From [Phialemoniopsis] sp. UDSM-2020 (Eukaryota; Ascomycota; Sordariomycetes; Thyridiales; Thyridiaceae), in contig JAEILZ010000007.1 in assembly GCA_018873225.1 (NCBI GenBank), forward strand, positions 2,294,001 through 2,358,000: 64,000 bases of DNA, written 5' to 3'. This document shows positions 1 through 64,000 of this stretch, one piece after another. Below the pieces are notes generated by a model, which worked only from the letters and a program-made list of their open reading frames with translations, made no database searches and had not been told where the DNA came from. The position numbers and the translations under genes were made by a program. The stretch's first letter is position 1. Every line of letters starts with the position of its first letter.

Positions 1-2368
1 GTCGGTGGGAATGCAGTATCTGCCTTCCTGTCATGGCGACTTCAGGCTACCAATGCCTGCGACGTAACGCTTGTCTGGAAATCCGGATATGAGCACGTTG
101 CTCAGTATGGAATCTCGTTCAAGTAAGTAAAGAAGGCCCAGCTTCCAGTGTTCAAAGTTTTACTTGCTGACCGTCTTTAGATCGCCGGCGTTTGGTAATG
201 AGCGGTTCAAGCCGAGACACGTCGTGAGGTCTCCCGAGGAAGCCGCTGCTCGTCGAGAAGGCGCTTTCGACTATGTCATTCTTTGCATCAAAGCGCTGCC
301 TGACATTTACGATTTGGCCGCCATCATCGATTCGGTCGTTACTCCTCAGCACACTTGTATCCTAATCAACACCACACACACACTCGGCGTCGAAGCGGCG
401 ATAGAAGAGAGGTTCCCCACCAATGTGGTACTGTCTTTGGTCTCCGGAGCTGAGATCACCCAGCTTGGTGCGAGCGAATTCGAACACAAGGGCTCGACCG
501 AAGTATGGGTGGGACCTGCAAACAAGAACGACAATATTCCTCACTCAATTCAGGAGGATATGGCCCAGGCCTTGGCTATGACATTGAGCACCGGGCAGGT
601 GGACTGCAAGGTCTCGTCGAACATTCGGCAACAGCAATACGAGCGGGTTATTGGGTGAGTCTTGGTGCTTCACCACTGCAGTTTGCCCCATCACTAACAT
701 TGCCACAGCCCGATCGCCTTTCATCCCGCCAGTGTCATCTTCGAAACTTCGAACCACGCGGCCCTGCTCGAAAAGGTTGGCGTCTCTCAGCTCGTGTCTG
801 ATGTGATCGACGAGCTTCTGTCATTAGCTGAGGCTCAGGGCTGCAAGCTGCCTGCCGATTTCAAGCAGAAAACGATCAGCGAAATGTCACGGCCGCAGGC
901 AGGCGAGAGCGTCATGTGGCAGGACTATGCCGCGAGGCGGCCTATGGAGGTTGAGACGTACCTTGGATCCCCTATGAAACTCGCCCAGCAGTGTGGCGTT
1001 CGGTTGCCACGCATAGAAACGCTTTACGCCGTGCTTCACAACTTGAACATCACCAACCAGACCCGACCGAAAGCTGGTGACCCAGTACCACGCCCTGCCG
1101 GATCTCCCGGCCCCGGTGCGTCCCCTGTTGTCCCTCGAATGTCATCACAGTCCATTCCGCCGCGGCCCATGCCCAACGGTATGTCCAATGGCAACGGCAT
1201 GCCTCGTCCCCGGCCTCGTGGCTCTTCGCAGATGGGACCACCTCCAGGCATGCGACGACCTCCCCCGTCGATGAACGGCGGCCCACCTAATGGCTTCGGA
1301 AGGCCGCCGACAAATGGATATGGGCCATCCTCGAGAGCTGCTTCCAGGAGGGGCTCGATGGAGGGTGCAGACCTCGAAGAATTCAGTCACCTCGTCGTGT
1401 ACGACGACATTCCCGAAGGCGGCGAGGCTTCTCAGGATGTGGGTTTGAGGGAGCGGGAGCTTCAGGTCAGGCAGCGAGAGTTGGCACTGCGGGAGCAGGA
1501 GATGAGGATGAGGCGAGGACCCCCAGGCCCCGGCCCCGGCCCGAGGAGAGGGCCCCCATCAATCCGCCCTGGGCCGTACGACGACGATGACGAGGAAGAA
1601 GACTACTTTGACCCGGCTTCTACACCCGGGCCCATGATCGACCCCGACAACTTTGATATGATGAGCGTTACTTCGAGGAGGAACCGCAAGGCCCCGGCTC
1701 CCAACGCTGCTCAAATGCGCAAAAACCCTGAGTTTGGCGCTATGCCGCCACCGCGCAACAGCCGATTCCGACCAAACTTTGGTAGGAATCGGTCTAGCCA
1801 GGTTGTCGAGTCAACGTCTCAGCTTCACTCCAACATTCTGGACGACCCGCTACTGGGTTACTCATCGAATCGATACGGCAACGTAGATCGGGGAGCGATG
1901 CATGCCGAGTCGAGAGCGAATTCGCTGACAGCGTCGCGCCTAGAAGATCTGCAGTACAATGGCGGCGGGCCTCCCATGGGCATGGGCATGAACGGCGGGT
2001 TCCCGCGCCGGGCTAGCCAGTCGCCGGGTAACCCGTACAGCCCTTCCATCCGTGGAGGCAACGGCCGGCCATCACCGCCCAACGGTTACGGTCCTCCCAT
2101 GGGTGGGCGGCCCTCACCGCCAGATGGAGTCCGGCAACCCGTTCCCCGGTACCCTCCCGGACATGGCAACACTGTTGCGCCGCAACAGGTAGAGCAACAC
2201 GTCGGGGTGAGCGCCCTTCAGCCGCCAAAAGGCAAGAATGTGCGAAGTCTGACAGGTAGTGCGAGCGCCAGCGCGGGGAGTGGTGATTCTACTCATCTTG
2301 ACTCGGAGCCGTCTGCGCACAGCAGCACCAGCAGTTTAGGGCCCCGCCCTCCTATTGGGGTGCGGTAA
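1..2368 (+). CDS. Ketopantoate reductase family protein with long Pro-rich tail (5' partial)
   Basis: Exons 1-122, 181-654 and 709-2368 join in frame (751 codons visible); the start lies left of the window. Introns are GTAAGT..TAG and GTGAGT..CAG. The first roughly 330 residues look like the ApbA/PanE ketopantoate reductase family: a partial Rossmann region, a conserved Lys in 'CIKAL', and the ApbA_C helical domain ('NIRQQQYERVIG' ... 'MWQDYAARRPMEVETYLG'). This family reduces 2-dehydropantoate with NADPH, but many fungal paralogues have no proven substrate. The remaining roughly 420 residues are low-complexity Pro/Gly/Arg/Met with an acidic patch (DDDDEEEDYFD) and a short Arg/Glu-rich stretch that may be helical. 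This tail is absent from the bacterial enzymes and suggests a scaffold or regulatory role. The GGN near the visible start suggests that the glycine-rich nucleotide loop continues upstream. Family assignment is firm; substrate is not. Confidence 0.85.
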
Positions 2369-3887
2369 GGTTCTCGAAAGAACTGGGCTATACATCGGTT
2401 TTCCGACAATGATTCGTAATATCGTTTCTTTTGGCTCTCTGACGGCACAAAGCGAGAAGGCCAGTCCGTGTCTGGCTTGTCCTTCACTTTTTCCTTGTTC
2501 ATTTCCGAAATCGATCAGCATCCGGGTTTTCCGACACGAAACGGCGTCGTCGAGCCCTTCGACACCTCGTATTTGGTTCTTTGGGTTTCACGAAGCCGAA
2601 TGACAACACAGCACACACATGACTAGAGAGGGATTCTTGGGTTATTTTTTAAAGAAAAAAAAGTGGCGCACACATAATGCTCGGGGGGCTCTCTCGACAA
2701 GGGATAGGGAGAGTCCAGTACATAGGCATCCGGTACGACAAACCATCAAACACACATCAACTATTTTGTAATACTGCATTGGAGGTCGCGGGGAAGGGGG
2801 GGCGATGGAGAAAGGGGGGTTTGTTCCCTGCCATGGCTCGAAGCATACACCTAATCTAGGACGTCTTTCTGCTTCTTTCTATCAGGTTTCTGCGGCATCA
2901 TCCTCCGGGAAATTGAGACTCATTTCCTGCTCTACCACTTTTCTTTTCCTTTGTCTTAGACTTTATAGTCCGGACATGTATGCATTCACTACTCTCCTTT
3001 GTACCTGACGCCGAGTATATTTGTCCCTGAAGAAACACAGGAGGGACGTGGGCAGAGAGATGAGACGACAAGCTCGAGCCCTGGTGCAGCAGCAAGCAAA
3101 GGGGCGGAGTAGGGGCCAGAGTGGCAAGAGATGGCGGACGTGTAGAAAGTCGAGCGAGGCAGACACCTATCACTGTGATGCGACAGAGGTGCAAAGCCGG
3201 GTTAATTGAACTCTGTACATTCTTGATCACTGCTACTTATCAACCTCGCATGCCTAGATGAGTTCTGGAGGCTGCCGTGATGTCAACTCTTATGTATCTA
3301 CTGATCAATTTAGGGTGGCCCCTGTGCCTAGGATACCTGAAACAAGGATTGAAGGGAGCATTTGCTGCATATCACGTTCAACTGAGTGTTCGAATACACG
3401 GAAGCAGAGCATATTCATCTGTCGGCATCGCGAGCCAGTAACGTCTGGTACAGTCAGGGGTATCCTAGTCACTGGACAGCGCGCCGGGCCGCCACTGATA
3501 GGCATGCAGCCGCGGGGAGCTCCAGCTGAAATTAGCGCCGTTTGCGGGGGTCGCCTGGACCCAGAGACGCGTCTCAATCAACGCGCTCTATTTAATCAAA
3601 TTACATCCAAGTGGGCTGGGTTACCATTACCCATGCCAAAACCCCGCAACAACACATTACACAGAAAAACATCACATCACATCATCAGAAACACCGAGCT
3701 ATCCGTACAAGCATCCGCCGAGCAACGCCTGGAATCTGAACTCTCTTTTGGCTGTTTTAGGAAAGTCTGGGCTTCAGCTCTGCTCTTTCGACCGTCCGCA
3801 GGGAGTAATCACAGACAACAAGGGATCCGTTGCATTCCGCAACTTGCTCAGCCCCTCCCCTCAAGTGATACTTGTTGGCTCGGCATC
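2369..3887. other. Intergenic, no gene seen
   Basis: This stretch holds the 3' flank of the reductase-family gene and the 5' flank of HSK3. Short reading frames on both strands lack coding character, splice structure or recognisable domains. A short A-rich run lies near 2650-2663. I see no RNA gene or repeat. Confidence 0.5.
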
Positions 3888-4355
3888 ATGAACAACAACA
3901 CAACCATGAACCCGCAGAGCGGCAGTACGATGACTACGAGGCCGTCCATGGCCGCCAACAGCTCCGGCAGCGCCGTCAAGTCGCGGCAATTGGTAAGTGT
4001 TTCCCCGCCCCTCGTAAGAGGAAGACAACTAAGCCGATTGGCCAAATAGACACATTTGCACGCGCAGTTGGCGTCGCTGTCGGCCAACCTGGCCGACACG
4101 GAGAACCTCCTACGCATGACCAGCGTGCAAGCGGAGTGCATGCGGGGACTGGGCAGTTGGCACGGTGGACTGTACGTTTGTCGACGGGCTCGGTGCCGGG
4201 CTTTCTCCTTTTCTCTCGTTGATTGAAGTTCCCTGGAGTTACAGTGAAGTACATGGCTAACTCATCACAGTTTCATGGCCGCGAGCAAAGTACTCGGAGA
4301 GGAGTCGGTCAGGGAAGCAAGCCAGGGGCAAGGGTCCGATAATGGGCAGAGATGA
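3888..4355 (+). CDS. HSK3: DASH complex subunit HSK3
   Basis: Three exons, 3888-3992, 4050-4171 and 4271-4355, give 103 residues. Introns have GTAAGT and GTACGT donors and TAG/CAG acceptors, and both junctions keep frame. The core, from 'SRQLTHLHAQLASLSANLAD' through 'TENLLRMTSVQAE' and 'HGGLFMAASKVLGEE', is the short coiled-coil motif of fungal Hsk3. Hsk3 is one of the small subunits of the DASH/Dam1 ring that couples kinetochores to spindle microtubules. The N-terminal 30 residues are Ser/Thr/Asn-rich and probably disordered, and the C-terminus is short and polar. The start is the first ATG in frame after upstream stops; a second in-frame ATG lies six codons later. The exons are short enough that a simple ORF search misses the gene. 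Confidence 0.85.
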
Positions 4356-5983
4356 GGGTGAGCATGCTGGAGCAGAAAGACTTGACCTCCACAGAGTATC
4401 GGTCTACTCCGCAACCTTGATAGCTTCTCGAGATCCTCAAGCACAACGAGAGTCTGCGCCATACCCGCCTGGGACAATTGCCGCGCCGAGGAAGGTAATG
4501 TGTGCGGGCTGAGCTGCTTGCTCATCCCCTTGACCGGCCTTGATGGAACTCGCAATGCAGAAGAGCACTGCGAAAACCAAATCAGTCAAGTGTTCAGGAA
4601 AGCGAGGATACCCATGTCGGCCACGTGCGGCGGCTTTGGGGAAGAGGCCTGACGGTCAGGAGGCCAAGGACGCAGGCAAAGATCTACAACGCAACAGCTT
4701 CAAAGAGCAATATACTTTCATGACAATGCCACCATTGCCGCCCTCTATTTTGGATTATGGAGATGCCAGATCAGTCGTGAGAGCGAAGTCCGGGTTCAAT
4801 ACGCCCGTCGTGGGTTCCCCGGTGACATCACTGAGCTGTTGGACAGGACCAAAACATGCATTGCGACCCCATTCCCATTGGCTATTGCCAACTAGGAGCG
4901 CAGGGTCTTACTCTAGTTACCGTTGCTGTTCCAGCAGCCCGGTATGCGCATGTCTTGCGTATAGTGAGACCAGGGCCTCGGGTCTGACATCAGCCTCGAG
5001 CCTCCAAGCAACTTTCCCTAGAGGAGTGAATGACACTCGCGACACAGTAGCTGGCTAATACTCTGCAATGGTTGGTCTTGTCTACGTGACGATGATTGGG
5101 CGATCGACTTCGTTGTCTGCAGAAGCTCGACGGCATAGATACTCAGGAGTGGTGTTGCTGGTGTTATTGCGGTGGCAGCAGGTCGCAAGCTTGGCAACTT
5201 GCTGATTTGCGTTACGTATGTAACGCTGTCCTTGGTTGTGTCCGGCCAAGTAACCTGGCAATTGACCGTCTTAGACAGGGCAACACAGCCCACTATCGAA
5301 TACGAGGTCGGTCGAGACCCTGGCCATGGCTCTCACGCCCGCCACGGCACTGCTCTGCCGATGCAGCCAATGCGGCTCCAGGGAAATACTGAAACTGGGG
5401 GAAGACCAGGTCGATCTTCCAAGGGTAGAAGTAATTAAGCTTCTATTCAGTACGGTAGAGCAGGGGCTATTGATCGTCACTCACGCACGCACGACCCAAG
5501 CCCGGGTCATAACGTCTTACTGAACCACGCGCCACGAGATTCCGCTATGGGAAAGTCTTGTCTCTTCACCAACGACAAATTTGATCGTCGCACGCACAAA
5601 CTATTCTTGTCATGTGTCATGGCGAGCCGCGGGCCGATGTACTCTCTGTATCCCAGACTATTACGAGGGAGGCAAATCAGAAGCGGAGAAGGGCAGGGTG
5701 AGTAGGGGATGACGATTGTCGCTATGGAAAGCGTGGGATGCAAGATGCCCCTTTTGGCAATCTTGTAAAGTGGTTCAAAACGGTAGATGGACAGGAGAAG
5801 ATGGATATAAAACTACAGGTGTTCACTTGCATCAGAAGAGCTGCATCTTTGCTGGTCCAGCTCATCTCGACAACAATATAAGAAACACCATCCTCACCGA
5901 CTTGCAGAAACCCTTCTACCCATTCATCCCTTACCACATAACATATGATATCCAGTCAAAATTTCCCCGTCGAACCGTCCAAA
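4356..5983. other. Intergenic, promoter of secreted-protein gene at right end
   Basis: No coding region is supported here; the longest frame (4540-5058 plus) starts at TTG and has no domain or splice logic. A TATA-like element near the right end is listed separately. Confidence 0.5.
5806..5812 (+). promoter_or_regulatory. TATA box of small secreted protein gene
   Basis: TATAAAA lies 172 bp upstream of the ATG at 5984, with no competing gene between. The distance fits a transcription start near 5840-5870. A strong TATA box is common in regulated genes for secreted proteins. Confidence 0.5.
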
Positions 5984-6560
5984 ATGAAGTTCTCCATTAG
6001 CAACGCAGCCGTCACCGCCTTCCTCCTCGCGGCTCCCATGGCCAGCGCCCAACCGCAACGAGCATGGTGGAACGCCGCCGACCAGGAGGCAAACGACGGC
6101 CCAGCCCCCTTCCAAGTCTGCGACTTTTACGCCGGCACCGTGCCTCACTCGGTACAGAACTAGTAAGGCCATCCCATCCATCATCTCAATGCAAGGAAAC
6201 AAACGATGAAGAAAAACGAAACTCTAACAATAAATCATTAGCTACGGCTTCACCGTCTCCCAGGGCGACCGCGTCTCCAACTGCTCGGCCAACCTGCATT
6301 CGTACCAGCGCATGGCCGACGTGGCCGTGACCGTTTGCGACGAGCCCATGTGGAGCTTCAACTTCTCGCGCGCCACCGACGGCGCGGGGGCCCTGCTCAA
6401 GGTCTGGCTCACCCTGGACGAGGAGGCCAAGTACGAGGGCCGCCACCACGTGCCCGCCGACCAGCTCGTCGTGTCGGGCGTCGGCACCAGCATCAAGGAG
6501 GAGTACACCGGACCCCACGAGTTCACCATCGACGACGTCGAGGCCATCGCCGTCGCCTAA
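5984..6560 (+). CDS. Small secreted protein, function unknown
   Basis: Exons 5984-6162 and 6242-6560 join inside a Tyr codon (ta|c) and give 165 residues. The first roughly 18 residues (MKFSISNAAVTAFLLAAPMASA region) form a typical signal peptide with cleavage after ASA. The mature chain of about 145 residues has three cysteines (VCDFYAG, SNCSAN, TVCDEP) and no transmembrane segment or GPI tail. It is acidic and contains 'VWLTLDEEAKYEG' and 'GPHEFTIDDVEAIAVA'. I do not recognise a named family. Size, secretion signal and TATA promoter make it a candidate secreted effector-like or cell-surface protein. The upstream in-frame ATG at 5945 would bury the signal peptide, so 5984 was chosen. GC content of exon 2 is clearly higher than its flanks. 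Confidence 0.8.
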
Positions 6561-6826
6561 GGGAGGCCGTCAGGTCGATATGGAGTGTGGAACAAACGTT
6601 GACAAACTCGGCATAGGCGGTGAGCATGAGTGGTTGTGTATATACAGTTGTATTATTCTCTATGTTTTCATAGGAGTATTTAGGGAAAGAGCGCCATGGA
6701 TACCGGATGCATCTTTTCTTTTCCCAACGCCAATAATTTTAACCATGCTCATAAATATCATTATTTCCAAACTCCGAACCGTTCCTAGAACATATGTACT
6801 AAACGACTTTTCAGGCCCTTTCATGC

Positions 6827-8354
6827 TCAGAACCGTTTCCAAATCTTCCACCCCGAGGCCGTTCCCTTGGCGGCGAAGAGGGCTGCAAGAGACCCAACAT
6901 AGATGCAGCCGGTCAAGACGAGGACCCCCCAGTACTCGCCGCCGTTGGCGGTGATGATAGCACCTCCGATGGGAAGGTCAACCAAGCACGAGATGGCCAC
7001 GGTGGTGTAGCACGTTGCGTAGTATCGGCCGTACTGCTGTGTTCGACACAAACGGCCAATACACACCGGCGTCAGGCTGATGTTGGTCCCGCTGGCAAAG
7101 CCAAACATTATGCAAAAGATGACAAGTCCGGCCATGGTCCCACCGACCGGCAACAGTATGCCGAGGACCGCGATGATGGAGACAATGACCGCAATCATAT
7201 TGGCATTGAAGACGCCAATTATGTCGGAATACCAACCGGGAAGGATACGGCCGACGAAGGACCCGGCATTGATGATGGCCAAGGCCTGGAAGCTAAACGA
7301 CTCGCTGAAGCCGTGGGCACGCGCATACTGCGAAATGTATGCCAGCGGAATGAAGAGCGAGAACTCGACGAGGAAGATGCCGATGGTAGTGAAGAGGAAG
7401 GGGATGTTTTTGAAGATCCTAAAATCCGGGTGGGTGCTGGCATTCGGATCAGGGGGCAGGCGGGACCGGATGAGAAAGTTGGCTCCGATGGACAGAGACA
7501 GACAGATAAATCCCAAGATCCGGATGCTCCAACCCCAGCCAACCTTGTCGAACAGACTCTGCAGCATAAGAGGGAACACGACGCCGCCAATGCTGCCTCC
7601 CGTGGCTGCAATACCGGTGGCGAAACCACGGCGTGCGCGGAAGAAGTGGCCCACAGACGCGAGGGAGGGCGTGAACAGAAAAGAAGTCCCGAAGCCATTG
7701 AGGATGCCGAAGGCCAGGATGAAGTGCCAGTATTCTGCGTTGATTTAGTCAGTTGGATAATCCTGACGCACACTCACGACTTACAAGCGCAGGGGGAGAG
7801 GCACGCCAATACTTACGAGTGCAGACGCTAAGTAGCATCAGGCTGGCACCAACGCAGATGGTCCCGGTCAAGATGAGCCACTTCGGGCCATACTTGTCAA
7901 AGATGGGTCCGATGTAGATGCCCAGGAAGAAGACCATGAAGGTGTAGAGAGAGAAGATCCAGCCGATCGTGCCCTCGCTGTACCCCGCCAGCTGGTTATT
8001 GGCGATGTACGTCTGGAAAGTGGCAATGGTGTTCATGAGCCCAAGGGCGGAGCAAAGAGCCATCCATGAGCCCAAAACGCATAGCCAGGCCTCTCTACCG
8101 CCCTCCGGGTACGTCTCCTCGGGCTCGTCATCCTTCTCGTCGCCCGTCCTCCGCGGGCGCTCTGTCCTGCTGCTGACGACGAAGAGCTGAGGATTGAGGT
8201 TGGAAGAGGCCTCTATCAGTTCGGGGTCAATCTCGGAGCCATGTGAAGTCGAGTCCTGGGACTCGTGGGACTCATGGGACGCCTGAGACTCTTGAACGGT
8301 CAGTGGCGGAGGTTGTTCGACATGGTCAGTACTCGACCGCCGGATCTCATGCAT
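6827..8354 (-). CDS. MFS monocarboxylate-transporter-like (MCT/MCH) permease
   Basis: Exon 1 is 8354-7817 and exon 2 is 7734-6827, joined through a Gln codon, giving 481 residues. The N-terminal 85 residues are cytosolic, Ser/Glu/His-rich (repeated SHESHESQ) and precede the MCT signature 'YPEGGREAWLCVLGSW', a variant of the family's DGGWGW motif. Twelve hydrophobic segments follow, with 'GPIFDKYGPK' between TM2 and TM3 and 'FFRARRGFATGIAATGGSIGG' at TM4-5, both typical of fungal Mch-type carriers. Members move monocarboxylates or riboflavin; the substrate here cannot be read from sequence. The gene ends tail-to-tail with the secreted-protein gene, 266 bp away. Confidence 0.88.
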
Positions 8355-9314
8355 TGTGTGTTGAATAACAAGAAAACGGCAATGTAATTGAGTCCAGAAA
8401 CCAATTTGCGTTCACGTTTCCTGGAGGAATTGAAGAGCCGGGACCTTCATTCTCCAGACAACCAGAGCCGGAGAGGGATGCATGAGGTTAAGTAGTGACG
8501 AGGGCTGCAGGTAAAGAAGTGCTCTGCCTTTTTTCCCTTTTTACGTGATGGAGCGAGTCGATCGAAAGGGCGCCGTCAAGAGTGGAGGCATGAGTCTGGT
8601 CCGGGTAGTGTGGTCTCCACCGGGGTGCCAGACTTCGCCTTTTCTTGACAAATAGTTTGCTCGAGTTTCCTGGGGCGCTGCCCGTAAATCGGAGCATCGT
8701 AGGGCAGTTGACAGCGAGCCATGCAATTACCAATCCAGCTGCAGCTGTTGTGCTGTCGCAGAATGACGTGTATACCGAATCGGCTCTCCGGCGCAGGATA
8801 TCCGATTCGCCATGCCGATAGTCAAGACACAGTCATTCATTGTCTTGCCATGTGTGGTGATGGCCGGTGATATGTCGATGAGGTAATGAATCAAGCGGCG
8901 AGGCTAGAATAGAGGGAGAGTAATTAATAAAACTTGCCACCCAGATACGGGGTTCTTTCACGAGAAAGCCACGCCCCATCTGCACTGATTCTCGATCTTT
9001 TTTGGGTGTTGTGGCCCCCCCGCCCGGCGCTCGTGGCCGGAAACCTTCCGGCCTCACAAAACCACCTCCGGAGGCCGGAGGCCGGAAGGGTTCCGGCCAA
9101 CGAGCGAAAATCTGCACGCCCTTCGGCCGGCCCACACCGGAAGACATTAACAAATTCAATGTTCATATGATCCAATAGTCTCATGATTCGGTGATTTTGC
9201 GTTGTTTATTCATGCAGCGAGGTGGAATCTGGCGCTCGTGTCGCGATCAAGTCATACCGCTGGCTTTGCCAGAACCGGCATCTGCTCCCCGTGAGCCAAG
9301 GCCATCTCGGCCCA
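8355..9314. other. Intergenic with GC-rich nested inverted repeat
   Basis: No gene is seen. The stretch contains the promoter of the MCT-like permease and a striking GC-rich palindromic cluster at 9028-9106, listed separately. Confidence 0.5.
9028..9106. repeat. Nested GC-rich inverted repeat
   Basis: The left arm 9028-9053 and right arm 9080-9106 are near-perfect reverse complements (26 vs 27 nt; one mismatch and one inserted base) around a 26-nt spacer. Each arm is itself a palindrome: GGCCGGAA, three bases, TTCCGGCC. The spacer adds CCTCCGGAGG, and another GGCCGG lies at 9125-9130. The structure could form a large hairpin or two small ones. No target-site duplication or transposase is visible. 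Confidence 0.8.
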
Positions 9315-10267
9315 TCATTCCTCATACTCTTCGTCCTCGACCTCCTCCATGGTGACTTGCCGAGGACCTGACTCGGCGTGAGGCTCGGTCGCCGCATCGG
9401 CAATAGCTCCAGATGAGGCGGCCTTGAGATAACCTTCCTTTTCTAAACTGTCCGCCTCCTCTGGCTCCATCAAGCCGCCCTGCCCCTTGCTCTTGTCGAT
9501 TTTCATCCTGACCGCCGTCGGCACGAACGCACTAGTAGCCTCCTTTCTCAGGTCTCGTACGATCGGCTTGGCCTCGTATACCGTCTTGACCTCCACCGCC
9601 GGCTGCTGCTGTCGCCTACCCACCTGCCCCTCCCCTGCCTCGTCGGCGCCCTCGAAGCCCCTGCCTCCTCCCACCGGCTCCGCGTTTGCATTTGCCCCCC
9701 TCCTCGCCCTCCGCTTCGCGTACCACTTGTCCATGACCTCCTTGGGTATCGGCGGCGGCGTATCCCGCGGCATAGGGATGCTCTTGACGTCCTCTGGCAC
9801 ATCCTCGTCCTCACTGCTCGACGCGTCTTCGGCATCCCTCCTCCTCTTGCCCAAGACGCCGCGATCCCCTCGCGGACCGCCCGGTCCTCCTCCCCCTTGC
9901 CTGAACTGCGGCGCCTTGTCGCCTAGCGACTCGCGAGCCTTCTCTACCGCCTTGAGCTCCTTCTCCAGCCCCTCCAGCACCTGCTCCTCGTGCCGCGTGA
10001 GCTTGCCGCCACCGCTCGCGACGGCCTTGAGGTCCTCGATCTGCTTCTGTATTTGCTGCGGATTGCGCTTTGCGAGGCGCTCGTTGCGCCGCGTTGTGAC
10101 TTCTGCTTTGCCTGTTCGAAGATGCCACAGCTGATCAGCGACACTGTCTCCCTCCCACTCCGAGCCCAAAGGTGTGGTGTGCAGTGCTACATACCTTTTT
10201 TGATGGCCTTGGCCTTGTCAGCTTTGCGCTGAGCTTGGACCGGATTGAAGTTGCGCTCTTTCGCCAT
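9315..10267 (-). CDS. WBP11-type pre-mRNA splicing factor
   Basis: Exon 1 is 10267-10195 and exon 2 is 10111-9315, giving 289 residues. The N-terminus 'MAKERNFNPVQAQRKADKAK' is the hallmark of the WW-domain-binding protein 11 (Wbp11/Saf1) N-terminal domain, followed by charged helices ('RNERLAKRNPQQIQKQIEDL', 'LEGLEKELKAVEKARESLGD'). A Gly-rich region, an acidic Ser/Asp/Glu patch, a Pro stretch (RDTPPPIP) and an acidic C-terminus follow. In animals and yeast the family acts in the spliceosome and binds WW-domain partners through Pro motifs. The short first exon carries the diagnostic residues and would be lost if only the long exon were called. Nuclear location is inferred from family and basic motifs such as GKRRR. 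Confidence 0.88.
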
Positions 10268-11390
10268 GGTGTCGTAGGGGATTTTTTCCTGTATATTCTT
10301 GCGAGATTGACGGAGGTTGATGTGCTACTACTGCGCAATTGTGAAGAAAAGAATTCGTTCTGCGCTTCGAGTTGACAGAGACAGTATTGGTCGAGGTGAA
10401 TGGTGTGGATGCGCCCGCGCTCCACGCACGATGATTCCAGAAATATTGTCTTATCTTATCAGTACACCAGCGAATCCACTTTACCGCATCATAGCACGAA
10501 GGGAAGCCCAGTTTCATCAAGTCACTGAGTGAAAGTCATGCATGCACTTTGGGATGCCAGGCACATAATCCAGGTAGGTTACACTATTGTCATCAATTCG
10601 ATGCTATATAAACGGTAAACAGTCCTCTATCGACAGAATCAGAGGTGGATATCAACTTCTGAAATATCATCCCGCATCGCTCACTCCTATGGCGTCTCCA
10701 AACAGAGAAGCCGCCAGTTCGATACCGAGATATGAAGAAAACGCAGACAGCCCATCTAGAACACCCCCAAAGTTCCCCCGAATAACTGCCGAAAGTCAAA
10801 AAAACAACAACAAACAGCTGTGCAGGGTATTTCACAAGTCTACGATCGTATCTCTACCAGACGAAACGTTCAAAAACATAAAGATAAAAGTCCCAGACCA
10901 AAGAACACCGGGCCACCCTAGCCAAACCGGTTTCGGTTGAGTAGCCATATGTTCGTCCACGTAGATGGCTACTCGCCAATCCTCGAGAAAACAATATACC
11001 GTCCGTAGAGTATATAAATAAAGGCGTTGCTTGTAGGTAATCCGCCGTCGTAAAAAGTAGATGAAAAGTCGATCCAAAATCCTGGAGAACAGTCCGCAAT
11101 TAATTCCGTAGATCGCACCTTCATAGAAGAGATTCACGAGAGATCATCGAGTGGGCGGATGTCGAACGAGATGCTGCTATCAAGAATCGACAATATCGTT
11201 TGTGTATACATCGGCTACAGAGCCGAGCCGAACCTCGCAAAACTTGGCTGAACCAATGTGTGCGGGTAATCCCTACGGACATGAATCTCCGTGTTGCTGT
11301 CGAAACCAGGGGGGTGCACACATAGAGTTGTCTTCCCGGGATGGTCTTTGCAAACACATGGCTGATTTGGGACATTGAGACAGGAGCCCT
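10268..11390. other. Intergenic between WBP11 and areA 3' end
   Basis: This contains the WBP11 promoter and the 3' flank of areA. Small frames on both strands have no domain. Nothing further is seen. Confidence 0.5.
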
Positions 11391-14386
11391 CTACAGACTC
11401 ATTGTCAACCATTCCCATTCCTGAGGTCCTGCCCCAGCCCCGCCAGGCGCTACGGGGGAGCTCGTCGGAACGCTCGACATGCCGACAATAGCAGGACCCA
11501 TCGTCGGCCGAGGTGCCATGCCGAAGGTTTGAGCCAGAGTCAAGTTGCTAGCGCTGTTGATGCCACCAAGGCTAAGAGTAGAGCCAAGAGAACGGGCAGC
11601 CTCGTTAGATCCTGTCGAGTCCGGACTATCGATATCCATGCTTCCCATGGTTTCGGCGATGGTTGTTCCCTTGCTGTGACGGCGCTGGCGCTTCGACGCC
11701 ATGGCAACTGATCTCGACAGAGACGCTGCTCCTGGGCCAGGGGTATTCTTCGGGGGCGCGGCCGCGATGGGCACCACTCCCTTCCCACCTACAGCTCCAG
11801 TCGACGAGCCCACACTGCCCTGGTAGCTAGTTGGGGTACTGCCAGTGGTATTGGCTCCAGAGGTAGGACCACTAACTGGGCTCTCGCCCTCGGGCACGCT
11901 TCCACCACGACTCTGCGGCAGTGGCTGTGATGGCGGAGTAGTCGTTGTCGAGTTGCTAGTCGCTGCCGCAGCCAGAGCAAGCGTCGAGTTCTTCCGAGAG
12001 GCAGCCGCCGAGGCTGTTCCGCTCTTCTTCACCCGGGTGCTGGACCCGCTTACAGACAGGCTTGAGCCCGATCCGCGATTGCGCTTCTTGATGACATCAG
12101 TCTTCAAACTGAGAGGTCTGACAACGCCATGAAGTTTGAGGAAGAGACCACAGGCATTGCAGAGCGGCTGTCCATCTGGGTTGCGGCGCCAGAGAGGTGT
12201 AGTTTGTGTAAAGCAGTTTGTACAAGTCGTAGGCGTACTGCTCTCGCCATTGTTGCCAGCAGCTCCCTGTAGGTTCGTCGTGGAGCCATTCTTTGATCCA
12301 GGAGGAGGCGACGAGGGCCGACTAGGTGCGACCGACGACAGACCTGATGCGATGCCAGATGTCTCACCTCCGGGCGAGTTGGGCGTAGACGGGACCGTAT
12401 GGTCATAGGAACCAGCTTGGTTGACGGACGGGGTCGAAGCCGTCCTCGGGATCTTTTGCCGTCGGTCTCCTTGCCTCAAAGACTGCGATTGTGACCGCGA
12501 CAGGTTACCGCCTTGCCAGTCACCATTGACATCGACATAATCGGTTGTCGTTCCTCCAATGGTCACCTGCTTCCGGGGTGGCCCACCTGGGTATCGTGCA
12601 GCCTGTGTACTGAACTGCCCCGGGAGTGAAGCGTCCCACCCAAGGCTGTTGATGTCCAGCGCTGCGTCTTCCATCTGGGCAGGGGAAAAGTCGGGGTGCA
12701 TGCTCATGTTTCGATCAGCAAACGCGCCGTTGTCTTCGTCCTCGCCATCAGAATCGGCACCGAAGGAGAACATGTTTTCCTGCATCATTCCCACTCCTGG
12801 TGATCGAGTGGATTGATCCGTCTGGAAAACTTGCGAAGGGTCAATGTGGCCAAAGGAGCTACTGGCCGAGAAGGCAGAGATTGGGTCACCGCCAGCGGTA
12901 GATGCGGGAAACATGGAGTTTCCATTAGTGTTATACACAAATTGACCGTTCATGTTGTTGTTCATATTCTGTGGGCTCCGGAAGTTCTGTGGTCGTTGTT
13001 GTTGACGCAAGTCGACAGCAGAGCCAAAGAAGAAGTTGGACTCCGGTTCATTGACCGGGTGGGGAGTTGACACCCCTGACTGATAGCCCGATCCAGGAGG
13101 CGAGAAATATTCTGCATTGGTCGGTAGCGAGCCTGGCTGCATTGAGTTGTACAGGCTCGAGAACGGACCATGCTGAATCATAGGCGAGCTCGATGGAGAG
13201 AAGGAGAATTGCTGCTGGAATGGGCCAGCAGACGTGATCATTGAGCCATTCTCCATACTATAAGCGCCAAGTGCAAATGAAGAATGGTCCAGTGGCTGTG
13301 ACAATCCGCCCTGGGTGGTTTGATCGAGAGAGTATTCGTGCAAATCCGCATCAGGGCCCAAGTCGTTCGCCAGAGAGTTGGTATTGACGGCGGGCACATG
13401 GGGAGAGAAATCAGCTGGGCGCTTGCGAGTAGTCTAGAAAAGAGAATTGTCAGTGATCCGTCAAAGAACACAAAAGAACGAGCACATGTCAGCGCCACTG
13501 GAAGGTGACCTACTCGGCGGTCGTCGATGCTCGTTTTGCGCTGGTGTCGCATCACATAACCGAACTCATCTTCATTTCTCTGAGCCGGAGCAGAGGGGAC
13601 AGACTGAGGAGCAAAATGCTGAGCAAAGTCCTTGCGCATCTTTATGGGGATGGCTGGCGCCATGTTCTGGTGCGGGTCTCTGGACATTTCCGGGGACGGC
13701 ATGCTCAAGAAGGCCGAGGGTGTATCGATGTTGTCAGGCATCATGAAATCATCGAGATTCATGGGCTCAGCATGCGAGGCATGTTGTTCCGAGGCTTTGC
13801 GCAACTGGGCGATCCCGCTAGGTGCATTGTGCAGCGGTGGTCGGGCAGACCTATGGCGAGAAGTCAATCAACAGATGTATATGACAGAGGGGCGCCCAAA
13901 GGGCGGCAGATTGGAAACTTACCTGGCCCGTTCCTCCTCCTCTTGCTTCTTCTTCAAGCTCACATGCATCATACGCCAAGTCAGGTTCTCCATGCGCTCC
14001 TGGTTGGGCAGCTGCTTCTTGGTCTTGCTGAAGAACTTCCAGACCTGGGTGGCAAGCGGATCGTCCTTTTGCAAGTCTTCGGGACTTGAGCTCATGCCCA
14101 CGGCGCCATTGCGCAGGTTATCAAAAACCTCGGTCCTGGACAGCTCCTTCTGGGCATTATCGAAAGTCGAATCGAGGTCCAACTGGAATTCGCGCCTGCT
14201 TGGGCGGGCAACATCGACGGGATTGCCATTCATGGCGGAGCCAGCGTAGGCGCTATGGTCGGGTCCGCCCGGGGCGCCGTCATTGAATGTCCGCCGAGGA
14301 AAACGCCAGTCGTGCTCTGTCGTCGTAGGATGCATTGACGAGGAAGAACTCGTCGATGCGAAATGGTTTGTTTTGCGGTACGCCAT
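11391..14386 (-). CDS. areA: AreA/NIT2 global nitrogen regulator (GATA factor)
   Basis: Exons 14386-13923, 13850-13514 and 13433-11391 give 947 residues. The N-terminal region contains the AreA-family conserved block '[20 protein letters not shown]' (near 115-135). The junction of exons 2 and 3 reads '[20 protein letters not shown]', as in other AreA proteins. A single class IV GATA zinc finger has Cys at about 671, 674, 692 and 695 (CTNC-17-CNAC), with '[20 protein letters not shown]' and the basic tail '[18 protein letters not shown]'. The extreme C-terminus 'EWEWLTMSL' is the conserved element that in Aspergillus and Neurospora contacts the NmrA/NMR1 repressor. The protein activates nitrogen-catabolism genes at HGATAR sites when preferred nitrogen is scarce. 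All key residues are intact. Confidence 0.95.
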
Positions 14387-14925
14387 GTCGTACAGAAGGG
14401 TGCTTTTGAGTGGCAGCGATGTGGGCGGCGATTATGAGAGGATGGATTATTCCCCACGTTGGCTGGCCGCACAGGCGCTCTCGGTGCAGTCACGCACGAG
14501 CCGAGAGGAGCGGCTTCTGGGTGCCCAGCAGAAGTGCCGCCGCAGAGAGACTCAATCCACTTGATTAAAAGGCGAAAACGGAATTAAGGGAATGAGAACG
14601 CTTGATTAAAAGTGTCGAGCTGCGCCAAAGAGATGGTCGATTGCTTCGAACGGGTCGAATTTCTGCCTCGCAGAGGTCGGATCTAAAGGTTTGTAGAATG
14701 GATGGTATGGTGTAGGATGGCAAGATGGTCTGGAGAGTTGGTAAAAGTTGCTGCGGTCTCCCCGACCGTCTTAGCGGAAAGATGGTGGCAGTATTTCGTG
14801 GTGCCGTACGGTGGTAGTGTAAAGGCAAGAAGAGGTGGGGAACGTGTGGTGCGCCAGCATCCTAGTATCCCATCCTTGTGAGCGACTTTGATCGATTTGA
14901 TCACTCTCTTCGAGGTTGGAGAGGT

Positions 14926-14963
14926 GGTGGTGGTGGTGGTGCTGCCGTCGTGGTGGTGGTGGG
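14926..14963 (-). repeat. Trinucleotide repeat in areA leader/promoter
   Basis: Two blocks of GGT repeats, interrupted by GCTGCCGTCG, read CCA/ACC on the areA strand about 550 bp upstream of its ATG. They probably lie in the long 5' leader. It is a simple-sequence repeat and may vary in length between strains. Confidence 0.6.
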
Positions 14964-15927
14964 AGATTCCAGCCAGCCAGATGAGCCAGACGAGGGGAAC
15001 AAGGGAACAAGTCGGGAAGAGTAACTAGTGGGCAGGGCCACCCTGTCACCACGACGGATCTTGCACCTAGGACGACAGCGTCGACGATGTGCTAGATGCC
15101 TTAGCCTGCTTAATAGTGGATGCAATGGATGCTGAACAGGTCTCCTCCAATCCGCCGAGCCGAAGCGATTCACAGCTGTTTGTAGGCTCGACTTGCAACA
15201 GGATTATAATTAGGAGGGAGACTAGGTACTGTAGCGGGAAGAGTGGGGGGTCATTCTTCGATTCCGTGGATGGGATGGGCATGGGATGGGATGGGAGTGG
15301 ATGGCAAGGCAAGGCAAGGATGGATTGATCAAATGCTTCTGCGACCCGACTCCGCCAGGACTCCGTACTCTACCTAAAGGTTATAAAACACTTGTCTTGG
15401 GCATCTTACTCGACAAAACCATCCAAAGGGCAAAACAGAAAGTCCAGCAGCGGGCAGTTTCACCTTGTCTCCCTTTTGCGGAACGCTCCAGAGGTCTACT
15501 GACTCTTTTGATCCAGAGGACTCGAGACGACAGGCCGGGTACGCCAGGCGTGGAGAACAAGAAGGCAAGACTGGAGTCAACGCCGCCCAAGTCTCCCCCA
15601 TTCTTGTACATGCATTCGTCCATCCCGTGAAGATCATGCTGCCCACGCCAAAAGCTTAGGGAGAAGCTATACGACATCAACCACGCGGCTGAGAATACTG
15701 ACCAACGTTCTGGCCCCAAATTACTGTCCAAGTTATGTACAATGGTGTGCAAAATGTCATGATCTCGAGACAGTCTGGACTGGATTCAGTAGAGACGATG
15801 CAGCCAAACGGGGGAATTGCGGCATGGCGGGCTGGTGATGCTCGGAAGAGGGAAAGCGTGGGGAGCAGATCCAGAGTGGAGGACAGGGGAGCAAGTACAG
15901 GGTACGGCGTGGTGGTCTGTGAGTCGA

Positions 15928-15960
15928 GATGGATCCATTGAATGGATCAATCGATCCATC
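15928..15960. repeat. Nested palindrome upstream of areA
   Basis: A perfect 17-bp palindrome with a one-base centre (GATCCATT-G-AATGGATC, 15932-15948) overlaps a second inverted repeat, GATGGATC (15928-15935) with GATCCATC (15953-15960). It is about 1.55 kb upstream of the areA start. It could be a dimer binding site or hairpin; function is unknown. Confidence 0.6.
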
Positions 15961-17774
15961 TTGTTGGACAGGATGGTGTGGTGGTGCATCTGGTGGTGCC
16001 GCCGTGGGTGCGTTGGTGCGTGGATGATGAGCCTTGAGCCGGTGGCCGGCGCCCCGTTACTTGAGCCAATGCATGTGCAAATGAATTTCACGCTCAGAGC
16101 ACCCGCGCTCCCGCGCTGCCTCTGCCACCCTGCGCAGTCTGGACCAGGAGCAGTTAAACCCCCAATCAAGCCAAGTTTCGTGCCGGCCGGTATTGCTCGG
16201 TTCAGTAAGGCACCGGCACAAGAAACGGGGCCTCGACAATTTGTTCCCTCTTTTTGCAGCCATCCATCCAAATTTTATGAGTTATGACTCGGTCAGAATT
16301 ACTCGTTCGACCGGAAGCAAGCTGACAGAGGCGAGTAAAGAGATGATTATCCCGCGGCGAGGGCCCGTGGTTTGCACATAGCCGGCCCAACATCGCATCT
16401 CCCCCCGTGTACCTTTTGGGGGGGTTCAACTGTGTCCGGGGATTGACAGTGAGCCCTCTGGGATGTCGAAAATGATCAACAAGGCTGGGACTCTCTGTCC
16501 TTTCCACGTAGACGTCATCGTGAAGACGACGACGACTATGGAAACACACAGCCAAGGAGACGGTGGGCCCGCACACTGTCATTTCGGTCTCAAACCGTCC
16601 TAGCAAGATAAACTCGCAGCACCAAGCAAGCACTGGTCCCACCCCGAAAAGGACCCTGAAAAAACAGCGAGCTGGGGGAGTGTGGTTACTGTATCCGCTT
16701 CACTAAAGAAAACACTGGAGCACCCGACTCCAGAGCTCATGACAGTCGAGATGAAGTAAACAGAAAGCTTCATCAGTATTTGCAGCTGACATGGCCCTCC
16801 CTGGTGTATTGCAGTTCAATATTCACTCCACTGTTGGCCGCAGTGTAAGTACGGACAAGACGGCAGACACGAAAGAGCACAGTGCTGGTCATCATCCCAC
16901 GTTCAACCCCTCCACCGCGACGAGAGACGAGGCGTCTTAATTACGACGGTTGGCAGGGATGGCTGCCAATTGAGACGACTTCCCGCGCAGCTCTGTAATT
17001 AAGCGGCCCTCACTTGGCTATTGCTTCGACTTCTTCCATATATTCCGGAGGTGAGACAGGTAAGTAGTCGATGACAGTACGCGAGCACGAAGGGGAGCGC
17101 GCGCTGCAAGATGCGCATTCTTCAGTCGTCGTGGAGCCGGAGCTTTCTCATGGCCGTCGGTGACTACCTCATTAGGTAGATATTTGATTGTTTGTAACAT
17201 CTTCATGTTCATGCCGGGTACTTTGAGCATCGCAATTCCCAAGCTCGGGGAGAGGCTCACGAACACCTACCTACAACTGGACCAGACGCGGATGGACCCA
17301 CGGCCACCACAATAATCATGGCAATTGGAGCCCTACCGCCTACCATGCGCTGCAGCGTGCATTGGTCTGTTTGGGGTGCAAGCATGGATGGAGGGATGTA
17401 CAAGTACCAGCTACCGACAGGGATTGTGAGCACTTGCATGCGACCTCCATGATGACCCCCACTCGGAGCACGAGAGGAATGCATTGCACAGAGACGGTTC
17501 ACCTCACCTCTCCCATGTCGGGCAGGAAACCGAGTTCGGATTGCAGGCTCAATGCCAATTGGATCCTCACAATTGACAACGACGGTCTGCCGCAGCAGCG
17601 ATGCCAGGCCTGTTGCTTTCCAACGGCCAGAGCGCAGGGACAATAATCGTGTGACGGTCTGACCTCTGCACCCCGGGTCGCGAGTCAGGTTTTCTCCATC
17701 GAGACGACTGTGATCAGCCCCCTTGCTACTTTTCTATACCGTCTCCTCGAGTCTAGACCCACCGTCGATGCTGG

Positions 17775-17792
17775 TTATCGGTCCTCTTATCA
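17775..17792. promoter_or_regulatory. Pair of GATA-factor consensus sites
   Basis: TTATCG (17775-17780) and TTATCA (17787-17792) both match HGATAR on the minus strand, 12 bp apart. Paired sites are the preferred layout for AreA/NIT2 binding. They are 3.4 kb from the areA ATG, so autoregulation is only a possibility. Single matches are expected every few hundred bases by chance. Confidence 0.3.
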
Positions 17793-20700
17793 ACGAAATG
17801 GACCATTTGCTGTGGTCGATTTACTAATGAGCCATAAAGAATTCAGTCAGCAAACCGTTCAAACGGCGACACCTCATTCTTTACGCTCTACCACTAAATA
17901 CTTACCCGGTAGCCAAAATTACTAGGCAGACCCGTCAAAGTGTCAAGCATCAAGCGATCCAGCATCACCGCCGTAGACAGCGCCGCAAAGTGTTGAATGA
18001 ACAATCTTTTGACATTACCCTATGTATGTCAAGTAGCAGACTTTTGTCCGCATTATGGTTGTGCATCGCTCACGCAGGGTATGACGATGAACTTGTGGGA
18101 CTTGCCGTTGCCTGGATGTGTCGCCCGACTATCGTGAATCCCCTGGGCAAGCTAGTCACCAGTCCACTCCGTAAGCGATGAGCACATGCTTTTCGTCCAT
18201 TCTCAGCCTCAAGGCCGCAAGAGATGTTGTCTAGGCAGCCCGTTGCATGCATGTTGTCTCCCCGAGATTTGGTTTCGAGGCGGCGCCCGTCAACCACATG
18301 GTCCCGGCACACAGAGTGTACGAAGTACGGAACCTCCTTCCAAAGATCCCTTCTTCTTCCGATCCAAGTGGACCGGCACGCTCCACAGCGTCTGATAAGG
18401 AAGCCTGAATGTGGCTGGCTTGTCGGAGCTTCTCGAGATCGTTGCTGGTAATGCTCTAAAGTAGCTCGCCGCTATCCTCCAGCCCTCCGGCGCACTAGGG
18501 GTGTGGTAGATGAGAATCCGCGTGGTGGCCCCGTATTCAGGTGCTTCGACATGGTTTCGACGACGGGCACCTCTGCTGGATTCTTGGAAGAACCCTGGAA
18601 GGCACCGCCCGAGCCGGTGGTCCGCCAAGACAGCCTAGGCCGGGATGCTGCTGCAAGAATCCGACAGAGCACTACCAGATGCAGTGGTAATCAACGGTTC
18701 CTCGTCCGTTTCGCAGCTCCATACTCCGCAAGACCATGCCTCTCTCCGGCGTGGTTCGTCGTCTATCAAAAGGTGGCTGGTGGGTCGAACGGGTCGAACA
18801 TCTGCACCATTGTCCGGAGTACTATGGGCCTGCTGAGACTCGCAGTGGCCGTTGCGGCGCGCGCGGCGACGGCGTCTGCTGTGGGTTGCGCAGCGCACTG
18901 CGACCCTAGCAGAACAAATTACATTATCGGTGATGTCAAAAGGTTCCAGGCGCTTAGTTATGACTTTGAAAACCGGGGACCACTGATAAGACCCAGATTT
19001 TTTTGACAGCTCCTCAGCGCCGAGGATCACCCTATCAACGTCGACACTAGGGAATACGGACGGAAAGCGCCTTTGCATCTGGATCCTTGGGAGCACCCTC
19101 TACCTATTCCGGAGGCTAGTCCGCCGCCACAGGACCTCAATTGATCTGGCCTTGGTGTCGAGAAAAGGTTGTCCCGCGGTTGTGTTGTGGTGTGAGGCGG
19201 TGAGATGGGATGCGATGCTTGGGGGCGCCATGACTCTCCGGCAATCGGTCCTGCTGCAGGTGCACTCTTGGTGCCGCATCGTGCCTTTCGCTCCCCATAA
19301 GGATCAGTAAAGACACGCAGCAAGGCATCTTCTTGAGATGGCGGTTAGTACCAGGTCGCACAGGAGTGAACGCAACTCTCGTGTCGTTTGGTTTGTTCGT
19401 CGAGATATGTAGTCCATGGCATGGCAAACAAAGCATCACAGCTGCGACGCCGAGAGGCCCTGGTGCTTGTCGGTGCGACACTCTGAATCTCGCCTCCTAT
19501 GGGGGCCACTGCCGAAAGGCCTCCTTCATCGGAGATAAGTCTCCCTACCGAAGCAACACCCTCGGCGGAGTTGGTCCCGTTTCGGACACTTCAGGGTTGC
19601 TACTCTCAAGCATCGAGGAAGCGATGTCGTTCGGGTGCTCATTGCCGAGAACCTCCCAAGGCAGCCTGGACCAACGATCATGAGGGTCTGGCCGATCGTA
19701 GTCCCCGTCGCAGCGTCAGTGTCTTGCTTGATTAGTCGACCACTGATGACCTAGAGACCCTCTTTCGAGATTCCTCCCTGCTGAACAAGGTAATGATTCC
19801 CTGCTAGATTGGCGACCATGACGCTGTATGGGTGTGCCGAGTTGCCCCGTTGTCGCGGTTGATATCACAAAATGTAGACTGGCCATTGAATAGCAGTCCA
19901 GGATGGCAATCTGGACGTGATTCCGTTGCGCCTCAGCAGTCCGCAGGAAGGATGTTGGCTCGCCGTGCGTTCAAAGACCACCCTCTCATGCTCCGGCACG
20001 GTGTGGTGCCGACTCGGTAAGGCCCGGCGATGTCTGCGGGAACTAGATGAGATTGGATGTCAACAACATTGAGAAAAAGAGTTCATTATATAACTTCTTA
20101 TGATTCCTTTCCCCCGTCTCCTGTGCTGCCCCCAAAGCAGAGCCTGTCACGTCAAGGCTGTCTCTATCTCTGCCCTTATCTCTGTCTCGGTTACCACAAT
20201 CAGCGGGATGACGGCTGGGAGGGAAGCCACAGAAGGCGCGATAGATAGGCCTGCTAATGCTGCGTTACAATCCTGAACTCTGATACGAGTATTCAGAGAA
20301 GGTGCCATTCAGAGAAAGATCACCCCAGAGTCCATGTCCTTCCATCTCCGCGGACAGACACTCGTAGACGAGATTGATGCGTGCTTGCACTGCCCCCTAT
20401 CCAGAGTTGCTGTTATCTCCAAGATTGCTATACACCCACCAGCTGTTGACTGTTACCTATTGAAACTCTATTTTCTACAAGAATGTCTTCCAAAGTGCTC
20501 TCATGCTCATGTAACAGGGGTTGCGAGCTCTATATCTGTTAAGGACATCCATCCATCCCATGTCACTCAAGCTTGTCCCTCGAAAACTCAACTTTGAGTA
20601 GCTCAATTTGTTCTGAATCCCTCGATACAGGCCCATTGCTACACACAGCTGTTGAAATACCGACGAATGTTGACTCTTGTTCTTGGTCTGTGTGGATGGA

Positions 20701-21434
20701 AGAGTTGAAGAAAAAGGACGAAGGTTCGTGTGCCAAGATCAATTCGATGACTGACGAGAATGGTGACAAGTCTCTGGCCATACGCGACCCCGGGAAACAT
20801 CCATCCAATGTCTTGTCTTGAATGACTTGCATTCACCTTCGATCGCGCACCCTGAACTTGGCTCTTGAACGAACACACGGCCTATTTCCTCTCCAAGCTC
20901 CGCGAACAAACAGCTCTCGAATTGACCTGAAGCCACGCCGGCAGCCTACAAGGGCTCTCAGATTGGAGGACTCATTGACAAATAACATCCGATAACAAGA
21001 ACATATTGCCGTGCAGAATGGCGCCAAGCACAGGGAAGCAGAGCATGTTTGTTGGCATCGAGCACGTCGATGCCGACCAGAAACCATCTCGATCAGAGGC
21101 ACATACGAGAAACGATAGCAGAAGCGGCTCAAGACAGAATCAAGTATCGTCAATTACATTGATATTCTACCAGAAGCTATCTACGAAAGCTACCAGCCCC
21201 TTTTACAACCCACGAAACGAATGTGTTCTACCTCCTGCGTCAACCATCATCGAAATCATGACAACCTTCCGACTTTCCGACTTTCCGACCTTCCAAGTTC
21301 GACATTGACCCTGATGAAAATACTCTAAAAAGATACGGCCGTCAATCATTACCCTCGAGCACCTCAATACCAGACATTCTCGTCGTTCATAAAACCACTG
21401 TGTTCTTGGAACATTCGGCTCTCGGCAGAGAGGC

Positions 21435-22337
21435 CTACAACATGCCGGCAACGGCCACAACGCCGCCGAGCACAGCGCCCACGACCTTGACGGTCTTGAG
21501 GTCGTCGCGCGGCGCCGTCGCCGCGTTGACGGTGGGCGTGGGCTGGCTCGCGCCGGCCCGCAGCGTCGACGTCGCCGTGACGCTCCCGCTGACCGCCTCG
21601 GCGATGGTGGCGACCCCGACGCTCGTGGTGACGACGGCACTGCCGCCGGGGCTGCCCGTGGCCGTCACGACAGCCGTCACCGTCGCCGTCCGCGTCGTCT
21701 GCCAGTTCCAGCCGTGGCCCCAGGGCGCCCAGCCGCCCCACGCGCCGCCGCCGCCGAGCCAGGGCGACCCGTCCCACGGACAGCCTGTCACGGTGACCAC
21801 GGAGCCTGAGGTCCAGGTGCGCGAGGGACCGCCGCCCCAGTAGCCGGGGCCGTTGCCCCAGCCGTCGCCGTTGGCATTGGCCTTATTGTTGCCCCAGCCG
21901 CCGGGTCCGCCGCCATGACCGCCGGGTCCGCCGTATCCGCCCCACGGGCCGCCGCTAGCGGTGACGGTGTAGACGCCGGTGCTGCCGGCGGAGGAGCAGG
22001 ACGTCCACTGGCTGCAGAGGGACGACGAGAGCGAAGAGTATGAGGACCAGGCGGTCGGCGTGGCGGAGCAAGCGCTCGTCACACAGGAGGCTACGGGTGC
22101 GGTGGTGGCGGTGCAGTATGCGCCGGGAGAAGGCCAGTCGGTTGCCGTGCTATAGTACGATGAAAAACACGAGTGCTAGAGGTCAAGGTAGGTGGTCAGC
22201 ATGCAACTTTCAAGAGAGGCGCATCGTTCAAGTGAACATCAAGCAACGTGACTTACAGCACAGTCTGGCGCACCTCCCCACCATTGCGCACTCGCAAGTG
22301 CAGGCGCCAGTAAAGCGGTGATCGAAACGGCCTTCAT
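21435..22337 (-). CDS. Gly-rich GPI-anchored cell-wall protein with CFEM-like Cys region
   Basis: Exon 1 (22337-22257) encodes the signal peptide MKAVSITALLAPALASA and 'QWWGGAPDCA'; exon 2 (22175-21435) carries the rest; total 273 residues. A short Cys-rich module follows the signal peptide, with Cys in DCAHSC, YC, SC, AC, LC and SC (seven visible). It resembles a reduced CFEM module but lacks a full eight-Cys pattern. Next come a Gly/Trp/Asn-rich segment (GGPWGGYGGPGGHGGGPGG), a Thr/Val-rich stalk and a hydrophobic C-terminus (VVGAVLGGVVAVAGML) typical of GPI attachment. The protein is probably linked to the plasma membrane or wall. Heme binding, known for some CFEM proteins, cannot be claimed. 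The exon carrying the signal peptide is only 81 nt and is easily missed. Confidence 0.8.
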
Positions 22338-24288
22338 GTTGGATAATTAACTTCGAATCTGTGACTGTCTTCAAGAAGGGTTCTAGCCGGGGTATTCAGA
22401 ACGCGTCGCAGCCTTGCAGCTCCAGTAGGTGCAAGAGATAGATTGAGGATGCGAGCATCGAGGCCCTTAATATACCAATCCGTGTCGAAAACTTAAATCT
22501 CCGTGGAACACAAGCAGTCGGTATAGCCATTCCCAGCCTCAAGGGTCAGGACGCACACGCATCCCCCCTCCCATGTCTGAGTGCATGCATATAGACAGCT
22601 CAGCGCCAAGACCAGAGTCCGGGACCGAAGGGCACTGCGCTTTCGCAAGTCCCAGGTGTGACGTCCCATAATGTCTCTGGGGCCCAAGCCGCCTGCTCAC
22701 GATCGACAAACGCGTGTATTTACCGACAATAGGGGACACAAAGCCCAAGTCTACCGAGAGCAGAGGCGGAAAACGCCCTGGGCTTTGGCGCTGCTGGTTG
22801 GACAATCAGCCCTCTGCTGACCTGAGCCCGACGTTGGCCGCGCGGCCCTGCATCATGAGAAAAGTGTCTCTGAAGGCCGAACAGCTTATGAAAAGGCGCG
22901 AAGGATCTAGGGTCCTGGGCAGTCCGGGACCGAAGCTTGCCCACATCCCTCGCATACCTACAATGTGTACTTTGGGGCCCTCTGGGGAAGCGCATTGCAC
23001 GTACTCTGAGCCGTCTCGTCAGCCAACCATGTGAGAGGACGGGCTAGCTTTTGGGGGAGGTCCGTCGCTCGGCCCGGAGCTTATGGAGCAAGGCTATGTC
23101 GTTTCGGCCAGCGATCGCCTTGTCCCAATACCAAACCCGAGCTGGGTATGGACCCTAAGAAATACACACGAGAAGGTTTACGTATGTCTCTTCAATGCAA
23201 ATCCCGGGGACTATATCCCAATGAGTACGTCTGCTTGTGCTGGAACCGTTCCTTGATGACGTTGATTGCTCCCGGCTCTAGGTGGGGTTCCATTTACACC
23301 CCATCCCATCGGCGGTCGGGGTGGGTCATGTCCGATCCGGCGAGAGCTCGTCCTTCAACTTTTGTTTTCGTCTAGAAATCGAGTTTGAGTTGACTGCTTG
23401 CCAACGTAAGCCACCTTTGTGACGTTGCCCATACCCAGTCGCATGGTCGGGTATTTGTTTCAAAGAAGCATGTTTCAGCCCTGTGAGAACGGCGGTTGCA
23501 TTAGTCTACGTCTGGCTCCTATGGGCTTGTAGTTCACGTGGATATACTTCCCCAGGATTGGAACCAGTGTCTGATCACGATGATACATCTTCTCTTTCCC
23601 GGAGATCATCAGTGCTGGCGGACACTGGCTTCCCTCACTTCGACTAGTCGCAGGTGATAGCTGGAATCAACCAGATGGACAACTCACACCCCACGAGGTT
23701 GGCCCCGAGTGACCACTGGCGAAATATTCTTGTTTCATTGTCAATCCTAACAACCTCGTAGAGCTCCCATAAGAGCTCATCATGTGCCCAAGCTCTAAAA
23801 ATACACCGCCCTTTCCATTATTCCCTGACCCGACCAATTGCAGGCCGTCTAGCCATGAACACGCCCTTGCTCGAACTCCGAGATTAGTATGCATATGAAA
23901 AATGAAAAGAAAGCAGAAGAAAAAGAACGCAAATGCTCATGATGGGCAAGAGCACAGGGTTCACGACTGAGCCCCATGTTCCTCTAGGCACATCAAATCC
24001 TGATCAGCTCCCTCGCCAGTACTCGACGTTGTGTTGTTTTCTGCGCGCATAGGCGGCTCCAGATCCACGTTCTAGACCTGCATGACCATGCACCGCATGT
24101 GTCAGTCTGTGGTCCCCAACCATTACTGGCCTGGCTTGAGAACGAGGGGCGCCCACATCCCTTCGCCACCATACTCTTTCAGCGCGAGCCGGTAACACCA
24201 TGCCTACCGGACACACAGTGTTAGCAGACTCGTAAGTCTGCCCAAAGAAAAGCCTCCCGTACGTGTCCGTCTTGGCCGGTTGTCTACC
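22338..24288. other. Intergenic, no gene seen
   Basis: This contains the promoter of the GPI protein and the 3' flank of DBF2. Frames on both strands are short, overlap one another and match no domain. No RNA gene was recognised. Confidence 0.5.
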
Positions 24289-26434
24289 CTACAACATTGT
24301 GCCAAAGGTATCCGTCGTAATCGGCTTACGTGGAGTGCCCTCCTCGGTCTGGGGCTTGCGGTGCCGGAAGGTGAAGCCGACGAATAAGCTCTTGCCCATC
24401 TCATCATCACGCTCCGCCATGTTCTCCAGCGCTTCTTGCTTCTCATGCACCTCCTTGTACTTGGCCATATCGGCCTCGTTGCTGAAGTCATCGAAGTAGC
24501 CTGCATCCGTCTCCGAGTCCAGCTCAGGGACGAAAGGTGCCCTGGTCTCACGAAGGGTAGCCCACTCCACCTCGGCAAAGTAGTGATGGCCATAGATATC
24601 CTTGATGTTGGCGAATCTCTTGGATCGGGAGTTGATGCAACTATATTGAGTGTTAGTATCGGTTGGCTTAGGAAGCAACAGTGAATGACTTACGTGGTGA
24701 TGAAGTTCCAAGTCCGGTTGCTGAGGAAATAGTTAGGGTCCTCCCAGACAGGACGCTTGAGAACTTCTCTCCAGTGCTTCAAGTTGCGCCAGGTCTCCTC
24801 GGGGGTCGAGCCGGCAAAGGGCGGGAAGCCGGTCAATGCTTCGAAGAGCATGCAGCCCAAACTCCAGTAATCAACCGTGAAATCATACTCCTCACCTCGG
24901 AGAACTTCGGGCGCCATGTAGTCTGGCGATCCAACAATCGACTTGGCGTAGTTCTCGTCGTTGTCACGCATCGAGCGATAGCCATCCCGACGCTCAGCCA
25001 CCGTTCGTTGATCCATTGGCTTCCCGAAGGGAACCGGGGTCTCGGAAGCCTTCTCCAAGCGAATCCTCATAGACTCAATCTTTGCAGGGGAGAGCATACC
25101 AGCTGCGAGGCCAAAATCCGTCAACTTCACATGTCCAGTGGAGTCGACCAGGAAGTTCTCTGGCTTGAGGTCACGATGAATGTAGCCGAGTTGGTGTAGA
25201 GCATCAACCGAGCAAAACATCTCGGCAATATAGAAGCGAGCATGACGGTTTGAAAGCACTCCCGTGTTGTTGAGCAGCGTCCGGAAATCGCCTCCGGGCA
25301 CGTATTCCTAATAGGGCGAATGGTTAGATCAGGATTCGGTGATGCACACGTTAAACACAACATACCATAGCAAGGTAGATACTCTTGTCGTCCTGGAAAG
25401 AATAGAGCAGGCGCACCAGCCACTCGCTCTTGGCGGTGGTAAGAATATCTCTCTCGGTCAGGACGTGGCGGACCTCGTCCAGTTTGAAGAGCAGCTTCTT
25501 GCTCATGACCTTGAGCGCGCACACCTCGCGCGTATCCTTCTTCTGCGCAAGGAAGACCTGGCCATAACCACCCTGGCCGACCTGAGTCAGGATCTGGAAA
25601 TCACCATGTCGGAGGCGGACGCGACGCTTTCGCAGGTTGGCACGCTCGCGACCCGCGTACTTTTGCCACATCTGGTTGTAGGTCGCCTCGTCGGTCTCTG
25701 GGGGAGAGGGGAATTCCTGCTGGAAAGCATTGAGACGATTTTGTCGGTTTCCGACGTAGGTCAGAAGATCAAAGTAGTAGTCCAAGAAGTCTAGGAAGAG
25801 ATGGTAAGTTAGTATTGAAGACGAATGGGTGTTCACCGAGACTTTACGTACAAAGCTGGGTTACGTTGACCATGCGCTTGACACCAGGCTTCTTCAAAAT
25901 CTCGAGCTCCTCCGGAGTCAGACCGCGGGAGGTATTGAACCTCTTGGCTGGGGTCGAGGGCCGCTCTCGCAGGTGGTAGAGTTCCTGGCGCGAAAGGGCG
26001 GCATGGCTGTGCTGCTGGTAGGCCGCCTCTGGCATCTGTAAACGCGAAGTAGGCGGGGGGTTGTTCTCTTTGCCCTGTTTGCCCTGCGGGGTGCCAGGAG
26101 TAGTTGCACCTTTGTGAATGATGCTGTCATCGGCCAGCGAGGCTTCGTCTACGGCCTGTGCATTGCTCTTTCCAGGTGAGAGCGGGGTGACCACGCTCTG
26201 AGGGCGACCGAGCTTGATGGGGCTGTCAAGAGGGTTGTTGGAAGTGAGCTTGAGGTTCTCGAGAGCTTGAGGTAGTTCATTGGCTCCTGGAGGCACAGTC
26301 CGCTTGCTCGGGCTACCTTGCGGGGTGCTGACAGGAGTGATGAAGTTGTTCTGAGTTGGGGTAGCAGGTCGCGAGTTGGCGGCCGACTTGTCCTGCTTTG
26401 AGCCAGGGAAGAAGTTGGACATGAAGCTCGCCAT
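24289..26434 (-). CDS. DBF2: NDR-family serine/threonine protein kinase Dbf2
   Basis: Four exons, 26434-25852, 25790-25366, 25307-24694 and 24640-24289, give 657 residues. The N-terminal 190 residues are Pro/Ser/Thr-rich. 'VTQLYFLDYYFDLLTYVGNR' and the basic helices to about residue 255 form the Mob-binding region of NDR kinases. The catalytic domain has GQGGYG, Lys288 (CALKV), HRDLKPEN (Asp382), DFG (400-402), the NDR insert and the activation loop 'AKSIVGSPDY' with Ser463. The C-terminal hydrophobic motif is 'FVGFTF' with Thr631. Both regulatory phosphosites are therefore present. In yeast and Neurospora Dbf2, with Mob1, acts in the mitotic-exit/septation-initiation pathway at the septum and spindle pole body. 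The start is the first ATG of the frame; upstream in-frame sequence has only TTG. Confidence 0.95.
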
Positions 26435-28386
26435 GATGTCTGCCGCTGGTTCGCGATGTTGATGCTTGAGTTGGAAGAAGGATTGCGCGCGCGGCTTGCG
26501 GTTGGGCCGCGACGAAAACAAATAAATCGGCGCGCCCTTGCGTAGCGGGGTGACGAGGGGTCGAGCAGTGGAGGGAGGTTGACGATTGTGATGTTGGTCA
26601 GGTCAACAAAACCTCGAGTCTCGAGATGAAAGTACTTGTAAGAGGAGGAAGAGATGTGGGGTTTGGGGAGATGCAAGAGCAGGCATACATGTATGTACAA
26701 TGCATGGGTTTAAACGATTGGGGCGCTCTGGGGGCAGAGTGGCAGAGGTGGTGATCGCTCCCTGGCCAGGATGGTGGTGAATCGACCGGGGTTGGGATAG
26801 TACGGCGTCATTGGCCCCTCTGTGGCCCCCACCAAACACGCCCGTTGCAGCGGCAACAATCGTGCTGGGCTGGAACGCGACTCGCTGCCAATTTTCAATT
26901 TATTAGCTGCGATAGCATTAGCGGCGAGTTCCAGGCTTGTTTCAGCTGCAAGTGAGCAATAATAAGCGGTGGATCCCTCAAAGTGCTCTGTGCGACTTTG
27001 TTTTTGCCTGGAAATTTATTTTGAAATCCAAGGGATCAAAAATTTCAATAAATGCCAGTCTCCTCCTCCTGGATCCTGCTGTCACATTACGGGGATGCTA
27101 AGGCCACTGGCATCGGCTATCATAAAATCACGATCTACAAAACAGGAACGCCATCAATGCTCGCTTCCAGTCGTACGAAGTCTGCTGTGTCTCTTCTCAA
27201 TAGGTAAAAGAACACCAAACTCAACGGCTAGGCGGCGAGTTTGCATCTGCTTTGTTGGCTTGATTGTGCATGTACCACGAATTCAATCCTTGTGATTTCA
27301 AGTAGGGGTTGCCGGTTGTAGCGAAGATGCCATACCCGTCTAAGGTGCTCTTGAAGTGCTCTATAAGAAGGCGCAGACTCTTTGAGACAGTAATACACAG
27401 CAGTGCTTCTCAGATGGATGTCTAAATTGCAGTAAACCACCAGAACGTACGAAGGTTGCAGGCTGAAATTTCGATCCCCTGTCAAGTATCGACTACTGCC
27501 AAGAGGGTTATCCCACTACCCAACGCCATACAGGCCAATACCTCGCAGGGACGTCTTATTTACCCTTGACACCTCTGTAAGCTACCCCATCCATCAGGTT
27601 GGTCCAAGATAGGTCGTAGACGACCAACAGCAAGTTCCAATTTTCACCTTCCACGAATTACCATAACCAGAAGCCAATAGATGCAGTGCCCAGAGTCCTT
27701 AGACTGCGGCCATGCCGGATTCCGAACCCTTGCCGGCGGCGTACGCCCGACATTGAAGCTGCTAGGCCTAACCAAGAAGTCAAGCGGGATCTGTCAGTGA
27801 TGTTGCATCCACTTTGGCGCCCTCGTGGCAGAATTCGCCATCCGCCAAGGCTCGTGTCTTAATCCCTCGCAATAATGTGAAAACTTGACAAAGAGCCTGC
27901 AATCACCAATGAATGCTACGGGTACTCCTCTCACACGGCTTTCCTGGCCTCTGTTATCCTGTAGGATGGAGTATTCAAACGACAGCCTGATCAGTGCCAG
28001 TCTAGTCAACTTACTTCATCTGAAGCAATCACAGCCAGATCCCAGGAAGCAAGAAAAAACCGCAAACTGAGCCCAGAGCCCGGCCTGTCATACGACCAAG
28101 CCCGACGGCGTTGAAGACTGTGGGTGACGGCCCACATAGGTCCCGACGAGCTGCGGCGATAATCGCTAGGTTTGTATGTCGTCCCTCCTGCCGGATCTGA
28201 TCTAATCTTATCAGATCATCTGGTCCCCCCATAATGATGTTCCCCCATTTAAGCTAGCCGGGATCCGTCTGCCTGTCTGCTGATCATTCCCTTCTCTCCC
28301 CTCCTCCTGATTTTCTACTCCTTCAACCGCCAATCCATCATTCTCGTGTGCTTTGCAAATTTCTGCACGGAACCCCGGGAATCAAA
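26435..28386. other. Divergent intergenic region (DBF2 / CREG-like)
   Basis: The region spans the leaders and promoters of two divergently transcribed genes. No gene is seen. Two GATA-containing palindromes lie just upstream of the CREG-like gene and are listed separately. Confidence 0.5.
28156..28217. promoter_or_regulatory. Two GATA-containing palindromes upstream of CREG-like gene
   Basis: GCGAT-A-ATCGC (28156-28166) contains CGATAA. GATCTGAT (28194-28201) and ATCAGATC (28210-28217) form a perfect 8-bp inverted repeat whose spacer/arm boundary contains TTATCA. Both match the HGATAR consensus of fungal GATA factors and lie 170-230 bp upstream of the ATG at 28387. This suggests control by a GATA factor such as AreA, but that is inference. 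Confidence 0.4.
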
Positions 28387-29247
28387 ATGAAGGCATCTCA
28401 GCTCCTGACTCTGGCCGCGGCGACCGTCGCCACCGGCAGCGTGCTCGACTCGCCCCTCGGCGCGAGCAGCAGCTACGACGCCTCCGAGCTCTTCGGCAAC
28501 CAGGCCGACGGTGCCTCCGCCCATGACTTCCGCCTCCCGACCTCGTACGAGTCGGCCGTCATGGGCCGCCGCATCCTCGCCCTGACCCCGCTCGGCACCC
28601 TGTCCACCGTCTTCCCCCACGACTCGGGCAGCGGCCACCACCACGCCTTCGACCGCCGGCCCGAGGGCCTCGGCGGCGTCCCCGTCGGCCTCGTCGACTA
28701 CGTCGCCGACTGCGAGGAGGAGGGCAACCCGACCATCCTCGCCATCAACATCGCCACGCCCTTCCGCAACGTCCGCGCCGGCAGCAACATCAGCCTGTCC
28801 ATGCGCTGGACCCCGCCCTACCCCCCGGCCAAGCGCATCTCGGTGCTCGAGTGGCTCGGCCTGTCTTCAAAGGGCACCAGCGGCGGTGACCGTGTCCCCT
28901 ACTCGGCCGCCAACCTGCCGCGCTTCTCGCTCATGGGCTACCTCGAGAAGGTCGACGCCGAGGAGGAGGCCAAGCCCAAGGGCTTCTCCGAGTGCTTCGT
29001 GCGCGCCCACCCGGACGCCCGCTACTGGCTGCCCGGAAACAGCATCCACTCGGCGGAGTGGGTCCGCCTCGTCGTCACTCAAGTCTACTGGGTCGGCGGC
29101 TTCGGTGACCGGGCCTACATCGGCTGGATTCCCGTCGAGGAGTGGAACAAGGTGACGAAGAGCGAGTGGGAGAGCATCCGTCTCCCGGGCGAGAAGAAGG
29201 GTTGGAAGGAGTGGTCAGTTGGTGAGTGGACCGAGTCCGATCTCTAA
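28387..29247 (+). CDS. Secreted CREG-type FMN-binding split-barrel protein
   Basis: A single exon of 286 residues. The first roughly 18 residues (MKASQLLTLAAATVATGS) are a signal peptide. The remainder matches the CREG branch of the pyridoxamine-phosphate-oxidase-like split barrel: 'SAVMGRRILALTPLGTLSTV' at the start of the barrel, 'GLGGVPVGLVDYVAD', 'ECFVRAHPDARYWLPGN' and the conserved end 'GGFGDRAYIGWIPVEEW'. Animal CREG proteins are secreted or lysosomal glycoproteins that do not bind FMN as enzymes do; the fungal proteins are uncharacterised. Codon use is strongly GC-ending (28.4-29.2 kb), unlike its flanks, which suggests high expression. An N-glycosylation sequon (NIS) is visible. The upstream in-frame start would hide the signal peptide. 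Confidence 0.85.
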   Translation: MKASQLLTLAAATVATGSVLDSPLGASSSYDASELFGNQADGASAHDFRLPTSYESAVMGRRILALTPLGTLSTVFPHDSGSGHHHAFDRRPEGLGGVPVGLVDYVADCEEEGNPTILAINIATPFRNVRAGSNISLSMRWTPPYPPAKRISVLEWLGLSSKGTSGGDRVPYSAANLPRFSLMGYLEKVDAEEEAKPKGFSECFVRAHPDARYWLPGNSIHSAEWVRLVVTQVYWVGGFGDRAYIGWIPVEEWNKVTKSEWESIRLPGEKKGWKEWSVGEWTESDL

Positions 29248-29646
29248 ATCTGCGCGGATCCTAGTGCTTGGTATCGCATATGAGAGTGTACAAACACGAC
29301 GACGTGTGTCTCGGGCGACAGTTGTAAATAGCCATGACATTACGGTTCAGCATTCAGCATAGGTGGGATAGCATACTCGTTCATTACTCATCACAGCTCT
29401 TTGTATTGTCCTCTCGGGCTATGAATAAAACTGGCTCTTTAACTTGTGATGCGACATCCCGATTTTCGCCAACAGTGCCATTCGCCGTGTTTTTGAGCGA
29501 TATGTACATGCACTTCGCGCTTGCTCTTGCGGATGCACGATACAAACGTGTTCAGTCCAATTCCTAATTGTACAATGGCAACACCATATCGCGATGTTTC
29601 TCGTTGCGCATAGACTATGTCGTGCTGCCTGTTGCCTTGTTATTAA
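29248..29646. other. Convergent 3' flank, no gene
   Basis: About 400 bp lie between two convergent genes. Only 3' flanking sequence is seen, with an AATAAA-like element (gaataaaac near 29422). Confidence 0.45.
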
Positions 29647-32600
29647 TCAATCCACCCGGATGATAACCTTCCACCCTAATGCTCCCGCCTCGCGGATAGC
29701 GCACGATAAGCATCCTCTCCTCCTCCGGCTGATAAGTGCATTCCAGCCCTTTTCAGCACAAAATGCTCTGACCAAGATCTCTGCATCCGAACCAAACTGC
29801 CTACGTCTGGTCTCGTGATGCATGCTTTGTGCTGCCTCCTCACGCGAGCTTACGGGCGATAGAGGGCTCATATCGGAGCTGGAGCGGCTGACCACCGGCG
29901 ACAGAGGAATTTCATGTGCTTGCGGTTGCGGTGTGAAACCCGTGATGCAGTCAACGACCAGAACTTTGGGTGTCGTGTCCGTTGTGGCGGGTGTGAGGCT
30001 GGGTCGGTGAGATGACGAGTTGTAGTTGGAGAGGTGTTGATCGATGGACCATGCCTCCTTCTCCAGAAGATCAGAGAGATGTATTGCGGCGTATGTATAC
30101 GATTTGTGAAGAGGATGTCCTGTAGCAAGCAAGGCATTAGTAGAGGGGTCAGCGTCTGACTGGATTCGGGATATGTGCTTACCAGTGATAGCCGCTGGAG
30201 AGGAAGACCAAGGAGTCATGCCACTGTCCGAGACGTCGATCTGTTGGATGGTTGGGCTGGAGGGTGACTTCATGATCTTAACGTGCTTTGAGGGAACACA
30301 AGGGTGTGCTGTGACAAAGTAGATGTCATGAGAAAGCGCGAGGGTGTACTCTGTGCTCTCAAATTCGTCTTCTTCTGTGACTTCGAAGGTGATGGCTGCT
30401 GGGTACGTGTGGATTTCTGGGATCTTGCTAATCTCGGAAAACGGGGTGGGAGCTGGCGTATTCTCTTCGGTGGGCGTTGTGTGTACCGAATCCACGGGCG
30501 CGAAAAGATTGAGAGACTTGAGATGTATGCTCAAGTTAGGTGGAGGAGAGTCTCCGTAATTGTTCTCGTGAGGAATCACGAAATCGGCCGGAAGTACCGA
30601 GGCTGGATCTCCATCGCCGAGAATCGACGATGCTTTTTCGATGTGGGTTTTGCCCCAGAGACGAGCCTTCTTATTGATGTTGAGGACTTCCTCTGTGGTA
30701 ATGCATCAGTATAATGTCGTGTTTCACCGCCGGATTCTACTGCAATAACTCACCTCGCAATTCCTCGACTTCAACGTTCACCCAGGAGTCCGAGAGCCCC
30801 TGAGGTGTGATATCGCTGGAAATCCAACCCATGCACTCGGCAGACCCTTTGCCGGCTGCGAGCACGCGCCCAACGATACAAGCTGTACTCCAGAAACTCT
30901 TTCCTCGGTACACAAAGCCGCCACATAGATTAGCCATGGGGCCCAGAGTGGACATTGCCTCCTTGTCGTTCTCTAGTAGAGTTGCCATAAGAAAATGGTA
31001 CATGCCTTCGCCCGGAAGCATGAACCCAGAGATGAAGCTGCGAGACAGCCAGCCAGACGGGTTCAGACCAGCAGCAACCTTTCGCCTTCTTGAAGGTTGT
31101 CGCTTGAGGTCCTGAGTCGTCACGCCGTCCCCACCAAAATATGAAGACCGCGGGGTGTCGTTGGGAGCAGGCGTCGCCAACGGTGTGTTCAACGGCGTAC
31201 CCTCCGTGACGGCTCGGCAGTTGTCCGAGATGACCCGCGCATATCCCTCGATGCCAGGCCATTTGAGTTTTCTTGCGAAGTGAGTCAAGCCATCTACCTG
31301 GCGCTGGCTATGCCTCCCTTTCATAGCATACACCATATGCTTCTTTTGCTGATTGTGGTGATGAGAGTGGGGCAGATGTCCGCCCTCGGTGGCCAAAGAG
31401 ATTCGCTTCGTCAAGGTTGCCAGCCAGCCCGTATGGTTCGGTGCTGTCTCGCCCGTTCCGGGCGGCTCCGATTTAGTGATCTCAATGTTCTCCAGCCATA
31501 CTCGCGCAAGTATCAGCGTCCACTTGACCGACGTGTTGGCATCCTTCTCGAATCGATGGATCTCTGAGGGCGATATGCTTTCGACCCCAAGTTCGTCGCC
31601 CTCCGTTATCGCATCCAGGCGGATCAGCAATTCTGTCCCCAGTAAGATTTGCAATAACAGCCAGTATCTTTCCTCCTGTCTCTCATCGGCTGTCGAGGTC
31701 AGGTGAATAGAGGCACCATCATGCACATCATCCTCGGTTTCCGAAGCCCATAGGATCTGGCCTAGTCTGATGCGCCATTCTACATGTGAAAAGTCAATCC
31801 AGACGTTTGGCATAGCTAATACCTTGAGTAGGGCCTGGATCTGGACCGACAGACTGTACGGATCGTGGTGATCCAGTACTCGTGTTGGCGGATGGAGAAT
31901 GCCGAGAAAAAGCTCATTGTAGAACTTGGTTGAGGCACGGCTGTCTCTCATGTTATTGTTCCCGTACCTCGACCCATTCTTGATCAAACCCTCCATTATA
32001 GCGTCTTCTTCGAGGTGTCGGAGGCCCAGCTTAGACGTCAGGAGCCTTCTCCTAGCCTCAATAACAGCATTGGCCTTGTGGCCGATGCTGTCGAAACCAA
32101 ACTGTTCCTCTTGCAAGGCATCTCCAACGGCCATCTCCAATGCCGCCTGATATCCCATCGTACCTTTCTCCAACCCCTGCATGCTGAGCATGCTGGGTCT
32201 TTCGCGACATCGAGGGTAAAAGTGAGCTCGCTTCTTGTTGGCAATGGATTTACGTCGATGGGAGGACTCGCGCCTGATCAGGTGCGGCCACACCGTAACG
32301 CCACCCCATGCTTCGTCCTCGATCTGCGTATGGTCCGTGAGGTCTCTAATCTCGAGCGACTCATCCCAGGGGAAAGCGATGCTGGGATGCGGCGCCCCGG
32401 TGAAATGGCCTTCGGAGCGGGCGAAGTACTGCGGTGCGCCTGAGAAGAGTTTCTCAAGGTCATCGTCATTGAGCGTTGACATAATTCTGGCAAGCTTCAA
32501 AACTGGTTTCGCAGGAGGTCCGATGTCGTTCTCGCTGCCCGGAGGCGGTGGTGACGGCAGCGGCTTGTTCGGATTGACAGGAGAACGTGGGGAGATGGGG

Positions 32601-33320
32601 CTGTCCGTAGATCGGAGCGGAGGTGAACCCTATGAGATCACCAGAAATCGGTGTAAGTCAGCTTGCATCCCGCAATTGACGTGGAGACCAATTGCATCGA
32701 ATAGGTCAGGGAGCGGTTCAAATGCTTGAGAGACTAAAAAAAGAGCCAGCACATGAAAACAACAAAGGGGGGAATGGGAGAAGGAGAGAGTCCATTGTGT
32801 TGGAGTCTAGGACGAGGCATGGGGTGATCACGCGGGAGGGCATCGCGGACCATGCATTGGACCGTCACAATGGCACGACACTGCCCGCCGGTCGTTGCAG
32901 GGCTCTTGGCGGGGCCGGAGGGTCTGGGCTGCAGGGATGTAACGCCTGAAGAAGGGAAAGATGCAAGCGGTGGTGGAGACAGTGAGGGATGGTGGATGCG
33001 ACTGGGACGCTAGACCATACCGTTGCCTCTGGAATTGGGGCCCGCTGAGGGGTCGATCTGCCTCCTGGCCCTGCGCCTGTGGTCCCGCGGATGGAGCGGT
33101 GGATGAAATCATGAAGAATGTCACGGCGCGAGTTTCGCCTTGCCTTCTTCTGCTCCCGGCTACTTTCGCTGTTGCTGACGCTGACGCTGATGTTGCTGCT
33201 GTTGGCTTCTGATGGTGTCGACACTGGACTCTGGAGCTTGTCTTCGGCAGCAACTGCTTCAGGGGCTTTGCCGTTGGCTGGCTTTCGGGGAGAAAGCTTG
33301 CGCAACGAGAATGACGGCAT
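29647..33320 (-). CDS. Conserved fungal protein of unknown function, 1052 residues
   Basis: Exons 33320-33021, 32629-30754, 30692-30183 and 30119-29647 all join in frame. The first exon is a basic, Ser-rich, disordered N-terminus ('MPSFSLRKLSPRKP'); exon 2 starts with a Pro-rich linker (NKPLPSPPPPGSE). It is followed by 'MSTLNDDDLEKLFSGAPQYF', 'HPSIAFPWDESLEI' and a long mixed alpha region with 'YSLSVQIQALLKVLAMPNVW' and 'ERYWLLLQILLGTELLIRLD'. No transmembrane segment, zinc site or catalytic motif is evident. The C-terminus has two Ser/Pro-rich linkers and ends 'AGALGWKVIIRVD'. I believe this architecture is conserved in related fungi but cannot name a function. The first intron (33020-32630, 391 nt) is the least certain junction. 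Intron 30120-30182 is 63 nt with no stop, so its retention keeps frame. Confidence 0.75.
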
Positions 33321-35004
33321 TGTCTCTTGGACGCGCTGCCAGGGCCAGCTGCGACACAGAGAATCGTCGGGGCGGCGAGAGTGGCCAGGCAATTGGGCAG
33401 CACCTGTCGAGACGACCAGTTGCCGGCTCTGAGCTTAATCAATCGGCGAAGGGGCTCAATGGGGCTTGTCAGCTGCCGCCTGCCGTCTGTTGTCTGCCGC
33501 TTGCTTTGCATACAGACATCAACCTGCCGACGTCGAGGCGAATGGCAAAGATCATCAAAGGGATGATAAAACAGAAATAGACGGAACCAGAACAAGAAAA
33601 GAAAACAAAAGCTTCTCGAAGTCGAAGGAGATACCACCAGGGACGGTTCGACTGAAGGCCAGGGGATCATTGGCTGTCTCAGATTGTGTATCTTAAGAGA
33701 CGGCTTATTAGGTCCTGCTTCCAAGGTTTGGCTTGGGACGAGACAGGTGGTGATAGGTGGTGATAGGGCACGGCAAGGCATTAAAAACAACTACACATGC
33801 ATGTGCAGATTCGATAAGATTTCTTGTTATCAGACCGGGTTCCCGCATCGCGGTATACCTGACAGCAGCCGAGCCATGTGGGCTCCAAACGTGGCGGCGA
33901 TGGCTGTTCAAGATCTAGCGCTGGCATCGTCAAACGGAGCTGACAAGGCGGCTTGAGGGTGTGGACTCTATGCTGGTGCAAGCTGATGCTTGGCGTTTCG
34001 AATGACAAGGGCGTCCTGCTCATTGCTGCAGATTGAGTGCGCTAGCGGCCTGTTCAATACTGCCCATGCAGGTTTTGCTACAGCCAGCTCACAAATCTGA
34101 CGCAATCTATCACGATTGCTTCTACAATCCCGGCTCGAGCTTTCTGGAATGATACTTGTTTTCATGATGCTCCGGCCGTGATGTGGGCCTGCAACCAGAT
34201 CAACTAGGTGCGCACAGACCCAACGCGGATCTCTTGGTCCACCAGGCCCCGTCTCATTCCCTTCTGCAGCAGCAGTAGGTATGGACTCGTATGCTGGCTA
34301 TGTGTCTAAATGTAAAGTATCGGACTGAGCCTGCCGTAGTATGTACGTATGTACGAAAAAAGTGTGTCAATTCGCCCGTAAAAGCCCGGGCCTCGTCGAA
34401 GGAAAATAGGTATGCCAACATGCCTTGGGTCATTAATGGATAGGTACTCTGAACCTTTTCTTTTTTTTTTGGAAAGGGGCACAGGATAAACAAGTCTTCA
34501 TGATCGTTCATTTCGTTTAAAGGCAGGCTGAATTATTCTAACCATCTGGCGGCGGTGAAACAGCGGGACTTCAACATCCCGCATACGCCTATAGCTCTCT
34601 GCTTGAATGCAGTCAAGACACCCACTTTGACCACCTCAAATGTGTAGAAGAGCTGGAAACACCTTGGCTAGTCAAGCGCACGTAGCGCTCCCTTGTCTGA
34701 CAAACTTTGACCAGCCGCCAGGTGCTCGAGGTGGTGATCCTTCATGGACAGTTGAGCAATGAGCTTCTATAGACTTGCTCACTAAGCCGGACAGTGGCAG
34801 GTGTCGGATCTCTCGCTGGTATGAGCTCTGGAGACTCTGGGTGTCATATGGACGGAGGTCTCGGCGAGGAGTCGTGCAGAGGCAGGGCGATGGCCTGCCA
34901 GGTTTATGAACAGGTTCAGGCAGATGGTGCTGTCTTTGTAGTTGAGACTCGTGGACAAAAGTATCGTGCCTATCTGCATCGTCGTATGTCATGTGCTTCT
35001 CTTT
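33321..35004. other. Intergenic, no gene seen
   Basis: This holds the leader and promoter of the large unknown gene and the 3' flank of the roadblock gene. ORFs here overlap on opposite strands and lack domains. A T-run lies at 34458-34470. Nothing else is recognised. Confidence 0.5.
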
Positions 35005-35541
35005 CTAGGCCGGCGGGGTCTCGTGAATAACAATGAGCAGGTATTTCGTATCGGGCACGATGACTAGTTCCTGTTTCCGAGTTCGCAGGCGTAGTAGCTT
35101 TAACTCGTCCTAGAAACCGTTAGATGGGCCGTGATGATCCCAGACCGGGACCGTTTACCTCTGCATCAATCTCATCAACTAAAGTGCCAGCCGTTTTTAC
35201 AAATGCCCAGACCAGCGCTGCGAGTTCCTCCGCCCCTTGCTGCTCATTGGGTTGTGATGTGTTTGCTTCGTTGGAAAATGCCCCCGATGCCGGGGCTTGT
35301 GAGTTTGCGCCGTTTGCTTTCGCCGATCGTATCCAAGATATTTGCCCGCTAGTCTTGAGGATGGCTCCAGAGGTTCTGTCGAGGACGATGGTGGCCTGCA
35401 CACCGGCCTTTTTTGACAGTCTTCCAAGAGTCTCCTCGAGCGCGTCTGCACCGCCCGCCTAGAGGAAAGTAGTCAGTACGGTAGCACAATCGTCATGTGG
35501 TATATTTCGAGATCGATTCTTACTGCAACAGGATCAGCCAT
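35005..35541 (-). CDS. Roadblock/LC7-domain protein (dynein light chain-like)
   Basis: Exons 35541-35524 (only 18 nt), 35458-35159 and 35109-35005 give 140 residues. All junctions are phase 0 with GTAAGA, GTAAAC donors and TAG acceptors. The Roadblock/LC7 fold is seen in 'ALEETLGRLSKKAGVQATIV', 'LDRTSGAILKTSGQISWIRS' and the closing strands 'LKLLRLRTRKQELVIVPDTK' and 'YLLIVIHE'. A polar insert of about 35 residues (SQAPASGAFSNEANTSQPNE) sits between strand and helix. The family includes cytoplasmic dynein light chain LC7 and Ragulator/MglB-type proteins; dynein is the likeliest role here but not proven. The six-codon first exon makes automated start calling error-prone. It is divergent to IPI1 with 281 bp between starts. 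Confidence 0.82.
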
Positions 35542-35822
35542 ACTCGCTGTAGAGAAGATCCGTGAAGTATGGGGTAGTGATTGCGCTGGCAATTATCCCC
35601 GGAAAATGTATCAAAGCTCCTGAAGCTTGCCGCCCACGGACATGGGTGACCACAACAGGTTGTCGGCCCCACCGCGGGAAGCTCCAATTCTGCCACCCCA
35701 CACCGCTAAAATTTTGACCTCGGACTGTGGACGCGCCAGGTTCCCTGCGACATCCTGTCACGCCCGTTCCAGCTTCAATGTAAGGCTTTTGGGTCACACG
35801 ATACATCTCATGCTGGATCATA
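35542..35822. promoter_or_regulatory. Shared divergent promoter, roadblock / IPI1
   Basis: 281 bp separate the two opposed start codons, so both promoters must overlap here. No TATA box is evident, as is usual for fungal housekeeping genes. Confidence 0.5.
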
Positions 35823-36965
35823 ATGGGCTCAAGCAATAGAAAAAAGAAGGAGAAGCAGAAGGACTTTCAGGTAAGGGCGGACATGATGCTGCGCAACATA
35901 GCAAACCGCCGGGGCATTACTAACAAAGAACATGCAGAAAACTAAGCTGAAGGTTGGAAAGGCAAAGGCGAAGGCTTCAAATTTCACAGACACCAGTTTC
36001 AAGTCTAAAGGTATGCTGGGGATTTCCAGGTTTGCACTGCTTCGCTGACAACGCAATACATAGCCATTGTCGTTGCGCAGCAGTCATTGTCTGAAGATGC
36101 GCCACATCCAGCAGAGCAGTTCAAACACAACCTCTCGCTGGCTGCAACATCCCGTTCAGATAGCCAAAGGAAGGATGCGTTAGCCTTCCTGACGGGACAG
36201 CTTTGCGTCAATCCACCCAACAACCCGGTAGGGACACCGGGCGTACTGAACAAGGTGCTTCCCCTTGTGTCTGATGCTTCGGCACCCGTAAGGACGCAGC
36301 TGTTGAAGCTATTCCGCGCGTTGCCCGCTCCGGAAATCAGGCCGGTAGCTGAGAAGATCCTCCTCTATATACGTGCTGGTGTCACGCATCTTTCTGCCGA
36401 GATAAGAGATGATACACTTAGCGTGATGGAGTGGTTACTAGACGTGGCGGGGGAGGAGGTGGTATCTTGTCCAGGAGGGTGGATGAAGACACTCAATAGC
36501 TTCGCTGCCATGATGGGATGGAGCTCCCTTGTTGGTAGTACTGCTGCCAAGTCTTCCAAGGGCTGGACATCGGCGCCGAAGTCCACCTTTGGAGCGTTGA
36601 AGGGCGGTCAGTCGTACGCAAGGCAAATATCAGTCTTGGCCAGATTTCTCGATGTTGGTTTCCACCCCGAGACACGTTCAGTACACGATCCACAGATGTA
36701 CTGGGACAACTTATACCGGGTACCACGGACTACAAACCCATTCGCGCATCTCAATCTCTTCGCTGCCCCTCGAGATGAGGATGGAGAGATGTATGCTGAT
36801 CGAGAAGATCGGCAGCGCGCCTTCTGTCGCAAATGGCGGCCGGTAATGACCAAGGCTGTGGATGAGGCGAAGAGAGAAGGTGGTGCTGTGGGACGAGCGG
36901 CTGCCACGCTCGATCAGGTCTTGAAGGAGGGCCTCGGTGACTATGACGAAACCCCCTCAGATTAA
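35823..36965 (+). CDS. IPI1: Pre-rRNA processing protein Ipi1 (Rix1 complex)
   Basis: Exons 35823-35870, 35938-36010 and 36064-36965 give 340 residues. The basic N-terminus 'MGSSNRKKKEKQKDFQ' joins 'KTKLKVGKAKAKASNFTDTS' and 'FKSKAIVVAQQSLSED', the signature start of Ipi1/TEX10. The middle is the helical-repeat Ipi1 N-terminal domain ('KDALAFLTGQL', 'VLPLVSDASAPVRTQLLKLF', 'EIRDDTLSVMEWLLD'). With Rix1 and Ipi3, Ipi1 helps remove ITS2 and releases pre-60S ribosomes in the nucleoplasm. Intron 1 carries a textbook branch point (ACTAAC near 35920). The two short exons hold the diagnostic N-terminus. The length matches fungal Ipi1, which is shorter than animal TEX10. Confidence 0.92.
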
Positions 36966-38548
36966 GTAGCCTCCGCAGGCAGACCTGCAGGCGGGGTGTT
37001 GATGATTTGACGAAAGGCTTACGGAGTTTCTTTTTTAGATTTTGGAGGTTCACACTTGATACCAAGGCATGCAGCAATGTCAATTCATCTCTCTTTATGA
37101 TCTTGCGTTTGTGTTATTCCGCTAGTACCCAGACCAACAAAGGCTAAGTCCTTTAGAATGCTGGCTGGAGCAATAGCTTAGAACAGGTCTTGCATCTTGG
37201 GCTTCTGTTGCCATGCACAGGCTCATGCTCAGAGACGATCAGAAGTTGCCATTGACAAGACATATCGTTCTTCATGAACTTCACTGATGGCCTTCTATCC
37301 TCTAAGGATCAAGAGATGTTCAAAGCCCGCTTGTATATGCAAGCTCCAGGGTCTCCTTCATCGAGAAACGCCTCTCCCCTGACATCCACGGCGACGTTCG
37401 CCTTGGCCAAAGTTGCCGCGGCGTCTCTCATCCATGACAGCTCAAAGGACCTATCTGACTCTGCCCATTGGACCCCCTGCCCTACCCCATCTTCCTCAGG
37501 GTTGCCCCTCACGATCTTGCCTCTCCTTGTCCTCTCACCATCACCCCCTCACCCCCAAAACGAAACAACACACCTACGTGTCCCATTGACCCCCAACAAC
37601 TGCCCAGAAAGGAAGCTTCTCACTTCTAATCATTCCTCCTCCTTCCTTCTTCAAAAGAATTAGGGCTTTAACCTAGCACAGACCGCAAAAGGGTGATCGT
37701 GAGGCCTCAATTCCCCTCTCCCTCGTCTATAAAAGGCTCCTTCCCTCCCCGATCCTTTCCTCCTTTCCATTTTCCTACCTTCCACCTTCCACTTTCCACC
37801 TCCCCATCTCTTTCCTTTCTATTCTTCCCCAAACCCTCCTCGCCTGATCAACTTCATCCACGATCAAAAGGTCTTCTTCCTTTTCTTCTGGGTGACCTTG
37901 ATTTCTTCTTCTGACAACATCATCATCATCGACCAGCAGACGGCAGCCCATCGTCAAGGTAAGCATTGTCTTCTCTTTTCCTCCCCTTCTCATCCTCTTC
38001 CCTCTCCTCTCCTCTCCTCTTCAATCTTCCTATCACACGCGCCTCATCTCTGCCGCTTCTCTTTGCGGAAAAAAACGCGTCTTGCCGTTTGTTTTCCGCA
38101 TCTTAGCCATTCCACATTTACCAACGCGGATCACTACAGGCTTTGGCATCACTACTACACACATCTCCTTCTTCGCGCCCTTGAGTAAACCCCTCCTTCC
38201 TATCTCTTCTCCAACTGCAATTCCAAATCACCGCTTGACTCAGATTGATTCTCGCCAATCTTGATCATCCTTCACTTGATCCAGATTCATCCAAGCACTG
38301 GGTTCAAAATTCCATCCACACCGATACATCTTCCCACGCATCTCTCACTGCCGCGTTGCAGCTCAGTCTGAGATTACCTGTCCGTTCTTTACCATGCACT
38401 TCCCCGTTCATCGAGTAACCTCGACCAAAAATTCCATCCTTCTTCCCCTTTTCACGTGCAACCCCCTACAGCTCTCCATCTTTTGTCTTCGTCTACTGAT
38501 CTAACATAAGACTTCTCCAGATCTTCGTCAATCTTTGTCACTGCAATC
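36966..38548. other. IPI1 3' flank and long pyrimidine-rich helicase leader
   Basis: From about 37.5 kb to the helicase ATG the plus strand is very rich in C and T, which is typical of promoters and leaders of highly expressed fungal genes. No protein gene is supported. A likely 5' UTR intron is listed separately. Confidence 0.55.
37959..38520 (+). other. Probable 5' UTR intron of helicase gene
   Basis: A good donor (CAAG|GTAAGC, from 37959), a branch-like CTAAC at 38501-38505 and an acceptor TTCTCCAG ending at 38520 define a 562-nt intron just 28 nt before the ATG. Long leader introns are common in translation and RNA-helicase genes of filamentous fungi. RNA evidence would settle it. Confidence 0.55.
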
Positions 38549-40675
38549 ATGTCGGGTTGGAACGAAAACGGTAACGCCAGCGGTTGGGGCGCGGGTGACT
38601 CCGCCCAGCCTGCTACCGCTGAGGCCTCGACATTCGATACGGCTGCGCTTGCGGCGGCGGTCCCTAACCAGACCGCTTCCGCCGAGCAGACGGCATCCTC
38701 CGCTAAGGAGGACCAGGGTGATACGAAGGCTGTTGGCTAGGTCCCAGCAGTCCCGTATGACTACACTCAATATGGCGATGCCCCGCAGGCCGAGTCCGGC
38801 AAGGAGAATTGGGAGGGCAACGTCGCCGTCTACGAGTGGGATGGCGAGCAGGGCGACATCGGCCCTGAGTATCCTGACCTGGAGATCCAGCTCTTTGGCC
38901 AGCCCGAGAACCGGGAGTCGTCTGGAATTGACTTTTCCAAGTATGTTCATACGTCTCTGAAGTTTATATTGGTTACTAACTTTTGTAGGATCGCTTCCAT
39001 CGAGCTTCAGCAGGAGGGCCCTGCTCGAGTCAAGCCTGTTGTCGACTTTGACCAGGCCGGTCTGCATCCCGCGATGCGCCGCAACGTGGAGCTCGCTGGT
39101 TTCCAGGTCCCGACTCCTATTCAGATGTATTGTCTGCCTGCCATCAATGATGGCTACGATGTCATCGGCATCGCTCAGACTGGTAAGTACTCATCATCGA
39201 CCCTTGGACCCATTCTTTGTGTTTCTTCGACTTACCATTCCGCTTTAGGATCCGGCAAAACCGCCGCCTATCTGATCCCCATCTTGAACAAGTTGATGGG
39301 CAAGGCGAAGAAGCTGGCTGCGCCCCGTCCCAACCCTGTCACGTTCCGGCCTGGAATTGATCCCCCGGTCCGAGCTGAGCCTCTCGTTGTCATCGTCTGC
39401 CCGACTCGGGAGTTGGCGATTCAGATTTTTAACGAGGCTCGCAAATTCTGCTATCGCACCATGCTTCGGCCTTGTGTGGTGTATGGCGGCGGTCCTATGC
39501 GTGACCAGATTGACCAGCTCGCCAAAGGCTGTGACATTCTGGTGGCCAGCCCGGGCCGACTGATTGACTTCATCGAGCGACCCGGCGTCCTCACCCTTCG
39601 CCGTGTCCGCTACATGGTGATTGACGAGGCTGATGAGATGCTGCACGCGGACTGGGAGGAAGAATTCAACAAGATTCTCTCAGGCGGTGGTAAGCCAAAC
39701 CCCCTCAACCTCTCTGCCCAGTTTTGCCTTTGCTAATCGATACCCTAGAGCAAGAGGAGGGTAACGTGAAGTATCTACTCTTCTCAGCGACCTTCCCGAA
39801 GAAGATTCGGGACTTGGCGAAGACTCACCTCGCCGAGACTCATGTCCGTTTTCGTGTTGGTCGCGCAGGATCCAGCCATGAGAACATCCGCCAGGCGATC
39901 ATCTACGTTGAGGCACCGCAGAAGCGACGTGCTCTAGTCGACTTGGTCAACTCGATGCCGCCTGCTCGTACGATTATATTCGTCAACAACAAGCGTACGG
40001 CGGACGAGCTTGACGACTATTTGTTCAACTTGGGGTACCCGTGCACGTCGATGCACGCCGATCGAACACAGCGCGAGCGCGAGGATGCCATGCGCGCTTT
40101 CCGTCGGGGTGATGCCCCAATTCTGATCACCACCGGTGTTGCCGCCCGTGGTATCGATGTTCGTAACGTCATGCACGTTATCAATTACGATCTCCCGTCT
40201 GCCGACATGGGAGGAATCGAGGAGTACACTCACCGCATTGGTAAGAAGATCAGCCAATTATGAATGTTTGTTCACTCGCTAATCGTACACAGGTCGTACT
40301 GGTCGCATTGGTCACCGCGGTCTGGCCTCGTCGTTCTACTGCGAGGATCGCGATGAGGGTCTCGCGAGTGTTCTCACCCGAACTCTGCTTGAGACCAAGC
40401 AGGAGATTCCGGATTTCCTCCAGCAGCACGTTCCGGAGGGAGAGGCTCGCACCAACCTCAAGTTCGAGGCAGATTCGGACTGGGAGTCGGACGCTGGTGG
40501 TGATGGTGATGGTTGGGGTGCGACCGGTGGTGATGATGGCTGGGGCGCTCCGGCTGCTGGAGGCTGGGGTACTGATGCCCCCGCTGCCGACGGCGACGGC
40601 GGTGCAGCCGACAACGGCAAGGCTGCGGACACCGAGGCTGCCGATGGTTGGGGTAGTGGCGGTGGTGGTTGGTAG
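38549..40675 (+). CDS. DEAD-box ATP-dependent RNA helicase (Ded1/Vasa-like) with in-frame TAG at codon 64
   Basis: Exons 38549-38940, 38989-39182, 39249-39689, 39749-40240 and 40293-40675 make 633 codons before the final stop, of which codon 64 (38738-38740) is TAG. The frame is open for 63 codons before and 67 codons after it within the same exon. All helicase motifs are intact: Q motif 'GFQVPTPIQ' (168-176), AQTGSGKT (193-200), PTRELA, DEAD (321-324), SAT (355-357), and HRIGRTGR (504-511). A Gly/Trp-rich tail (repeated GW, ending GGGGW) follows. Proteins of this kind remodel RNA in translation and mRNP assembly. The sequence around the stop (KAVG-stop-VPAVPYDY) fits a GWV..YDY context, so TGG to TAG is the simplest change. 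Options are editing, read-through, downstream start at Met160, a nonsense allele, or sequencing error. Confidence 0.9.
38728..38752 (+). promoter_or_regulatory. Hairpin presenting the TAG in its loop (candidate A-to-I editing site)
   Basis: Bases 38728-38736 pair with 38744-38752: nine consecutive pairs including two G-U wobbles. The 7-nt loop CTAGGTC (38737-38743) contains the TAG, with its A at 38739 preceded by U. Fungal A-to-I editing during sexual development favours U at -1 and adenosines in hairpin loops; editing here would turn UAG into UGG (Trp). Confidence 0.5.
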
Positions 40676-41685
40676 AGGATCTTTGACCTCTGGTTTCTCT
40701 GCGCTGATTTTGCCCACGACGTCTTCCGGATGCGTGCAGACATTTGTTTGCGCTGCGACTTCTCGCAGTTGGGAGATGACCTGAATGCTATGGGTTCTAG
40801 TGATGCAAGAGTTGAGCCACACCTTGAGAAGTCAATCGGATTTTCGAAAGATTCTCTACAAGCTCGTATAGCCATCTGCTAGACAAGAATTGAGAACGGA
40901 CATGCACTAATACCGAAGGTTCAATCCATGTGAAGGTCGTGTTCTATTGTATACCTAGTCCCAAAGGCGATGATGATACTTGTTCCTCACTCATTACTCT
41001 GTTTGAAAGCTTACAGAACAACAAACGGCCCTTACAGGGACCGAATCTGGCCATTTAGATACGTGCTCGGCAGATGACAATGCAAACAAATGCCTGAGAC
41101 GATGTCAAGTTGGCAGCACAGGGAGGATTGCCGGTGTAGTGGAGTTGATGCCAGCCGAGCCATTTTGCCCCGCTGATACAGTACTTCCTTGTAAGTACAG
41201 TTGAGTCAACTGCGCTGTGGGCGGCTTCACGGAGTCGCAGCTGCCATGTGCCCCGCCTCGCCTGGCCCGCGTTAAATCAGATGTCGCTTCCCGGGAATCA
41301 TGAAATTTCCCTCTCATCTCAAAGAAGTCGCAGAAGGCAAATCCAGGTCAACCCCAACCCAGTTCTCCTTGAGCCGGCCAAGTCGCGATCTAGTACACAA
41401 CTTCTCAAGGTGAGGCATGATTTCCTAACGAGCCACGGATGATTGTGACAAAACCCTGGCTGCCCTCTCTTTGCCGTCCTGCCAGCACTTCCCCATCTCC
41501 GACTGGAGCCGGGGGCCGAGGCTTTGTGCCCACCACTACCCCGATGCACCGGGGCTGCGTTATAGCTCCGGCCATGACACAAATCCATCCTATGGGCAAC
41601 AGAGTCCATCAGTGGATGATATGGCTCAGTCACTTTGCAAGCCAGGAAGAAAATTGCTCGTATCTGAATATCCATTACTGACAAA
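40676..41685. other. Intergenic, no gene seen
   Basis: This holds the 3' flank of the helicase gene and the promoter of the PPCS gene. Overlapping short frames on both strands have no domain support. Confidence 0.5.
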
Positions 41686-43041
41686 ATGACCAGCCTAGCA
41701 ACGGACCTCAGCAAGAGTGACAGCACGCCTTCCCTGTCACTCTCATTCAACTTGTCCGCATCACGGCCACCATCGCCTGTCTCGTCTATCTTCTCCGTCA
41801 ACTCTGATTCGCAGGACAGCATGGCTACTGACCAACATTCGGACATTCCTCCCATGGATCCCAGCACAGTTGCTGAAGACCAGTACTTCAGCGCCAATGA
41901 TCCCCCAAAGGGCTTGGATCGGCACATCTCATTAGCCAGGTCCTTCATCGACTTTCATGCGGCTGCCAACCGTCGAGTCGTGTTGATCACCTCCGGGGGA
42001 ACCACCGTTCCCTTGGAGAAGCAGACAGTGCGCTTTATCGACAATTTCAGTGCCGGTACCCGTGGCGCTACGTCGGCCGAGTACTTCTTAGAGGCCGGCT
42101 ATGCCGTCATTTTTCTGCACCGTCAGTTCAGTCTCCAACCGTACAGTCGGCATTATAGCCATGCGACAGACTGCTTCCTTGACTTCCTGCACGAAGGACC
42201 CGATGGCAATGTTGTTGCGAACCCAGGCTATCAAGACAAGATGCGTGGCGTCTTGCGCAAGTACCAGGCGGCCAAGCAGGGCAACACACTGCTCATGCTG
42301 CCTTTTGTCACCATCACCGACTATCTGTGGGAGCTGCGCGGCATCGCCCAGCTTCTGCGCCCCCTGGGAACCAATGCGCTCCTATATCTAGCGGCTGCCG
42401 TTTCGGACTTCTTCGTCCCCCCTGAGCGCATGGCCGAGCACAAAATCCAGTCTACCGACGCTGCCGACAGCGTTAAGAACGCCGGAGCCAACGCTGCCAA
42501 GGTCGTCGCGGCGCCGGCCCCGCAGGAACAGACGGAGGACGAGGAGACCTTTGACAATTTCGACTCATCCCCTGCCGTACCGCGGTCTAAGCGCTTGATC
42601 GTCGATCTGGATCCTGTTCCCAAGTTTCTCAAGAACCTAGTGGATGGTTGGGCGCCTGAAGGAATGATCGTGTCCTTCAAGCTCGAGACGGATCCCGAAA
42701 TTCTGGTGCACAAGGCCAAGTATTCTCTTGAGCGGTACCAGCACCACCTCGTCATTGGTAACCTGCTCTCCACGCGCAAGTGGGAAGTCGTCTTTGTCGC
42801 GCCAGGTATCCAAGACCGGTGGATCCGCGTGCCCATGGGCCGGCGAAAGAGGACGATCAGTGGTCTGGAGCAGCTAGTGGGTGCGGCGGACAAGAATTGG
42901 ACAGCGGAGGATAGGCCGATGGATCCGGCAGAACTGCCCGAAGGTGATCCGGAGATGGAGATTGAGAGTTTGATCATCCCGGCCGTCGAGGAGTTGCATT
43001 CGAAGCACATCCAAGGCTCGGCAGCAAAAGCTTCCGTTTGA
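41686..43041 (+). CDS. CAB2: Phosphopantothenate-cysteine ligase
   Basis: A single exon of 451 residues. The enzyme joins 4'-phosphopantothenate to cysteine in the second step from pantothenate in coenzyme A synthesis; eukaryotic forms use ATP. The first 75 residues are Ser/Pro-rich. The catalytic fold starts at 'RRVVLITSGGTTVPLE', followed by 'VRFIDNFSAGTRGATSAEYF', 'AGYAVIFLHRQFSLQPYSRH', the internal 'LLYLAAAVSDFFVP' and the closing 'VPKFLKNLVDGWAPEGMIVS' and 'HHLVIGNLLSTRKWEVVFV', all signatures of eukaryotic PPCS. An acidic Ala-rich insert (about 270-300) is a variable loop. A second ATG at 41821 would remove the disordered leader but keep the whole domain, so the true start may be either. 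It is tail-to-tail with the amidase gene (197 bp). Confidence 0.92.
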   Translation: MTSLATDLSKSDSTPSLSLSFNLSASRPPSPVSSIFSVNSDSQDSMATDQHSDIPPMDPSTVAEDQYFSANDPPKGLDRHISLARSFIDFHAAANRRVVLITSGGTTVPLEKQTVRFIDNFSAGTRGATSAEYFLEAGYAVIFLHRQFSLQPYSRHYSHATDCFLDFLHEGPDGNVVANPGYQDKMRGVLRKYQAAKQGNTLLMLPFVTITDYLWELRGIAQLLRPLGTNALLYLAAAVSDFFVPPERMAEHKIQSTDAADSVKNAGANAAKVVAAPAPQEQTEDEETFDNFDSSPAVPRSKRLIVDLDPVPKFLKNLVDGWAPEGMIVSFKLETDPEILVHKAKYSLERYQHHLVIGNLLSTRKWEVVFVAPGIQDRWIRVPMGRRKRTISGLEQLVGAADKNWTAEDRPMDPAELPEGDPEMEIESLIIPAVEELHSKHIQGSAAKASV

Positions 43042-43238
43042 TTTCTAGCATGTAAACTCATAATCAAGGCGTTGGGATGGTTTCATTGTACAATCTGGGC
43101 AGAGTGGCAACCAGTTTTAAAGTACCACTACTCCCAACATCAGCATAACACACTCTGTCAGAGTACCTTTTATCCAGTATCTTTCATTGTATCAGAGGTT
43201 ATCATCCACCATTACTAATTCCTCAAGTATTACATCAT

Positions 43239-44954
43239 TCAGAGGGCTTCATTCAATCCGTTGCCAAGCGTCCCTACGGGATAAGCCGCCGTTCCCTTTT
43301 TCCTACTTGGTGTGATGTTAGGCACACTCTCATAGAGTTTCGTCTCAACGCTGGTATTCGTATGTGGCGGTAACGGTCTGGCGGGAGACATCTCTTCAAT
43401 GAGGTGTGCAATCTGAAGCAGCTTACCCTCAGACCACGGCAAGCCCAGTAGTTCCATGCCCACCGGTACTCCGGCAGGTGCCTCTTTTGTTGGCGCAGAG
43501 AACCCTGCGGGAACGAGAACCGAGGGGCGGCCAGTCAACGCGGCCATGAGGCCATTGCGACCACTCTGGGACGGCGAGCCGACCTTAACGACGAGGTTCC
43601 GCTGCTGGGGGTAGATGAGGGCGTCGAGCTTGTTTGTCTCGAATGTGGAATGGAGGGTATGAGTCATATGCTTGATCTTCTGTTTGAGCTCGAGATATGC
43701 CTCGTCCGAGGTGGAACGGGCCCTGGCATTGGAGATATGGGGGTACTGGAAGGGTATGATAAGGAATTGGCCTCTTGTCATTGGGTAGTACAGCTCCTCA
43801 AAGGAAGAGGGTCTACCACCTGTGAGGTGATTGTGCGGGTCGGAAAGATACTCGTCGAGTTGCTCGCGGTACTCGTACGACTGAATGTCGAGCGTCGTTA
43901 TGGCAGTCGGGTTGTAGATCTCGTCGGTGATATTGATGATTGTGGCACCTGCTGACTTGAGCTGTCTCACCATATCGGTAATCACACTATTGACGGGCGT
44001 GGTCTCTTCCGAAGCGGTATGATTGAGAAAGCCGTTGAGTAGACCTAGTCTCAAATCCTTGGAGTTTCCATCCTTGAGCTTAGACGTGTAGTCTAGGCCG
44101 CGGACTTCCTCAGGGACCAACGCGGTCGTGTTGTCTTCCGGGTCCAGGCCGACACTCGCCATGACATTGAGAGCAACAGCGAGGTCTGACGGGGTCCTTG
44201 CCATGGCGCCCAGCGCGTCCTGGGTGTAGCTGACGGGGACGGCTCCCGCCCTCGAGATAAGGCCTCTTGTCGGCCGAAAGCTGAACACGGCGTTGGCACT
44301 CGCGGGGCTGCGCATGCTGTTGACCGTGTCTCCGCCCGTCGCAAGCACGGCGAAGCTCGCGGCGAGCGCGGCGGCACTGCCCCCGCTGCTACCGCCGGGC
44401 GTGCGGCTCAGGTCGTACGGGTTCAGCGTCTGGCCGCCGAGCGACGAGACTGTCAGCCCTTCGAGCGCCAGCTCGTGCATGTTGGCCTTGCCCAGGATGA
44501 CGGCGCCCGCACCCCGGAGGGCGCGGACGGTAGCGGCGTCCCTCGTGGGCCGGTTCTCGGCGAGAGCGAGGCAGCCTGCGGTGGTGTTCATGCCCACCGC
44601 GTCGTAGCTGTCCTTGAGCAGGACAGGGACGCAGAACAGGGGCCTGCCCGTGACATTGCCGGTGGCCAGCTGGGCGTCCAGAGCATCGGCGATGGAGAGC
44701 GCCTCCGGGTTGAGGCTGGTGACGGCATTGATGGTGGGGTTAAAGACCTCTATGCGCGAGAGGAAGGCGGAGACGACGCCGCGGCAGCTCGCGGAGCCCG
44801 AAAATAGGGCGTTGTGGACGTCGTCGATGGTGGCTCCGAGAGCATCGAAGGACTCTGAGGGTGGAAGAGCATGAGAGATGCAGGCAAAGAGCGCCTGGCT
44901 CACAAGAAGGCTTCGAAGCAGCATCCTTTTTAGCAAGGACCTCATCCTAACCAT
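43239..44954 (-). CDS. Secreted amidase-signature enzyme
   Basis: A single exon of 571 residues. The N-terminus is a signal peptide or anchor (basic MVRMRSLLKRMLLR then LLVSQALFACISHA). The amidase signature is complete: catalytic Lys114 (VLLKDSYD), the Gly/Ser loop 'RTPGGSSGGSAAALAA' (cis-Ser near 190), and the nucleophile region 'GGDTVNSMRSPASA' (Ser about 213). The family hydrolyses amide bonds; related fungal enzymes are annotated as amidases or GatA-like but act outside mitochondria. Several N-glycosylation sequons (NTT, NHT, NIT) agree with secretion. The length fits fungal members. The substrate cannot be read from sequence. The gene has no introns. Confidence 0.9.
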   Translation of the reverse strand: MVRMRSLLKRMLLRSLLVSQALFACISHALPPSESFDALGATIDDVHNALFSGSASCRGVVSAFLSRIEVFNPTINAVTSLNPEALSIADALDAQLATGNVTGRPLFCVPVLLKDSYDAVGMNTTAGCLALAENRPTRDAATVRALRGAGAVILGKANMHELALEGLTVSSLGGQTLNPYDLSRTPGGSSGGSAAALAASFAVLATGGDTVNSMRSPASANAVFSFRPTRGLISRAGAVPVSYTQDALGAMARTPSDLAVALNVMASVGLDPEDNTTALVPEEVRGLDYTSKLKDGNSKDLRLGLLNGFLNHTASEETTPVNSVITDMVRQLKSAGATIINITDEIYNPTAITTLDIQSYEYREQLDEYLSDPHNHLTGGRPSSFEELYYPMTRGQFLIIPFQYPHISNARARSTSDEAYLELKQKIKHMTHTLHSTFETNKLDALIYPQQRNLVVKVGSPSQSGRNGLMAALTGRPSVLVPAGFSAPTKEAPAGVPVGMELLGLPWSEGKLLQIAHLIEEMSPARPLPPHTNTSVETKLYESVPNITPSRKKGTAAYPVGTLGNGLNEAL

Positions 44955-45552
44955 GTTGGCAACCGACTATTGTCTTCCGAGACGACCAAAGCTTGCGGAG
45001 TAAGTGATGTTGAGTAGTGGCCCGTTCTGAAAGCTCAGGAAACCATCTCACTACCACAAAGCCAGAACAACGAGTACGGTGTGAAGCTGCAGGACCCCGG
45101 TGATGAGAGATATGCTCCGAGTGCGAGCGATGGTAAGATTGACAGTTCTCATGCCTCGATGGTTCCCTATCAAAGTCCATAGTCTACAGGCGGAGATCCG
45201 GTCTCGGCACCGTTCTTTTTGCGGGGTACGGCTATGACCTTGGCCGGCCCGTCGATGGCGTGACAGGGGCCTGATCCGCCGGGTTGCCGATCCGGTCTTC
45301 AACGACTCCCGATGAGACGTGACAAGGCGACGACGCCGGAAAAGTCTATGAAAGAAAGAGTATAAGGTAATGCAAGGACTTTGTCATTGTTCACCTGATA
45401 TAACGCTCAATACCATAAGCTACTAACTAGTCAATACAACATAACATAGGGAACAAAAAGGAAAGCAGGGATACAAGATCACAGAATGTTATTGAAGTCA
45501 AGGCTACTGAAAGACAAAAAAAGGAGCAATGAGCAAAAAGGAAGACAATGTT
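44955..45552. other. Amidase promoter region
   Basis: About 600 bp between the amidase start and tRNA-Arg(CCG). No gene is seen. A-runs near 45515-45540 read as T-runs downstream of the tRNA on the minus strand. Confidence 0.45.
45535..45539 (-). terminator. RNA polymerase III terminator of tRNA-Arg(CCG)
   Basis: Five A residues on the plus strand read TTTTT on the minus strand, 14 nt past the tRNA 3' end. A longer run of seven lies a little further downstream. Confidence 0.55.
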
Positions 45553-45640
45553 CAGCCACGCCGGGATTCGAACCCGAGTCTCCGCCTGGCCTCTGAAAAC
45601 AAGATCGGAGGGCGACAAGTTACCACTACTACACGAGGCC
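45553..45640 (-). tRNA. tRNA-Arg(CCG) with 17-nt intron
   Basis: The cloverleaf can be drawn by hand. The acceptor GGCCTCG pairs with CGTGGCT (one U-U mismatch), with discriminator G. The D arm contains the canonical GG. The anticodon stem is TCGCC/GGCGG, with loop CTCCGA giving anticodon CCG. A 17-nt intron (45588-45604) follows position 37, the normal eukaryotic site. The T arm TCGGG-TTCGAAT-CCCGG is canonical. The tRNA decodes the CGG codon. The acceptor resembles other eukaryotic tRNA-Arg(CCG) genes (GGCC..CG, discriminator G). Confidence 0.85.
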
Positions 45641-46098
45641 TGCCTGTGTGCTCGACCACTGGACCAGAGGTCGTTCTATTGAGATGGCCTGGGAAGAAAG
45701 GCGGCATAATAGCCCTTGTCCAAGATTGTTCCTTCTCAAGGGATAAAGGGCGTGGGGTCCTGGTGTGGGTGGTGCAGGCAGGAAGCAAACGGGAAACGAG
45801 TGTTCACTTTGTTGGAGGAAGGAGCACAGGGAAGCAGTATGTGAGGGGTGATGGGCAAACACACCACAATATATGCTCTCTGCACCTGCCTACCTCACCA
45901 GAGAGAAGCGCGTGAGTTCTCTCTCACTAGCAATCACTCAGGCTGCTGGCATCGATGTGGACAGAATACTTGCAGCAAGCAAACTGTGACCCACCTCCTC
46001 CAGTGCTGCTTGTCCTGGCCTCTCTGGAAGGCAGCAAAGGTAAATGACTTTAGAGTTGAATGTGAGCAACAGTGCCGAGATGGTCGATTTGTCTGAAC
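45641..46098. other. Spacer between two tRNA-Arg genes
   Basis: About 460 bp between two oppositely oriented tRNA genes. Nothing else is recognised. Confidence 0.5.
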
Positions 46099-46184
46099 GT
46101 CCTCGTGGGGAAATAGAAACCCGCCCGCCTCCTACGCACCAGTTCGAAAGCGGGAGATTGCCGGTGCAAGTCCGGCCGGGGATG
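46099..46184 (+). tRNA. tRNA-Arg(CCU) with 14-nt intron and atypical elbow
   Basis: All stems are intact: acceptor GTCCTCG/CGGGGAT (7 pairs, two wobbles), D stem GGG/CCC, anticodon stem CCCGC/GCGGG, T stem GCCGG/CCGGC. The anticodon loop CTCCTA gives CCU (decodes AGG), with a 14-nt intron (46135-46148) after position 37. The variable loop AGATT and discriminator G fit tRNA-Arg(CCU). A T6 terminator follows 4 nt downstream. Oddities: the D loop has A at position 18 instead of G, and the T loop is TGCAAGT with G instead of T at 55. G18-T55 is a near-universal tertiary pair and part of the Pol III B box. It is therefore either an unusual functional tRNA or a recently altered copy. Confidence 0.65.
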
Positions 46185-46187
46185 AAC

Positions 46188-46193
46188 TTTTTT
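46188..46193 (+). terminator. RNA polymerase III terminator of tRNA-Arg(CCU)
   Basis: A run of six T starts four bases after the tRNA discriminator base, the normal position for Pol III termination. It supports transcription of the tRNA. Confidence 0.65.
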
Positions 46194-46589
46194 GGCCCTC
46201 ATTCTTTTTGTTCCTTTGGTTTGTCAGAGTAGATACATCTCCATTCGAACATTCACAAAGAGTAATCCACATTTCTAGAACCTGACATGGCTTTGTCTTG
46301 TGTGTGTTGTGGCTTTGGTCAGTATGGTGGTGGTGTTGCTCACTCTTCTTTCGCGATTTTTCCATATAACGAAATGCTTTTATTTTGATCCATGTTCGCT
46401 CTATTTCAAAAGGCAATGCCGTCGCTCTGGCAATACTATGATATAAGCTCTCCCCTCGCTCAATATCTCCCTTTCTTCTCAACCCTATTATTCCACTTCT
46501 TCCTCGTCCTGTTCTTGGGCTTCTTTCTTGCAACTCCATTTGTTGCTTATCCATGTTTTCGCTTGCCCGTTTCCTTGCTCGCCCGGGAT
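46194..46589. other. 3' flank of MFS gene
   Basis: About 400 bp of probable 3' UTR and downstream sequence of the MFS gene. No gene is seen. Confidence 0.45.
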
Positions 46590-48019
46590 CTACTTTGGAG
46601 AGGACCTTGCCTGCTCGCTTGGGGATCTCAGCCCAAAGAACACAAGGGTGGCGACACCAGCAAGGCCAACAGTGCCCATCCCGTAAGCCCTCTCTCTGCC
46701 GGCCCACCAGTACACACTCGTGAATAGGATCGGCCCTAAACCACGGCCAATCTGACCCCAGCTCCGCAGTATGCCCAGCTTGCCGCCTCGCTCGTCTTCT
46801 TCGGCCTCGAGGCTGCTGAGAGAATTCAAGCTTGTCACCACCGTGCCAGATGTTGTGGCAAGACAGGCGGCAGCCATATAGAGAGACGGAACGGTGGACA
46901 GCTGGCCAAGCATTATAAACGCAACGAGGCATGAGACGACTCCGATCCTGACGCACGTCAATGGCGGCAACCTACGGGTGACTGTTCCCTGCAGAAGAGA
47001 GGCGATGAGGCCCATGAAGCCCAAGAGCCTGCCGTTTCTTGCCGGGTCATACGAGAAGAGATCGTAGGTCATGAAAGGCAGTGAAAATTCCATGCCGGAG
47101 AAGAAAAGCACAAAGAATGCGTGAGTGGCGTTCAGAAGAAAGTGCGAGTTGGTGCGTTTGATGCTTCGCGGCTTCGCGCCGGATGGCCGCTTCGCGGGGC
47201 GAGTCTCGGGCAGCCGAAGGTACAGATAGATGGTCTCGGTAACGATGAGAAATAGCGAGAACCCAGCAGCTGTCGCGAACGGATTGGCCGCGACGGTGGG
47301 GATCGAGCTCAACCAGGCACCCAGAGCTGGGCCCAAAGTGAAGGCGATCGAGAAGCAGCCTCCGATAATGGCCATTGTCTTGCCACGGCTCGCTTCGTCG
47401 GAGACGTCAGTTGCGATTGCCGTTGCCAACTGCACGTTGCCCTCAGACAAGCCGCCTACAATGCGCGAGTAGACAAAGGTCCGGAAGTCCACAGCCAACA
47501 CCCAGAGCAGCACCGAAAGGATGTTGCCAGCCATGCTGGCGAGGAGCGCCGTCCGTCTGCCATAGCGGTCGGACAGATGGCCAATCACCGGCGAGGCGAT
47601 CGCTTGTAAGAGACTGCCACATGTCAGATAGATGCATCAGCATTACACAGTCTTGGGGCGAGACGCACGAGAACAAGCTTCCAAGAGCTCCTCCCAGCAA
47701 GACAATGTCATGTCTCGAATCAATGGGTCGGGAAAAGGCTGATTTGTACGCATTCAGGTACTCGAACATATGTGACAATAATGTTGGAGAAGCGCCGGAC
47801 GACGATTGCGCCTCGGCTTCGGCATTTCGGTAGAATTCGAGGAGCTTGGGGAAGAGTGGAAGGATGAAGGTAAACGATATCTAAAAGTAGTAGACGTCAG
47901 CCACGCGACGTTCGCCGGAGAGGGCCGATCAGAGGGAGCTCTACCAGGTCCAGCAACAAGGAAATGGCCACAACCCATAAGACCTTTGTGCGAAAGGCGC
48001 GATCAACTGCGAGAGCCAT
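46590..48019 (-). CDS. MFS transporter, TetA/MFSD10-like
   Basis: Exons 48019-47945, 47880-47669 and 47613-46590 give 436 residues. Exon 1 carries TM1 ('VLWVVAISLLLDL'), exon 2 an extended loop, and exon 3 the remaining membrane segments. The MFS signature between TM2 and TM3 is 'GHLSDRYGRRTALLASMAGN', followed by 'RIVGGLSEGNVQLATAIATDVSD' at TM4-5 and 'GPALGAWLSS'. The layout matches the fungal group related to tetracycline-resistance carriers and animal MFSD10, proton-coupled exporters of small organic molecules. The substrate is unknown. The second half is shorter than usual but still contains the expected six segments. Starting from the long third exon alone would lose TM1. Confidence 0.85.
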
Positions 48020-48706
48020 GAGTTGCGTGTTGCAAGTTGCGGATCGCGACCTGCGCTGTGTTGGTTGCGATGACGTATTTGGTAAACGCTGCGGAGCTGA
48101 TGAAGGATGCTGGTGGGCTGAAGCGACGTCGCCAAGTTACAAGTATGCAGTCGAATGATGTCGCTGGGAGAGATGTCGGAAACGAATGCAGGCCGGGAAA
48201 GACAATAATAAGAAGAATGCCACGCAAAAAGAAATTGAGGAATGCAAGGAGAGCAGAAGCCGAAGGAGACTGATGAGTAAAGAAGAAAGACAATAGGTCG
48301 AGTCGCAGTCGACAGATCATCATCTAGACAGGGCTCAGCCCAAGCAAGTCGCATTGGTCCCCTGTTTGGCTGTTTGAGGACCACGGAGCTTTACTGACCT
48401 GCTCAAGCGTACAAACAAGTACATGCTAGCGTGCGTTTCTGGAACCCTTCGAGCCCACTAAAAACAACCTTGAAGCACTTTGAGCCCCTGGTCTTTCAAT
48501 GTTACTGGGCTCGCAACCCCACCGGCGCCCACGGCGATTGGCGGCTAAAACGGACGGACCGGGCAGTGATCTTCAGGTACCGTGTCTTCAACTCGCGATG
48601 CCTCGCACCAGGCTTCTTAGTAACTGCGTACGTACGACTGGACACCGTTGGGGAAGTACGGCTTTGTCAGCCCGGCAAGGGCCGTAAGGAGACGCCACGT
48701 TTGTGG
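48020..48706. other. Intergenic, no gene seen
   Basis: This holds the promoter of the MFS gene and the 3' flank of the SET gene, both on the minus strand. No RNA gene or repeat is recognised. Confidence 0.5.
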
Positions 48707-49892
48707 TCAGGATTCAAGTCTTTCTATTGTCTGTGCGACCATGTTCTTTATCTGCTTCCATCTCGTGCTGAGAAGCTCTCGTTGGCTGGCGTCGCCGACA
48801 TGACTGCCGTCGATCTTGTCAAGGGTTTGATTGATTATGCTGGTGAACTTCAGGAGGAGCTCCACCAAGAAAGCGTCTACTTTCGCTTGTGTGGCTTCAC
48901 CATCGTCCTCGGCATTGACAAAGCTGTTGAATTGCCCGGGCGTGCAGCACAATAGGCGCAGGGCGACCTGGGTTCGGTGACACCCTGCCGTCTCTGCGTC
49001 GAGCATGTACTGGCCTAGGAAACCCACCTCTTCCAACTCTACTTTTTGCTTCCTTGATAGACGCGGAAGCAGGACGTCGTCTAGACACACCTCGTCCCAG
49101 CGGTTGTCGTCCAGCACGAAGCCGTACTCGACAAAGAGGAAGTCGTTGGAGTGGGCTCCATAACTTATGTGAATCTCCTCTCCGGCGTGGTACTCTCGAT
49201 TCGCCGTGATGGCGAAGCCGTCCGTCGAGAATGACACGTGGCAGCCCTGATCGGCATGGTTGAGAAGGTCGGCGACAGGCTGCAGGGCCATCCTGTCCTC
49301 CCGAGCACGCTTCTCCAGTGCAGGAGTCGTGTAGTAGAAGGTACGTGTGTTTACGAGGAGCCAGTTGTACAGATAGTGCTCCCTTTCGACATCAGGATAG
49401 GCCGTGGTGACCATGTCCCAGTCGCACTGAAACTTTGCTTGCTGCTTCTTCAGCAAATCTGCAGCCCGCTTGGGCAGCATCACCTGAAGCTCCGTCGGCC
49501 ACGTGATGGGCACGCCAGCTTCAAAATCAGCCTTGGTGGGAAGCGCGGCGTTCCAGACATCATATTTTGAGCTTTGATCCAGTGCTAGATCAGCAGCTAG
49601 GAGACCGTGGAGAGTAATATCACGGGGAAGTTTTTGCGAAATTGCCTTCGGGACCGTGTGTAGTGACCGGAGGACCGGGGTGGGTGTGGTGAGAACCGTC
49701 TCATTTGCCTGAGTCAAAGTCAACATGTGCTCGAAATCAAAGGCATAGGTTGGACACCGCTCCCAGGTTTACCTTGACGGCGCGAGTTGCGATGACGCCG
49801 GTTCCGCGGCCGGCGATCCGCTCCGGCCTGATGCCGTTGAGCACGACACCCTTGGCTTCGGCCCAGTTGATCAAGTTCTCGAGGGTCTCCAT
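48707..49892 (-). CDS. SET-domain lysine methyltransferase (Rubisco-LSMT/SETD6-like)
   Basis: Exon 1 (49892-49773) encodes 'METLENLINWAEAKG' and 'GRGTGVIATRAVK'; exon 2 (49708-48707) gives the rest, 373 residues in all. The RGTG..A motif opens the SET domain, which continues after a large helical insert (iSET) with 'PVADLLNHADQGCHVSF' (the NH motif for S-adenosylmethionine) and 'GEEIHISYGAHSNDFLFVEYGFV' with the catalytic Tyr. A C-terminal helical substrate-binding domain follows. This architecture is that of the Rkm/SETD6 class that methylates non-histone proteins such as ribosomal or elongation factors. The specific target is not predictable. The intron 49709-49772 has an open frame extending past its donor, so the first exon could be misjoined. 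Confidence 0.9.
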
Positions 49893-51370
49893 AGTGCGAA
49901 AGGTGAGCCTCAGCTGATGAGTGTGGTGTGTCAAGGTGGGCTGGGCAGACGGGCAAGTGGGTGACAGATAGATTGGTTGACGGGTTTCCTTATGAGATGT
50001 ACATTGACCGTTAACTGATCAGCCAGGGGCATCCCACTGCCTAGCTTGAGAGGTCCCTTCTGGCTGTTAGTGCTTTGGGTAGAGATTGGTCCAACCTTCC
50101 TAACATGCACATACCGGGTTGGCGCGACCTTCCACTAGGCGTCATGCACTTGGCTCAATGTTGCTCTTCTTGGCTTGCACCGGAACTGACAAGTCCGATC
50201 GTTGGCTAGGAGCACCCGATCGCTGTTACCTAAGGGGCTGGCTAGGGCTGGGGCCGGAAGTTGTCCCTCGCGACGATATTGCCGTGGACAGGACGACTGG
50301 CCGGAGAGCTGCAACTCGGACGGTGAGTCCGCTCTTCTCTCCGAGTAGCGCTCTAGTAAATCTAGGTAACCCGTGGGATGACTGGACTACGTGCATTGGG
50401 ACTGGGGACGCGCTAAGTTAGGCGTGGCATTTCGCCAAAGAGTACCCATGGTAGCCCTTTGACACACCTGAAGAAGCTGTTCTGATATCCGGACAATACC
50501 CCTCCATTGCCGATCCAGGCTTGATATCCCGGCCCAGCCCGACGTCTTTCCGCGACAAAACCCGACCTCACGATCTGACTTGCGGAGAAATGGACATCAC
50601 TATAGCGCTAGGAGATGGCGGAAGATGGAGAAAGGATCTCAATGCTATTTACATCACGGCAATTGGCTGTTGTTAGCCGGAGCATCATTGCTTGCCCGCT
50701 CCGAAGTATCATGCCTCGATTCTCTAACAGACGCCTAACTCTTGAAACCCCCACCACGCCCAGCTCATTATGGCGCCCTTGTTTCCCCTGACTGACTGTC
50801 CTGCCTGTGTTACTCAAGTCCTTTACGGCATACCTTAGGGTTTGTCTAATCGCCATCCCAACAGAATTAAAACGCGCAGTTCGTTTATCGCTCGACTCTG
50901 CACGTAGAATATATGGATACAGGAAGCGCACCTTCAAGTACCTCACCTTTGCACACCAACTTCAAAATTGTTTAAACCGAAAGCGGTAGCATTCTCATTA
51001 AGGTTGTATGGACAGCAACAGTGGTCTAGGCGATAATGGGCAATAGCTGGGTCCAGCTTGGCATTTTAGCTATTAGGCCGAGGATACTGACTAAGAGAAA
51101 ATACCTCAGAGGGCGGCATGACGTTTCTCTCAGGTAACCCCTCAGCATATCAGTCTTCACCCCACCTTGTGTAATGACTTCTGCACGATCGGCTGGTGGT
51201 GTCTTCTCAACACACGATCTCTCCAAAAAACAAACATACCTACCTCCCTAATTTATTTTCTTCCTCATCCGGGCAATTTGAAGCTTTCATTCCTGCTCTC
51301 CACTGCCAATCTCGCGAATTCTGTGTAGACACAGTCCTTGATTGCTATTCCTCCTTATCAATCCGCCACA
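49893..51370. other. Divergent promoter region (SET gene / aldolase)
   Basis: About 1.5 kb between divergent starts. A pyrimidine-rich stretch immediately upstream of the aldolase ATG (51240-51360) is typical of strongly expressed glycolytic genes. No gene is seen. Confidence 0.5.
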
Positions 51371-52794
51371 ATGGGTCTTATGAGCGAGCTCAACCTCAAG
51401 CCTGGCGTCATCTACGGCGATGACGTCCTGAAGGTATGAGAATTTGCTCAGGGAAATTTGAGCCGTTTTGGAAACTCGCGCTGACAATGTAAAAAGGTCT
51501 TCCAATACGCCAAGGAGAAGGGCTTTGCCATTCCGGCCATCAACGTCACCTCCTCCTCCACCGTGTAAGTGGGCAACTCCGATCCGGCCTTCTAATAGCC
51601 GAAAGCCGCAAATGACATATCCTGATCTTCTCTGTCTACAGTGTCGGTGCCCTCGAAGCCGCCCGTGACTCTAAGTCTCCCATCATCCTCCAGACCTCCC
51701 AGGGCGGTGCCGCCTACTTTGCCGGAAAGGGCATTGCCAACAGCGCCGACAAGCAGGAGGCTTCCGTTGCCGGTGCCATTGCCGCCGCCCACTACATCCG
51801 TTCCGTAGCTCCTATCTACGGTATCCCCGTCATCCTGCACACCGACCACTGCGCCAAGAAGCTGCTGCCTTGGCTTGATGGCATGCTCGACGAGGATGAG
51901 CGCTTCTTCAAGGAGCACGGCACCCCGCTGTTCTCCTCCCACATGATCGACCTGTCGGAAGAGGAGGTCAAGTACAACATTGACACCACCGCCAAGTACC
52001 TCAAGCGTGCTGCTCCCATGAAGCAGTGGCTCGAGATGGAGATCGGTATCACCGGTGGTGAGGAGGATGTAAGTTTACGACGTGGCTATTTAGTCTGATG
52101 TACTTGCGATTGCCCTGAGGCTAATTTTTTTGAACTAGGGCGTCAACAACGAGGATGTTGACAACAACTCGCTCTACACCCAGCCCGAGGACATCTGGTC
52201 CGTTGTCGAGGCCCTGCAGGCTATCTCCCCCTACTTCAGCATTGCTGCCGGTTTCGGTAACGTCCACGTAAGTAGTCACCCAGATTTTCCAAGATCGTAC
52301 CCTTTGACTCACAATTCGCAGGGTGTCTACAAGCCCGGTAACGTCAAGCTCCACCCCGAGCTGCTTGGCAAGCACCAGGAGTACGCCGTCAAGAAGCTGG
52401 GCTCCAAGGACAACAAGCCTGGTAAGTGTGCTCCTTTCTGAGCCATAAAGGATTTTCATGGGCCCGGCAGCTTGTGCTAACCATACATGTAGTCTTCTTC
52501 GTCTTCCACGGTGGCTCCGGCTCCTCGGTCCAGGAGTTCCGCACCGCTATCTCTTTCGGTGTCGTCAAGGTCAACCTCGACACTGACCTCCAGTGGGCTT
52601 ACCTCTGCGGTATCCGAGACTTTGTTACCAAGAACATCGACTACCTCAAGACCCAGGTTGGTAACCCCGAGGGTGCCGACAAGCCCAACAAGAAGAAGTA
52701 CGACCCCAGAGTCTGGGTTCGCGAGGGTGAGAAGACCATGAAGACTCGCGTCCAGCAAGCTCTGGATGACTTCAACGCTGCCAACGTCCTGTAA
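51371..52794 (+). CDS. FBA1: Class II fructose-bisphosphate aldolase
   Basis: Six exons, 51371-51433, 51497-51564, 51642-52068, 52139-52267, 52322-52421 and 52493-52794, give 362 residues, the normal length for the fungal enzyme. It cleaves fructose-1,6-bisphosphate to dihydroxyacetone phosphate and glyceraldehyde-3-phosphate in glycolysis, using zinc. Visible signatures are 'AIPAINVTSSSTVVGALEAA', the active-site block 'VILHTDHCAKK' (His110, Asp112, His113), 'EMEIGITGGEEDGV', 'AAGFGNVHGVYKPGNVKLHP' and 'FHGGSGS'. All metal ligand motifs are present. Codon use is strongly biased to C-ending codons, as expected for a very abundant protein. Introns are short and cluster toward the middle and 5' half. 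Confidence 0.97.
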
Positions 52795-54749
52795 ATACCT
52801 TCACGTACATGACTTGGTTTGCAGCCTGTGGAAGCGACATGATGACACTGTCGAACACAGCCAGATTCGCATCGTTGACATGCTCTTGAGAATTGAGTGT
52901 GCGAATGCGGAGGAGTTGGTGGTTGAAACTCGGGTATCAGAGACGATTTTCAAGGAAATACCCTGGGGTTAGAAAATGCAAATACCGTTGATAAAATACT
53001 TAGTCTCAAAAGCAAAAATTGCATACATCATCTCGATTGGCTCTTCCGGACCTATTCAAGTATGTAACTTGTCACTTACAAACACAATCTCTCCTAGGGC
53101 GACAAACAGCGCACGCACATCACTGCATTCATCGCTTTGCAACCTCGAGCAAGGCAGCTATGGGCAGAACTACAATGTGTGACGTCGAGGAAAAGACGAA
53201 ATCAGTTGTAAGGCTGTATCGCCATGCCTACAACCACACACATGACGTATGCCCCAACAGTAATCCGATCTAGCAGCTGAATGAGGTTGTATACAGTTTG
53301 CGCCCAGGGGGGGGGGGGCGCAATTCTTGCGACTAGGAAGCATGTCTACCGGTGTGCAAGTTGCTTGACTTATCACACTCTTATGAAAGATTTCTGCAAG
53401 CCTGTAAGCACGGCTGATCATTGTGTCATGCTCATGTTTTGCATAAATCCTGGCCAGTCCGAGCGTGCTTTTCTGGTCGGAACATTGTTGCTTAACTGCA
53501 TATCTTAAGGATCGCTGCCGCCGGGAAAAGCTGGAGAAGAGCCTGGTTCTGCCCCCTCTCTTTCTGCCCTGACATCACACCTGCACTTTTTAGGACCGGT
53601 AGTGTTTTGAAACATCTCGATGATCGTGATCGCTGACAGCTCTCGGCGTTGAGAATTATTCGCGAGTTTTGCCATGGAACTACGACGACACCACCAGCCA
53701 TCTAGCTTCCTGCAGGGACACCATCGTCGTTCGGTAATGAGGTGGTATTCCTCGAGGTCAGGCTAGGGGGACGCAGGTACCGATCTGATGTGACATGGGC
53801 GTGCACACGATCGAGGAGACTGTAAAGGTTACATTGTCCAGCCTGACGGCACAGCAAAGTGTGACAACCCTGGGTGGCCGCATCGTCCTCGACCGGGCAC
53901 GGTGACAGGACGACCTGCCGTCGAGTCTGGCTTGGCGAGAACAAGGCTCGCAGCCGTGTCCTTTTTCGGTTTACAGGATTTTCTAGCAATCCCAGGCTCA
54001 GAAGGAGAGAGAGAGACGGCTTACCTTCCGTCTCGCGCACGCGCGCACTGATGATGACCGACAAGAGCGGCTCGATATGAAGCCAAGTAAGGGCTCACTT
54101 AATTGCCAAAAGCTTTTGCACCGAGGACCAGTTTAGCCGTCGAGAGAGACGGGCAAGCCTCGACCAACCACGTTGTTTCCTTGTCTCATCACCTACTTTA
54201 TTTTTGGGGCTTGGTCTGTCCGACCGAGAATATCTGTGAATAGACTGGACTGGATGGGATGAGCCAGCAGGGACAGGATCAGGATCAGGGGCAGATTTGG
54301 ACAGAAGACAAGGCAGGCAGTCCTAGCCACCCCTTCCCCCCTTTCCCGCGTCATGCTGCTGTTGGCCCGCCAGGCACGACCATCGACTGACATTTGATGA
54401 TTCAGGCTGTTAATTGTTTGCTGTTATTGGGGATCGGGAGGGAAACAGCGTCACCGGCCTCTGGCAGCTTCTGGCAGGCTCGGTGCTGCCCCTGCCTTGA
54501 AAGCTGCGTGGCCCACCAAGCGATGAGCCAGGAAACCAGGAAACTTCATAAGACACCGCGTCCTCGCCCAGTCTTCATCCTCCATCCTGTTCCTCTCCTC
54601 TCTTCTCCTCTCATGTTCTCTTTCACCTAAGAAACACCAGACATTCGCTCTCGTCATTCGCTATCACTCTAGCTCACCTCTTTGGGCATAATATCTTGTC
54701 TTCAACGAAGACTTCTCCTGTTCAACTCTTCAGGTCACCTCTGCCCATA
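52795..54749. other. Intergenic, no gene seen
   Basis: Nearly 2 kb between two co-oriented genes. It contains a G12 homopolymer (53307-53318) and a CT-rich leader just upstream of the Pro-rich protein (54580-54745). Frames on both strands have no domain. Confidence 0.5.
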
Positions 54750-55388
54750 ATGAAGACCTCTGCTCTCGCTCTTCTCGCTGCCGTCAGCTACGCTGTGGCC
54801 GACGAGGACACCTGGCCGCACAAGCCTCCCCCGGAGGAGAGCACCACCATCCGCGTGCCCAAGCCCACCTGGCCTGCTCCTCCCCAGCAGTGGACCACCA
54901 GCACCGTCTACACCACGTCGACCAAGACCATCACGAGCTGCAGCGCCACTGTCACCAACTGCCCTGCTCACAGCACCGTCGTGACCACCGTCACCATCCC
55001 CGTGAGCACCACGGTCTGCCCTGTCACCGAGGTCCCGCCTCCACCTCCACCTCCACCACACACCGGTGTGCCTCCTCCTCCTCCCCCACCGCCCGCCACC
55101 ACGTACCCTGAGGTCAAGCCGCCTCCGGCCAGCCCTCCTGCGCCTAGCCCACCTGCTCCGAGCCCACAGCCCCCGAGCGTTGGCACTCCCGTCGCTCCTC
55201 CTCCGGCACCGGCCACCTCGGAGGTTGTTGTGCCTCCTGCGCCCAAGCCAACTCCCCCCGTCGTTGTCGGCACCGTCACCCCTCAGGCACCCAAGCCGAC
55301 TCCCTCCGTCGTCATTGCTGGTGCTTCCAATCTCAAGCGCACCGGTGCCGCACTTGCTGCCGTCGCAGTCGCCGCCGCCCTCGTCTAA
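54750..55388 (+). CDS. Pro-rich GPI-anchored cell-wall protein
   Basis: A single exon of 212 residues. Signal peptide MKTSALALLAAVSYAVA is followed by a Thr/Ser/Val region with three cysteines ('ITSCSATVTNCPA', 'STTVCPV'), a motif repeated in many fungal wall proteins. Next is a Pro-rich stalk containing two runs of seven to eight prolines and PAPSP repeats, and then a C-terminal hydrophobic segment (TGAALAAVAVAAALV) after a Ser/Asn site suited to GPI transfer. The protein probably spans or decorates the cell wall. Poly-Pro and Thr content suggests heavy O-glycosylation. The upstream in-frame ATG-like start is rejected because the signal peptide would be internal. No enzymatic domain is present. 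Confidence 0.82.
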   Translation: MKTSALALLAAVSYAVADEDTWPHKPPPEESTTIRVPKPTWPAPPQQWTTSTVYTTSTKTITSCSATVTNCPAHSTVVTTVTIPVSTTVCPVTEVPPPPPPPPHTGVPPPPPPPPATTYPEVKPPPASPPAPSPPAPSPQPPSVGTPVAPPPAPATSEVVVPPAPKPTPPVVVGTVTPQAPKPTPSVVIAGASNLKRTGAALAAVAVAAALV

Positions 55389-56958
55389 GTGGAGTGGCTT
55401 TACCCGGTTTTGGACTGCTTTATCACGAAGACACACGGGCACAGACTGTTCACGGCTGCATTAAGGGGGATAATGGAAACTTTCACTTCATACACCACAC
55501 TCCAGCTTACCATCTTTTTGTACGAGAGACTCGGAAATCTTGGGAGTTGAACAGGGGTCAACGACATTGTAATTTTTCTCTCTTTTGTTCTCGTCTGTGG
55601 AAAACATATTGGTGGACGGAAGCCTTAAGCATGGAAGCGGCTTGCGGCATGGTTTTAATCTACCTTTTTGAAACGTAATAATATACACAAAATGGTCAGT
55701 TACTTCTGTAGCTATCGAACGGAGATCATAATCTGACGCAGACCCGAGCTAGCCTCTCTCGCTTTTGTGTTTTGTTTGTGGCTGATATTTGATGGGCGTA
55801 GGGGGTGAACACATAGAGATCGCTCACCTTGTCGTTCAAAAACTTGGTAGGCTACATATTCTAGGTAGGCACCCGTAATGTCTTGGGCTGTAACTCGTCA
55901 AGCTCGCTCGCTCTGCGCGCTCGGAAAGTGCAAGTCCCTTAAATGGATCTCGGATTTTGCAACCGTCCGTCGAGAAATCACACGGTTGAATGACGATAGG
56001 TAGTACCGCATTATTGCAACAATTTGCATTGACTCAGTCGGCTAGTACGAGGCAATATGGACCTTTTTCTTCCAAGTGTCCGAAGCAATTCGTGGCTGAC
56101 ACTTTTCGTCTGACTTGTTCGGCGTTCAAGAATAGCCGCGCAAGGATGGGCCCACGCCCCGGACCCCAGAATCCACCGGCTTCTGGGCACCGCTCTCATT
56201 TTGGACCAGCCGTGCCCCAGAAACATCTTCGTCTCTTACCCCAGCCACCCATCATCCCGGCCCAGTCGACCTCGTTAATATGCCCAGGGCGGTAAAAGGG
56301 TGGGCGCGAAAAAGTGGACGCGTTGCATGAATGCCGATAGTGCGCCAGCGTGGCTAGGTCTGGTCGACTATGTCGGCCCCCGCCCTCGAAGAACGTCTCG
56401 GTTTATTCCGCTGGGAAGATCTGGGGAACATCCTATGTTGGGATCCTGGGGTAGAATACGGCAAGCTAGAGTGACATGCGCCCCTCGTCGTACTGTCGTC
56501 ACGACTGCCCTTCCGTGACCGAGCATCTTTCCCCGTTCTCTAGCTATACTAGCTAGAGTAACAAAGACGTAGATAGGACTTTGATCGGCATGTGTGGGCT
56601 TCATTGTTGAGAACGCTCAACACACGCGTGAGAGCCGTCTGCTATGGGCTCATGTCTACCCAATCAGATACTTGTTTGTGCCGCCGGAACTGCCTCGTAC
56701 AGTTACTGAAACGTTGCACAATGCTGCAAGGTACAGTTCCTTGCACAGTGACAAGTCCCTGTCGGATTGTCTCATAGCATTCCGCCAACCATCTGTAGCC
56801 ATGCTGAGACCAAAACACGAAAAATGTAATTTTCATTGCCATGAGTACTTGTTGTGAGCGAAGCCCTGTCTCCTGGGGAGACGAATACAGGCACACTGCA
56901 CTAAGTAGCGTGAGAGGTGGTGGAGTGGAAGGTTTTCCAGAACAGCGTAGAGAGTTGG
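55389..56958. other. Intergenic, no gene seen
   Basis: About 1.6 kb between convergent genes, with 3' flanks of both. Short frames only; nothing recognised. Confidence 0.5.
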
Positions 56959-57955
56959 TCAGACAGTGCCCAGCCGCTTGGCAATATCTTCGAGGCGAGA
57001 TGCCTCGCCGAGCAGCTCACGCGCTGTGGAGCGTTCCCTCCCGTTCTCGCCAATCACGACCAAGTTAAGGACTCTTCCATCGTCGCCAATGACCAGGCGT
57101 CCCGTGCGGCCGTCGGTCCATTCGATCTTGACGTGCTTGGCTTCCGCATCGGCCGCGCTGACATCGAGGACGTTCTGCTGCTCCGTCTCCGGCTCGGCGC
57201 CAGACGAGCGCCGGCTCTTGCGGCGCTTCTTGTCCAGACCGACGGCCTTGCGCAGGTCGGCCACCACGCCGACGCGATTGTGGTACCGCACGAGCTCGCG
57301 GCGCAGCACCCGCACAAACTTGGACAGATCCTGCTGGCGGGCACGGGCATCCCTGCTACTCTCTTCGAAGGACGACCCGAGCACCGGCGACTGCACGCGT
57401 GCAGGCGGTGCTGGGAGATGCCGGGCGGCGAGGCCGGCGAGGGGCACGCACGGCGGCACCGTGTGCCGATGGACGCGCAGAAACTCGGAGCCGGAGCCGG
57501 AGGACTCGTGCCAGGGCCGGTTGAGCAGGACGTAGTAGGGGCGCAGGAAGCGCGCGCGCGTCATGACCTCGATGCGCACGCCGAGGATGCGGCCGCCGTC
57601 GACGGCGTTGGGGTCCGGGTCCTGCGCGACGAACGAGGTGACCGAGGCGCAGGCGCGGTAGAGGCACTGCTGGTTGTGGGCCTCTTGGGCGGCGACCTTT
57701 TTGCGCAGGGGGGCGCTCCCATCGTTGCTGCTGGGTAGAGGTAGGATTGAAGCATCCTGCGGTGTTGCGAGGAGCTGGGCGGTGGATGGCGAGGAGAGCA
57801 GCGTCGAGGCTTGGACGCGGAGCTGGCGTTTTAGGGACGCCGCTGTATTGACTTGTTAGTTCATCTTCGGGTAAATACATGGGTTTTCCTTATGGAAATT
57901 CCGACTCACCTCTTTCCCTGAGCGCCTCTATCTCGTCGTCAATCTCGGTCGCCAT
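56959..57955 (-). CDS. Kinetochore protein CENP-O (Mcm21/Mal2)
   Basis: Exons 57955-57910 and 57842-56959 join inside an Ala codon and give 309 residues. The N-terminus 'MATEIDDEIEALRERA' begins a coiled coil. The conserved CENP-O core reads 'GRILGVRIEVMTRARFLRPY', 'YVLLNRPWHES', 'LRVHRHTVPPCVPLAGLAAR', and 'RVLRRELVRYHNRVGVVADL' (RWD-like fold). CENP-O, with its partner CENP-P, belongs to the COMA/Sim4 part of the inner kinetochore (CCAN), which links centromeric chromatin to the outer kinetochore. The linker around 225-255 contains a basic cluster (KKRRKSRRSS), a possible nuclear localisation signal. The frame across the junction was chosen because the other acceptor phase hits a stop or loses the core. 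Confidence 0.85.
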
Positions 57956-59052
57956 GGTGCAATGGCTTGCTTGTTATGGGATGTCGTTGACGGTCAGATG
58001 CATCTGGTGGGGGGGAGACGCGTCGATGGTGTGTGCTGGGCGCGACTTGGCAGAGGCCCAGGATCTCGGGGATACGGTCTCACGTGCAAGGCTTATGCAG
58101 TGGCGTTGCGCCCACACTGATCGATCTCCCTGGGTCTGCCTGGCTGTTTCACATTCTTCTATCGCAAAATTTGGGATGATGAAAGGTTCAATTCTTCAGT
58201 GAGCATTTTACATAGCTACTTAGGCCTGCCAAATTCTATTCCCTCAATGCCTCCTTTCTCTTTCTGCCTGCCACAAGGATACTATCGCAGTACAGGAGAC
58301 CCCTGGAAAATTGGGGCGGAATTTAGTTTGTCCCAGCGTTTTCAGTGTTTCCCCAGAATTGTCTAGACCAGAAAGATCGATCAAATCAATTTATCTTATC
58401 GCATAGTGGGAGAGGCCCCTGTAACTAGGCTTGCTAGGGTAGGTATTTGTCGTGTCTAGTGGCGGATTAATAACGCCGGCGACGAGGAAGATTGATTGCC
58501 ATATCCTCAAAATTCCACGAGGACTCACGAGGTGGTCGTCCATCTCCATACCGCATCGCCGTTCGACAGCACCTTGTCGTTCCCTTCTTTTGGTCGGCTT
58601 TCTCTTCCAATCTTGCCATTCGCCTGGCTTCTGACTGTGCATCTGTCCAGAATCCACGCTGTCGTTCTTTTTTTGCCACTTTTCACCTCCATCATCGAAA
58701 GGCCACGGTTGCGATTTCCCTCGGGCCAGTCTAACCCGGAACAAGGCAGCAATTTGAACCTCGAGACGTTGTGATTTGCTATTCAACCGGGTTCTATCTT
58801 AATTCGGTACGGCGCAGTCATTGGAAGCTTCATCTTTCGTGTCAACTCCAACTGCTGCTTGTCAGTCACATCGTACATACTTTCACAGTACAACCGCTTT
58901 TCCCCCCTTACGAAACAAGCCTTTTCCAAGCACATACGCCATACCGACTTGCACGACAAAGAGCCGTCCTCTTTCGTCATACAGCTAAATTATCTTGGGG
59001 CGAATCGAAAGCCTTTCCCCGCGCGAGACATAACTTGTGTAACACTACACCT
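57956..59052. other. Divergent intergenic region (CENP-O / acetyl-CoA transporter)
   Basis: About 1.1 kb between divergent genes. The plus-strand frame of the transporter stays open for 94 codons upstream of its ATG without another ATG and is treated as leader. No other gene is seen. Confidence 0.5.
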
Positions 59053-60845
59053 ATGACTGCCCGGAACCGCCAAGGGAAACCGCCCAAGCAGAACGGTCTG
59101 ACTGTCGACACCTCGAAAGGGGCTCCGACAAGCAGCCAACCCAACGGCGACGGTATGAATAACAACCTCGAATACCGGCGCAAAGGCGCACCCCAAGACT
59201 CGGACACCGTGACGGCCAACCACATAGCGCGAGAGTCCTTCTCCCTCGACGACCATGTCGTCGCAACCCCGACCATGAACAACCACGGTTTCTGGGAGCT
59301 CCCCAAATCCGACCAGCGGAATTTTGGGCTGCTCGTCCTCCTATACTTTTTGCAAGGAATCCCCATGGGTTTGGCAGGTGGCTCTGTGCCCTTCCTGCTC
59401 AAGGACCACATGTCATACAGCGAGATTGGTGTCTTCAGTCTAGCTTCTTATCCCTACTCTCTGAAGCTGCTGTGGAGTCCTATTGTCGATGCGGTCTGGA
59501 ACCCCAGCCTCGGGCGGAGAAAGAGCTGGATCCTACCTATCCAGGTCTTGTCGGGTATGGGAATGCTGTGGCTTGGATCGCACATTGAAAGCATGATGAC
59601 TATGACTGGCAAGCCGGGCGGCCCGACTGTCTGGGGCTTTACTGGGTGGTGGTTCTTCCTGGTACTCATGTGCGCCACACAGGATATTGCTGTCGACGGT
59701 TGGGCCTTGACACTCTTGACGCCCGGAAACGTTTCCTACGCCTCTACTGCTCAGACTGTCGGCCTCACTGCAGGGCAGTTCTTGTCTTATACCGTTTTCT
59801 TGGCATTCAACTCAAAGGACTTTGCCAACAAATACTTCCGTACCGAGCCTCTGGACTACGGTCTGATGAGCCTCTCCGGATATCTCACATTTTGGGGCTG
59901 GGCTTTCATCGCTGTCACCATTGGACTTGCTCTTATGAAGAGAGAGGAGAAGACGAGGAACGAGGATGGTGTCTGGGATGTATACAAGATCATGTGGGGC
60001 GTCCTGAAGCTCAAGAACGTCCAGACCATCATCCTTGTCCACCTGATCGCCAAGATCGGATTCCAGGCCAATGATGGTGTCACCAACCTCAAACTCCTCG
60101 ACAAGGGCTTTGGAACCGACAACATGGCGCTGACTGTCCTCATCGACTTCCCCTTCGAGATCGGCCTGGGCTACTACGTCGGCAAGTGGTCGCAGAAATA
60201 CACGCCCATGCGGATCTGGTGCTGGGGCTTCGTCGGTCGTCTCGCCGCCGCTGTCTTTGCGCAGTTCACCGTCATCATCTTCCCCGCCAGCGGCGTCGAG
60301 TTCTGGTATCTCCTCGTCGTCATCGCCGAGCACGTCCTCTCCACATTCATGAATACGGTCATGTTCGTCGCCGTGTCGGCCTTCCACGCGCGGATCGCAG
60401 ACCCCGTCATCGGCGGTACCTACATGACCCTTCTTGCCACGTGAGTAGTTTCTTTCCGTTCTACTACTTTTCTCAGGGACCTCTTTTGCTAACAGTAACC
60501 ACCAGCGTCTCCAACCTGGGAGGAACCTTCCCGCGCTACTTTGTGCTCCGGCTCGTCGACTATTTCACCAGCGCCACCTGCCACCCGGGCAGGCCTGACC
60601 CCTCGGCCCACCTCAAGGGCCTGCCCGTGACCGAGCCCTTCTCGTGCGCCGTCCAGTCCGAGAAGGAGCGCTGCCTGGCCGGCGGCGGCACCTGCGAGAT
60701 GATCCGCGATGGTTACTACATCGTCAACATCTTGTGCGTGCTGTTTGGCCTCTTCACCTTCTTCTCCTTCATCAGGCCGAGGGTGCTCCACCTGCAGAGT
60801 CTGCCCATGAGGGCGTGGCGTCTGGCGGGCGGTGCAGCCAAGTGA
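59053..60845 (+). CDS. Acetyl-CoA transporter (SLC33A1/AT-1 family)
   Basis: Exons 59053-60440 and 60506-60845 give 575 residues. After an 85-residue polar N-terminus come about twelve membrane segments. Family signatures are 'LLYFLQGIPMGLAGGSVPFL', 'YSLKLLWSPIVDAVW', 'RRKSWILPIQ', 'CATQDIAVDGWALTLL' and, in exon 2, 'VSNLGGTFPRYFVLRLVDYF'. These match the acetyl-CoA:CoA antiporter of the endoplasmic reticulum in animals, which supplies acetyl-CoA for lumenal acetylation; yeast has a related protein. The lumenal loop before the last segment has several cysteines (TCHPG, FSCAV, RCLAGGGTC). The C-terminus is short and basic. The gene has a single intron, 60441-60505. Confidence 0.92.
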
Positions 60846-61680
60846 GAGGAATAGAGAAATATGGAGGCTGGAGGCTGCTGTATCATCTTCCTCGGGGATG
60901 ACTATACCAGCCAACACTCCAGGCCGGTTCAATGTATAAAAATCCTTGAAAAGTAGATAGTGTATGAACCAGCCTAGAAATGTAAATTACTTCAAATCAC
61001 AACGTTCCATGGGATGAGTGCGAAAACCGAGACACATCACTCACTCCAGAAGCATCAACTAACTGTTCAAGTAGAGTAAAGAGTATTATGTATCTGAGCT
61101 ATCTAGAGGTATATTCAGCCCGAAGTACGGGGGTACGAGGCAGCAGATCGCGCGCGCGTGGTATTGTAAACGAACGAGCGATCTTGGCAAAAGCAGATCA
61201 TCCCTCCCCAAGCACCACCCCCTTTCCACCCATCATCCTCAAAAAGCGGTTCGCTATGCAACTATGTATTTCGTAACGAGTGACTAACAAAGGGGACAAG
61301 GAGGAAAAAAGGTAAATTGACAAAAAGGGGTAGTCCTTCTCAAATTCCAATCTTGAGGGTCTCGAGAGAAGAGAAGAAACAGGAAAATGCAAGAAAATCA
61401 TTGCTGAAATCGGGGGGTATCATTCTAGGTCCAGATTCTTCGATATCTTTCCTTCTGTTCTGTCGGTACCACTGCGATCGACATTATTTATCGTCTTGAC
61501 GAAACGCTCTTACAACTTCCGTTCTCTTCTCTCTCTTTTTTTTGGTGTGATGATTTGAATTTTGATTGACAAAGGAAAATAAGTTGATAATTCGCCGGGA
61601 AATTTGTTTCCCTGGCTATTCTGCAGGGGCCAACGCCTCGTTCAAGTCGGACCAGTCATCATGAGGGAAAAAAGTCTCGT
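60846..61680. other. Convergent 3' flanks, no gene
   Basis: About 830 bp between convergent genes. Only AT-rich 3' flanking sequence and short frames are seen; a T-run lies near 61533-61543. Confidence 0.5.
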
Positions 61681-64000
61681 TTAATCGTCAAAGAAACCCG
61701 CGTCGTCAAAATCTTCAGCGTGAGCATCAGAGTCATAACCGCTGTTCCGCATCATAGGCGGCGTCATCGGCTGCTGTGCCCGGCTCTGCTTTCTAGGCGG
61801 TGTCGCACGGACGGGCATCTTCTCCTCTTGTCTCGGCGTCATGGACGAGCCGCGAGGACGCGACTGGCTGGCGAGTGGCTGGCTGCTGTATCGGCGGCCA
61901 GTACTGGCAAAGGCCGTCGGCTGGGCCTGTCCAGAGGGTGGCGTTTGCCGCACGCCCGAGGCGGGCGGTGTCAGCAAGCCCCAGAGTGCTTGTTGACCCG
62001 ATGGGCTGCTCTTGGAGGGCGTTGACTGGTGCCCGTGGGCAGGAGAGTTGAGGACGCTGGAGATGCTGCCCATGGTGCCATTGGGGTCGCGGGACTTTCG
62101 CCAGTTGCCCCATGCAGCAGCCAGAGGCCCGACAGCTTGGGCGACTCTGGGTGTTGCAGCATCACGGATGGTAGCCGCAATGTTGGGCAAGTTGATGGCA
62201 GAGCCGCCGTTCATTGCCCGCTCACGCTCCTGCTCCTCCATTTGAAGGTTGGCGTTGAGACGGATCGCGGCGTCCTTGACTGCATTCCTGTCGTAGTCAT
62301 CACGCCCAAGCGCGGCAATGATGTCCTGGAGATCAGAGTGTCTCACAGCAAGAAGCTCACGAAGCCAGACAATCTCGTCGTCGCGCTTCATGATCTTGGT
62401 AGGAGCGTCAGGGTCAAGCTTGGAGTTCTCGTGCTCAAGCTCCTCAATACGCTGCTCGCGTGCCTGAAGCTGCTCCTGAAGAACCATGATCGACTCCCGA
62501 AGGGCTTGCGGCGAGATCTTCTCGGGCAGCTCCATAGCGCGGGAAACAGCTGGCATGGACTGAACCGCAGGGGCAGGCTGCAGAGGCGACTCTGGCACGG
62601 GAGACTTCGCAGCCTTGGCGGCAGCCAGAGCAGCCTCCTTAGCAATCTCAAGCTTCTCCTCGAGATGAGCAACGCGATCTTGCAGGTGCTCTGTCTTGGA
62701 GGTCGAGATGCTAAGGCGCTCCAGAAGGTTCTGTTCTGACCTCTGGGCGTCTTCAGTGAGGTTATTGACTTGACGATCATAACGGGTCTGCAGATCCTCC
62801 ATCTCATTCTGGTGTTTGCGAGCGAGGTCCTCCAGATCACCCTTCTTGGACGACTCCGCATCTTCGAGGAGCATCTCGTGTCGAGCCTTGGCAGTGTCGG
62901 CGTCGAGCTTGACTTGGTCGAGTTGAGACCGGAGTCTCGCGAGTTGGTCCTCATAATCATCACGGACCACATTGACTTGATGATTGGCATCCTCGATCTC
63001 GCCTTGCATAGAATCCCTGGTGCGTTGGACCTCTCGGGCTCCAGACTCTCGGGCCTGCTCGAACTCAGCCTGGTAGCGAAGGGTGCTCTGCTGCAGTTTG
63101 TGGTTCTCGGTACGGAGCTCCCCAATGAGAGCCTCAAGACGCTTACACTCGTTGACCGCACGCATTCCTTGCCTCTCGCCGCCCTCGAGCCTCTCGAGCT
63201 CCTCCTCGAGGCGCTCGCGGGTCTTAGCCTCAGCTTGAAGCTTGGCGTCAAGCACCTCTTGACGGGCAAGGAGCGCCTGCTCCTTCTTGATACGGCGGGC
63301 GCTCTCCTCGGCAACCTCGCGGGCGGCTCTTGACATGTCTTCTTGGAGAGCAACGAACTTCTGGCGCCAGCTGTCCCGCAGGCGCTCGTTCTCCTCCAAT
63401 TGAGTGCCGAGGGTGTCGATGACCTTCTTGAGATGCTTGTTCTCGCCAGTAACCTGGACAATATCGTCTCCTTGTCGCTGGGAAAGATCAATGGCGCGCT
63501 CGGCCTCAACCTTCCAGTGTCGGGCTTCTTGTCGGGTGTCACGGAGTTCAACCTCTGCAACATTGAGGCGGTTCTGCAGGTCACTATGCGTCTTCTGGTT
63601 GTTGGTCTGGGCCTGCTCCAGAAGAGTGAGCCGCATAGCGCTCTTGCCGCGGTTCTCCTCAATGGACTTAAGCTTCTGGTCCTTGTCCTCCAGCGTCTCC
63701 CGTAGGCGGCCTTCCTCCTCAGATGAGATCCGGAGTAGGCGCTGAACCTCGGACAGCCTGTCTTCGGCGGCACGACGACCATTCATTTCCTCCTCGGTCC
63801 TCATCTCCTGCTGCTTCAGGCGATCCTCCAGATCAGCCACACGCTGATCGAAGGCACTGCGATTCATGATCTCGACCTCGATCTTGGTCTCTGCAAGCTC
63901 GAGCTTCCGGGTCATTTCTGCAGTTTGGTCCTCAGCAGCTCGCCTTGAGTTGAGCTCAGTCTCAACCTTCTCCTCCGACAGGCGCAGTCGTTGCTCCTGG
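61681..64000 (-). CDS. Large coiled-coil protein, C-terminal part (partial)
   Basis: The frame is open from the right edge to a TAA at 61681 and gives 773 residues; the N-terminus is outside the window. From the edge to about residue 490 it is continuous coiled coil rich in Glu, Arg, Gln and Leu heptads, with no globular break. A Pro/Ala linker follows, then a short helix 'ELEHENSKLDPDAPTKIMKR' and 'EIVWLRELLAVRHSDLQDII', which is the most conserved-looking element. The last 170 residues are disordered, Ser/Pro/Gln/Arg-rich, ending with an acidic tail. The pattern resembles fungal septation, spindle-pole or involucrin-repeat-type coiled-coil proteins (for example those with an upregulated-during-septation domain at the N-terminus), but the diagnostic part is not visible. 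No motor or kinase motif is seen. Confidence 0.8.
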   Translation of the reverse strand, partial: QEQRLRLSEEKVETELNSRRAAEDQTAEMTRKLELAETKIEVEIMNRSAFDQRVADLEDRLKQQEMRTEEEMNGRRAAEDRLSEVQRLLRISSEEEGRLRETLEDKDQKLKSIEENRGKSAMRLTLLEQAQTNNQKTHSDLQNRLNVAEVELRDTRQEARHWKVEAERAIDLSQRQGDDIVQVTGENKHLKKVIDTLGTQLEENERLRDSWRQKFVALQEDMSRAAREVAEESARRIKKEQALLARQEVLDAKLQAEAKTRERLEEELERLEGGERQGMRAVNECKRLEALIGELRTENHKLQQSTLRYQAEFEQARESGAREVQRTRDSMQGEIEDANHQVNVVRDDYEDQLARLRSQLDQVKLDADTAKARHEMLLEDAESSKKGDLEDLARKHQNEMEDLQTRYDRQVNNLTEDAQRSEQNLLERLSISTSKTEHLQDRVAHLEEKLEIAKEAALAAAKAAKSPVPESPLQPAPAVQSMPAVSRAMELPEKISPQALRESIMVLQEQLQAREQRIEELEHENSKLDPDAPTKIMKRDDEIVWLRELLAVRHSDLQDIIAALGRDDYDRNAVKDAAIRLNANLQMEEQERERAMNGGSAINLPNIAATIRDAATPRVAQAVGPLAAAWGNWRKSRDPNGTMGSISSVLNSPAHGHQSTPSKSSPSGQQALWGLLTPPASGVRQTPPSGQAQPTAFASTGRRYSSQPLASQSRPRGSSMTPRQEEKMPVRATPPRKQSRAQQPMTPPMMRNSGYDSDAHAEDFDDAGFFDD

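Follow-up and report, generated by a model that had tools for sequence, protein, structure and literature searches.

The 64-kb stretch of DNA analysed here, referred to as the window, corresponds to C9:2294001-2358000 of a 44.2-Mb genome assembled into 11 contigs. It carries a gene for a DDX3/Vasa-like DEAD-box helicase, whose features are collected in Table 1. When spliced, the gene comprises 633 codons, of which codon 64 is the sole internal stop and the other 632 are open. The preliminary description had reported this TAG, the 63 open codons before it, and the intact frame through the later exons, all of which were verified on the sequence.

Table 1. Coordinates of the helicase gene and its parts in the window, and of a kinase locus elsewhere in the genome (C1).
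Feature	Coordinates	Strand	Basis or remark
DDX3/Vasa-like DEAD-box helicase gene	38549-40675	+	five exons; splicing, frame, Pfam, relatives
Exon 1	38549-38940	+	
Exon 2	38989-39182	+	
Exon 3	39249-39689	+	
Exon 4	39749-40240	+	
Exon 5	40293-40675	+	
Coding stretch 5' of the internal TAG	38549-38737	+	motif at about codons 29-39 common to many relatives
In-frame TAG	38738-38740	+	codon 64 counted from the ATG at 38549; Trp column in aligned relatives
Remainder of exon 1, 3' of the internal TAG	38741-38940	+	conserved N-terminal region
Predicted RNA hairpin	38728-38752	+	9-bp stem (two G-U), 7-nt loop CUAGGUC
Intron 1	38941-38988	+	
Intron 2	39183-39248	+	
Intron 3	39690-39748	+	
Intron 4	40241-40292	+	
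Regular stop TAG of the helicase gene	40673-40675	+	
NDR-like PUK1/stk-21-type kinase	C1:4065901-4069900	minus	C-D-TAG-TGG-S-I-G in the kinase domain

The Pfam analysis assigned DEAD and Helicase_C domains to the protein, and the motifs PTPIQ, TGSGKT, DEAD, SAT and HRIGRTGR are all present, as in DEAD-box helicases of the DDX3/Ded1/Vasa type. The nearest solved structure by sequence is DDX3X, followed by Vasa. The window helicase is thus alike to DDX3X, Ded1 and Vasa in its core sequence, and the Neurospora crassa relative P0038 is alike to them in its predicted fold; the window helicase differs from them in having a fungal N-terminal region with an invariant Trp. Among the relatives listed in two protein searches, no protein is more than 81% identical to the helicase core. 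The named relatives are filamentous ascomycetes, which, judging from the genus names, we take to be mostly Sordariomycetes with some Leotiomycetes. Among the 53 matches to the window helicase in the genome, only one copy, that of the window, is intact. Another helicase of the genome (C6:1224769), presumably DED1-like, is distinct from it, with 45% identity.

P0041 is a gene model that annotates IPI1 and a helicase of the window type as a single protein; its IPI1 part matches, with 61% identity across 276 residues, an open reading frame upstream of the window helicase (36009-36965). The adjacency of IPI1 and the helicase in both P0041 and the window means that gene order supports orthology. Downstream of the helicase, a large open frame (41668-43041) is present that presumably encodes a protein resembling phosphopantothenate-cysteine ligase. 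The regular stop of the helicase is followed by 68 open in-frame codons, and this TAG is a possible stop-loss editing site.

Codon 64 and its Trp column

The internal stop had been proposed to be a UAG that A-to-I editing corrects to a Trp codon, with position 38739 as the candidate edited A. The orthologue alignment that we ran bears out Trp as the residue proposed for codon 64: it occupies this column in 119 of 119 aligned homologues, taken from 120 listed, and TAG was found in none of them. The row left out of the alignment (P0057), which is without GSGKT, has Trp too. A second search with the helicase core as query gave 53 further rows, of which 47 contain the Trp motif; the remaining six (P0122, P0123, P0127, P0136, P0142 and P0148) begin downstream of the Trp site and are not judgeable. 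The Trp at codon 64 is invariant in a 54-row alignment as well. Six other columns among the 100 compared (codons 24-123) are equally invariant, and in the part of exon 1 that follows the TAG the invariant residues in the alignment of relatives are Y95, G102, P106, E112, F116 and G117. The fold predicted for P0038 has a mean pLDDT of 79; its Trp is residue 54 and lies in the block 51-60, predicted with a moderate mean pLDDT of 75, after two blocks with values of 44 and 49. This predicted fold offers no reason for the invariance of Trp.

No TAG at codon 64 was found in related species in the protein searches, for which it should be borne in mind that stop-containing gene models are split or mis-spliced in databases. 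A survey of proteins is blind to other TAG genes directly and is able to show residues other than Trp, of which none appeared. The tblastn search of the stretch following the TAG against plasmids gave no match. In the whole window, 158 in-frame stops have at least 50 open codons on each side, and only the TAG of codon 64 is flanked on both sides by coding-like codon use, a test that is partly circular, as the codon-use table was trained in part on the helicase gene of the window.

The uninterrupted frame could also be explained by a bypass of the stop that involves no editing, that is, by readthrough, a suppressor tRNA or a downstream start. The frame does continue past the TAG, and fungi are known to read through stops with near-cognate tRNAs. 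However, readthrough rarely inserts Trp, the residue found in every aligned relative, and no in-frame ATG occurs downstream before codon 160, which lies past the conserved N-terminal region. No tRNA gene of any kind, suppressor tRNAs included, is located within the 64-kb window. We give a bypass of this type only a small chance.

The motif at about codons 29-39 matches many relatives, which shows that coding sequence flanks the TAG on both sides and that no intron is present there. The TAG might nevertheless be spliced out alternatively, as a GTAA donor occurs at 38571 and in-frame acceptors occur at 38747 and 38750, and the combination of editing with splicing is reported for FgBUD14 (PMC11156358). 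The resulting introns would be 177-180 nt long versus 48-66 nt for the other introns of the gene, no YTRAY branch motif is found within 60 nt of the acceptor, and the conserved motif would be deleted together with the Trp, which makes removal by splicing very improbable.

The predicted RNA hairpin

The U at -1 and the hairpin with a 9-bp stem and a 7-nt loop, both described previously, were reproduced by folding. The pairing of 38728-38736 with 38744-38752 is the predicted minimum-energy fold for segments of 31, 41, 61 and 81 nt, with the candidate A as the third base of the loop, directly after U. In folds of 31 nt, 307 of the 505 UAG triplets of the window plus strand are inside some predicted hairpin loop; therefore, the loop position alone says little. 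Six UAGs in these folds, including the one at 38738, are at least as stable, and among the 505 only the UAG at 38738 combines a 7-nt loop with at least nine stem pairs. When 61-nt segments were folded, 172/505 UAGs were in a loop, and six, again including that at 38738, had a stem at least as long. Among shuffled sequences, 13 of 200 folded as well as the hairpin (z = -1.74), which means that its predicted stability is only mildly above that of shuffles.

The anticodon loop of tRNA consists of 7 bases. The usual target of the Tad2-Tad3 deaminase is reported to be A34, which follows U33 of this loop (PMC11169179), and the likeness of the predicted hairpin to A34 in the anticodon arm is striking in its geometry and statistically modest. 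The neighbour preferences reported for Fusarium graminearum are U at -1, C/U at -2, A/G at +1, G at +2, A/G at +3 and A/G at +4 (PMC9600606). Four of these six are matched at 38739 (C at -2, U at -1, G at +1 and G at +2); the remaining two neighbours, U at +3 (38742) and C at +4 (38743), are bases that Fusarium editing disfavours. A loop position, as predicted for this A, is also favoured in Fusarium (PMC9600606).

Decayed copies and the age of the stop codon

Decayed, scrambled and partly tandem copies of the helicase are present at C8:64594-66791 and C5:4382764-4384540. On C8, pieces of exon 1 occur seven times within about 2 kb (64.6-66.8 kb), while the C5 locus consists of pieces of exons 1-4 whose order is changed. 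The codon-64 site is covered by seven copies on C8 and by one on C5, near 4384.2 kb. At this codon the eight decayed copies have TAG (six copies, distributed over both contigs), TAC (one) and CAG (one), and TGG occurs in none; a three-base insertion makes the alignment of copy c6 less certain at this codon. The presence of TAG in six of eight copies and the lack of TGG indicate that the parent gene most likely already carried the TAG when it was copied, where it should be noted that the C8 copies may share one founder and that their count need not equal the number of independent duplications. A recent mutation was ruled out, the TAG being common to copies on two contigs. Tyr as the ancestral residue, hinted at by the TAC of copy c5, was ruled out as well by the Trp column of the aligned relatives.

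A sequencing or assembly error would need to affect one base only; however, the identical TAG is found in the six other copies elsewhere in the assembly, and an error of this kind has next to no chance of being the explanation.

Several copies contain new stops or frameshifting indels, and stops occur in C8_c7; apart from the TAG of codon 64, the window gene has neither. Amino-acid differences between the gene and its copies were compared with the residues of 113 relatives. The window residue was commoner in 62 cases (3 of which were stops in the copies) and the copy residue in 13, with two ties; these counts come from seven aligned segments, some of which cover the same part of the gene and are thus not fully independent. 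By segment, the gene residue prevailed by 29 to 5 in C8_c7 and by 11 to 1 in exons 3-4 of C5, and only the small segment C8_c2a pointed in the opposite direction (gene 1, copy 2). Judged by these residue counts, purifying selection has acted on the window gene since its separation from the copies. The selection on the frame suggests that the full-length protein is needed for function.

These results also bear on the reading of the locus as a gene that is decaying or dead through a nonsense mutation left uncorrected. An uncorrected TAG would leave only 63 residues, and several decayed copies have already arisen from the gene. On the other hand, the TAG is most likely older than the copies, yet the other codons are intact and the residues are kept by 62 to 13, and no further internal stop or frameshift is present in the 633 codons. 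As the TAG is old and the frame and residues have been kept, the gene is unlike one that died with the gain of the TAG, and we consider that pseudogenisation has little chance of being correct.

In five segments, 175 differences between the copies and the gene were counted, with 75 C>T plus G>A changes and 49 A>G plus T>C changes. The decay of C8_c7 shows a clear bias towards C>T and G>A. C>T changes precede A in 9/41 cases and G>A changes follow T in 9/34, and 19 C>T and 15 G>A changes are in CpG. The TpA/ApT ratio is 0.91 for C8, 0.55 for C5 and 0.62 for the window. RIP was rejected as the decay route of the copies, as the changes are not in its CpA context.

Candidate editing machinery and known systems

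The genome was compared with the components of the fungal sexual-stage editing machinery. The Tad2-like deaminase (L052) has the motifs HAEL and EPCVMC, and the Tad3-like one (L058) combines EPCVMC with HSV, which lacks the Glu found in the active enzyme; the other motif assignments of these two proteins are our assumption. Absence of this Glu from Tad3 is reported in PMC11156358. Two DUF726 genes were found, at C5:3853316 and C1:8507983-8509042. The former has Met-Val 29-30 residues before the Ser of GxSxG, and the latter has Leu-Asp at the place of Met-Val. In Ame1 of F. graminearum, Met-Val (MV500-501), which is reported to be decisive, lies 30-31 residues before S531 (PMC11087585). The C1 match to DUF726 (8508560-8509042) contains one TAG, which is either part of an intron or a stop. 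Based on family and motif, genes that look like Tad2, Tad3 and Ame1 candidates are thus present in the genome.

The kinase locus on C1 (Table 1) has a TAG followed by TGG in the kinase domain. In PUK1 the tandem stops are located in kinase subdomain IX, and in N. crassa NCU03242 UAGUGG is edited to UGGUGG (PMC4817773). Among the 120 kinase relatives listed, 17 predicted proteins end exactly at this place, 12 before the first Trp and 5 after it; the rest have DWWS (58), the APE motif without DWWS (24) or no recognisable APE motif (21). The kinase TAG is predicted to be in a small loop in the 31-nt fold and paired at 41 and 61 nt, with no convincing hairpin, so structure does not decide among the UAG codons of this genome. 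The DNA methylase of the RID family is a stop-corrected gene in Fusarium (PMC11156358); all five matches to this family in the genome are uninterrupted by internal stops, which counts against such editing here. Weighed together, these loci make it probable that premature UAG codons undergo sexual-stage correction in this lineage.

We favour, with a probability of roughly 0.7, the reading that the helicase gene of the window is functional, that its codon 64 is encoded as TAG, and that the mRNA is corrected to UGG there by editing of the Tad2-Tad3-Ame1 type, probably in perithecia. The Tad2-Tad3 heterodimer with an Ame1-type cofactor would deaminate A 38739 in the loop of the anticodon-arm-like hairpin, and the resulting UIG would be read as UGG, restoring Trp and allowing the 633-residue helicase to be made; without editing, only a peptide of 63 residues would be produced. 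The expected timing, in developing perithecia, is taken by analogy from PUK1 and further Sordariomycete genes of the premature-stop-correction class, and by the same analogy the full-length helicase may be restricted to the sexual stage. We infer the occurrence of editing, the enzyme responsible and the stage. The proposal that A-to-I editing corrects the UAG at a Trp position has been strengthened by the Trp column, the TAG of the copies, the signs of selection, the machinery-like genes and the PUK1-type TAG, while its claim on the stage is an analogy. Relatives of the helicase occur in many Sordariomycetes, so the protein may be wanted in hyphae too, which counts against editing in the sexual stage.

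A further-reaching proposal, which we regard as tentative and rather doubtful, is that the hairpin is a selected mimic of the anticodon arm, with C-U-A at positions 32-33-34, that lets the tRNA deaminase take the helicase mRNA as a substrate, and that the stop has long been kept as an off-switch confining a DDX3/Vasa-like helicase to the sexual stage. Helicases of the DDX3/Vasa-like class are tied to germ cells in animals.

The strongest rival to sexual-stage editing is editing of the UAG by an agent other than, or additional to, the sexual-stage Tad2-Tad3-Ame1 complex; a deaminase of the OLD type acting under virus attack, or rare editing in hyphae as for CHE1, would be responsible and would yield the full-length helicase outside perithecia. 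Four OTT_1508-type deaminase loci (L059-L062) are present in the genome as OLD candidates of the OLD-ZAO antiviral editing system. OLD proteins are reported to correct UAG with U at -1 in zao transcripts (PMC12754623), and CHE1 is corrected in hyphae (PMC11169179), that is, editing of premature UAG codons is described both in hyphae and in an antiviral context. Nevertheless, OLD proteins are reported to make few edits, mostly in the transcripts of their partner zao (PMC12754623), and no OTT_1508 match lies near the helicase, the one on the same contig being about 320 kb away. We find this alternative unlikely, with an OLD-type deaminase as a possible agent, and editing fits the data better than splicing, readthrough, a downstream start or pseudogenisation.

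The favoured reading, sexual-stage correction of the stop, can be compared with several known systems. In PUK1 of F. graminearum and stk-21 (NCU03242) of N. crassa, UAG is edited to UGG in perithecia (PMC4817773). The helicase is like these genes in having an in-frame UAG with U at -1 in an otherwise intact gene. However, the UAG of PUK1 lies within the catalytic domain of a kinase and is partly shared among species, whereas the UAG of the helicase is in the N-terminal region and has so far been seen in one genome, and its editing is predicted. About 70 other premature-stop-correction genes, e.g., AMD1, FgAMA1, FgBUD14 and FgRID, are reported from F. graminearum, in which UAG to UGG editing is likewise needed for the full-length protein (PMC11156358). 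No helicase is named among them in the part of that paper outside its gene tables, and a limited search of the literature on fungal A-to-I editing, likewise outside supplementary gene tables, returned no report of this helicase. In CHE1 and OLD-ZAO, UAG is corrected by A-to-I editing with U at -1, as proposed for the helicase; the edited genes are zinc-finger regulators and not helicases, and they are edited in hyphae or under virus attack.

If the favoured reading is true, a widely found RNA helicase would join the genes that are stored switched off and turned on by RNA editing. The decayed copies would serve as fossils that date the stop codon, and such dating bears on the question of whether these stops are chance events that editing makes tolerable or persist for the sake of a useful off-state. 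By the testable features of its sequence, the helicase belongs with the premature-stop-correction genes of Sordariomycetes, its editing being predicted.
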